From contig JADNYJ010000032.1 in the NCBI GenBank assembly GCA_015501075.1, positions 124,001 to 188,000 on the forward strand: a stretch of 64,000 bases of DNA. The letters are read 5' to 3'. Made by a program: the position numbers and the translations under genes. Below are positions 1-64,000 of the stretch, piece by piece. The DNA is from Gymnopilus junonius (lineage: Eukaryota; Basidiomycota; Agaricomycetes; Agaricales; Galerinaceae). Numbering within the stretch: the first letter of the stretch is position 1; each line of letters begins with the position of its first letter. The notes under the pieces were generated by a model, which did no database searches, was not told where the DNA came from, and was given only the letters and a program-made list of their open reading frames with translations.

Positions 1-1292
1 AACCACGAAGAGTGTCACATCCTTGAGAAACTTGAACTTATGAGTCATGACCAAGTACTGCGACCCCGGTTATTATGTAGTTGTCTAATTTCCTTTGACA
101 AGCTTCATTGCATGACAGGAAAGAATGACATTGATTACATGAAAAGGACAAGCCTTTAGACCAGGCATAATTCTTACCTCATTCTTTGCCACATAGTTGC
201 ATCCTACAATCTGTAAAAGTCTCTACATAGCACATACCAGCCGATGTTCAATGCACTACCTGGTAATAGCACCATGCAGTGCGTAGTCAGCAAGTAGCGT
301 TGTCTGCACATTGTAGGAGGGGAAACGTAATTTGCCTGCTGCTAAAGCCTCACTTGATGATGGCATTGCGTTTTTTGCCTGCAGCACACCAGGAAGTCTA
401 TTAATAGTATGCTATTTTAAATAAGTATGGGAAATCTATATTTATCTCAGCTATGTGACACGACTACTTACATCGATGATGGCTGATGGTGCTCTTTTTC
501 CCTCTCTTCTTCGTCTCTCAAGTAAAGGCCGTTTTCGTTGCTCACCTCTGACTCTCTGAACGTTGATTTAAGCTCTCTCAAATCTACCTTTCGACTACTC
601 TCTTTGATGCTAGATTTAGAGCAAACATCAGAATGGCGACTTCCCCTATTTTTGCACTGGATTTGACGGGTGTCAACCTCCATCGAATCATCACCGCCCT
701 ACGCCTACGCTTGACTCTGAGAGACATATACCGCTCGACAGCGTGTGGAAGCTTGACACCTTCCTGCCACGACTGCATAGATACTTACATGATGCTGCAG
801 CAGCCACGACACTGCCGTCTTCATTTGACAGGATCGGACCAGTCATACCCTCACCTGCCGGAGGCATATATCGCCCAGAGCATCGCGCCGACATACGTTG
901 GCCAAAATTAAAGCTGTACTATTCTAGTCTCATTTTTCTCTTTTCTCCAGCTGTGTCTGTACTATGGGTGAGGCTCGGCCATTCTGGTGTTGCTGCATGA
1001 GTTGCACTTTGGGCACTCTCATCACAGTACTGCACATAATTAGTGATCTTCAAAGAGCATCATTGTGATTGCGAGCACTGATATTCTATTTATAAAAGGT
1101 TGGAACATTAAAAATAATTGGGAATGGGGCCCTGATTGGGTCCTGAAATTCATCGCAGCGAATTAACCCATGACATTGGACGCGATGGATGCTTGGACAT
1201 CTTTAGAATAGGATCCTGCACTGCGTTTTGGTTTGACGTCTCTCAAAGTGTGTTACCCCTAGCAACTGGGCGCCCAGGCTCCCGGCTTTCCC
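1..1292. other. Intergenic, no gene supported
   Basis: No reading frame here shows recognisable protein features. A 92-codon frame on the plus strand at 633-911 starts with ATG, but it overlaps other open frames and has no recognisable motif, so I do not call it. The last 250 bases are probably the promoter of the secreted-protein gene that follows. Confidence 0.5.
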
Positions 1293-1300
1293 TATAAAAA
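1293..1300 (+). promoter_or_regulatory. TATA box of the secreted-protein gene
   Basis: TATAAAAA is followed about 30 bases later by a pyrimidine-rich stretch (TTTTTCCTTGCC and onward), the usual setting of a transcription start in basidiomycetes. The start codon lies at 1529, which implies a leader of about 200 bases. A second TATA-like string (TTTATAAAAGG) lies near 1090 and is too far upstream to be preferred. This is inferred from motif and spacing only. Confidence 0.5.
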
Positions 1301-1528
1301 TCATCGGACGCGGACGGTTTTTCCTTGCCTCATTCTTTCTCTCTTCTTTCGTTCTATTCGCCCTTTGTCCTTTTTGGCCGGGAGCCTAATTCATTCTTTT
1401 CGTCTTTCGATTTCAACTTCTACTCCAACCTAAAGCAGGTATGCATTCGGGTTTATTTGGACTGTTGGTCCCTGGTTAACATAGTCGGATTAGTTTTTTG
1501 TTTGCCAATTAACGCCCTTTCTTTCAAA

Positions 1529-2249
1529 ATGTTCTCCAAGCTTTTCAAGATCGCCACCATCGCTGTTGTCGTTGCCGGTGTTGCTGCCACCCCCGTCCCT
1601 GTCCCCGTTAACCAGGACCTAGGTCAGTCTCCGAATGCTCAGCATTTGTACTTTCTCTTATTTTCTATGCACAGCTGTCCGCGGTGTTTCCTTCAATAAC
1701 TACGGGGGTTTCTCTTCCCTCTCTGGCTTCGATAACTTCTACGGCTCCGATAACTTCGTCGGCCATTTCTCCAGTGAGACCGTGGTCAAGCACGAGTCTG
1801 AAGTCGTCTGCCACAGCGAGTCCGTTGAAATCATTCAACAACGCCTTCTCGTCCTCCAGGAGATGGCCAAGAGGTTAGACTTCTTTTAGACACTCATTTA
1901 AATATTTCATTAACTTTCAAACCTTTTCAGGATCATAACTGAGCAAATTTGCCAAGTTGAGACCCAAACCATCGTCTTCGAGCAGTTCCATGCCAGCCTT
2001 GGCTCCTTCAGCGACGATCTCCGCCGCACCTCTGGCCACAGCGTCGGCTTTGACACTGGCATTGCTAGCCACTTCAGCTCCATCATCTCCCGCAGCGGCT
2101 CCCTGTCCACCAACAGCTTCGGCTTCTCTGGCAGTGACCTCGGCAAGCAATACATTGTTCCTTCCGGCTCCAACTGGAACCCCTCGACCTCCCCTGCTTC
2201 CGTTGGTGCTGCTTACAGCGCTGCTCAAGCTGCTATAAGCTCTTCCTAA
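1529..2249 (+). CDS. Small secreted protein, function unknown
   Basis: Three exons (1529-1622, 1675-1873, 1931-2249) are joined by two GT..AG introns and give a protein of about 200 residues. The first 21 residues form a clear signal peptide: basic MFSKLFK start, hydrophobic IATIAVVVAGVAA core, likely cut before TPVPVP. The mature part has few cysteines (one in VVCHSES, one in EQICQVE), a helical Glu/Gln-rich middle and a Ser/Gly-rich tail ending SAAQAAISSS. Codons strongly favour C in the third position in the first exon, as in highly expressed fungal genes. I recognise no family; it does not have the eight-cysteine pattern of hydrophobins. A secreted or cell-surface structural role is inference. 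Confidence 0.8.
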
Positions 2250-2839
2250 ATAAACTTCGAGTTGGGCGCCTCGAGCGGCAAGCGACTCTGTTCTTTTTCT
2301 TTTCGGGCTTGTCATAAGTAGGCATTTTGTTACGATCTTCTGGACAATTTTTTTTTGGCCGAGCACCTTATACCGTACCGCTCTTTAGGTCAGTTGTTAT
2401 TAGAAGACATTAGACTTCCTTTCTTAAAATCGATTTCATTGAATGAGGTTCACATACGTGCGACGTTAGTCATCGACGACACGTGAAATATCTTTTCTTT
2501 CGCTTGGACGCAGAGCACTGAATCAGAAAATAATGATGTACTCGAGTATGTAGCAAAGGAAAACATGCGGCCTATCAAGCTCTGTATACACTACTCATAC
2601 ACAGTTGAAGGCAATTAAGAAGATAGTGGAAGAAAAAATAAAGAATGTACATCCAAGGGGAAAGAAAATATAGAAGAAATGAGGGTCAACCAAGCCACGA
2701 GTGCTACGTATATCGTAAGTGAAGAGGGGAAATAGTAGCATCATGTACATAAAACATGAAAAGAATCATAAAATCTTTGAAAACAGAGCACAACTCTGAA
2801 CGCAAACTAACCAACAGTCACATGGCGCAATAGATAAAA
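2250..2839. other. Convergent 3' region
   Basis: About 590 bases lie between the stop codons of the secreted-protein gene (plus) and the HECT ligase (minus). The stretch is A/T- and purine-rich, as expected for 3' untranslated regions. No gene or clear repeat is seen. Confidence 0.5.
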
Positions 2840-5759
<2,920 letters not shown>

Positions 5760-6535
5760 CGTGGCTGGGGATGCTCGTTAATGTCCTGGTGGCGATCGAC
5801 GCTGCGCAAAGGCTGAGGGAATTGGGAGGACAAGGCTGTAGGGAAGAGCACTTAAGGAGAACGAGCGTAGTTGACAGAAACCTCGAGCTTGGTGACAAAA
5901 GTCCGTGCATCCACGTGCTTCGGCCGCCAGTTGCACAGCCGCTCCTTCCTTGTCCCTCAAGGTCGGCATTGCCTCCTTTAAATTATATCATATCCATCTC
6001 TACCTCAGTAATTCCTGAACATTACATAGCTTCAGCTGTTACCCTTTTTTGTGGTTTTACGACCATCTTTCGAACTAGGAGTTTAGCTCAACTACACCCA
6101 TTGGAAGTGGCGCCGCTACGGGTCGTACACGTACTCAGTGCTCTGTTACTGCTTCGCCGACTCAATTTCCTGCTTACATCTTCTCTGCCCCTGAAATTTG
6201 GTGCAATAGTTTCTTCAATGCGAACAAACTGCTTATCCATCCGCTGTCCTCAATCTTGGTCGGGCCTGCCTTGCCTAACGAGGTTTCCTGGTTTGCGAGA
6301 AAACATAACCTCCTATGATGTTTTTGCGTGCAGTTTGGGCCATAGTGAAATTATGTCAAGGTCATACTTGCAAGCTTCCTGCCGGAGCGCTATCTCTGAC
6401 ATGCGCTGTCGTTCCTTCGTTTATTTTAGTGCGAGTTGACACCGTAAGTAGTTGTTCGCACCGAAATACACATAACAATGTACATAGACAACGAAAACGA
6501 GCATAGGAAAAAAGGGACCAAAGAACAATAAACCG
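5760..6535. other. Intergenic between HECT ligase and RPF2
   Basis: This contains the promoter of the HECT ligase gene and the 3' end of RPF2, both on the minus strand. A long open frame on the plus strand (5771-6439) has no recognisable motif and is treated as chance. Confidence 0.45.
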
Positions 6536-7728
6536 TTACTCTTCTGAGTCTGGTCGTCTCTTTTTCCGTGGTCTTTCCCCATTTTCCGGCTCCGCAGCAT
6601 CCGCATCGTCGAAGCGAGACTTCAAACCCTTCATCTTCCGCGTCTGCAGTTTCCCCAAATCTTGTTTCGCAACATGGACCCTGCCTCTCAAGTCGCCCAT
6701 CTCGTCGACCTCCAGGTTTTTCTTCTTCTTTCCAAGTCCCTTCTCCACGTCCGTCTTCTTCAGTTTTGGCCGCTTCATCGCCTCTTTCAGCATCTCCGCG
6801 TCGGCGGGTTGATGACGACGGAGGACGAAATCAAGAGAAGGGCCCATAGGAGTCAGCTCTACTCTGGGTATCCGAGTTCCAGAAGATAGTAACTTGATGG
6901 TGTACGTCCGAATATGTACTTTTGGAAGGTTGGAGGTATCGTCGGAGGCAGTTGTTCCCGAAGTTGCGGAGTTGAGAGCGGCGGGTGTAGGAGCGCAAGA
7001 TACACTAATGACGTGCTCGAGGCCGGGAAGACATATCGACTCGATCTCTTCGCCATTGAAGAAATCTATGAGCATGGATTTTAATTGTACGAAACGAGGA
7101 TGGGTATCAAATAGTTCTGAGGCGAAATGCATTAATGGTTTGTGGCCTGGTGTAGATTTGGGTGTCTGTAAAGATACCACAAGGATAAATCCCAGCAGCA
7201 GGTAAGTAAGGACCTGAGGAGACATACCTTGTAGTCAGCCATCCCCTTCCAACTTTCTACACCGACTTCAGTCATATCCAAAACTCTTCCATCAAACATG
7301 CGGACGAAGGTTAGCCCATGAGGCCGCTTTTTCGTCGTCTGACCAAAAATAAACATAGAGGCATCGTTCTTAGAAGACCAAAACTCGAGAGACTGGATTG
7401 AAGTAGAGGCCGCATCGAAAGGATGAATCGGATTTTTCTTATTAAACGTAATTGCATCAGGACGCTTTAGGGCCATCTATAACAGAGGGATATCAGTGCC
7501 GTGTGTATTCCCATGACCTGAATAACTGACCAACTCCTTCATGACATTGTTGAGAACCTCTCCCGTATGAGTCCCCTTCACAAAAATAGCGGTTCGAGGA
7601 TCTTCAATTTCTGTTGGTTGCCGGGCATCGAGAGCTCGTTTTGAGCGGGCATTTTTAGGTTTTCTGGGTATTCTATCAGCCTACGAGTAAAAGGTAAGTC
7701 GAAGATGAACTCACATTGTCCGAAGCAT
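6536..7728 (-). CDS. RPF2: Ribosome production factor 2, Brix-domain protein
   Basis: Rpf2 works with Rrs1 to load 5S rRNA, uL18 and uL5 onto pre-60S particles in the nucleolus. The start MLRTI at 7728 is a 14-base first exon. A 42-base intron leads to PRKPKNARSKRALDARQP, the typical Rpf2 N-terminus. The Brix domain follows (FVKGTHTGEVLNNVMKEL, then MALKRPDAITFNKKNPIHPF, then RMFDGRVLDMTEVGVE) and ends in the signature SSGTRIPRVELTPMGPSLDF. The C-terminus is a lysine/arginine-rich tail (ERPRKKRRPDSEE), as in the family. Four exons join without any frame problem. The gene is head-to-head with the DUF202 gene, 349 bases apart. Identification is by motif and I am confident. Confidence 0.93.
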
Positions 7729-8077
7729 GGTTGCAATGGGAAGGGTATCAAAGAGTACTTACAAGTTAAAAAAAAGAAATCTGCAGGGGGGTCTACAACA
7801 TTTGAACCAGACAAATGCAAACACCAATCAATGACATCAATTTTCAGTTTCAAAGTATGATAACCGACTAAGTTCTCGACCTCGTTATTGACCCTTGCAG
7901 CATGTGTAAGGAAGATGTAAATTTTCGTGAGGTTTTCTTTCCTTATCATAATCTTGCACCCCTTTTAATAGCTCCTTTACCCCAGCGTATAAGTTCTTAT
8001 CACAAGGCGGACCCATCTGAAATTTAAGAGCTCCTCCTTACCCGTTACTTCTGCGCACAATACCAAGCTTGCCAACG
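7729..8077. promoter_or_regulatory. Shared divergent promoter, RPF2 / DUF202 gene
   Basis: The start codons of RPF2 (minus) and the DUF202 gene (plus) are only 349 bases apart, so both promoters must lie here. I see no strong TATA box. Sharing of regulatory elements is inference from spacing. Confidence 0.55.
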
Positions 8078-9087
8078 ATGAGCAGCCTTCTTCGTAGCGT
8101 CTTCTCCGGGAGTCTTCGACCAGAGTCAGATGCTCTCCCTGAGTTCCAAGCTGACGAAAGAGGGGAGCGAAGCACTTCACAGGTTAATGAAACCCCTTTT
8201 CCTAGTCCTGTTGATTCACATTCACCTATGCATTCGTCTTCACGTCTGAGTCTCTCTACACCCAATGCGCGGCGTCAGCAAGGCGAACACGGTGTTACCG
8301 GAATGAACCCCCCTTTAATGTCGCCTTCAGGTTCAAGGCCAGAAATCGAGTTCGCGGAGGATGTAATGACCGATGTGTCGAACGCTCTAGAGAAGGCTGC
8401 CCTAAAGGAAGCTCAGAAGCGGGAATCCCAATCTGAACCTGAACCCTTGCATAATGGAGTCGCTCTGCCGGGGATAAAACTCCCCTAGCTACCAATGGTG
8501 CTTCGTCATCTCTAGTCCCTCTTCTCCTGCCTCTTCACAGAAACGAACAAGGCGCGGCAAAAGATCAAAGCATTTTCCAGGAATTCACTTCAAAGTCCCT
8601 CGACTGCCTAGCCGGCTGGAAAGACTCAATCCCTCCCTCGTCTTAGAGAATTCAGGGAGTGTTGCACGAGACCACCTTGCATCCGAGCGCACTTTCCTAG
8701 CGTATGTGCGCACTAGTCTCGCTCTAGCGAGCATGGGCGTCGCTATCGTACAATTGTTCACCATCGCAGACTTGGCTTCGGCAGGAAGCGACACGAAACC
8801 ACCCGCGGCGAGCAAAAAAGTGCAAAGATTTGCACGTCCGCTCGGAGTCACGACGGTAATACTTGGATTAGTAGTTCTGTTCATAGGCAAGTCAGACTTG
8901 CATCTTGCAGGAAGATCCTAACGCAATTGTTACTATAGCCGTCTTTAGGTATTTTATCATTCAGCGTGCTTTACCTGACAAGATGTTCCCTGTCGCACGC
9001 TTTTCTATCGCCTTCTTGTCTTTTGCCCTCGGGGCTGTTGTAGTTGTTATCTTTGCTGCCTTGTTGAGTGGTGGTTCAAGCAGTTAA
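8078..9087 (+). CDS. DUF202-domain membrane protein (frame broken)
   Basis: The C-terminal 150 residues match the DUF202 pattern: DHLASERTFLAYVRTSLAL opens the first membrane helix, RPLGVTTVILGLVVLFIG forms the second, and VARFSIAFLSFALGAVVVVI the third. DUF202 proteins are small three-helix membrane proteins of unknown function; the domain is also found at the end of the vacuolar VTC polyphosphate polymerase subunits. Here it follows a long Ser/Pro-rich soluble N-terminus (MSSLLRSVFSGSLRPESDAL onward). The frame breaks twice, near 8470-8473 (GGGG before ATAAAA) and near 8512-8514; one extra base at each restores a continuous protein. An intron at 8887-8938 uses a GC donor. The stop is at 9085-9087. 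Confidence 0.8.
8887..8938 (+). other. Non-canonical GC-AG intron
   Basis: The only splice that joins VVLFI to VFRYFIIQRAL in frame uses AG|GCAAGT as donor and CTATAG as acceptor, giving a 52-base intron with a CTAAC branch site. GC-AG introns are a known minor class and need a strong donor context, which this site has. Confidence 0.75.
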
Positions 9088-9491
9088 TATCAGTAAGGTC
9101 GTTGTATCGTCTCGTAGTGAACTTGGCACCAAATAGAGCATTATTCCCTTTCAAACTGGACTCAGGACTCGACAGCATGCCTTCCACTCCTGGACTATAT
9201 AAAACGATGCGAACAAAAATAGGCTGCCCAGTTCTTCATTCAAGCATTCATCTCTCCTCAGACAGACTGATTGCTCTACACCACGAAGTGCGACAGTACG
9301 TTGCAGCTAAGTGGCCTCACTGTTCACTAAGCATTAAGAAATACAATATATCCCATTTCATCAGAACGTGTTCGTCATCGCTGGCATAGCATACTGGTAG
9401 GCATAGTCATCTTGAAAAAGCAAGGAAAGGGTTGCATATGCGGCGAGCCGATGTAATACGGAATGGAACTAACGGATATCGGATAAAGAAC
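9088..9491. other. Convergent intergenic spacer
   Basis: About 400 bases lie between the stop of the DUF202 gene and the stop of the uL22 gene. Open frames here have no features. No repeat is seen. Confidence 0.45.
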
Positions 9492-10351
9492 TTAAGCACG
9501 AGCAGCTTCAATCCGTCTCCTGGCCACCTGTCGTCGGTTGAGGCCGGTAAGGGCAAGAGAAGCAGGGGCGTCGGTGGCCTTCTCAACCTCAGTCTCGCTC
9601 GCGCTGAGGATGATCTCGACGTGGCAGGGGTGGCCTTGGTAAGGATTGATACGACCGTGAGCACGGTATGTGCGGCGGCGGGTTTTCTTGAATTTATAGA
9701 TGAGCACGTTAAATTACTTACGGAAACAATCAGTCACATACGGGAGCCTGCTCAACGACAATGTTTTTGATGGTGAGGTCCTCAACGTCAATGTTCTTGG
9801 CATCAGCGTTGGCCTCAGCATTCTTCAGTAAACGGGTGATGAAAGCCACAGATTTCTCGGGCCAACGACCTGGAAAAGAAAGGAAGAAGTAAGGGAGACA
9901 ATCTAAATCCATGATACATTTCAAAACGCACCTTGAGTGGTTTTAAACTCCTTAGCCTGGCTCGCCCTTCCAACACCACCAGCGAATCGTCGGAAAGGAA
10001 CCACCCGCTTGTGTTCCTTGACAGCCGCAAGGTAGGCATACGCCTTAGTCAGTTTCAATCCTGCACCAAAATATTCAATTCCAGATTCCCAGAGAAATAA
10101 CTCCAGATCGCACCTGACAAAGCAGCGGCAACCTCACGCATGTTCTTGAAGTGGGTGCGGAGGTACTCGCCGCGTGCGCGGGAGGCTACGAATTAGATAG
10201 TCGTCAACGCATTGATCGTGGTCGACGGTGTAGCCAAAACTCACTTTTTTCAGGGTTGGTTGCGAGAGCGGCGGAGGCGTAACGAACTGATCATAGTGAC
10301 ATTGTCTCAGCTCATCGTGGAATACGGTGAGGACGGTCAGCACTTACCCAT
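9492..10351 (-). CDS. RPL17: 60S ribosomal protein uL22 (L17)
   Basis: This is a structural protein of the large ribosomal subunit lining the exit tunnel. The first exon is just ATGG (10348-10351), joined by a GTAAGT intron to [14 protein letters not shown]. The following exons read [76 protein letters not shown] and [16 protein letters not shown]. The stop TAA is at 9492-9494, after RRRIEAARA. The length of about 185 residues fits the family. The small exons and short introns are usual for basidiomycete ribosomal genes. No frame problems were seen. Confidence 0.95.
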
Positions 10352-10720
10352 CTTGTAGTCTTGAAGTTGTCGAGCCCACTTTCGGCTGACACTTCAACTG
10401 ACCTGTCCGCTGACACTGTGGCTGAAACCTTATTTTTGCAGTTGACGGCAAGCTCCGAGCCGTACATGAACTCAGATCCTGCCGAACATTCCGCCATCAC
10501 ATGACCATTTCTTTCTGCTCTGCTCTGAGTCTGAGAGTCTCTCTGCCACTCATTCAATTGCCGTCCAATAAGCAATTCCTCTAGTCTTCTGGGACATCCA
10601 TACATCTCCGTTTTATCCAGTGTGTCTGTCAGGACTCGGAGGATACTTTCCGAGCGCCCCTGTGTCAACTATCGACCACTTTTGAATCTCGAAGCACCAT
10701 CCTAATCTCAATCAATTCTA
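10352..10720. promoter_or_regulatory. Divergent promoter, uL22 / unrecognised gene
   Basis: The 369 bases between the uL22 start (minus) and the ATG at 10721 (plus) must carry the ribosomal-protein promoter and probably that of the neighbour. No motif was recognised with confidence. Confidence 0.45.
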
Positions 10721-11762
10721 ATGGCATCTGATTTGTCCTCCTTCATCGCGATTGTCCAGGAGATTGTCAAACAGATACCTGGATTTCGAAAGTCTTTATC
10801 TACGGCTAATCAGCACCGTTTTTCCACTGCTCTATCTCTGGTTGGGTATTGCATACGGTGGGTAGCGATTGCAAAATAAGAACGCCGTTTCCGGAATTCA
10901 TTGTAGGCTGTTGTTGTTCCTGTAGAACCGGATATCTGGTTGACTTGCTCTCACCAAGCAATCCCATTGATCTCTTCTCTAGCTTGCTTCACTCTCTCCG
11001 TTCCGTGAGCACCTTATTATCGTACGCACGAATGCATGATTCATTATGTGATACTAGAATCCTACCACCCAAGGCTTCTTCGCTCATGTGGTGCACCTCT
11101 ATGAACCTGTTTCGGATCAGACTTTTTTTGTGAACATGATGCTTCTGGCACCTCTTATTCAGTCGCATGTCGCTGATACGGCAGAGTGCGCTCAAAAAAG
11201 TAGTCTGATTATAGACCACCTTGACCATACATTTATCCGTTTTCAAACGCCTTTCGAGATAGTGTGTCTTGCGCCATTTTCCAGCTTCTGGAGCTAATGC
11301 GCTTCTCTTTTGTAGCTCGACAGTACCCCTGTCCAAGTTCTTCGGGTTCTTACCTCGCTGCTTTCTCTCGTTGCACTTCCGAACTGCCCTTTGTCCTTCT
11401 CCCTGCCGGACGACATTACTATCGAAAGTGCCGTACCCTTGGCTGCTATTCTGCTTGACTATCCGGTAGCTTATGTCCCTACATCTACTGAGAACAACAT
11501 TCTTTCCAACGTGCCTCTGAACTTCTACGAGTGTTTGCTTATAGTTGGAGGCAACATTGAGAATCAAAGGCACGAAATAACGATCATGAAATTCTCTTGT
11601 CCAGCAGAATTAACCAACGGTCAAGGCCGCAATCTTGATCCTGACAGGACAGTTAAGCTGTTGCAGAACATCTTCTCAGCCCGACTAGAACAAATTGGAG
11701 AAACGAGTCTGGGAATCGCAGTACAACTCAGTACGCAAACTGTTGGGCATGTCGTCATTTAG
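10721..11762 (+). CDS. Multi-exon protein of unknown function
   Basis: A likely first exon at 10721-10840 (MASDLSSFIAIVQEIVKQIP) is followed by a second around 10907-11004 (VEPDIWLTCSHQAIPLISSL) ending at a GTGAGC donor. A long final exon runs from about 11313 to the TAG at 11760-11762 and contains LPDDITIESAVPLAAILLDY, PVAYVPTSTENNILSNVPLN and FYECLLIVGGNIENQRHEIT. The middle, 11005-11312, is not resolved: a frame reading FFVNMMLLAPLIQSHVADTA might be an exon or intron. A GTACGC donor near 11731 could also extend the gene through KPLEVKWKPFTPGTEPKFEQ to a stop at 11917. The final exon looks faintly like the UPF0739/DUF4504 family, but this is a weak impression and not a call. Confidence 0.5.
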
Positions 11763-14700
11763 TTATACGCAGCGGGTACATTACACTAACACAAGTGCGT
11801 ACTCTTCCATTTTTCGTGCTGTTGAAGCCACTAGAGGTGAAATGGAAACCATTTACGCCTGGAACGGAGCCGAAGTTTGAACAAGCGACTTGTCTCGTGC
11901 ACTGTTTTGTCGTCTGACTGCTGCAGTCTTGTCTCCTTTACTCGCTTCCTTGCTGGGAAGTTTCTGTAACTCCAAAGTTTCTAATGCAGTGCAGTTGACC
12001 ACAATTTGTCAGGCATGCCCAATTTCCAGAAACCTTTTTGTTCTTCAAGTTCCCAGCCCCCAATATCTATGGAGCTATCTCCTAACCCTATCCTCTTATG
12101 TTAAATATGATTCCGTCCGGCAACGTACTTCTTGGTAAGTAGATCTACATGCTAGCTTTAGGTGAGTATCCCCTTCCAAAACGTATCAATTAAAAAATCA
12201 ATATCTGACGATGACTACTCAAACTTGGACATCATATTTCACCCTGGCTAGGCTTCTACTATCGACACTACAAAGAAAGTGAAAAATTCATCTTAGCCGG
12301 AGACAATATCGACCCACCAACAACTAAGCATCCTGAGTGAAACTCGTCGTTTTTAATGTTTACGTTCAAACGGATTCTGTAGGGTGTGGCGCATGTGTAA
12401 TTACGAACACAGTCAGGGCAACCCACGGCCTGTGGTTTATACGAAAGAGGTGCTGTGCGGTATCCTATCTATTGGACAGGATGCAAGGCTTTGTGATCGA
12501 TATTCAGAGCGCTCGGCCTCGAAAGACGCACTCGTCCCTAGCGCGCTGAGGCTTGGCTTATGTTCGGCTAGATAAGGACGATTAAACCAATGGACGTCCT
12601 CGTCTCGACGAAGCTGCACAGCATAGACACATCTGCTAGAAAAAAGCTCACCTTTCGGTGTTAACGAAGATCCTCACCATAGCGTTAGTTATTAGATAAG
12701 TGTATCTCCCATTTTCTTAAGTCTTTATCTTTCCAAGCTCGGCCGATCTCCCAGCAGAACAAGGCGGAAATTAAGTAGTACTTTTTCTGCAGATTCCTGG
12801 GTCTTCCTAGCCTATTTAAGTGCTGCAAGTCGAAGCGCTTTGCTCCCATTATACAAATGGGATGACAAGACACAACCGCCCACCTTAAAATCCGCTAAAA
12901 TATACTCTAGAATAAGACCAATATCACTCCCACACATTTATCTGCCTGCCTACATCTCCGCCGCTTGGTGATTGTTTCCCAAAGGTTTTCAGGTGATGGT
13001 ACTAGCCATAATACGTCGAACCGTTCTCAGCCTTTTTTTCGTTAATCTCAGGACTTTTTAGCCATCATCCCACTCCGCTAGGACTCGGTGATTAGGTCAT
13101 TCATGAAAGTAAGTCAGCCACGATAAACGTTTATTAAATTACTCCGGATTGTGCAGACAACATCACTGATTGGGCCTCGAGATATCAAGACTTCACGTGT
13201 ATGACCAGAAATCTGGTTGTAAGAGGCTATGTTGCACTGCGTTTTGTGTCAATGTAAGGTTTCCACAGTCTGAATTCAAAGAATTTGCCAATCAGGCTAA
13301 GAGCGAGACAGTGGTGTGAATTTCCTACTCTACTTTAGAGTTATCCATCATAAGTAGTGTCAAATATCCTGCTCTTCAAAGATAATCTTTTTGACCTTGT
13401 GGCGACCTGCATCGGGTGCAAATCCTGCTTATCAATCACTCACAACAGGGCGCTTGGGACCATATGCAGCTGAACATACCCGGATTCTTATACCCAAATA
13501 TTTTGTACGGCCGGGTTTTACGAACCGGAGCTTAGGAGTCAGTGTCAGTTGCTTATCGGTCAAACCATGTTGAACGCTTCCATCTATTAACCCATGGAGA
13601 ATTGGTGCCTCTTCACTTATTTCGGGGTTCGTATGTCGACTCAGCTTACACGCTAAGGTGCTACTTCGAGCGGCCAACCAGATTCTTGTCCCCCGAGCTT
13701 TTTACCAGGGGCTCGAGATGACTTTTCAGCTCCCGACGCGTGAAATCGCTTTCTGATAGGGCGTATTGCTTCTATACTCTCACCAAAACAGAGTTCAGGC
13801 CCACAATGCGTAGAGAAGAGGATACCATTTTTTGAGATGGAAACCTGGAGGAACTAATGGCCGAAGAGTCTAGACTTCAAAATTTATGCCTAACGAATCT
13901 CCACTCGCCACGAGAATCAAGTATTTGGTGTCCTCATTTACAGTCATTCTCTTCGATCAAGGCCTTCAGATATATGGAAATTTTGAAATAATGATTCTCA
14001 TTTTTGAACGATAAAACTTTCGAAGTGCTGAATCCCACTGCTGATCGTCACCCTGTTGTAGAAACAATCGTCGTAAGAAACCTCTCACTGTTATAGTTCG
14101 GCCTGAGTCATCTTATCTCCTGAGGCCTGATCTTTCAACTTTAAACTATTTTTGTCAGTCTATGCCTTCACATACAGCCGAGCAGGGCACTGTCAGCGCC
14201 ATTGATTCATTTTGGGCCTCTTTGTCGCAACCTTCAGAGCGGCATCAGATGTGTGAATGACAAAAGAAGTGGTAAAGCAACTACGTTTTGATGAGTTCAA
14301 AGACCCCGTTTCGCCACAAGCTTGAGGGTCCATAGTTATCGGGCATCTGACAATGACCAATGGACAAAACACGTCGATGGGAGACATCTGAAAATAGGCC
14401 AGCCTCACGGGCAAACGGGCAAACTGTAATTATAGAGGCACCAAGCACTGACCCTTCATTTTGGCATTGGCCACTCCAGAGCCAAGACATTACGTTGGTC
14501 AGGGAGATTCTAGTTTATGATTTCGAGCGGGGTCGTGCGATGAGTAGAAGTGACGACCAAGTAAAGGCATGACACTGCCCTCAAGTCAACATTCTCGTCT
14601 CATGGGGAGTCCAAGAGAAACATTTGCTTGACAGTGAGAGCATTCTTTCCTCAGTCCTCAAAGGCTAGACAAGGCACGGACAGATGCAAATTTTTGAATG

Positions 14701-15360
14701 CAGGGCATCTTTCGGCAAGAAAAGAAGCTGCGCATTCTAGAGTTAGTACCGTACCAACTTTAACAAAGATAGCTTTTGCAGAGGTGCGATTAAAAATGGG
14801 AGGCTCCAACCTCGCACTAAGCACATCGAGCTCAAGAAATTGTTGAAGAGAAATGCACGGGCGAAGACGGCGATCATGATCATAACCCGATGTTCATCCG
14901 TTGACATGGAAGTCCCCTCGGCATACATAAATAGAGCGTCGCATTATAGTAGAGTGGGCATTCCTTATCTTGAGAAACAGAGAATATGACGGTCGGCCGG
15001 GATAATTAAGAGTGTACGATTAACTCGAACCCCGATACCAGTCCTTCGTAATAAGTCAGCCAAGGGGTTCATATCTGAGCAAAGCAGTCGGCTGCATTAT
15101 CGAGGAAGAAACTTCCAGAGTTCCAATTGGACGGACCTCAGAATAGTTCACGGATATCGGCCAACTGACCAGTCCAAAGCACAATGGTGGTAATACTAAT
15201 AACCTCAGATACGAGAACAGAAACACGTACAAGACAGCGAACGCTGCTCAGAACGGTGCACTTGGCATTGAAATGATACAGTCCTTCGTGTTCTGGTAAA
15301 GCAGCCAGCGAGTATATGCCAATAATTCACTCCCAATACCTGGGGTTCTAATAAGAGAGG

Positions 15361-15383
15361 CGTAGAAGAAGCGTAGAAGAAGC
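15361..15383. repeat. Short tandem repeat, 12-base unit
   Basis: CGTAGAAGAAG(C) occurs twice in a row. It is too short to be more than a local duplication. Confidence 0.6.
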
Positions 15384-17591
15384 ACGGAAGAACTTTATCT
15401 GTGCGCGCTGCGTAACAGTATGGCCAAACGAACGATACAGAAGGAGCGGCAGAACTGGCCATGAGAATTCGTAGCTGTAGAGTCTGGTTCGTGAGTTGAT
15501 ATCCATAAGGCGTTATTTGATTCATACCTGGCAAAGTAAAACGGAGTCTCCCTTCAGGTAGGCAGGTAGGATATACCCACAACAGTTCTGAAAGGGAACA
15601 CAAAACCTGAAGTTCCGAACTTTGGATTAATCCAAAGGACCAGTTGCTTTCAAGTATCCGAAGATTCGAGAGCTAAAGAATTAGAGACAGATATAACATT
15701 TACATCGCTCCTCCTTACCTTGCATAAAAAACCATGCAGATCTCTAACAAGGGTTCCGTCAGTAATCCACGTATGCTGGAATGTCTAAGGAATGGTCCAA
15801 AGAATCGAGGCCTTTGAGAAGGTAGCGACCTCAGGTCTAACGTCAAGGAGATGTGCCTCGGGACACTAGCAGAACAGGAAAAATTGAAGGACATCCTGCG
15901 TGACATCTCTGACGGCGATCTTGGAGCAGCTGCCAAGTACCTGTAGAAGGCATCCATCAGGAAATTCGATTAAAATGATCCAAAAATCGGGAAGACTTCA
16001 GAACGCGTACCGACAGCGGGGCGTAGTACTTTAAAGAGATAACCCCGCAAGCGCCTTCGCGAGATGTGCGGGGAACTGTGGAGAATTTCGAAAATCCCTT
16101 ACCGTTGGAATCGCGATTTTTGCGAATATTTTGGAAAAGATCATGGCAATGCATGTGAAGGTAGTGGCGACCCGCGAGCCATTACTTACAGCCGCGAATC
16201 TCCGCTGGCTAACTCCTTCTTTGACCGAACCTAAACATGAGCATCGTCCAGTCTCCAGGCCGCAAATTCAACATCAAAGATCTCCCTGCAGGGACCCGCG
16301 GCATTCTTGTCGGCTGTGTGTGTCGTCCCGTTGGTGGCTTAGTCGATGCATTTGCAGAAAAAATAAACGGCATACAATGATTGGATGGATATACGGACCG
16401 ATGTACAAATAAACGAAAACAAACCCTGCATCACACGCGAGCATCACGTTTCCCCGCATTCGTTGTGTCGTTTGTATGCCGTAAGTGATAGTCCCTTTAG
16501 CGCTCTCCGTTGAATTAAAGGGCCACGCTCAATTGGGAAAAGCTCGCTTGGTCCCGGCGGCTAGTTTTCTTATCTTTTTTTCATGAGCAAAGTTTGACAC
16601 ATCGTTCGTAAGATGCGAGCAGAAACGGCTTCGTTCAAGCCCTTGCAGACCTTCCCGACATTCCCGAACATCTCCACATTTAAGCTAATTTAGTACCCTC
16701 TTCAGATTGGTATCAAGCAGTGAGGCAATGAGAGGCTTTGAGATTCGAATATCCAGGTAAAGTGCATTCATAGAGCCTGAAATGTCTACTACCAGTTATC
16801 ATGACCTCGCGCGTCTATCTAACATCTAAAGTTTATGGCTGTGGCCCACAATCTTGTAGAGGTAGAACATAGCGTCAATCTCACTCCGCTCCAGATACCT
16901 TCACCAGGTAGACTGTCAAATGACGATACCTTCTAGTAATTGTCGACAAGCCCCAAAGGCGGAATTTTACTCGTGGATCATTTGGTATGCCTTCCTTACT
17001 CCGGGAAAGCAACATTTACGTCCAATAGCTTAGCACTTGGGAAAAGAAAGAAAAAAGAAAAAATATACTGGAAGTCGAAGGTCAAATTCCTAGGATCCAT
17101 GCTGGCAGATGATTGGTCACTCTCAATGTCAAGCAGGCCGAAACTGCAGTGGTATCTAACAAGGTAAAATACGTTCCGGGACACCTTCATGCTTGTCTCC
17201 AAAGTGCTCCGTAATTAATCCTCGCCCACGGCTTCATTTTAGGCAGCGCTCAGGCTTGTTATTTACGCGGCATGCATCCGTCTAAATGGCCTCTTTTTAC
17301 TGGGTAAGGTCGGCTATATTTTATTCAAGGTGGTGGAACTATTGCCGGGGGAAGCGCACATCCTCGTTATGTTCACTTGGGATCACTAGCATTGAGTGTA
17401 TGGATCCACATGAACATCTCAGTTGGCAACGGATGCCCACAGAGACCGGAGATTCCGCCACAAATCAAATATTGCTTGCAGTTCGACAAGTTAATAGGGT
17501 AATCTGGCATCCCGAGATGCCTTTAGATATGCCATCTGCTTGCTTTGCAGCCGTTCCGTCGACGTCATACTAATAGCCCACCGCCACTCGT

Positions 17592-17611
17592 GATCATGGA
17601 TCATGGATCAT
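17592..17611. repeat. Short tandem repeat, GATCATG unit
   Basis: Almost three copies of the 7-base unit GATCATG stand side by side; the unit is partly palindromic. No associated gene is seen. Confidence 0.6.
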
Positions 17612-20600
17612 CCTTGAGGCGTGCGTACTTGACAAGTTAAAGGTGCAGCGCAGCGCGGTCAGGACAGCAAGTAATGCCTCATGCCTCGCCTCACCGCCTG
17701 TATTCCCTTGACAGGAATGCGGTGCGTCTTCCAAGTTCCATCCGTGTTCGAGTCAGACTGACGACCATGACTCTTCAGATCTTGGTCTGAAAGATACATA
17801 TTAATTAGTTCGTTATCATTCATGCAAGAAACGAGGCAGCCATGCCAACCCAAAGACCGCAGTAGCCATGCAGTAGCTAACGGACGCTCGTTCCTGAGCT
17901 GATACAAACAAGTCGAGGTGTAGAGGACAAAGAGAACAAATCGAGTTAAACGGCCAATCCGGCTACCGGGCTGGTGAAGCGGTCATGAGGTCGCACCTTT
18001 CAACGTTCAAACGTGTAAAGTATGTGTGTACTGACAAAAATGAGTAAAAGATAGGGACGGATATTAAAAATACCTAAAAATGAGTAGCTTCCACTCTTTA
18101 CTGCAACCCTTTGGGCTTTCATAGTTTGACAGTTGTTCCGTATTTATCGATTTCATAGTTCGAATGCAATATTAAAATCATTCTTGACGCCGTATGACAG
18201 AACGATAGGAGTTGACGGCCGACACGGATAAAGCATGCGTTCGAAATGGCGAATTAAAGGCTGGACCATTCAGCTCTAAGGAGAGGGTAAGCAGCCTTCT
18301 CACCTCGAATGAAAAGACTAGACCAAGTCTAAATGATCAATTTAGCCTGAAATTATGTTCCCTTTTAGCAACCAATCGCGGGGTAGATGCCCCAGACTAA
18401 AACGACGCCTGATATGCCGATGTGCGACTGGGCGCTAATTAACTCGAGGCACATTACCCCAGCTTTTCCAACATGGAACGGACTGTCGGCATCAAATGGA
18501 ATGGAAGTCAATCAGAAACATACCGAGGTTGAGACACGTCTTTCTATCCATGTGGCCTTAGAAGGAACAAAGATATGTTGCATTGGAATCAAAATCAAAC
18601 AGTCAGATTCAGACGTCTGCTAAATTTACGAGACTTTGACCATGCTTTAACATGTCCAAGTGGCGTAAGTGCTTTGTTCAAACGGAACGGCGACGCGGAG
18701 TCGGAGTTGAGACTAATTCGCTGATGTGTTTCTTGCTCCTGGGCGAAGCTACGGTCAACACGGGTCATAAATCTGTCATCTTAAATGCGGGGTAGACGGC
18801 CTATGCGGTAAACAGCCTAAAACCCCGCACTTGTATCTAACCTAAGTCATGACAGAGTAAAAGAGGATCAGAAACATACTTCATTACTTCTCTTTAAGTG
18901 CAAAAGATGACATACTTTGGAGTTAGAGCCCCCAACATCGAGATGGAGTCGGACTAGGGCGGGGGTGGGTCAGATGCGGGGAAATCGAACCATATAGCCA
19001 TTAATGCTTCTTAAATCTTTGAATGCCGGCGATTCTTTGAAGAGGCAGTGGTGGCGGTGGCTGCGCTAAAGACGACATGAACATAAACACATAATGTTCA
19101 TCCTTCGTCATCTGTTTTCTCGACAAATATGCTTATGGGTCAGTTGCCCAAGTGTACCCGCTGTCCAACTACGTCTTTACATGGCTCTAAGACGCAGAGC
19201 TCTCCAGACATTTAGAAACTGAAGGAGGGGTGTAATGCTAATAAGTGACCAGTCAGAGCTTATTTGACAACGATGTGCACACCTCTACCATATTCATGGA
19301 GGTCCCATGTTCTGCACAGTGCCACTGCCCAGGGGCGCCCAGCTCTTTTCAATAAATATTCAATTGAAGATCGTCTGCGGTGTGAGTGGAGGAAGGAATT
19401 CGAAGGAAGGAGGAACGCGTACATTGCGTCATAGCATTGTCGGGGGCCTGTTCTTGGATTCCGAGGGGGGCTCCGCCACACGAGACCAATCATAAGGCGC
19501 CTCTTCATGAATCATGATGGAGGAAGTGACGACGACGACGGGAGCAATGGGGTACAGTTACTATACGTGGGGGGTTTCCCTCTGGTTTCCTCGTGCTTCC
19601 AGGGTTCGGTCAGGGAAAGGCTAAAACATTCCTATATCCTATGTTATGTCGGGTCTTCTTGAACCCTAGCAAGGAAAAAAAAAGAGACGCACCCCAGATT
19701 CTGACCTATGCAATATGCCCATTTTAACATCCAACGACTGAAAAAATAGTTATAACAACGAAGCTTGAGTGGCTTGAGACTTTGCCTTTGAGTTGGGCAG
19801 CAGGGCCAGCGGAGATGAATGGTTCTGGGAAAAAGGTCCCTGCTCGTCATATGTCATTCCAATTTCCAGGCTTGGGCTTGAATTGAAATCAATTCAAAGA
19901 GGCTGACGAGAATTTCCCATAACATGTCTAAAACTGAAAAAGTGACAACCACCACCCATCGCCCACGGGTCGACGGCGATGTTGTCATATTCGGGCACAT
20001 GCGGCTCGACGAACGTTACTCTGACTCTAGACAACAGCTACACAGCCTGGCGGGAGGGCCTGAGTGTTTAACACGAGATAAAAAAGGGCCACAGCCCACG
20101 GAAAGCCACTTAGCACATGGATGATGGAAGAGCAGGGAAGAGCATGATCATTGGCGGCGAATTGAGGGACCCAGTTGCGCAGCGCCGGCGCGCTACAGGA
20201 AGAAAGTTGAATCGCGAAAGCCGTAAAGCATAATATTAATAATGGGAATCACAATAACGGAATGAACACATGCTTTACCATAAGCAATTACTATAGCATT
20301 AGGGGGTTGAAAATGTTTGACGATTGAAGTTTAGGAGAGATGCATAAAGAGGGTCAGGCTTCTATCTATCGCGTCCCTTTGTCTTCTGAACTCTGAACTT
20401 CGTCCCCAACCCGGACCCCCGACATACATGGGATGTTCCCTCTACCTAAAAGGCAAGGTCAAGTTGCAAATGAGGGCCCGTTGATTCCTGAAGCATATGA
20501 TTTGGACATATATTATGCATGCCCGAGGCGGCGAGTCGTCGGCCTTTCTTGTATCCCTTAATGAAGGGGACGGACTGAAGTAATCATTAGTAACATATGA

Positions 20601-20760
20601 TTTGTTTTCTCCTTCATGGAATAAACATGCGTCCGATGTCAAGAGATTCGTAGCTGTGAGACCAAGTTCAGCGTTCTTGAATGAATGAAAGGGGAATAAG
20701 CATCATTCAATGTCTAATGTTAAAAAAGGCTGTCATCACACAACTTTACAGTCTTTTCAC

Positions 20761-21776
20761 TGTCATTCATTTCGTTCATTCAATTCCCCAACTCGAGATC
20801 CCCAAAGAAAATTGTACACGAGGGAAAAAAGAAAGTTAAAGGTAGTAAGGTATAGTAAAATGTGGCCGTAATCGTAAACTAAACCAAAAGATGTGAGGTC
20901 CCCCGTCTGGGTAAAGTATGGCACAAGAAGAAGGTCATTAAAGTACAACACTACGAGAAAAATAAAACCGAGGTGATGGTACATTGGGAAATAGGGAATA
21001 AAAGTACACACAACAAGGAACCCGATGAGAGAGACAATTATGTACACAGGTGATGACGATTGGATTGCAAGCGAGGGAGAACCCGAGAAAAAAATACAAG
21101 CGGCGCGGAATAGGGAATGGAATGGCGAGGCGCACGACGGAGGCGGGTGAGTTTGATTTTACTTTTTGTGATTGGGCGAGTGGCTGAACATGACGAATTA
21201 TGAAGAATGCGGGTCGGAGCCATAATGATAAGCGAAGCGGATGACCGATCGATAGCAGAAAGAGGGTATCGTTCGTAGCCGTGGTATGATGATGATGTGA
21301 GGAATGCATGCATTGCTGATGAAGGTGGTGATGGAAGGGTATGCATTGACAATTGGACGTGAAAATCGTAAAACCGGTTCCGCCGCGCGCTCGTCCATTC
21401 CATGCGTCGGTATCTAAATGGAGATTGGTTGATCTTGGGTGCTGATCTTGCCCATTCGTCGTCGCCTATGAAAAAATGGAACACAAAAAAACCAAAAAAG
21501 GGGGAAAAGAAAAAAAGACAACTGTGGTTTGGGTATGTGAATGCCGTGCGGGTAACGGTGGTTTGTTCAAGGCCAATGCGATGAAGACAAGAGTTTCGAC
21601 AACAGACATGCAACGAGAGCAAATAAGGAAGATGCAGACATAATGAAATGAATAAGAAACGTCGTGAGGTCCAGGATCCAATGCGATGAAAAATGCCTAA
21701 TGCGAGAAAATGCGATGAATGCCGAAAATGCCAAAGCGATGCGAGGAAATCCAGAAAGACAGGGAAAGGAACAGGT
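20761..21776. other. Downstream flank of the Ecl1-domain gene
   Basis: About 1 kb follows the stop of the Ecl1-type gene. A long minus-strand open frame (21038-21925) overlaps its 3' end in another frame and is low-complexity Ser/Arg/Phe sequence, so it is rejected as a gene. Confidence 0.4.
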
Positions 21777-23212
21777 TCAGGCCGAGATCCTTGTGGGGGG
21801 GAACAGGAACAACCTCTTTCTCTCCTCATACACCTCGACTTCGACCTCGACCTCCTTTTCCTCCCCATCAATGATTCTCTTCTCCGTCTTCTTGACCTTC
21901 TTTGGGAGAATGGGCATGATGTCATAGGTTTTCACATTATCGTAGGACCACGAACGTGCTGTAAAAAAAATTAATATCACGAATGATAAAAATGAGAGAA
22001 AAAGCGCACTATTTTCCACTGGACGCCTGGGTCGCGAGAGGGCACTGTCGCATCGCTCAGTGTCGTTGTCGTCATCACTACCACTCGTGGCAGACAATGG
22101 ACTGCGGACGCTCCTCCTTGAGCTCGCCGAGGTTGGCCCTGTCCACGCGCTGGAGAGAGAACTACTTGAGCCACTGTGAACCTTGAGTTTGACATCAGGT
22201 ACCAGGAGCTTGCCCTGGGCGCCAGGATGCACAAGGGAACGCTCGCGTCTGGGAGGCGAGGAGAGCGTTAGTGAATGCGAAGAGGAGGGGGAAGAAGGAG
22301 TGGCATTCGAGTTGCTGTAGAGGGAAACGCGTGATTCAGAGCGGCGGGCAAAGTTCTCGGAGAATTTGGTGATCATGTCATCTGAAGCGGTGCGCAAGGC
22401 AGCGGGCGCAGAGGAAAGAGCAGATGTGGAGTAGGATGATTTGCGGAAGGGGGCGGAAGGGCGATGAGATGAGGCGGTGAAAGGCTTGAGGGCAGGAGTT
22501 TCCCGATAGAAGGGATCATGGGCAGACTTTGGGGCGGCTACACTGTAGACCGCAGATCGCCAGGCATTGCTGCCGTCAGTCCACCCGGGATGGGTTTGCG
22601 GGGCTCCTGGGCGGGGCGGTAGCGGCCCTCAAAGGGCTTGGCCGGAGGAGGACACAGGGAGGTGATGAGCTTGCCGGCCATCATGATGCCGGTGTTGTAC
22701 TCTCTCGGAGCAGGTTCGGGGGTGGGCTCATCGAAAGCAGGCGGGGGCGGGGGGAGCGGTGGAAAATTGTACATCTTGACGAGCTTGTCGATGGAGGACA
22801 TGGGGGCGGAGGATGAGGATGAGGTGTCCGAGTCGCTCGAGGAGAAGGAGTCCTGTTTGGAAGGCTTCACGGGAGCAGCAGGAAGGGGTTCCTCGCGGGC
22901 GGGGTCCAGGGGGGCAGCGGCGGCGCGGAGTTCGGCGAACTGGCACTCGTCGGAGCAGTAGAGGGGACTGGGGCCCTGGTCGATGACAGTGCGCTGCTTC
23001 ATGACGACCGGGGGGGCGGCGGACTTGATGGTGCCATTGGGGCGCAGACGGCCTGTGCCGTTGACGAGGCCGCCAGTCCTGCCCTTTGTTCGTTTAGGGG
23101 AGGGCGGAGGGGCGGGGGTGTGGGACGGAAGGGGGACTGGGACGGAGATGGTATAGCGCTTGGGGGCAATCTGCCTGTCGCAGACGGGACACCAAGCTAC
23201 GTCAAAATCCAT
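21777..23212 (-). CDS. Ecl1-type zinc-binding protein (frame broken)
   Basis: The N-terminus MDFDVAWCPVCDRQIAPKR together with LYCSDECQFAELRAA gives the CxxC...CxxxC pattern of the fungal ECL1/2/3 zinc-binding domain, known in yeasts for proteins that extend chronological lifespan and link nutrient stress to gene expression. Between the two cysteine pairs lies a Pro-rich insert of about 65 residues. A long Ser/Pro-rich disordered region follows, then a conserved end (SWSYDNVKTYDIMPILPKK, VDGEEKEVEVEVEV-like acidic run, YEERKRLFLFPPTRISA). An intron separates RPRRPVE from ARSWSYD. The frame breaks near 22547-22553, between GDLRS and YSVAAPKSAHD, consistent with one missing base. The gene stands alone in an otherwise gene-poor 21 kb. 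Confidence 0.8.
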
Positions 23213-24740
23213 GGAGAGCAATGAGGGAAAGGCAAAAGCAGGTTGACCAGGCGCGTTATAAACACATCTCGCATCTCAGATCTCAGATCCTGCCCAGTTA
23301 TGCGCCACATTCAGTTCCAACCATTCGTACCGGGTCCCGGCACTATTCCCCAACTAGTACCCGAGGCGCCGCGGTCCTTTTCTTTCCCCCTCCGAACCAT
23401 CTCCGAACTCTTACCTCATCGGCACTCCCCGTGTTTTTCCGCCAATGGCCCGTTTCCGTTTTTTCAACAATCATATGTCCTGTTTGTACCCAGCGCTTGA
23501 TTCCCCGCATCTATTTCTACCAGTCCAATCACACTCCCTCCAACCATCACGGCCGTTACTTGCTGTCCCGACTACATCGACAGCGCTCCTTTTGTTGCTT
23601 TCCGACTCCTCTCGGAACACTCTGCTTGTGATATCTCTCTCCAGGATGTTTGTTGCCCCGCACACATGTCTCTTTTACGTCCACTACCCACACTGCGTTG
23701 CCGGCCCACATTTACCCAGCCTCATATCACCACCGCAATTCGCGAAATTATTTGCCTCCGAGCTTGTGCTCTATCTGTACCCACGCACCATCATTTCTTT
23801 CAACAATCCGCCAAAATCACACAATCACCCCCGACCTCTCAGTGTGCCCCCCTCCATACGACGACGAAGCACTTTCCCTCTCTTGTCTGATCTTGCGTCC
23901 GTATCTCCACATGCCCTCTCAAAAGCTGCAATAACGTGCTCTTTGACCCTGAACCCACGCGTCCTCGTCCGGCTCATTTACGTTTGATTTACTGAGAACG
24001 GATCTTTCGCTCCCTCGCTCAAACGTCATGACATCGTTCTTCCGCCCGCAACCATTAATAATTCTCTCCTCGCATTGACGCCGGCTGAGACTGCAGCGAC
24101 GCTTTTTCTGGGGCTCTATTTTCCCAGCCACTCATTCACCCACCTCCAATGTGAATGTCGACCTGTGCCAGCGTCATGCTGATCCTGAGCATGTGCCACG
24201 GGACGCTCACCTGCTCTCCCCAAGTTGTGAGACACTAATTCTCTTTCCTTTCTCGGCAATGTCGAGGCTATCCTTAGCCCTCGAGAGGGGTTAATCCTTT
24301 GCTCTGGATATGGGCTTACGCATGCACAACCGCAGCAAGTGCCATACAATTCCTATCCCATTTGTCTCTCCTTCCTCTTTCAATCCTCAGTGTGCTACGT
24401 GGACGCGGAGCCGGGAGAGTATAGTACCCCTTGTTCATGTTCCCTCTTTCTTGTATCGTCTTCGCTGTACCTGTTATTGTATAGCTGATAAAAATACTAC
24501 TCGTATACACATTATCCAGTGTATTCCTGTGCCCATTGCTCTTTCACTGGTGTGCCTTTCCCCACATCGCGTGCTCTGCTTCTTCCGTCTGTGTCGCGCC
24601 GGCGAAGTCAAGACAAAACCGTTCCCGAGTACTCAAATACCTCTACAGATAGCAAGCGGTACCGTAAGCCTTCGACGCCTACCACTGCAACCGTCGTACC
24701 CTAATTATCGATGGCGATTTTCTATAATTGAATAGAGTAG
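23213..24740. other. Pyrimidine-rich upstream region of the Ecl1-domain gene
   Basis: The plus strand is C/T-rich here (so the gene strand is purine-rich), with several open plus-strand frames that are Ser/Pro/His-rich and have no domain. Compositional bias explains the long frames. It probably holds the promoter and untranslated leader of the Ecl1-type gene; no motif was identified. Confidence 0.4.
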
Positions 24741-27700
24741 TCGCTGCCACGACTTTCCAAAGAATTCGAAAGCGTTTCCGCCCATGCAAACCCCCTATCG
24801 ATATCGAATTTTGCACTGTCGTCATTCATAGTTCCCTCCCTCGTGTCCCCATAACGCTGTACCCGCCACCATCTATGTAGCCACTTATCAATCACTCAGC
24901 GCATCTCGAAAATTTCGAGCCGCGGCTTCAAGTGGCTATGACGTTTACACACTTCGCGATAATGAGCGTAATACCGCATTGTCTCGACAGCTTTCTTCGC
25001 TCCATCGCAAATCCTTAGAGCCTCTGCGGCGTTGAGCGGTATCATGGATGGCGCCATTGACGAGATACGGGCTTGCTAACGGGTAAGCAAGTACGCCTGT
25101 TTGACGTTTGTTAAAGAGTCACCTCTTTCATTTAGAGCTCCGGACTAAGACCAAGCAGACTACTTTAATTAATACGAGTGGGGGCAACTATAGCTACATG
25201 GCGATCAGTTATTACCTTTGGGCCTCTCCCGCTCTGTGGGGGTTGTCATATAGCGTCCGGCGCTGCTAATAGCGCATGATATTGATTGGCTGGAGTGACT
25301 AACGGGTGGTTGGAACTTTGGAAGGGCGTTGTTTGGTGGGTATGGTATAGGAGTAGATAGCACTAGTCCATTCTATTAAAAGTCAGCATGGGGTAGATAG
25401 CTCTATAGCTATGTATACTCTACTAAGCGGTCAAGGACGGAGCATGACAGCATCCAGAAGAAAAAAATTGAAGAATGCAGATGGAAACCTGAGCTACAGA
25501 GACGTCGGCGTCGGCGCAATGCTGGATTCCTAATAATTATCGCCTAGGTACTAGGACATAGCCTGATAATCAAAAATCAAAAAAGAAAAAAAAAGACCCA
25601 CGGAGATGGAGGGGAAACGTAGGAAATGGCTGTGGCCAAGCACCCAATCAAAAATCAAAGAAGAAGAAGGGGAATCATTTGCTCGTTCCTTACCTTCCTT
25701 CACCCCGTCAAAAGCTTCGACGGCGGACGGGCGGGCGATATGGTAAGGTATGGGCATGGGTATGATCAGGGGAGGTGGAGTGGAGAATGCATAATTATAA
25801 TTATATTAGGCACGAACGCGTCACCAGAACGCGTGCTATTGAGCGTGTAGGCGATGCGGCATGAGAGGTTTTTCTATGTGACCCCCACGCAGTTAAACCT
25901 GTCAAAATTTGACTTTTTCGAGCGGGGGTGTGGGGTAAAATAAACGAAGATGATATACCCAATGCAGTAGCCGCACATGCCGTGTCAGGCATCTTGTTTA
26001 CCTACATTCAACAAGTGCGTGCCGTAAGCAAAGTTGTTAAGGTACAGCGTTGCTGACCTTTCACAAAGCCCGCGGTGTTTAGAGTTTTGGTATTTTGGGG
26101 CCAGCTTGACTATTGGGGAGATCAACGCCTGGAGCAGACATCTTAGAAAAAGTGCCAAGTTAGCCTGAGGACGACGAGTGGGGTTGGACAAGTGTTCTTT
26201 AATATCAAGGTAGGTCAGGCTACAGCTCTGCCACAAGCTTTCAATAGTTAAATAAAAATAACCAGTACAGTCAATTACTTGACAGAATTCAAGAAGCACA
26301 AGAAGCCCACCCCGCCGCTTAGAGTAGGAATCAAAGTCAAGGGGCAATGAACGCTCAAAGAACGCCCGGTGTAGAAGTATTAAAATTAGAGGAACGTTGG
26401 CAGTCTATTGATTGGACAGCGGTGGGGGTACAGGCTGGGCACAGAGGCGATCCGAGGGAAAAAGAACTTCTCTCAGTATGAAGCAAGCAACTTTATTTCC
26501 CTTTGACATATCAGTGCTTTTTTGATTGCATCGTTGGCGTGCTACGCGCCATGTCAAGAGAGAACGCTTGCACTGGAAAGTGACAATCCCTCAAGTCGTT
26601 TGGGCGTTTCGAGAACATCGAGAGAGGGTGGGCAGAGCGTCAGAGCTGAGCAGGTTGAAAGACAAGGAGCTGAGCTGCACCGCCGTCACTCCATCGACAG
26701 CCTGCTCAAGCCTCAAGGGGTGACCAGTGAGAAGTTGATCCCCCGGAAGCAGACTTCCCGCCCGGACCGCTGCTCCATCACGCGAGGTTGATGAAAGTGT
26801 GGGCGTCTGTGGGAGCATCACAAGGCAACATCACTAAGGCGGGGCAGTAAGCTTCAGCGGGAAAGTTGCTACTCGAGGTCGACGGGACCGTTATCGTTTC
26901 TGCGTTGCCATCGCGTTTCCAAAGATAATTATAGTGTCGCCTGTTCAACAAACGGTAGCGAAACGCGATGAGGTCCACACAACTCTTATTTACTTGATAG
27001 ATCATAATCATCCCTTTACCATCTGGACTGTGATCAGTCAACAGACAAACTCGATTGACATTCTTCAAACAGAAACCTATCCCTTGTTGAACACTTTTCA
27101 TTTGATACTTCAGTTGCAATTTGTATGTAACAGTGGCAGTCGCCTAAAACACCTTGGCCTTCGCAATTTCCTTGTACTTCGATGAAAATTTGCTCGCTAA
27201 TCATTAATTTTTTCCGAAGGTCAATCGTCAACGTAAAAGATAAGTTGGAGATGAACGGATTAATCTCGTGCCGCTAGTGATTTACAGGGTCGACCCTTAG
27301 GATTTTCGGTCTTGGGGGCCGTCGGCAAGGTATCTGGTTACTTGTTTACATGGATGGCCAAAAAAAAGTGAGCCAAGCGGCTATATAGATTTAACGACCT
27401 CAGGCTTTTGCCATGAAACCCTTGTAGTATCAGACGACATTCACAAAAATGGCAACCGCTGGACAATGCCAACGTCCACTAGATTCTAACTTATGGCATA
27501 TCGTAATACTCATCAGACCGAGATACCCTTATTAGTGAAGACGTCCTTATTAGTGAAGATGCTCAAAACTGGCTAATACCTGGCATCAGGAGTGCCGTTG
27601 CGCTCCGCTTTACTACATATAAGCACCGCGAACGTCGCATGTAGATAATTAAGTACGCGAGCTCGGCTTTCGCCTGTAAAGATGGATTTGTCCATTTGCT

Positions 27701-30700
27701 CACACAACGTGGAGATTTCTGAATGATCGACGTCGGCAGATGCCATGTCGGTTAGGCTTTTATGCCTCAAGTGTGAACCACCATCCAAGTCTTAAGAAGC
27801 CGCTAGGTCGTATACGATGACGTCCTTTGAATAACGTCGAAAGTGCGTCGAACTTTACTACTTGGGACTATTATCGCTAAGTTTTCTGAGAAATCACACG
27901 TTTGACCAGATAGATATACTTATGGGTTACGAGCTCATGAGGCAGCGCACCTTTCAACGAAGTTTCGCCGCTGCCAATGTCTCTCAGGAGTAAACTATTC
28001 CACAGGCCATGGGTACAGCATATTTATCCTGTGGAACCAAATAGTCAGCAGTATAGTGCGTATATTACCTCCGTATTCTGTCTCCGCCGTCATGACTTTT
28101 GTAAAGCAACGAAATCGACTTATCAGGCATACATCTATAAGCACCAGCCATAAATACTCCAATTTGGTGCCTTCAATCCACTTCACTAATTCTGACTTCG
28201 GAAGCGTTCCCTGCAAAAGCATGCCTCTGCACAAAATTGAATACTAGAGGCGTGATTGACTGCGGTGACGGCGATATCTCGATGACATTCTTGTTGAATG
28301 ACGACTTACACAGCGATGCCGTGCATGACACATCGAGACGGCCAAATAGGATATACCATGGGAAAGTTTCTGTGAGCACTGAACTGCAATGGTTGTATGG
28401 TGCCAACCACTACGGCCTGAGCTGATCACTGAATTAGATCGGTTGGCAGAGTTGGTAATCTAGACGCCCACATGCCCAGTGGGGGTGCGGGGAGTATTAG
28501 TAGTGAACGTCATTCATAACACTGATGCTTCTCTTTTTGTCTAGTCCAGCAATCCGCCTAGTATCTTGTATGTGAGACTTCCTTTGAGTCTCTTGGCCTA
28601 ACCAAAAGTGGTGATAAATAGAGTTGACTTGATCTGTTAGGCATGGTCCACCTACAAGCATAACAATTACATCACGGGTGCGTCAGGGTGTCAACTTGGG
28701 TTGAATTTCTCAATTGTTACTTGGAAGAACTTCAGACCATTCATATTTTAGCAGGAGCAACAAAAGATACAACATTCTTGTCCTCGTGTTGTTGAGGTAT
28801 TGACGCTCGCTAGCCTTACCCTTCAGAAAACAATACTGCACCAAGAGACAAAAGGTCAATCAAGTTTTGTTTAATTGTTTGAATTGATCCAAGCAGAGCC
28901 ACGGAGGCCTGGCGGTCCACTCTTGTTGAATCTATTCATTTGATGTCAGTAACAATCTGCCTCTGAGTTGATCAGCGACTGGATTGTCTCTGTGGTAGGT
29001 ACTTCCAATCGGAGCTAAAACCATTCTGTTGGATTCAGCATCTGGTGGGAACCAAGTGGGAACCACACTCCTGGGCCGAGGCACTCTTATGTAGCTCTGA
29101 TACCCCAGATCAATGCTTATTTCTGTGCAAAGGTTCATGATCACCTATTCCTCGGAGACAAGACTCAGTCCCTAGAACACAGGACCAAACCTGTCCATTA
29201 ACTAGTATATATGACATACATTTAGACATCCGAAGCCAATATAAGGCGGATCTATGAAGGAATCTTGGCAAAGTAGTCAGTGGTCTCTTCTCACTATTAA
29301 TACCTCCAATACTCCTAGCAGCTGACCGCAGATGGAGTGAGGAAATGAAATAGAGTATACTCGAGCAAGTATATCATGCAACTTTGCAAAGCATGTTTGC
29401 GTGACTGCTGCGAGGAAAGGAATTATCAAATCACCCATACTCAAATACACATCGCTCATAAACCAAGTCTGTATGCGATCGACAACAAATTTGCCTGAGC
29501 CAAACATAAAAAGTTACGAGTCGCCAATCAGAAAAGTAATTTTGTATACCGCCCTCCAGTTTAGACCAGTTCGCGAACTTAGGCACAAGCCGTGGCTTTT
29601 AATAAATGCATGAATACGATAGGCACATCAGGTACAAAACACAACCCAAACATGCCGGTGAGGAGGTGGGAGGCGAGTTAATCAAACCCTTGTGGTTCTC
29701 TTTAGAGCAGTCCAATTGGAGGTTTTAAAAAGAGCCTACAGTGAGAGATCGGAGATGGTAGCGTAATGCCGTTCTTCAGCTAGATAAGTTAGTGTCTCCG
29801 AGTTGCCCAGCTTGTTTATCGTGGGGACTAATTTATCTTCTTTTCACCACTTTCTGAGATAGGCAAAGGGTTAGGGCTGTAGCAACCGGACCACGAGTCC
29901 TTTGACATTTTGATAGTCAAAGCCAAAAACCAATTCCTTTCTTGGACGCGTGCGCGTGCACGCATGGCTGTGCATGGACTATTTCGACTCTGATTCTGCT
30001 CCTATTGGGTGCTACAGAGTATTAAATGCTCTTAGCCAGTTTATGTGGGAGATCCTAACCTTGGCTTTCGGGCGACAATCGGGATACTGTGCAGAATTTT
30101 ATTGTGCCCATATCAGACCTACACCACGAAAATGACTTGTTCAGCCGAACTTTTACTCGGAAACGAGGGCATATAGGGAAGGTTTGGCATAGGTAACCGG
30201 GCTAACAACGTCGATTATGTGTCAGGCATCACTGGTTGTCACTTTGATAAACTTGGAACTGAATGCCTGAAGTTGTTGAGACTCGAGAGACGACAATCAT
30301 GCACGTGACAAGTACAAGGATGCACTACCCTAAACTCTGCGCGTTGCCCAACGCCTCTTTCAAATTTCCCCTGCCGCTCTTGTTCGAAATTGTTTTATGG
30401 CGTGTCACATATCTTGCACAATTTCTCTGAAATTTTCAGATTCTCAGTCATCGAGTGGTACCTAGGCTTTATCCTATCCCTTTTGGACTCGCTCTGGAGG
30501 TGAATTTGGGCCATCTTGCCAATGGCGTTGCGTGTTGCCTTTCTCCTGTGCATCTGGCTGACTCAAAATGTCAGCCTTAAGGTCATTGAACGTTTGTAGG
30601 ATCTTTCTTCTCCCCATCCCTCCTCCGAATATGCTTTTGTTTGATGTAAATAGGAGTTGGAGGGATCACAACTCTGTTGAAGATTTATCTGACAGACATT

Positions 30701-33383
30701 GATATACAGCTCTCCTTGGTAATTGAGCGCCATGACCAAGCGAAAGAAGAAACTTCAGTATCTGTTCAAGGAGATTATTTCCAGGGAGCTGGAATTTCTA
30801 CCATGGCCACTAGTATTCTGCAGCTTTTCATCTGATGGCTTGTGCCTATGGTCTGCAGTCGATTTAGAACTTCCAGGTCGTGTCCGTGAGTTTTTCCAGT
30901 CATAGAGTATAGAATCTGACCATTCGGATCATTCTCGATTAGCGTGAACCAGTGCTTTTAGAGTAGTGTTGGTCTTCGGTGAACGACACAACTAAATGCC
31001 AATCTTCCGATTGGTCCCCGGTCTTCATTCCATTTCGTTAATTCAGAAGAGCTGATTATAGTGAGAGACAGGCTTCTCGCAACCAGCATTGGACTGCAGA
31101 AGGCGTGAAACCCAGATCGACGGTAAAGTCTCTATTGTGAGTACGATGTGGAAAGTCTTCTCGGCACTGACTTAATTTGTATCATCCGGAGGTCCAGTAC
31201 CAGCGCTTTGGTTGAAAACTCACGTGGAACACTTTGAGAGTTCATAATTAAAGCTCGTAGGAATTTCGAGGACTGATACGCTGAATAGGCGAATGATCTT
31301 GTCTGCGTACTCAAGACTCCAACGCTTTCAATCTTGGACACTTGGAGTAGGCTTTCGGGAACATAAATCTCATTCCATAGACGCCACTCGGCTTTCGGCT
31401 CTTGTCGCTGGTATATGGGAGCAGTCTTGTGGTTGGCCCGAAAATGAGGAACCGGTCTGGGAAATCACGGAGTTTTTCGCTTTTCCTTCCTTTTACATAG
31501 ACGGGAAGCAATCCCGTTCCATGGGATCATATGTGCCATTAAATCGAACTGCAGACCATGAGAATGGTAATAGGTTAATTTTGTACTCTATTCTATTGCC
31601 TTCTCTGTCCGATTCGAATTCAAAGAGGGTCTCGACACTCATCATGGCTCCTCGGAGACAGTCGCGTTGCGAAATTTACTTTATTAAGGATGGCAGTGGC
31701 TATATATACTGCTAGTATTCCCCTCACAAAGCAACTGCATGCAAGCTTCGACGGACTTTTCTTCCGGTAAGGACCATGCATTTATGACACAGTCAGTACC
31801 TTTCAATGGCTATTGGCTGAATTCTATTTGCCTTGGTTAGTCTACCCTGCATGCGCGATAGCCTTATCATGTGTTGTTGACTACCTAGAAGCCAATGGCA
31901 CACCGCTGACTATTGGAAAAGGCGCAGGTACTATCGGGAGAACGGTCCTGATACTGAAAACGGCGTACGTCCAATCAGCAATTTTGATCCTGTTATGAAC
32001 ATGTGTCGTCCATAAGTTGTTCTATCGGTTATGCACCCGGAGCCGATCTTATTCCCAAAGGTATGAAGCTTCATCCATCCATAACCTCCAAGCCAGGTAA
32101 GTATAGAAACGTGCTATGTAAATTTCGTAGATAAAGACTTATCTGTTTTACTTCGAGGGCAGGAGTGGCATCGACGAAGAACGACGAAGGATTCGTTTGA
32201 AAAATAAGCTTTAGTAAATTGAGCAGGATGAGCTCAGAGGAGGAGGTCCCTAAGATCCAAAAGTGATATAAACTGTTCACGTCTGGAGATCCGACCTCCT
32301 CCATGAACAGCTTACGATAGAGCTGTCAACGATATTGACATGAAAGATAACCCGTCTGTGGAAAATATAGAGGTTACGACATGAGCAAGGATGAATGAAA
32401 TCGTCTGAAATTATAACCTAAGTCAAGGGTTTTTCCAAAAGAGTCTTTATTTGCGGTACGAATTCGCCGAACTTTTGGGCGCAACCCTAATGATTGGGCA
32501 GGCAAGCGTTGACATATTCAGACCGCTGGAGAATGTAGCATCTAAGACAGTAGCATGGGCGTAGCAAGGGGCAAGACTATTACATGATCGCAAAATCGTG
32601 GGCATTAAAAGCAGGCAAGAGAACGCTCTAGACTGTGTCGAAAGCGCAGCTCGTGGTATACTGAAGGTAGCCAGTTGACCAGAGAGACACAAACCAGACA
32701 CCCTTGGTCTTTTGCCATTTGAAAACTAGCAAATCCGAATGGAGAAGAGACCGAGACCGCCCCAGTGAAGGTCTTATGAGATGGATGGTCGGCCTTCGGA
32801 ATTGGATAGACATTTCAGTGACACGTTGGACCTGGTTTCAAAATCCAGACTTGCCGTGCAAAATTCAATCGCAACTCCACGCCCCAGCACGAAAATGACA
32901 GGAACAAACCAATCAATCATAAACGAGTCCGAACGTTGTTCAATTGCACTGGAAATGTCCGTGAGCTCGGCGGGAGAAGCAGTATTTTTGACAACTTGAA
33001 ATATAGCTTCCTGCAGAGCGATCTATCCGAGTGTAATACAATCCTAGAGAGCCACGTCTCGTCGTCCCAATAAGAGGCATTCAGTTGGAGGAGGACGTTG
33101 ACAATTTGAATCTGGCGAATCTTGGCCGAATAAAGTTAAACATCTCGGCTGACGAGCGACTGTGAAAAAGTCACGTCATCTACATTCACGTGACTAATTA
33201 CAGCCACCGGCGTTCCGTTGTACACGACTCTTGAAGTTGCACCTGTCTTCACCTGCTTTAATTCTCGTTTTCTAGACGTTACTCCTGTTTCTTTGTCCTG
33301 GAATTTTTAATAATCTACTCGATCCTACTAGAAGGGTCGTTCTTGGACCGGATCCATCCGTGCTGCTCTTCACCGCGAATTCC
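24741..33383. other. Gene-poor region, 8.6 kb
   Basis: No gene is supported. Open frames are below 145 codons, without domains or plausible exon chains; the longest (31293-31715, plus) shows nothing recognisable. No tRNA, transposon ends or coding remains of mobile elements were seen by eye. A tandem duplication lies at 27527-27559. The last 200 bases contain TCACGTCATC and TTCACGTGACT at about 33170-33205, a CACGTG element close upstream of the OGFr-domain gene. Confidence 0.4.
27527..27559. repeat. Direct tandem repeat, 18-base unit
   Basis: CCTTATTAGTGAAGACGT is followed at once by CCTTATTAGTGAAGA, so two near-perfect copies stand in tandem. This looks like a recent small duplication in non-coding DNA. 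Confidence 0.7.
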
Positions 33384-34398
33384 ATGAACATGTACACTCC
33401 AAGAGATATCCAAGAATTTCTGGATGATTATCCCGACGTCACTGATGACCCCTCATGCACTGCGAATCTCAAATTTTACTCAAATAACCTCCGTTGTCGA
33501 CCAGATAATCGAACGATCGAAGAGATCCACGAAAAGTCAGAACGTTTAATGCCACTCTGGTCTCGGCATTAATTTATTTTGGACTCTAGGTGGTTTGGAG
33601 AGTACGGCAAGTTAGAGGCCAAACACGGCTACATCCAGTGGTTGTAGGTCGACTTATCTCGTTGTTTTCTTTCACTTTTTTTTGGGGGGACATGGATAAG
33701 GAACGAGATGGGTTCTCATCTTGCTTACTTTTTTCTAGATTCCCGATCCGAGAATATGGTATGAATTATGAATCCCAGCCACTTCAAGCACACGAAATCG
33801 ACGCGATGAAAGCGGATCCTGTCGTTATCCAACGTGTCACTGAATCCTATAAACTGATGCTAGATTTCTATGGAATGCATCTTGTTTCTGAAGAAACTGG
33901 ACTCGTGGGGCGCGCTCTTCCTCCCAGGAACTATGCAGCGCGTTATTACAATCTTGTTCGTGAGTAACACTGTCCTTCCGATACATTGATGCCGAGGATT
34001 AACCGCCTCCCCCCAATCAACCATTAGGATCATCCCACAATTATCTTCGTATCTCCCGCATTTTGAAATGCCTGTCAGAAATGGAGCTGGAACGCCTGAA
34101 TGCTGGTTTCCTGCTACACGTTCTGAACGAACAGAGCGAAGAGAACGAATTGAACACACGGGGAATTTGTAATAGCATGGACACATGGTGGGCTAACTGC
34201 TTGCGAAATAAAGAAGAAAGGACTTGGATTGGGGCACTCATTCGACGAGTTCGCTCGGCTGATGAGAATGGTTTCATTTTTACACGGGAGGATTACGAGG
34301 AGGCGCTCCGAACCAGAGCTGAAACTGGACAACTGGGAATTCGGGATAAAAAGGAAACAAATGATTCTCAGACCAGCAACGAGGAGGCAAGTACGTAA
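33384..34398 (+). CDS. OGFr-domain protein
   Basis: Four exons (33384-33535, 33590-33643, 33739-33959, 34028-34398) give 265 residues in a clean frame. The sequence carries the conserved region of the opioid growth factor receptor family: NLKFYSNNLRC, IEEIHE, KLEAKHGYIQWLFPIREYG, SYKLMLDFYGMHL, then RNYAARYYNL and SSHNYLRISRILKCL. In vertebrates the domain belongs to a nuclear-membrane protein; in fungi and bacteria its role is unknown. The peptide-hormone link should not be assumed here. The final codons GCA AGT ACG TAA overlap a perfect GTACGT splice donor, so a spliced form with another C-terminus is possible. The start was chosen as the first ATG of MNMYTPRDIQ; upstream there is no in-frame ATG nearby. 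Confidence 0.85.
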
Positions 34399-36085
34399 AG
34401 CATGAAGATTCCCATTTGATTTGCAATACACATGTGTCTTCGTTTGGGGCCGCAATAATATTCCCTTATCTAATTCTAAGCATAGACACTAACGCATGTG
34501 CAAGTAAGCTGTGCTTAAAGATCAGCATGAAAACGTCAAAGCTAAAGGGAATGATGTCCTACTTGGCACACTTTTGTCGCAATCAAGAGAGCTGCGATAA
34601 TTTTGCGATCAGAATGTCTTGACGCTTCCTTGTGTAAAGTGGGCTGCATGATTGTAATAAATCTTCGAGGGTTTCACAATGCCTGCCTGACGCCCCGGAA
34701 TTGGCAACCTAGAATCAAAATGAACGGAGGAAAAAAGGAGAGCTTGATGCAAAACATACACAATAGCCTCTGGTGGTCAACTCGACGACTAGCATGGAAC
34801 CTTCCAGGAGCATAACGGACGCAGTGGCTTGTTCAAGAGATGAGGCCAACATAGAGAAACCCTTGATCCCAAAAGCTTGCTCCTTCAGTGCCCGATACAG
34901 CTCTGTATGGCAGAAGGACGTCGATGGGGAGGAAGAAACAGTCATGGTGTCTTTCCCTTTCCAATCGAAAAAGGATCCTAATTTTTTGGGTGCATGGAAG
35001 GAGGCACAACAGAGATTATATAGGTCGGCTAGTGTCATAATGATCGAGAAAATCGAAATTGAATCAGGGTCCAACGTCACACTGCGCCACTGTAGCCTCC
35101 CAGGGTGTATGAGAACAGACTGGCAGCGAAGCGAGAAGAGCTCTTTCGATGCAATAGTGTACGACCGAGGATACAAGGTGGTGGCATTATTTAAAACATG
35201 GTGCGCTGCGGCGTGAAATCTTTGGAGAAGTCCCCTGATCGGGATCTACCGCAATCGTCCTCTCCGCCATGATGCACACCTTTTTCATTCAAGAGTCGAT
35301 ATGATGCCCCAGAACATCTATATGCGATTGGATTGTTCTGACTTTTTTGGGTTTTAGCGCTTAATTAGTCACTTCACTCCGTGCTCAGGGTTGCGATCTT
35401 GTTGTGATCATGTTTGTCTTATCACGACAGTGCATCGGGCACTCGTACTATATTAGGCGCATTTTATTCCTTCTTTCTGATGAATTTCCCAGTTTGTCAG
35501 AACAATGTGAAAAAAGGAATATTTTCATGAGGTCGAAGGTGATGGATTAAGGCAGTGTGTGTAGAATTGCCCTTTCTTCCTATTTTTTCTCCGACACCGA
35601 CCATGATGAAATGACAATATCCAACTTCTCTACCTATGTCCGAGGGAACAGAAGCCAGCAAAAAATTTCGAAACAGAATTTCTAGGAAAGATTTACCATC
35701 GGAATGTCGACGGGGAGGCGAAGTGCCTTTAATTGTCTTCTTGTTCGCTCCAAATGTTTAGGAGAACTAATATAGATGTCGACCTGCAAACATGCTTTGG
35801 TTCTCAACCACCACGACCTCTAAATTGCTCCTAAGTTGTCACAAACGTCATTACCCGTCGATACAATAACCTTATCGACCCTCCTCAAGTCAAACCGGCG
35901 ATGCCCTTAGCCGTCTATGCATGTTGAAAAACCTGTGATATTCTTGTCAAGGACACCAGATGGCCTCGGCAGTCAAGTGACCACCGGTTTTGTCGTTATA
36001 TAGCTATGACGGGAAGGAGACAATCTGCATTTCTCTCCTGCTGTTTCCTTAGGCCGAGGCCCAGTTATACTGTCGATAGAACAAG
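34399..36085. other. Intergenic with one ambiguous open region
   Basis: At 34715-35216 both strands are open for more than 145 codons. The plus frame (34773-35216) starts MVNSTTSMEPSRSI and contains KKDPNFLGAWKEAQQRLYRS; the minus frame contains ADLYNLCCASFHAPKKLGSF. Neither has a motif I know or a clear exon neighbour, so neither is called. Part of the sequence just after 34398 may be an alternative last exon of the OGFr gene. Confidence 0.35.
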
Positions 36086-38302
36086 ATGCGTGTTGAAGAG
36101 GGATTCCAGCCTGTCAGTAACTCACTCTGCCAACTTCCAGTATGTGCGCCTGCTAACGTCATTGCACATAGATACCATTCTCAGAAGAGAATGCCTATAC
36201 TGAGGACCCCGTCCTTCCGAGCTTACTGAGGCGTATCCTTCCCAAAGGGTGCGTTTTCTTCTAAGTTTTCGTTTATTTCCAATAATTGATCATAAATGAA
36301 GTACATTCCAGGAGATTGAACCCGACCTTGAACGGATTGGGTCAGAAGTGGTCACTTGTACGCCATTCAACAATACAGCAGGCTCTCAGACTAATTACCA
36401 GACTAGCCATTCGTACCCTGAGCGACAGCGCCAAGTGTTATCCTCCCAAACTCCTTCAATATAATCAATGGGGTCGCCGTATTGACGAACTTCAAACCAG
36501 CGAAGGTTGGCGGGAGCTCAAGGAAATAGCTCAGCGTGAAGGTCTCCCAGGCATCTTTTATGAGCGCAAACACCAAGGTCACAGTCGGACCTACGGGTTC
36601 GCAAAGATACTTCTGATGGTCGGTGACACCAATGAGGTACGTTATGCTCGAAAATGATTTCTAGACCGACTGTGGACGTCGTACTTCAGATTTTCTGTCC
36701 TATGAGTATGACAGATGGTACTGCCCGAGTAATTGAACTCTTGGGATCCGAGGAGATGAAGAAAGATATTCTTCCTCGTCTCGTAAGGTAGGAGATGACC
36801 CAAGAGCGTGTCATAGACGGTTTGCTCAACGGATATCCCAGCCGAGACCCGAAATTTGCTTTCACTTCGGGACAGTGGATGACAGAGGTATGTTCATCGA
36901 TCTCATCGACCTTGTCGGCCTAACATTACACACCAGCGCCCAGGCGGATCAGATGTTTCTTTGACAGAAACAACTGCAACCTCAACTGGAAAATCCAACA
37001 AGTACGGCCCACAATATACCTTGAATGGCTTCAAATGGTTCTCCAGCGCAACCGACAGCGATGTATCCGTCGCACTCGCTCGTACAGGCTCGCAGAAGGA
37101 AGGCTCACGAGGGCTATCCCTCTTCTTTGTACCCCTCCGCCTGCCTCTGCTCAGAAATCCTATCGACCCAGTGCCCTCATCAACGAGCAACAGCATCCTT
37201 GTCCATCGTCTCAAGAACAAGATCGGTACCCAAGTTCTACCAACTGCAGAACTCTCCCTCGAAGGAACTGAAGCATACCTTATTGGGTCGCTCGGAAAGG
37301 GGGTGAAAAGTATCACTCCAGTGCTTAACATCACGCGTGTTTGGTCCGCCATAACCTCTGTTGGGAACCTACGCAAGTGTCTCGCAATTGCGACCTCCTA
37401 TGCAAAGGTCCGCACCATCCAGAGTGGTACATTGCTTCTCAAAGATGCCCCCGTTCATGTTGAACGACTGGCCAGCATCAATCTTCTGTACCGCGCCTTG
37501 ACACATCTTACATTGGGAGTTGCCGGTTTATTGGGTAAGGTTGAATGTGGGCAGGCGACAGAAGACGATGGACGCAGGTTGAGGATGTTAACTCCTGTGG
37601 CGAAGGCATATGCTGCAGACAAGGCTTGTGCGGGTATGGAGGAGGCTATGGCTGCCATGGGAGGTGCCGGGTATATGGAGGAGAATGGCTTTGGGCGTAT
37701 GATACGCGATAGTCTCGTTGAAAAGTGGGTTTCAGTTCTGAGATTATCTACAATAATATGTCCTGATGAAACCTATGTTCGCAGAATTTGGGAAGGTACA
37801 ATCGTCGTCCTAGCTCTCGATCTTGCTAAGGTAGCCCAGGACCCCGCTGCCATAAAATCTTTCCTTTCCGTACGTTGAAGTTACCTTCTTTCTATCCACG
37901 TCCTGAACTCCCTTGAATTTAGTGGATAGAATCATCACCAATACCTGCCCTTCAACTCTTCAGAGTCAGTTGTCTTCTAGTCTCTCCGTTCTCAAGGTAG
38001 CAATTCAGGAGTTTGCAACGTCCTATGAACGACCTCTGCCGCCACTCATCCCGCGACCTGCACTTATGCTGGCTGGAGCTATTGCGTCCGGCGTTTACTT
38101 GCTCGAGCACGCTATATGGTCACACAAGAATTCCGAGCCCACCAGGGACCTTGATGTCGAAGTGTTCCGAAGATGGGTGGCTGAAAGCGATCTGGAAGCT
38201 GCTATTCAGTCCGTGGAGAAAGCCAAGTCTGACTCGCAGGAGCGCATCAGAGTCAATTCAGCTTTGGTGTTTGGATTGGATGCTGTGAAAGCAAAGCTAT
38301 AA
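36086..38302 (+). CDS. AidB-like acyl-CoA dehydrogenase family protein
   Basis: The protein resembles E. coli AidB, an FAD-binding acyl-CoA dehydrogenase relative induced by alkylation stress; fungal members are annotated as acyl-CoA dehydrogenases of unknown substrate. Reading order: MRVEEGFQPIPFSEENAYTE, LPSLLRRILPK, EIEPDLERIGSEVV, LLQYNQWGRRIDELQTSEGW, FCPMSMTDGTARV, the FAD-site motif GQWMTERPGGSDVSLTE, NGFKWFSSATDSDV, LKNKIGTQVLPTAELSLEGT, MEEAMAAMGGAGYMEENGFG and KIWEGTIVVLALDL. A C-terminal region with PRPALMLAGAIASGVYLLEH follows to the stop at 38300-38302. There are at least seven introns. Two junctions need one extra base: near 36248 (donor after AAAGG) and near 37924 (TGG before ATAGAATC). 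The stop is 186 bases from the convergent NAS2 stop. Confidence 0.85.
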
Positions 38303-38487
38303 CTGGTTTACAAATTACAACAATATCCACCACGATTATCGTACATGCATGCTAATATATCTCACAGTCAATGTAACTTCCCAAAAATTTCAACGCCTTC
38401 TGCTATGAAGGGGTGTAGGGGACAATGTGGCATCTACACGCAGAAGAATTAAGTCAACAGAAGACATTGAATGAAACATGACATACC

Positions 38488-39196
38488 CTAACACCCCCTG
38501 CCTCCCCAGTTTTTGCGCGGTGTAAGGGTCAGTAAGACCGTTTGGTCGGCACGGAGAACGCGTATTGGTATGGCGCGCTGTAAATCCATTTTATTCAGCA
38601 GGTCTAGAATCGGATGAGAGCACTTACGTTTTCATTCTCAGCGACAAGTTCGGCCAGGGGTTGCAGAGAACCTGACTTGAATGCGTTGCTATCCAGCTGT
38701 CCGAATTTCACGACCAGGTCACCTCTTCGCAATGCCTGCAGGTCCAAGATCAGTCGTGCACAGGGTAACAAAATAAAAGGAAAACACCCACAGCATCCGC
38801 AGCAGGGCTACCAGGAGCCACTCCGTCGACCTTCGCAAACGGCCTCGGAGTTTCCCTTTGCGATGCAGGTGTGCTTGATGCTGTAGATAACGTCGGCGCC
38901 GGGATAACTACAGTAGGATCGTATATTCCCTCTAGGGCTTTCGCAATCGCGTCCATAACGGCCTTGAGATCATTCCTGAGCTCAATTATCCGCACTCGCG
39001 CGCCCCGTACAGCGTATATGTCGATATCCGCTCTTGGGAAGCCTTCAGGATCGACGAGGGGTGTCTGCATTGTGACCTTGTGGACTTTGAGGACGGAGAA
39101 GTGGGTTTCTAGCTCGGCTTCGATGTTGTCTTTCTGAACAATCAGAGCTCTGGCCTGTTCCATTGGGCTGTCGGGATTTGGGAGTGTTAGACCCAT
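38488..39196 (-). CDS. NAS2: 26S proteasome assembly chaperone Nas2 / PSMD9
   Basis: Nas2 (p27) binds the C-terminus of Rpt5 through a PDZ domain and holds proteasome base subcomplexes until assembly. The start MGLTLPNPDSPMEQARALIV at 39196 leads into an N-terminal helical hairpin (QKDNIEAELETHFSVL), the conserved TPLVDPEGFPRADIDIYAVR, RIIELRNDLKAVMDAIAKAL, a Pro/Ser linker, and a PDZ domain: PFAKVDGVAPGSPAADA, ALRRGDLVVKFGQLDSNAFK, then RAIPIRVLRADQTVLLTLTP. The end KNWGGRGC is the usual C-terminus, with the stop at 38488-38490. Three exons; both introns remove cleanly. The open frame continues upstream of this ATG, but the family start fits here. Confidence 0.93.
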
Positions 39197-39470
39197 AACT
39201 TGAAGAGCGCGTTCAAGGAAGAGATTGCAATAAACGGACGCGATCTCAATGACGACGTAATCGTGTTTTATATCGACAACGTTGCCAAATAACACCTATC
39301 ACTTGGTGGCGGTGCAGCTTAACAATTCTACCATCTTGCAAACATTCAGATAAAAACATGTACGTTCAATTCTTATAAATTTGTATGCTGGATAACATGA
39401 CCCCAATGTAGCCAGGTAAATCGTTCGTTTTTCTCGACACAAATGGCCATCAAGACTGACAAGAAAATGG

Positions 39471-40648
<1,178 letters not shown>

Positions 40649-41588
40649 AGTTGAGTTGTGGAATCTCACAGGAATTCGAGTCATCCCAGACGCTTTTTAT
40701 ACCCAACGCCTGGGAGTTTGGAGATCGATATGGATACTTTCTGAGACATAATCAACATTATGCGCACGGTGATAGGCTTGGTATGTTCTACGCCTCTGGA
40801 GCGACTTGGAGTACCGAATTCCCGAATCCCATAGTATTCTTAGAAGGACCTCAATCTTGCCCGATTCCGTCCGGAGAGCCAAATGACTCGTTCATCTGAT
40901 CGAATGTGGAGTCTTGGCCGGCCACTGTCGCACTATAATGTCACCGGAATATATATGTTTCTTCCTCTCTTACGGCGAGATTATCAGCCAACTATCCAAA
41001 GATTTTTCGAAGTTAACGTTTCTTGCTTTTAGAGTCACTTTGTTGGGTAATCACCCTCACCTTGCTCTTATCAATGTACACTTTCGCTACAAATAGAGCG
41101 TGGTGCACTATCATCATCTATGAGTCTATCTCTAAGGCGTCACTTTGTCTTCTGATCGGTACTATTGATGCTTGGCAGCTTGGGACCTCGAAAAACAGTG
41201 AAACTCTGCCGAATCATTTTCGCCTTTACCGCGTCTACACGGAAGGAAGCCTTTTTGGAACTGAGTTGTGATATAGACCCATGGCCATAGGAACTCCGCC
41301 TGCATGCGAACTTGTGTTTCGTCAATCTGGGACAGACCTTGCTCAATAGTTCATGAATTCATTTCTGTGGACGGACAAGGGTCTGTATGCCATTGCCACA
41401 TTGTATATTCGTGATGGGCAATTTTTTGTATTTTATAAAGATAATCAAAGAGACAATATACCAACTTCTACTCAGTTGAGCGCTCTTCCTCGAGAACAAC
41501 AGCTTACATAACCAAAGGCAGGCGGTCCGGCTTTATTCGGTGTCTAGCTTTCAGCGGATTGCAATCTTCCATCTCCTGTTCAACCAGG
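40649..41588. other. Divergent spacer, THI4 / chorismate mutase
   Basis: About 940 bases between two genes pointing apart, so both promoters lie here. Plus-strand frames at 40651-40899 and 41023-41271 have no domain and are not called. No riboswitch or other known element was recognised. Confidence 0.45.
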
Positions 41589-42723
41589 ATGCCTTCATTG
41601 AATTTCATGAGTGGCGAAGACCCGCTCTCTCTGGATCGTATACGGTCTGTTCTTGTCAGACTGGAAGATACCATTATCTTCTCTCTCATTGAACGGGCCC
41701 AGTTTGCGCATAACCCACGGATGTATCAGAGAGGCGCTTTCAAGGAACTCACGGACCTAGGATTCAAAGAGAGTTGGCTGGAATGGTTCTTGAAGGAAAC
41801 TGAGTCCTTCCATGGTATTTTTATGCTTTATTTTTCACTGCAGTCTAATCCTTACCCAAGTTATTTATGTCAACAGCGAAAGCTAGACGGTACACAAGGT
41901 GAGAACGCTCCCAACCTGTCTAGCACAGGCAGTTTATCGATAACGAGGTCACCACAGCCCTGACGAGTATCCCTTCTCTGCTGATCTACCTGATCCTGTC
42001 CTCCCATCTCTAGACTTTCCTAAAATTCTATACCCCAATAAGCTCAATGCCAATCCCTCGATACTTTCTTTCTACACCAATGCCATCGTTCCCCGAATCA
42101 CACGGCGTGCGACATTGGCTCTCGCAGCGAAGAAGCGAGCTCAGGGGATCACAGGAAGCGAAGAGTTCGAGGATGATGGCAATTACGGAAGCGCGGCGAC
42201 GCTTGATGTAGAAGTTTTGCAATCCATTAGCAAACGGGTTCATTATGGTGAGTCCCTTTCTGCGTTTTGAAATAGTACCTTTTTGAACCCTAGAAAATCT
42301 CAGGTAAATTCGTCTCCGAATCTAAGTTCCTTGAGAACCCTGCTGCTTTCATTCCTCATATTCTCAAGCCAAATCGTGAAGCGTTGGAAGGGCTAATCAC
42401 CAAGCCAGAGGTTGAACGAAAACTTCTCGTCCGACTACATAAAAAGGCTTCTACGTATGCACAGGATATTGTTGAAGGCGATCCACCCGTCAATGGCGCT
42501 AACGGCAAGAGAACTTCTAGCAAGATTGATGTAGATGGGGTTGTCGATCTTTACGAAAGTTATATCATTCCGCTAACGAAAGAAGTCGAGGTAAGAAATC
42601 CCTTTTAAGTTCTGTCTGTACATTAACGGCTGTGTTCACCAGGTGGACTACCTTCTCAATCGGCTAGAGGGGTTGTCGCAAGACGAAATCGAAAATTTGT
42701 CTAAATCCAAGAGCACATCATGA
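41589..42723 (+). CDS. ARO7: Chorismate mutase, yeast Aro7 type
   Basis: This enzyme turns chorismate into prephenate at the branch point to phenylalanine and tyrosine. The match to the eukaryotic AroQ allosteric form runs through the whole protein: [69 protein letters not shown], the catalytic region [53 protein letters not shown], and [20 protein letters not shown]. Start [15 protein letters not shown] at 41589; a second in-frame ATG at 41607 (MSGEDPL) is possible. The second exon (AKARRYT) is only about 22 bases. Stop at 42721-42723 after SKSTS. The frame is intact; the gene converges on septin A with 358 bases between the stops. Confidence 0.94.
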
Positions 42724-43081
42724 TTTTACTTACGGATGAAGGAACAGGATAATCAGTCACTTTTGCTTTAGTTACCAACCATTTTCACAAAGGAATGCTA
42801 GTGTGATATATTTTTCTGCAATCAAGCCAGTAGTGGGAGTGGGTGTGAGTAACAAGGATCAAAAAGTAAATCCAGATCCGCAGATAAATCCTCCTGACGA
42901 GAATGAAAGCATAAGATCACACGCTAGGGGATAGAGGTATATGAGACAGGAAGGGAATAAGGTAATGCACAATATGGAAATGAAGGGTATGGGTCATAGA
43001 GGAGATAAAAAATAACAATAAGAGAAAGAATGGCGAGGGTGCACGGGATATAAAGCAGGTGTAAAATCACAATCCAAGATC
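42724..43081. other. Convergent 3' spacer
   Basis: A purine-rich stretch between the stops of the chorismate mutase gene (plus) and the septin-like gene (minus). No gene is seen; it fits two 3' untranslated regions. Confidence 0.5.
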
Positions 43082-45232
43082 TTATTGATGCAATGTTAGA
43101 CCAGCCTTGGAGTTCCGAACGTTGATAAACGCACCTTCCAACAAACGTTGTCGTTCTTCATCAGAAATGTGGCTGGTAGCGCGCCGCGCGAGAAGTTTCT
43201 CAGTCCTATATTTCTCGTATAGGACTTCTTTAGTATGGGTTTTCAAAACCTGCTGAGAGCTTTAGACTGTATCTAACATGTAGGGGCATGGAACAGACCT
43301 TAAGGTGAGTAGATAAAACAGCTGTTCGTAGAGCGGCAAAGTCACAATGGTCAGGGTTGAGAACGTCGACAGTACCCCATCTGAATTTCCTCGTAAAAAT
43401 GCCCCTTAAGTCTTCCGGAGGACCATGCAGGAAACCATATTTCTGCAAGCTGTGGATAGAAGCGGGAGTTTGGGGAGCGACTTCATTATCAGGGCTATCC
43501 TCAGATGGAACCTGGTGAGTGGCTGTTGAAACCGACTCGGTCATTGAGACTGGCCTATGACGGCGCTTATTTTGCTCAGGAGCGATAAGAGCGAACGGGA
43601 GGAGCTCAGAGAGGTCGGTTTTGGCAACGATATGGGCAGAGAAGCGGACGTTGGCTATGCTTTCCTTGTCGGTCGTGTCTGGAGTGATGGGTCGACGCTC
43701 ATCTTCGGCAACTTGTGAGAGGTCGCGACGCGACCTTGAGCGAGAAAGAGCCCTGTGCCGAGATGGTCGAAGCTTGATGACTGGGCGAGATTTTCGCTCT
43801 GCATCCTCCTCCCCTTCGCTCTCAGTCTCCTCTGGAACTTCAGGTATCTCATTGCCATTGCTCTGATCATTGCTTTCAGCGAATTTGGTCTTCCTCTTGG
43901 GTGTGGCGCTGCTATCAGGCTTCTTCGTGGGTCCAAATATGCCAAAATCGATGCCTGCTTCTGAAAGACCCGTACGAACTGTAGAAAGCATAAATTAATT
44001 TTAATCTTTACATCTTTTCGACCTCTTCCAACTCACCAGCTTCCTTGACTGCAGTCAATTTTTCGTCCGTCAGCGAGTCAGCACGAGCAATAACGGGTAG
44101 GACATTGGTGCGAGCTGTCAACCTCCTAATTACTCTAATTTCAGCAGGAGACATGGTCAGTGCACCATCCTCATCGTCCTCCGATTCATCTCCTGAGGAG
44201 GTATCGGGTACGAGTTCTGGAGGTGTTCGCAAGGAAACAGTCGTCTCGGAGCGCGTCTTAGTCGGCATCGAAGACATGGCATGTCGAGCAGCCGTGGTCA
44301 TGATAGAGGCAGGATCAATCATGTAGATACAGCTGTCTTGAGGTTGGACGCGATACCAGTGAAAGAAGCGAGCTAACTTACAGATGAATATGTTGGTCCC
44401 CTTTGCTTTGGCGGACCACTTTGGATTCCTGGAACTTCCTTCAGCAACTGTGCAATACAAGGACATCCAACTTACTCACCTCACTCATCGTATCCGCATA
44501 TTGCGCGTCCACATATTTTATGACCGAGCTAACCTGACGTTCCAGCTTCAACTCACGCCCTTCTAGGAAGTCCAGACCAGGAGTGTCAATGACGGAGAAC
44601 AGAACTCTATCAAAGCGACTCTCGCATATCTCGACGCAGGCCGTCTGGATATCCTGGGTTGCCTTTGTTGAGCCTTTCAAGAACCGGTCTACAGCCGCTT
44701 TCTGGTCAACAGTGGCGCCAGGTGAGATGTCCGCAGTCTCGAGCAGCAGTCGGAGAATCGACGTTTTGCCTGTTCCTTTTCCACCAGCGACCTGCAGTTT
44801 AGCAATATTTAAGCAGGGCCCAAGACGGAACGCAAATGCAAGGCAAGCAAAACTCACCATGATGTTGAAAGTAGGTGGAATGCGAGCCCGTCGCTGGCTG
44901 AACCGGCCGGCCAAAGGAGGCAGAACTTTCTTGTCAAACGTAGCTGGCGGTCCCGACATGTAAATATCAGAGATAGGCCCTCCATTGTTCGGTTTTCCTG
45001 TGGAGGGCCGAAATGGTTTATGGAATGGTATGGCACTGTGGCTTTGGAAAGAGACTCTCGCCGCACCTTGGTGTGGGATAGCATCTGGAGGTGACTCCTG
45101 CCGGATGGCTGCAATATCCACTAATTCTTCGGGCCATGGAATACCTTGACTGTTGAGCTCGGGAAGAGAAGGAGAGGTTCGAATACGCGGGCTTTCAGGC
45201 TCCCTCCTGGGTTTGCGACGAAAGGAAAACAT
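43082..45232 (-). CDS. Atypical septin-type GTPase A
   Basis: Septins are GTPases that polymerise at the cell cortex. The order of motifs is septin-like: a Pro/Arg-rich N-terminus (MFSFRRKPRREPESPRIRTS), P-loop VAGGKGTGKTSILRLLLET, G3 in VIDTPGLDFLEG, CIYMIDPASIM, G4 VLPVIARADSLTDEKL, EAGIDFGIF, FALIAPEQ, and the septin unique element FRWGTVDVLNPDHCDFAALR with TAVLSTHL, then KTHTKEVLYEKYRTEKLLAR. Two features are unusual. There is a Ser/acidic insert of about 50 residues before IRRLTARTNVL and a charged insert of about 120 residues after GIDFGIF, and G4 is ARAD where septins usually have AKAD. It ends NSKAGLTLHQ without a long coiled coil. Six exons join in frame. The nearest relative in the window is septin B. 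Confidence 0.85.
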
Positions 45233-45695
45233 AACGACCTATTCCGACAGGATTGTCGTCAAGGAGAAGGGAAGGAGAAAAGAAAAAGTCAAAAGAGCGT
45301 CCAAGGGTTTGATGAAACCTATCAGTGGGGGTAATTAACGTCAGCAACCGCGTCCAAGGAGCGGCTTTGGGAAAATGGTGCCGCAAAACGAACAGGGAAG
45401 CGGGGACAAAGAAAAGTTTAAACAACCATTCGATTTCCCTCCATCTGTTCAAGGCACCAATAATGATTGGATCAACCACCCCATATGTCAAATGCTCCGA
45501 GATAAAGCACAATAAAAACAACTATATTTCACGACAACAAATATACAACTACAGATCCATTTGCTATAGTATAGCTTAGGTACTGCCTTTGAGCCCAATG
45601 TAACCCTCGAAAACAGTCAAAATCAATAGAACACGGTGGGTAGAGGAGTGGGATAGTAATCTACATAGAGTAGGAAGATGATCGATAGGGAGCAC

Positions 45696-47042
45696 TTAGG
45701 GTATACCAGCTTGCGCTGGATTGTTATCCATCCTCATTTTCTTGTGGTACCGCATGTCCACACTACCATATTCTAAAGGCCTTTTCAGGTCGACCTCTCC
45801 ATTAGTGTGCATGTCGGCTTCGCGGAGTACGTGTATATCATTCCCAGCGGTGGATGGTGTAGGGATCATTCTAGAGGAAGGTGGTGAAATAGAGCGCGGA
45901 GACTCTGCGGTGTGTGCTTTTGATGTTGATGGCCGGCGAGCTTTCTTTTGTCCTGGGCCACTAGGACCGCTCGACTCGTGCACATAGTTGCAGTCCAGCT
46001 GTCTACGCGCGCAACTAGCACAAGCAGGGTGCGCGCCATCACATTTTGTCTTACGGGCTGAAAGAAAGTGAGTATGTATAACATCAGAAAAGTGATTGGC
46101 ACGTACCTCTACAAAAATTACAAGCCACGACTTTTGGGCCTGAGCTGGCGGTCTGCCGAGTGGATTTGCCAGGGACGGTTGCAGCACGCTTTCTCTGAGC
46201 AGCTTGTAGATCTGAGGCCGGGCGTATGGGAGGAAGGTTTGGGGCAGACATCGGTACAGGCGTTGGGGGTGACGGCTCTGCCAATGGTAATGTAGCAATG
46301 TGAGGAACCTCATTATCGGGGAAATAGCCGCGTGAGCTGCTCAAAGAGGGAACAGAGTCCATATTGGGACGTGAGGACGAGGCTGCCGAACCATCATCTC
46401 GACGCTCACTCAGAGCAGATATTGAAGGTAAGGTTTGAGGGTAACCTTCGTGCGGCGGTCGTCCAACATTGGAACTTCTGCGCGAATGAGTTTGGGACGG
46501 TACTGAAGGAGACAGGGAGGGCTCGTCTGGCTCGGCAGACCTCTCCTCTACACTTTCACTTCCAGTTTCGTCGCCCTTCCTAGCTCGTTGAGTCCCACGC
46601 CGTTTGTTCTGGGGCATATAGTCACAGGGATTGTTTCGTTTTAGACATTGGCTGCATGTTGGACGGCCTCCATCGCATTTCAGTTTCCTCGCTGAAAGGG
46701 ATTGTCAGATAAGTTGATGCGTAGCAAAATTGTAAATAATATCATACATCGACAGAAATTGCACGCGACAGTAATCTTTTTGCTGCGGGGAGGTTTGACT
46801 CCTTAAAGGGGCCAATAAATTAAATCATCAGAGTGAAGAAAAAGAGGGAGAGGCATACTGGGAGGAGCGCTTCTACTAGAGGCGACAGGGGTATGTTCCG
46901 GCATGGTACGAGGAGGTGCACTCCGGACATCAACAGGATAGACAGGATGTCCCTGCTGAACAGGGACAGGATGGCGGTGTACAGATGGGGGAGGAGCTGT
47001 ATCAATAGCTAAGATAGGTCTAGACGGATGCTGCAAAGGCAT
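45696..47042 (-). CDS. Double Zn2Cys6 zinc-cluster protein (open to septin B)
   Basis: Two complete fungal zinc clusters are present, each six cysteines in C-x2-C-x6-C-x6-C-x2-C-x6-C spacing: ACNFCRSRKLKCDGGRPTCS with QCLKRNNPCDY, and ACNFCRARKTKCDGAHPACA with SCARRQLDCNY. Such clusters bind paired DNA triplets and mark fungal transcription factors. There is no fungal-TF middle homology domain; the rest is Ser/Pro-rich with a basic stretch (AAQRKRAATVPGKSTRQ) and ends DNNPAQAGIP (stop 45696-45698). If this is its own gene, the likely start is MPLQHPSRPILAID at 47042. However, the same frame continues upstream with no stop into the septin B C-terminal exon (47148), so the two may be one gene. 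Introns interrupt both clusters right after CNFCR. Confidence 0.8.
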
Positions 47043-47088
47043 ATGCTGGATATGAGAAACGGAATGGTGGGGAGAGGGGCGCTGATGA

Positions 47089-48722
47089 ACCGCGTAGTCA
47101 GAGCGGAACTTGTCAAAAAGGTAGAGTTTGGTGTATTTCTGTAGGGTCTAGCAAGGAAATCAAAAAAAGATAATCAGAACGCCGGGAACGGTAACCTAGG
47201 AAGGCATTGTACTTACTTCCATGTGGTGAAATATGGCTGTGCGAAGAGGTAGGAAGTCGCTGTGGGAAGGGTCCAAGACATCCAAGTTGCCCCATCGATA
47301 CGAGCGCACAAATTTCCCTCGAGGAAAAGGGGGAGGCATGGAGTAGTGTGCAGAAGGAGTGTACTGCTGTACCAGCTCATGTCTAGAGGGCAGCCTTCTG
47401 GAGACACCGTCACTATGAGAGTATAAATCTGGAGAAATTAGAGCGTAGGGTAGACGAAGAATAGGCGGCGCCGTGGGCGACGTAGGTGGTGTATTGTTTA
47501 AGTTGGAAGAAGACGCTCCATTTGGACCGTGGACATAACCATTAGATGAGTCTGGCCTATTTGCAGACGCGGTGTGATCGTCCTGCGCATGAGGAATCGG
47601 AGGGTCAGTGTCGAAAATGCCAAATCCAATGCCAGCTTCAGCTAGGTCCCTGCGTATGGCGAGTTTGACAGCAGCCAATCGATCGTTCGATAAGATATCA
47701 GCTCTGGCTATCACAGGGAGGACATTGACACGCCCAGACAGTCGGCGAATGGCCGTAATGTCGGCCTGGGGCAAGGTCGGCCGGGAAAGAAGGGGGTTGG
47801 TGGTAACAGGAGGCTCTAGGATAACGGGTTCGTGGTCTGGCTGGGAAAAGCTGTTGCCGCGGGTTCGGGAAATGAGCGGGGCAGGCGGCGCCGGAACCGA
47901 CGGCGGGACAATTTGGTCCGGGTCAAGGAAGTAAATACAGCTGGACATTGCACGGTAATAAACAAATAAGTGGGCGGTCAAGGAGATTAGATGGGCTGGG
48001 CAGTACGTACAGGTGTACATATCGGTCGCCAGTCTGTGCTTTCCATTCCTGCAGAATAAAGGCGTGTTAGGATACGGAGGAAAGAGTGGAGGAACGCAAT
48101 AGGCGCCATACATCTTCGAGCCCTTCTGCAAACCGACTATCAACAATGCGAATAGTCTCGCTGAGCAGGCGTTCTGCGGCAGCCTCATCTCGAAAGTCCA
48201 AAGACGGGGTGTCGATGAGAGTGAGCCCCAGGGGCCGCTGTTGCCCGCTTCCGTCGGGGTCAACGTTGATGTCGACAGATGCAGACCGTATGAAAGAGGT
48301 GTGGCCACTGCACCCCTGGACGAACTTTGCGACAGACGCGAGCTGATCCTTGGTCGACCGTGGAGAAACAACGCTGGTGTCGAGCAAGAGACGGAGGAAG
48401 GAGGTTTTGCCTGATCCGAGAGCAGCGGCGGCAATAATGAGCGACGAAATGAAATCGAGCGCACCGGAGTGGGTGGAACGAGACTCACCTCCTCGACAGC
48501 CAGCGACGAGCAGGTTAAACTCTGGCCGGTTGTTGTCTGGCAGATAGTATGAGCCCCAGGGGGTGATATAAGATATGGGTGGCCGGGGCAGCTGAGCTTA
48601 CCTGGGGTTTCGTGTTTGAGAGGAGGACCACCTGTGGCAACTCCAGGATATTGGCCAACGACGCCCTGTATGGCAGAACGCTCCCCGTCGTCGTGTCGGA
48701 TCCGGTGGCCAGTGTTGTTCAT
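47089..48722 (-). CDS. Atypical septin-type GTPase B (open to the zinc-cluster protein)
   Basis: A second septin-like GTPase, in the same direction as septin A. Proposed start MNNTGHRIRHDDGERSA at 48722; an upstream exon is not excluded. Motifs: VAGCRGGKTSFLRLLLDTSV as P-loop (after splicing out GTGAGT..ATCAG), LIDTPSLDFRDEAA as G3, CIYFLDPDQIVPP, G4 VLPVIARADILSNDRL, LAEAGIGFGIFDTD, LPYALISPDLY, and SYRWGNLDVLDPSHSDFLPL with RTAIFHHME. It shares with septin A the Ser/Pro insert before IRRLSGRVNVL, the insert after GIGFGIF and the ARAD G4. After an intron (47149-47216) the frame continues TLQKYTKLYLFDKFRSDYAV, equivalent to the septin A tail, and then runs without stop into the zinc-cluster protein. 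Reading through that intron instead gives a stop after HHMEVSTMPS. Confidence 0.8.
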
Positions 48723-49302
48723 CGTGGTCGCCACAACGGGGAAAGCAGGATTGGCCGCACGCGCAGGCGAAAGCGGTGATTTCGATTCTTCCAAATCCTG
48801 TTTTGATGCGAATCATCTCGCTAATGGTAATTTCCACCGAGCCAATCGGAAGAAACCAAGGTCGCCACTCTCTTTCCTTTGCACACAACAATATGGCTTT
48901 CTGCTCTTAACCTACTGCTAATATCGTATTAAATCTCTACTGTAATCGAGAATTAAATGTGTTTAATATCTCTCAAAACACCACTTCAGGGTGCGAAATC
49001 GTGGGAGCGGTCGTCTGCGCCCAAAGTGCGCATGTAAGCCGCTAAGAAAAGACAGGACACTTAGCAACGAATACGTAAGGAGAAGCCCAAGGAGGATCTG
49101 TCCGCCAATGACAGGATGGAATGAATGTGGGGAAGCGCATTGCAAAGGCACGGAATCAAACGCCAGAACACATACAGTACACAGCCAAGATCTAGCCTTT
49201 TGACCCGACCCAGACCCGCAAAAGGATGAAGGACATGAGGGGGGCGGACGGCGGGCGCGACACTGCGCGACTGACCTCCGGAGCACTTGTGATCCGGAAT
49301 GA
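48723..49302. other. Spacer between the zinc-cluster gene and septin B
   Basis: About 580 bases between the stop of the single Zn2Cys6 gene and the chosen start of septin B, both on the minus strand. It probably holds the septin B promoter. A minus frame starting MIRIKTGFGRIEI (to 48598) overlaps septin B in another frame and is not called. Confidence 0.4.
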
Positions 49303-50485
49303 TCAACTCAGCTTTCTATAGCTATAGCCTTCTCTGTCCAAGCGATCTTCTGAGCTTGTTTCCCGATTCCGGTGTGTCCGTGTGCTTGTGCGCGAGTAAT
49401 AGTAGCGGTCACGAGTGTCCGGAGTGCTTGCGTATTGTGGGGATGGATCAGGCGGTTGAAAACCGAAGTTGTCCAGAGATAGAACGGACGTGAACGGACG
49501 CAATTCCGGTGCCAAAGCGTCAAGTTCGTCTTCGGGGAGACCAGTAGAGGGACGATCTCCTTTGGAAGAAACAGTCGAACCTGAGGGATCCGAGCGTGAG
49601 GAGCCAGCTTTTTTTGAGCGGCTTCCTCTGCCTCTCGGCGCTTTGCCAGGTCCGCGCCGGCGTTGAATGGGGACATATTCACATTCAAATTTGCGGACCG
49701 TGCAGTTATAACACGAGGGCTTCGCTCCATTGCAACGTAGCTTTCGACCTATTTGCGAAAGCGAAGAGAAGTATGTTTATGGATAGGAAATTGGGAGAGA
49801 CACACCTCGGCAGAAATTGCATGCCACTGCGGTCTTGCGAGTATTCCTTGACCTTCGCGCATTGTCATCGGTGTCTAAAGAATGGGCCCTTGGGCGCTTT
49901 CCTTTCCGGGAATCCTCATCATCGTTGCTGGGGCCGTATTCGCCGCCCGAGGGAGGGGAGGCCGGACGGTGATAGAACATGGACTGGTGGTAGACCTCCG
50001 GACTGTCTGGTGTCTTGATGCGGGGTGGAGTGGTTGGATCCATGTCAAGAGAGGCCTCGGAGGGATGATATGGGTAGGCATCGTGTCTGTCAAAAGAGAA
50101 TGATGAAGAAGCAGGATCGGAACTCGGGACGAGAAGCTGGTGAGGAGGAGGCAAGGTGTGAGACGAGGAGTAAGGGACGGCTATATTTGGGATGAGCATG
50201 TTCGAAGGGGGTGCTGGGAGGAAAGGACGCACATAGGCAGTAGTCGCGCTCTAGGACCTGAGGATAGCTGGCGCCGCGACGGTGGTGAAGCAGAGAAGAG
50301 GGCCCGGGCTCACCCTCACGCCAGCCGTCATCATAGTCGTACACGAGAGCGAGGAGGGGGTCGACGACGGGCTGGAGGGTGGTGCGGGTGCCGGAGTCGC
50401 GGGGCTGCTGGGGCGCAGAGTAGAGATGGGGAATAAGACTGCTGGGAAGCGAGCTCTGGCGACTCGAGGAGTTGTGCCTGTCCAT
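49303..50485 (-). CDS. Zn2Cys6 zinc-cluster protein (frame broken)
   Basis: One zinc cluster, ACNFCRGRKLRCNGAKPSCY with NCTVRKFECEY, followed by VPIQRRRGPGKAPRGRGSRS, a basic linker typical of DNA-binding proteins. Start MDRHNSSSRQSSLPSSLIPH at 50485; the N-terminus is Ser/Pro-rich, with SSSFSFDRHDAYPYHPSEAS and a basic/acidic stretch RKGKRPRAHSLDTDDNARRS before the cluster. The C-terminus LSLDNFGFQPPDPSPQYAST ends SYRKLS (stop 49303-49305). An intron splits the cluster directly after CNFCRG, at the same place and phase as in the two clusters at 45.7-47.0 kb. The frame shifts near 50240 between LERDY and AYVRPFLPAPPS. Target genes cannot be inferred. The gene is divergent from the dihydroxy-acid dehydratase gene, 329 bases away. 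Confidence 0.8.
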
Positions 50486-50814
50486 CCGAGGGGAACAAGG
50501 CAGGAATCCCTGGAATAAATAAAAATCATGAAAATTAGGACATTTGGACTACGACACATTCATCCCTCGAAAGACATGTTTGACCATTTCCTATTCTTTC
50601 TACCAAGTTGTCCCGCTTTCCAGTCTCGGTTAGTCTGAACCAGCACTTTGGTATGCCCCTGTCGCTAACTCTATTTGGCAGTAAACGTCGGCCCTCCTTT
50701 TTATTTATTTATTTATAATTCGGCCTCTTGCTCCGAACTCCTTGATCCGCCTCCACTTCCGACCGGCCGATCTCGTTTGCATTTTCGCTGCCAGCCATTG
50801 CTCGTCGTCTCCAT
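50486..50814. promoter_or_regulatory. Divergent promoter, zinc-cluster gene / ILV3
   Basis: The 329 bases between the two start codons must contain both promoters. A run TTTTTATTTATTTATTTATA at about 50698-50717 is the only obvious feature. Nothing more specific is recognised. Confidence 0.45.
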
Positions 50815-53800
50815 ATGCCGCCACATCCACGTCCTTTCGTCGCTGCCTCCCGCAGTTTCTCCTCCTGTGCTGCCAGAAAAGATGGCAAGTCCGTCATGAA
50901 CAGATACAGCAGGCTTGTCACCCACCCGAAAGATCAGGGTGCCAGTCAGGTCATCCCCATGTGTTGCACCCCAATGTCCGTACTCACTTTGCTCAGGCCA
51001 TGCTCTATGCCACCGATGGCGTCAACTCAGATGATGATTTCAACAAGGCCATGGTCGGTGTCGCCAGTGTGTGGTAAGTCCAGCTCTCTTGGCACCTTCT
51101 TCTCCGTCTCACCATTCAATAGGTACGAAGGCAATCCGTGTGTAGCCCTTTACTCGAATGAGAAACGCGCTCTCTGAGTCCGCCTTTGAAATAGATGCAA
51201 CAAGCACCTTCTCGGTCTGGGCCAGGAGATAAAAGCTTCCCTCTCCAAGTCCGACATCATTGGCTATCAGTTCGGTACTGTCGGTGTCAGCGACGCTATA
51301 AGCATGGGCACTTTTGGGATGTCCTATTCACTTCAATCGCGCGACCTCATAGCCGACCAGGTCGAGACCGCTGCAGGTGGCCATCACCTCGATGGCATGG
51401 TTGTTGTTCCTGGATGCGACAAGAATATGCCAGGTGTTCTGATTGCTCGTCAGTCTTAATCCTTCCGTCTCCTTCAGTTTTCCTTCGGTTTCTGACTTGC
51501 TCCTGTTTTTATCTTTATCTCTCTCTGTACACTCACGTCACTTTCCTCCGGTCCTGTTTGACATATCATTCAAACATTATCACATTCAGTGGGCCGCCTA
51601 AACCGTCCTGGTCTCATGGTATATGGGGGTACAATTCGCGCTGGCTCGTGCGAAGGTGCGCCACAGCTCGACATCGTGTCTGCCTTCCAGTCATACGGCA
51701 AATACCTCCAGAGCGGAAAGACTCCCGAGGCCGAGCGTGAGCGCTATAGAACTAACCGCTACGCATGCCCCGGACCTGGAGCTTGTGGAGGCGTGAGTAG
51801 TGTGCCCTGGCCTGTCCTTCACCTTTCTAATGGCTCTGACGTTCCCGAAATATTAGATGTACACCGCTAACACGATGGCCTCAGCCATCGAGGCCATGGG
51901 CATGACCATTCCAGGGTCTTCCTCTTTCCCGGCCCAGTCAAAAGAGAAGCACGATGAGTGTGCGTCTGTGGGATCCGTCATGTACAACCTCCTCGCGAAA
52001 AACATCCTCCCGAGACAGATCATGACCCGGTCTGCATTCGAGAATGCGATAGTGCGAACTTTGCTCATTTTAAACGGGCGAACAAAGGCTAATGAATCTC
52101 CTTTTTCGTTTTTGTTTCCGGATCGACTTCCCCGTTTATTCCATATTTTTTTTTCTCCCGTTTCCTTTTTTGATGTGTGCTTGGGCTTTGAACTTGCTCA
52201 AATTGGCTTATCACCTGGCATGCGAAAACCTAAATGCAAACGAAAACAACCTGTATTAGGTTTTGACCATGATCATGGGGGGCTCCACCAATGCGGTTCT
52301 TCACCTTATCGCAATGGCACACTCAGTTGGGATCAAGCTGGAAATTGACGATTTCCAGAACGTGTCAGACCGCATACCCTTCCTCGCGGACATCAAACCT
52401 AGCGGTAAATACTTGATGGAAGATGTCTACAAACTCGGTGGCATTCCAAGTAGGTTTCGTGATTTTCTTTTCATCTCTCAGAAATTACCATTCTTCCTCC
52501 TACACGTGCACGGGGTTCTCATGAAATTTACCTTCTTTTCCCTCCTACAGAGATTTTGGCTTTCCTCCTCAAGAATAAACTGATAGATGGCAACAACATG
52601 ACCGTCACGGGCAAGACCCTCGGCGAGAACCTAGAAGAGTGGACGTTTAAACACGGGGAGCTAGATTCTCGACAGGACGTTATACGACCGTTGAACAACC
52701 CCATCAAGACGTCAGGACATATCAGGTACGGTGGACCATCCATCCTTCAGTTTTCGTTTGTTTAACCCAAAGTCCTTCTCCCTCCCTTTTCTTTTCCCTT
52801 ACCACGTTGTCAACTTCGCCCCGCCTTCTTCTCCGCCTTACGGCTACTCTGATATTTCTGGTAAACCTGATATGCTGACTTGTGACTCTTAAATTAGAAT
52901 TCTAAAAGGTAACCTTGCGCCTGGAGGAGCAGTCGCAAAGATCACAGGTAAAGAAGGCCTTGGATTTGTGGGCAAAGCCCGCACGTTCGACACCGAAACA
53001 GACTTTGTAAGGGCTGTTGAGAGTGGGTCTATCAAAAAGGGTGAAAAGACGGTTGTCATTCTCAGGTATCTGGGACCAAAGGGTGGACCCGGTAAGTCTC
53101 TTGCTTTTTTAATTCTCTGTGGCCCTGTCCGCCTTTGACGCGCCATCTTGCTAAACGACGCCGTCGGTAATTATTATCTGTGCTGTCTGGTCTATGGTGC
53201 CAAAGTTGTTTCTATCTTTGGCCTGTCCGAATTTTGCTGGATTTTTATTTTCTTGCCAACTAATTTTTGGGGACATTTATTCACGTCTTTTCCGGAGTAT
53301 TTCACTTTTGATGGCTTACTGATGACATTTGTTTTGCTCTTTTCGCCCACTCGGGGCGCTGACAGGCATGCCTGAAATGCTCAAACCCACGGGTCTCATC
53401 ATGGGCGCTGGTCTAGGCCAAGATGTAGCCTGTCTAACAGACGGGCGTTTCAGCGGAGGGTGAGTGTGTCTATCTTTATTTTTCATGTCACTTCTTTTCC
53501 ATTATTGGTGAATTCGAAATTGTCAAATTTTCATTCGTATTGTGCCGTGCGCTTTGTCCCCACACTCGCCGACGTACTGAAAATTTAAAATGACGAATAA
53601 TACGCCGGAGATTTATGTGCCTTGTCCATACCTTCGTTACCTTTGCCGTTACCTTGCTCTTAAATTTCTCGTCGTTGGATGGCAACGCGTTCGATGAGCA
53701 CTACCATTGTTCCCTAATCTTTTTCTGATCCTTTTTTGGGTCTTTATCTCCTCCCTGAGGACGCATGCGACGCCGGCCTCCCCGCGCACATCAATGACAC

Positions 53801-54262
53801 ACGCACAACGATAGGTTGTTCCGTCTTTCTGCCGTCGATCTCTTCCGTACAAACTCTAGATGCTTTCTTTTCCCAAGCCACTTTGACTGATCACGTTCAA
53901 ACATTTTTTCTCCGCTTTAATTTTAAATCCTCTTTTTTCTCTTGTCCATACAACCCCTACGACCCCACCTCACTTTCAAACCTCCATTCTGATATATTAC
54001 TTTATTGACAGGTCTCACGGATTCGTCATCGGTCATGTCGTCCCAGAAGCTCAGGAGGGCGGCCGATTGCACTCGTGCAAGACGGCGACGTATTGAGGTC
54101 GATGCCGTTAAGAACACCATCAACCTGCGTGTATCTGACGAAGAGCTCGAAAGACGTCGTAAAGAATGGAAAGCCCCACCGCTCAAGGTTCACCAAGGCA
54201 CGCTGTATAAATACACCAAGGTCGTCACGGACGCTAGCCATGGATGTGTCACTGACGCTTGA
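50815..54262 (+). CDS. ILV3: Dihydroxy-acid dehydratase, mitochondrial (frame broken near the end)
   Basis: DHAD is the iron-sulfur enzyme of the third step in valine and isoleucine synthesis. The N-terminus [20 protein letters not shown] is rich in Arg/Ser, as for a mitochondrial presequence, then [57 protein letters not shown], the cluster-ligand motifs [16 protein letters not shown] and [50 protein letters not shown] [28 protein letters not shown] and [20 protein letters not shown]. About ten exons join cleanly. Near the end two single-base losses (about 54063 and 54091) break EAQEGG / IALVQDGD / [20 protein letters not shown]. The tail [20 protein letters not shown] closes the protein, with the stop at 54260-54262. 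Enzyme identity is certain; the breaks look like sequence errors. Confidence 0.93.
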
Positions 54263-55591
54263 GTCATTTGAATTGGCTAACGTGTTCAATTCATCGGACC
54301 TAAGCAAAGAGTCCTTAAAAAAATGCAGTGTACTGGAGTCTGGGGTGGGTCTGGGAGCGGGGCATCTAGTAAACCTTGTGCATACATGAGGAGGTGTAAT
54401 TTATTTTGTTCATCTTCCTTTTGCAATTTTTTCCTTTTTCTCTGGGATTTGGTTCCGGATCCTTTCTTGGGTGGTTACAATCGCGAGAGTCTTCCGGCCA
54501 CTGACTTTAGCCTCCGCTTGGGAGTCCTGGGGAGTGGCGCGGAGGAGTTGGGGTTTGCTTATTTAATTTTGCATTGTCTGTAAGATGATCGGGCACAGAG
54601 AAGTAAAACTTTAAAGCCGTCTGGGAGGCTGACCAGGCCACCTGCCGGGACTGAATTGAACGGAACGATACTATTCCTTCACGACGGCGGAGGCAAAAAA
54701 AGATACCTTCACATCTAGACCCATATTTCTTTTTGTGGAGATATCTTTGGACAGGAAAAAATCCGTATTGGCGTGTACAAATTCAATACCTCTCTCGGTA
54801 ATACTTTTATTGGGAGTGGAACTGAGTAGGCATTGACCTTGCGGTTGTAGTGTTCTCGCTCAAGGCGGATCAGAACGTTCGAAAAATGGAGCGAGAAAAC
54901 AGCAAAAGGTCTCCCCAGATCTCTCCATTTTCAGGCAACCCGGACGGCGGAATCTCATCAACCGGACTATCTACACGGCGCAAAAATCGCCCAGCTCCTC
55001 GTCATGATAGGTCAATTTCTTCCTCTCAGAGATGGCCCTTGCTATTTGATATCTAGTCCCAGAAAATGAGCGCAATGTGGCTGCCAGTGGCTCACTAATC
55101 GAGTCACAATAAATGAGACCAATCAACCTCAAGCCGGTCTCTCGTTAGGCCAAAGCGAAGGTGTAGGCGGTGGTTGGTTAGTTGAAGACCGGTAATCTGG
55201 ACTTGCATACAACGATCTGAGTTGATCCAAGACAACCGTCTAGAAGGATGTAATTATTTAGACGCGCTGATGCAGGAACATCAAAGACGGAGTCAGAGCC
55301 ACCTGATGTAGCCCAACTCAGACTGATCCGCCCGCTAAAGACTGCTCACCTCATGGTCAGGAATAACAAATAGGTACGGTGGCAGTGGGCGACCTTAGCT
55401 GGGCTTGGATAATACGGCGTTGCCGAGGGTGAATAACTTGGTTATCGTAGATATAATAGTGTGTAATCAGCCTCAACACAAGTCCATTTAGAGATCCGAT
55501 GTTTCGACGGTTGGAATACAACTTCCACACCTGAGATAAAGCAGCAATATATGTGTACTACTCTAACATGCATATATTTGCGGCGTAAATA
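54263..55591. other. Convergent spacer, 1.3 kb
   Basis: Lies between the stops of ILV3 (plus) and RIO1 (minus). Short open frames such as 54850-55056 have no domain. No tRNA or repeat was recognised. Confidence 0.45.
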
Positions 55592-57729
55592 TCAGCCTTT
55601 ATGCGAAGTCTTCTTCATGATACGTTTCTTCTCAGCCTTCGGCATTTTGTTCTTTCGCTTCTCCTTCGCTTCAGCCTTCACTTGCTTCTTGCGCTCCTAG
55701 TGTTTGAGAAGAATATAAGCGGACTAAGCACAATAAAATGGGGAGAAATTATTAAGCTAAGGCTAACCTTTTTAGCTTCTTTGTCTTCATGGCGATGTCC
55801 TCTCAGTTTCTTCTCGACAAATGGGTTTCCCTCTTCTGAGCCATCACTCTCACTTTCCTCGTCCTCGCTTCCTGTTGAATTATCCCCATTTTCGGCGAAT
55901 TCCACCTCCTGATCCTCAAACCTGACGCTTGGCTCCGTTTCGGTGGCGGTATTCAATGTCCTCGTGCCATTCTTTCCTTGGGCGGCAGACTCATCTTTCG
56001 AGTCTGAAAAAGAAATGAGGCCAATTGTGTCCGCATAGATGAGTTCATCGCCCCTCTTATGTTTCTCTACGTCACGTTCAGGGTCAAAGACCTCATTTAA
56101 CGTTCGAGGAATGAAAGAATGAAGGAAAACAGAGTCCTCGTGTGCTGAGTCTTCTGCTTCAGCGCCCTGAGATTGCGTGTCTTCCGTCGACAAGGAAATC
56201 GCTTCCCCTTGCTTCCCTTCCTGTCCCTCTGTAGGCTGTTCGTCCCCCACAACGGCCTCACCAGCGAGCAATCTTTGGAGGAACTCTTCGTCGCTAACAC
56301 CCTGGTCCTCTGCTAATTTTTCCTTTGTCACAAATTCGAAGCATCTCCTCAAACCCAGACAAGTGACACCCAGTCTGCCAAAGAAGTCCTCAACATTTTT
56401 TATGTCATTCCGCAGGAAGTCAAATGCAGAAGGGTGGTCGTGCTCCACGCTCTGGGACACGTCGATGATCCATATATGGCCTTCGTGGTATAGCAAATTA
56501 TACTCTGAAAGATCAGCGTGGACAAGTTTGCAGACATGAAACATCTGTCGAACCACTAATACGAGTTCTTGATACAGAGGAGCGACATCAGACAGAGGGA
56601 GAGAAGCGTCCTTTAGACGAGGAGAAGCCCTGTCAAGCAAGATCAGCCAAATTCTAAGCAAGACATGAATTATTCAATGGAGCAGACGTACCAGCCTTCT
56701 TTGTCACCGACAAAGTTCATGACCAAAACATTTTCACGAACCTCTAGAGGGTCTGGAGCACGGATACCAGCAGCAACCAGGCGCTTTAGATTGCGCATCT
56801 CCTTCTCTGCCCAGAGACGTACCATTTTTCGCGGATTTCGACTGTATCCACGGCGGAAACGAAACTCTCCAGAAACATACTTGTCCCGATCTTTGAACAC
56901 TAAAATAGATGTTTTATAGATCTTCAATGCAAGATGTGCTCCTTGAGGTGTGACTGCGTGGTAGACATTGGCCTAGATAATCAAATTAAAAATAAATAGC
57001 AATTTGAATAGGATCACATACCTCCTTTCCAGTACTGACGCATCCGTTAACTTCTTCAATTAAGCCTCTTCCAATCATCTTGAATAATATTAACCGCGTG
57101 CGTGGATCGAGCACCTGTTCGTTCGTCGCGCGGTCGCTCTTGTCCTTCATATTGGCATGCGCACTGGGTCCTTTTCTATTCACACCTACTCCCATGACAT
57201 AAGGAACGTCAATCTTGGCTAGACGCGAATTATATTTCGCGAGGGCGGCAAGTTGATCTGCAGTGCGGTCCTTTCCCGTACCAATGGACGGTTTAACAGC
57301 TGGATTAGCTGATGGAACCATAGAGACTTTTGGATGATTCACAGCCGGTAACGGCGCAACACTAGCAGAATGGTTGAGGGCAGATGATATCCCTTGGGCA
57401 CTTCCTGTGCGGATTGCGACGTGCTGCCGAAGACGATTATACTGTTTAGTGAAATCTAACAATGAACATTTTGCAAACAATCGTTAAAAAAAGGATGGGC
57501 ATCACACACCTCGTTCAGCGTGTTCCCAATCTTCGTCCTCTACTCTATTATCATCGTACTCATTATCATCGTACTCTTCTTCGTCGTTCAATTCCTCCAG
57601 ATCCAATCCATCTACCTCGAAGTCGTGAGTATCGATGTACGCATGGCCACCACGGTTGATATGTATTTGCTGATCGTCTTCTGCGTCTTCAAATTGACCA
57701 GTAACGATGGGAGTTTCGGTCGATGTCAT
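55592..57729 (-). CDS. RIO1: Atypical protein kinase RIO1
   Basis: Rio1 is an ATPase/kinase needed for the last cytoplasmic steps of 40S subunit maturation. Start [20 protein letters not shown] at 57729, then an acidic stretch ([20 protein letters not shown]). Kinase core: [20 protein letters not shown] as ATP loop, [20 protein letters not shown] with the catalytic lysine, [35 protein letters not shown], the catalytic loop [14 protein letters not shown] and the metal-binding aspartate in [17 protein letters not shown], then [19 protein letters not shown] long acidic region and a lysine-rich tail ([20 protein letters not shown], then HKG) follow; the stop is at 55592-55594. All exons join in frame. 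It is divergent from a small membrane-protein gene only 122 bases away. Confidence 0.95.
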
Positions 57730-57851
57730 GGTTGTCTGAAAATATCGTCATTAATTATCGTCGACTTTTTGATTCGAATAATAAGATATCACGTGGCCAA
57801 CTACGTTGATTCGCTGCGGCCTGCAGACCTTTAACACTTCATACGACTCCG
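57730..57851. promoter_or_regulatory. Very short divergent promoter, RIO1 / membrane protein
   Basis: Only 122 bases separate the two start codons, so the promoters overlap. The sequence is A/T-rich in the middle (TCGTCATTAATTATCGTCGA) with no clear TATA box. Confidence 0.55.
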
Positions 57852-58531
57852 ATGGATACCCTCCGACGACGAATACCTTTTAAAATCGGAGAAGATGAAG
57901 AAGAAAGCTTTGAGAATGAGGTCCTCGATGAGCAGCGTAAGCTACCCTTCAGTAGCAGTAAGTCCTCTGCCTAACTACGGGTTTACAGAACAAGATGAAG
58001 TCATTCACGACTACGCAAGGAGAATGACATGGTAAACCACAAATATACTATAGCTGTGACACTCGTCGTAGGACTCTCATGTATATTGTATGTTCTCCTC
58101 CGCGAAGAAGTGTCAAATACCTACTCAACACATTGCATCTGCAGGCATTTAATATCGTTCAAGTATAGCCCGCTCCTCGCGATCTTTCCGGCGTCCGCAA
58201 GGCATCCTCCATTCCTCTTCCAACCGCATTTAGTATCTTGGCTCTCTATGTCCACTTACACCTCGTATTCATGTTCTTCTCAACCGACATCCAGGCCCGT
58301 TTCCGGCTTGCGGAACCTGTCAAATTTCACTCCTTTCAACTGCTCTTCTTGCTTTCTGCAGTAGCTCCTGTACTCTGCCTTTTCCTCTATAAACCATGGC
58401 AGACGCTCTTATGGTGGTGTCTCACGCCCTTGGTGATTTTCATCGCACAGACCGTCACAGATGCTATTCAACAGAATAATCAAGGAATCTCAGATCTGGA
58501 GACCTTGAAGTATACAGCACCTGGGGCATAG
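57852..58531 (+). CDS. Small polytopic membrane protein, unknown function (frame broken)
   Basis: Start MDTLRRRIPFKIGEDEEESF at 57852, an acidic cytosolic N-terminus, then after an intron QDEVIHDYA. Membrane segments follow: YTIAVTLVVGLSCILY, a stretch SPLLAIFPAS, LPTAFSILALYVHLHLVFMF, FQLLFLLSAVAPVLCLFLYK and LLWWCLTPLVIFIAQTVTDA. It ends NNQGISDLETLKYTAPGA with the stop at 58529-58531. The total is about 190 residues with four helices. Two apparent single-base losses are needed to connect these parts, at about 58015 and between 58206 and 58211. I do not recognise a named family. The tight head-to-head pairing with RIO1 suggests co-expression, but that is inference. Confidence 0.65.
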
Positions 58532-59051
58532 TGGCTAGACCGAGCAACTACCCTCCATCCTCAATGTATATGAAGCTTAGGCATCCGGCAGCCTTCAAGT
58601 AGTGCTTATGCACCACAACGGTATGATGAACAAGTGTCTTGGCTTGCTAGACCTTTCCGAGTCATAGGCTCTCTAAGCCCTGCTTCAACCCTCCCGAATT
58701 GGAAGGGAAAGCTTTTCTGCCGGCATAGGCAAGCCTGACGCAGTGCTAAGGCTATCCAATGACCATGGGTATATTCCTCTAGTTGTACGTGAATGTCATG
58801 TTTTCGCATGAATAGTCGGTCCTGTTTGTCAAACGATTGAAGAACAACCAAGTGTGTGCAGTGAATCATTGGCGGTTACAAATTTATTAGATGAACGATT
58901 ATCAAAAAGTGCATTTTAAATTTGCCGTACTTAAGTAGAACGGTCAACTACTAACGGCAAGATTTTCTCACGGGTTGTCATGATCACCAACTTCAGCCGG
59001 TCCGCACTTGTATCTTTCCACCTTCAGGCATTCGTCTCCGTTTATTTCAGT
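58532..59051. other. Intergenic spacer
   Basis: About 520 bases between the membrane-protein gene and the WD40-cyclophilin gene, both plus strand. A minus-strand frame at 58606-58869 has no features. It presumably holds a terminator and the next promoter. Confidence 0.4.
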
Positions 59052-61537
59052 ATGTCGGACTCTTCGCCAGAAGCCCAGGACTCTTCAATTCTCGGCAAAC
59101 GAACATGGGATAACGGGAACGATCCAAACGGTTCAGAAGGTCATGAACCAGCCTCAAAAAAGGCCGCCATCGAAGAGGATTCGGACGACGATGTTGGACC
59201 TATGCCATTACCAGCTAATGCTTCTGTAAAGACGAAGAAAAAGAAGAAAGGTACGCTTTTCTTTCTTTGTATGGTCATTTTAATCCTAAATCAATACGCC
59301 TAGTTCTTCCACACGAAAGATTATACCTGGAGCATCTGCCCAATACGAACCAATATTTTAAATCCTTCATGCACCGCGACGTAATTGATTTCTGCGTAAT
59401 GACCAAGTAGGTATCTTACCATTGTATTACACTCCAAAGCCCATCTATTGACCCAGTTATCAAGACGGACTTCCTCATAACCACATCCATTGATGGAGTT
59501 GTCAAGCTATGGAAGAAACAAGAAAGCGGGATCGAGTTTGTTAAAGTCTACCGCGCTCACCTTACGCCAGTGACCGCAGTATCAGCGAGTGCTGATGGTC
59601 AACTTTTTGCGACCGTGTCGGAGGATATGACCGCGAAAGTATTCGATGTCGTCAACTTTGGTACATGAATCCGTGTCGGTTCGTTCTGTTTACGCTGTTC
59701 TCATGCGCTGCTTCAGATATGATTAACATCATCAAATTGGGCTTCAAACCTCAAGCATGCTGTTGGGTGCATAAACGAGGCCAAGCGCAAGGATTATTAG
59801 CCGTGTACGCGCCTTCAAATGCTTATATTTCCTACACTTACTGATTCGGACTTAGTTCAGACTCTTCGTCTGGGACAATCCGTCTTTACGACGGACGAGG
59901 AGGAGACATACCTCTGGAGACCATCGAGTCAGTACATCGTTTCCCAGTTCACGTTATGGCAGTATGTTTATTCGACTTCTTTTTTTTGCTGGCGAACAAT
60001 CCAGGACTGAATTATAACCTTCATTCTTAGTACAGCGACAGATATGACACGGTTATATCTGCAGATGATGGTGGTTTCATTGAATATTGGCAGCCTTCAG
60101 AACCCTTCGGTTTGCCCAGAAATGTAAAAGATCTCTGGCAGTACAAAAGCGAAACAGACCTATACGAGTTCAAGAAGGTATGATAACTATCTTCCACTAT
60201 TCCGACAGCAGTTCTTATCGTTCTTTCAACCAATAGAGTAAATCAACTCCAACATGCATAACCCTTTCCCCTGACTCATCGTCTTTTGTCACCTTTTCGC
60301 TACCTGATCGACAGATTAGAGTATTCTCTTTCCTCAGCGGCAAACTGGCGCGAAAATACGATGAATCCCTGGAAGCTGTTCAAGAGATGCAGCAAGCCGG
60401 GACTGCTGTTTACCGAGTTGAGGACATGGAATTCGGAAGAAGACTAGCAGTGGAAAGAGAACTGGAGTTGCCTGGTCCAGACGGGATTGTTCCTGGACGT
60501 TGGAGCAATGCAATGTGGGACGAGAGCGGCGCTTTTGTAATATACCCCTCATTATTGGGCATTAAAGGTTGGTGGCCTCCTGTAGTCCCGATTGCAGCAA
60601 GCTAACATCCACGTCCTTTTAAAATGTAGTTGTCAACACTGTCACCAACCGAGTAGTTAGCTTATTAGGCAAGGATGAGGCCGTAAGATTCTTGAACCTT
60701 ACGCTTTATCAAGGCGCACCTGCAAAGAAGTCAATCACCACCATTACCATGGCTGCGTCTGCGAACCCAATTTTGGCAGATAAAGGCCAACGAGATCCGA
60801 CTCTGGTTTGTACAGGGTACAAAAGATCACGATTTTATCTTTTTACGAGGGACGAGCCTGAGTATGTCTCTTTTTTTCTTTCATTCATAAATGACTCGAC
60901 TGACTTTCTCGTTAATTCAGAGGCGAACGGGACGTCTTCAACGAAAAGCCCACCAGGGAAGAACAAAGCGTCGCAGCTGCAACAATAGCCCAGCGCACAG
61001 GACCTTCCCCTCTCGCAGACGCAGCCACAATCCACACTACAGTGGGCGACATCCACATGCGTCTTTTCCCTCAACAAGCCCCCAAAGCAGTGGAGAACTT
61101 TGTTGGTCACGCACGGAGCGGGTATTTCGAGGGTGTCATCTTCCATCGTGTCATTCCCAAGTTTATGATCCAGACTGGAGACCCTTTGGGAGATGGGACG
61201 GGGGGTATGTCAGTTTGGGGCAGGGAGTTTGAGGACGAGTTTTCAGATGATTTGAAACATGACCGGTACCATTTCTCTCCTTTTTAATTGCATTTTTTTT
61301 TCTGACACACGTTTGTACAGACCTTATACCGTCAGCATGGCCAATGCTGGCCCTAACACAAATGGCTCGCAATTCTTCATCACGACTAATGCTACCCCAT
61401 GGCTTGACAAGAAACATACAATATTTGGTCGTGTCATTTCTGGTCTGGAGGTTGTCCACACCATCGAAAATGTGAAGACAAATAAGCTAGACAAACCTTA
61501 TGAGGATATCAAGATCATCAATGTCGATGTAGAGTAG
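59052..61537 (+). CDS. WD40-repeat peptidyl-prolyl isomerase, PPWD1 type
   Basis: The protein joins a WD40 propeller to a C-terminal cyclophilin, as in human PPWD1, a spliceosome-associated isomerase. After an acidic/lysine-rich N-terminus ([18 protein letters not shown]) come [86 protein letters not shown] and [20 protein letters not shown]. The linker [16 protein letters not shown] leads to the isomerase: [96 protein letters not shown]. The active-site [11 protein letters not shown] and the GSQFF core are present. The stop is at 61535-61537. One splice donor near 59406 (ACCAAGTAGG) would join in frame only with one more G. Confidence 0.92.
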
Positions 61538-61963
61538 TGTGTTTTAATGTTGACCCAAAAAAATTTGGTGTTTTGAACGAGGTGTCCATTTTTTGACTTT
61601 CTAGATTAGGATTGACAATGCTTGCGGTAGCTATAGTACAAAAACTTATGGACTGAGAGGATGATCCAGAGAGAAAAGAAACAAGAAAACAAAAAAAGAA
61701 CTGCAAACGTGAGAGACGCAGGAAAACGCGAGATACGAAACATTACTGAAATGTGCAGAAAGGAGAGTGCGCGACAGTGGTAATGAAGAGCGTTTACTAT
61801 GTACCCATGAGGAATGATGAAGGATGCGGTGGTGGTGTACAAGAATGCTTGGTGAATGAAGCAGGGGTATCCACGACGCTTGATTGGGATTTCAGCATAA
61901 TACCCCATGGTTGGTTCGATCGAGGAAGTATCCAAGGAGAAAGCAGGGGAACACACTTGCTTT
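61538..61963. other. Convergent spacer
   Basis: 426 bases between two converging genes. Plus- and minus-strand open frames here overlap each other and have no domain. Poly-A-like runs (AAAAAAATTTGG; AAACAAAAAAAGAAC) fit 3' untranslated regions. Confidence 0.45.
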
Positions 61964-63702
61964 TCAAGCTCGTGCACTCCTCCATGCGCTCTGCATGGCA
62001 ATTCTTCTGGCCTATAGAGAGAGAGAGAAGTCAGCAAAGGCTCTCAAAGGTAAAAGGAAGAATCAGGAACTCCGCCATACCTGGTCCAGAGATATTGAAT
62101 CCTCTCTCAACTCCACCTTCTGTCTTCCATCGTCCTCTTCCTCATCATCATCATCAAACGCGCTCTTAGGAGGGCCCACACGCATACCACCGAACGCTGC
62201 CTTGCCACCCGCCAAAGAGAATGGCGTAGACGCGACGGCTGTGCCAAACACGCTGGCAGTTTTTGGTGCGCCGAAGGCTGCAAAGTCGGTAACGACTTTG
62301 CGGGGCGGGGATGCGGGAACAATGGGCGCCCTTGCGGGAGAACCGGGTGGACTCCTTGGCGCTGTTGTGTAAGGTGAAGAGTACGCTGAGCGGGATAAAC
62401 TATGTCGGGCCTGTAAGTATTTATCCGTGAAACGCGTCCCATGTACCTGTAGACAAATTAGGTCGGACCATTTCTTTCAAACTCGTTTAATCAACTCACT
62501 CTCTTCAGCAACGGTCGTGCTTCTTCCAACGAATGTGCTTGAGTGAATACCGCCACATTATGTTTCGCTTCATCCGACTCCTTGTATATACTCTCAATCA
62601 CCACCTTTTTCGTGCTCTCATTCCGTAAGAGAAGCTTTTCATGCAATTCGCGAGCAACATCGTCCACGCTTTCGTTGTTTCCTAAAATCCTTTGGGCTAC
62701 AGCATGTCCGACTTCTCGCACGAGCCGTTCCATATCAAGATTCTCTAACACACTTCCTACAATAGCATGTGTCAGCAAGTCAGCTGTTAAAAGGGGGAGC
62801 ATGAGCCCTGAGGTAATAGAGGTGAGGGCCTGGTAGAAATCTGTTGCAAACTTGGGGTTGTGATTGATGTAAGTGATTCGAATAACGAGAGTACACAGAG
62901 TTAGGAACTCACGGAATATCCGCTTAGTGCAGGCTCGCAAGCCACGAAGAACTGGGACAATAAGAAACCTTAGTTCATGGGGAAATAGATTCAAACGCGA
63001 GATACTTGCAAGTGTTATCCCCCGTTGAGCCATTAACCGCGCCAGTTGCAACGGATCGTTACCGTCGGGAGAACCTTCGTCAAATCCTAAAATATAGAGT
63101 TGAACGGTGTGAGAATCCAAAAAGGCAAAATAACGTGGCTCACCGTCGCCGTACTCGCCAATGCCATGGGGCGGGGCATCGGCAATTAGGACGACCATTT
63201 TGCTAGCATACTGTCTCCAGTCCATATTCAGCGCCTCGGCCAGAGCAGCTGTGACAGCCTCTGGACCATCTCCACCACCTGAAGCATAGAGAGTGGATAG
63301 GTTCTTGTGCACCTGGCTGATATCTGACGAGAAGCCGAAGTTCTTGGTGATGTAGGTGTGATCCTGGGGAGGGTGGTCGCGGAAGGCGACGAGACCGACG
63401 CGGAGGTCTTCGGGGCTCTGCAGCTTCCCGGACTCAAATATGTGGGCGCAGATGGACTCAATGTTCTTGGTAGCAGAAGAGATGTAGGTGCCCTGGCTGC
63501 CTGTGCAGTCCTGGACGAAGACAAGATCCCTATTGTTACGCGCACGATGAGCAAGTTATGTATTGACAGAGATCGCTGAATAAACGTGCAATTGCTTGCG
63601 ATTTGGATCACCTGTGTTTACCGGCTGATTGAGGGCGGGCTGGAGCTGAAAAGCAGGCTGGAGACCGTAACCTGTGGCATCCATGTTCATATCCTCATCC
63701 AT
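61964..63702 (-). CDS. von Willebrand factor A (vWA) domain protein
   Basis: Start MDEDMNMDATGYGLQPAFQL at 63702. The vWA fold is recognisable: RDLVFVQDCTGSQGTYISSA carries the metal-ion site in the form DxTxS, followed by NIESICAHIFESGKLQSPED, LRVGLVAFRDHPPQDHTYIT, TLYASGGGDGPEAVTAALAE and KMVVLIADAPPHGIGEYGDG. The arrangement resembles the vWA part of Dictyostelium VwkA-like proteins; no alpha-kinase domain follows. After the domain come ALTSITSGLMLPLLTADLLT, a helical region (RLVREVGHAVAQRILGN), a Pro/Ser stretch with SVFGTAVASTPFSLAGGKAA, and an acidic cluster DDDDEEEDDGR. The last exon is ARRIAMQSAWRSARA, with the stop at 61964-61966. The first splice (around 63545-63600) is not fully resolved in phase. 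Function unknown. Confidence 0.78.
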
Positions 63703-63901
63703 GATAATGAAAGTAGAAAGACAAGAGGTTGATATCGATGAACAAACACGCTCTCGACTGAAATGACTGGTCCGCAATCCAACAGCATTCCCAGATTCGG
63801 ATCTTACACGTCGCTTCTCGGACTTCGGCTTCCCTTATTAGGCAATCTCGGTAGTAAACAACCCCAATTCTATTTCCTCCCTACACTACCTCCCAATAAC
63901 C

Positions 63902-64000
63902 ATGTCGCCCAAGCAGGACTCCATCCTCCCAACCCACCTCCTCCAGGTCTCAGCAGCGTCCGTAACAGAATGACAAGCCCTGCAGCACATCCACCCACAA
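63902..64000 (+). CDS. Possible first exon of a gene cut by the window end
   Basis: An ATG at 63902 opens MSPKQDSILPTHLLQVSAAS, after a pyrimidine-rich leader (CAATTCTATTTCCTCCCTAC), and reaches a stop at 63971-63973 unless a GTAACA donor is used just before it. It sits 199 bases from the vWA gene and points away from it. Little can be said from about 20 codons. Confidence 0.3.

Follow-up and report, generated by a model that had tools for sequence, protein, structure and literature searches.

Septins are scaffold GTPases of the cell cortex and form part of the cell skeleton. Among the group 5 septins (PMC1931588, PMC6323724, PMC3963935), AspE of Aspergillus nidulans is reported to be cortical, to have a single core septin as its partner and this only in multicellular growth, and to be needed for the septin structures of the multicellular stage (PMC3963935). 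The closest description to the gene reported here is that of PoZCP55, from a survey of Pleurotus ostreatus zinc-cluster genes in which gene models were corrected with RNA-seq reads. It is described there as combining septin domains with a pair of zinc clusters at the C-terminal end, and as standing in a clade of its own within the zinc-cluster genes (PMC7295025). The description is brief, and the excerpts of that paper available to us mention neither lost G motifs, nor an adjoining septin, nor conservation in other species. Beyond this paper, no mention of a septin–zinc cluster fusion was found in the passages of open-licence papers that we consulted; the word 'zinc' is absent from the main texts of three papers on septin evolution (PMC6323724, PMC11238149, PMC8801916), and the word 'septin' from those of PMC5604158 and PMC7567395. 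Here we describe a gene of Gymnopilus junonius, gene B, which like PoZCP55 as described has septin domains ahead of two zinc clusters; from this domain order the two are probably orthologous.

Locus organization

The window analyzed is a 64,000-nucleotide stretch of G. junonius contig JADNYJ010000032.1, and the features of the locus within it are listed in Table 1. A first-pass annotation had read four alternating zinc-cluster and septin genes here, but the spliced-frame model gives three, since the double zinc cluster belongs to the septin B gene. The septin B frame is free of stops through a 57-base intron (46858..46802) and into the first zinc cluster, and the exon model is letter-identical to deposited G. 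junonius protein P0001. The septin A model is likewise identical to deposited P0212. The link that had been suggested between septins and zinc clusters holds, although it consists mainly of their being one polypeptide, which the first-pass annotation had missed. The genes flanking the locus are ordinary housekeeping genes. Searches of the assembly, by DNA and by protein, turned up no further copy and no allele of this locus. Two core septin loci are duplicated with near-identical matches (contigs C4/C155 and C257/C754 of genome G000), and both haplotypes may therefore be present in the assembly in places.

Table 1. Features of the septin–zinc cluster locus, in window coordinates
Feature	Position	Strand	Details
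Gene A: septin	43067..45232	(-)	7 exons, 612 aa
Gene B: septin G domain and two Zn2Cys6 clusters	45696..48722	(-)	9 exons, 839 aa
Septin-fold region of B	47082..48525	(-)	residues 45-432, introns inside
Shortened P-loop AGCRGGKT of B	48403..48504	(-)	split by intron 48488..48411
Linker, septin to zinc parts of B	46764..47081	(-)	residues 433-519; contains intron 46858..46802; frame open throughout, no conserved Met
Zinc cluster a of B	46624..46763	(-)	residues 520-547, intron inside; six Cys aligned in 113/120
Zinc cluster b of B	45990..46122	(-)	residues 715-742, intron inside; six Cys aligned in 116/120
Upstream Zn2Cys6 gene			predicted gene model from the window alone; Zn_clus 36.2 bits
Flanking genes	38753..40036 and 51857..52580		Nas2, Thi4 (-); dihydroxy-acid dehydratase (+)

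A predicted fusion protein and its relatives

Both Pfam families, PF00735 and PF00172, are matched in B (above the cut-off for Septin), and they occur together in all of the 120 best-listed of 206 protein matches, P0001 included. The fused proteins among the listed matches span the Agaricales, Boletales, Polyporales, Russulales, Jaapiales and Atheliales; order placement was looked up for Gymnopilus, Jaapia, Athelia and Dentipellis. The query was itself fused, the 7,986 candidates with the most words in common were scored, candidates had to reach a length of about 462 aa, and 86 lower-scoring matches fall outside the list; the listed matches are skewed towards fused proteins by the query, the word-count choice of candidates and the length floor. 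By sequence comparison the fusion is found in many mushroom-forming fungi (Agaricomycetes), and the predicted joining of a septin to two zinc clusters in B is almost certainly correct.

Gene finders do seem to merge neighbors at this locus, as is apparent in deposited models P0011, P0013, P0017, P0024 and P0080, three of which (P0017, P0024 and P0080) have the upstream Zn2Cys6 gene fused ahead of B, and caution over merged models is justified. We do not think that such merging explains the fusion in B, and an artefact of this kind, in which two neighboring genes were joined by annotation, is extremely improbable. Two database entries appear from their spliced joints to be transcripts: P0010 (828 aa, 28 member sequences) is contiguous at seven of the eight B exon joints, with a gap at the first, and P0026 (820 aa; longest contig 2,592 bases) at all eight. 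Unlike these, the long-contig entries P0127, P0129 and P0142 read on into introns. Some spliced entries may be gene predictions made on DNA, since one from jgi, P0082, is also spliced and its listed contig size, 5,153, equals that of the septin A entry P0285. PoZCP55, with its RNA-seq-corrected model, also has both parts as described (PMC7295025). The linker of 106 relatives contains no conserved start codon, with 11 of the 106 having no Met at all and the best Met column reaching only 31, and all six cysteines are intact in 113 of 120 models for cluster a and in 116 for cluster b, which also speaks against a spurious junction. These 106 are the B proteins of the 120 used for motif and linker counts, the other 14 being merged, incomplete-cluster or otherwise odd models.

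We also searched for unfused ancestors with the zinc tail only, among candidates of about 217-690 aa. This gave 91 matches, of which five have both domains and most of the others are short pieces. Ten of the rows carry NCBI names: P0157 and P0164 are fused, P0194 begins within the end of the septin, P0126, P0131 and P0135 begin directly after cluster a, P0209 begins within cluster a, and P0205 holds cluster b only. The remaining two, P0185 (Suillus) and P0208 (partial), start about 24 and 84 residues ahead of the cluster a stretch, respectively, and could be either truncated or genuinely separate.

The septin segment of B

B matches the Pfam Septin family and is predicted to have a septin fold, but by its G1 loop length and its G3 sequence it is not a canonical septin. 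The loop preceding GK has three residues in all 90 readable B proteins (of 106) and four in all 70 readable A proteins (of 74, picked for spread from 120 A rows). The glycine of DTPG is S in 101 of 104 filled B rows and G in none (giving DTPS), and is G in all 73 filled A rows. The polybasic stretch ahead of the G domain is absent from B and kept in A, with the 20 residues before strand 1 having a mean net charge of -0.5 in B and +5.1 in A. Other features are retained: the G4 Asp is present in 105 of 106 B proteins, and the septin unique element is kept, with its R, W and H interface residues towards the C-terminal end of the G domain: R381 in 106/106, W385 in 105/106 and H395 in 97/106, Q replacing the histidine in the other nine. 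Because of the short G1 loop and the missing DTPG glycine we refer to B as septin-derived, rather than as a normal septin GTPase. Nucleotide binding by B may still be possible, as AGCRGGKT can be read as a Walker-type [AG]xxxxGK[ST] motif. The same P-loop recurs in the transcript-like P0010, and AGSRGGKT is found in P0026. Two of the 120 deposited models give AAALGSGKTS at this position, as if intron 48488..48411 were retained, and database copies of the B G1 motif are to that extent unreliable. The predicted structure of B has a mean pLDDT of 56 overall, with the zinc clusters and linkers of low confidence.

Septin A, neighbor and relative of B

The Coprinopsis ortholog of septin A, CC1G_04978, is named Cc.AspE, and a 3'-biased antisense transcript of it is reported to arise before stipe elongation (PMC4624876); this transcript may bear on the regulation of the A/B locus. 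The AlphaFold model of A has a mean pLDDT of 59.7. By the name of its ortholog, septin A, which adjoins and is related to B, is a candidate AspE-like member of the group 5 septins (PMC1931588, PMC6323724, PMC3963935). B differs from the septins of this group in having zinc clusters, in its non-canonical G1 and G3 sequences, and in the loss of the polybasic stretch.

The expectation that septins A and B would be sister copies is in keeping with a tree in which A and B group together against five core septins, although the zinc clusters, expected to behave likewise, are not shown to be sisters. The septin tree included 20 B and 17 A proteins and five genome septins joined from exon matches, with C155 and C754 omitted. 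Two of the five core septins are 64% filled and two badly trimmed B rows are 25% filled; rerunning the tree without these two B rows left the groups unchanged. The septin half of B and septin A are most simply related by tandem duplication. The suggestion that these genes are kept together is borne out for A and B, whose neighborhood is conserved across genomes: among rows that carry both an NCBI name and a contig (115 of 120 for B, 96 of 120 for A), the listed contig sizes of the two agree in 60 of the 61 named species that could be compared, and their tags are frequently consecutive.

The zinc clusters

The pattern CX2CX6CX6CX2CX6C occurs twice in B with all six cysteines, and the Zn_clus match (70.4 bits) covers two stretches. 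Seven of the 120 models are incomplete for cluster a and four for cluster b. In an alignment of relatives, conservation extends to stretches that separate the two clusters and that follow the second (e.g. ELPhIATL and Kkmr), and a Pfam domain search gave no match to Fungal_trans in B. As in Zn2Cys6 (GAL4-type) factors, the six-cysteine clusters of B are complete, and its sequence matches GAL4 and other solved clusters; it departs from them in that the clusters lie in the C-terminal half, there are two per chain, a septin fold precedes them, and the Fungal_trans match is missing.

The clusters at the locus do have an intron position in common, as had been observed, but this is probably not special to the locus, since in two unlinked zinc-cluster matches (L012 and L013) the candidate first exon, from predicted splicing, ends at the same place. 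In the zinc-cluster tree unlinked clusters interleave with those of the locus; with 42 columns and long branches, we take this tree only as giving no support for sisterhood. A distance of about 12 kb separates another zinc-cluster match (L015, G000:C223:490392-490508) and a core septin (C223:502930-504112). This cluster differs in kind (ACTVCRRLKMKC), and with so many matches its nearness to the septin may be due to chance.

Discussion

The domain combination itself is already known, both from public annotation and from PMC7295025 as available to us. As far as we have searched, the breadth of the fusion, its position beside an AspE-like septin, and the uniform change in its G motifs are new.

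The explanation that we favor overall, by a little more than even odds in our judgment, is that B is a chimeric protein that would act as a nuclear DNA-binding regulator with a septin half used for docking; as to the particular docking mechanism in the nucleus, we consider it evenly balanced whether it applies. Under this mechanism the two clusters of one B chain would bind paired half-sites. The septin half, freed from the normal GTP cycle and presumably unable to sit on a membrane alone, would offer a surface on which another B, septin A, or a core septin could dock or pair, and septin contact would make DNA binding by B respond to septin assembly in multicellular growth. If the mushroom A protein acts like AspE, then B could pass septin-stage information to DNA. 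We propose only tentatively, and consider it rather doubtful, that B is a full relay of this type, in which a septin copy without a GTP cycle, joined to two clusters and with A as partner, would read the state of the septin skeleton as transcription.

The same features could be accommodated in other ways. B could be a latent factor tethered at the cortex, with the septin half anchoring it to septin structures of the cortex or septum, and nuclear entry occurring only when these structures change. Retention of septin interface residues in B is consistent with such a tether, as is the behavior of the cortical AspE of Aspergillus, whose contact with one core septin is reported to be confined to multicellular growth (PMC3963935), but the polybasic stretch still present in A is gone from B, and we think this unlikely. 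Just as unlikely is that B is a purely nuclear dimer without ties to the septin skeleton, the septin half self-pairing in place of the zinc-cluster dimer helix. The conserved neighborhood with septin A hints at a shared job and so counts against this, even though the missing Fungal_trans match and the conservation of septin interface residues despite altered G motifs would fit it. The first-pass annotation had proposed that a two-gene unit, a septin and a zinc-cluster gene, was duplicated in tandem. The grouping of A and B against the core septins and the common intron position of the clusters are in its favor, but the second unit is a single gene, the intron place may be common to the unlinked L012 and L013, and the interleaving of unlinked clusters leaves sisterhood of the zinc clusters without support from the tree. 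We have rejected this model, which we consider very improbable.

Returning to the reading of B as a septin-derived nuclear regulator, a covalent link between a septin and a predicted DNA-binding module would be a different use of the septin fold. If B reads septin state, it would connect cell architecture directly to gene expression as mushrooms develop, and such a connection, if it exists, would be testable in Coprinopsis cinerea and Pleurotus ostreatus.
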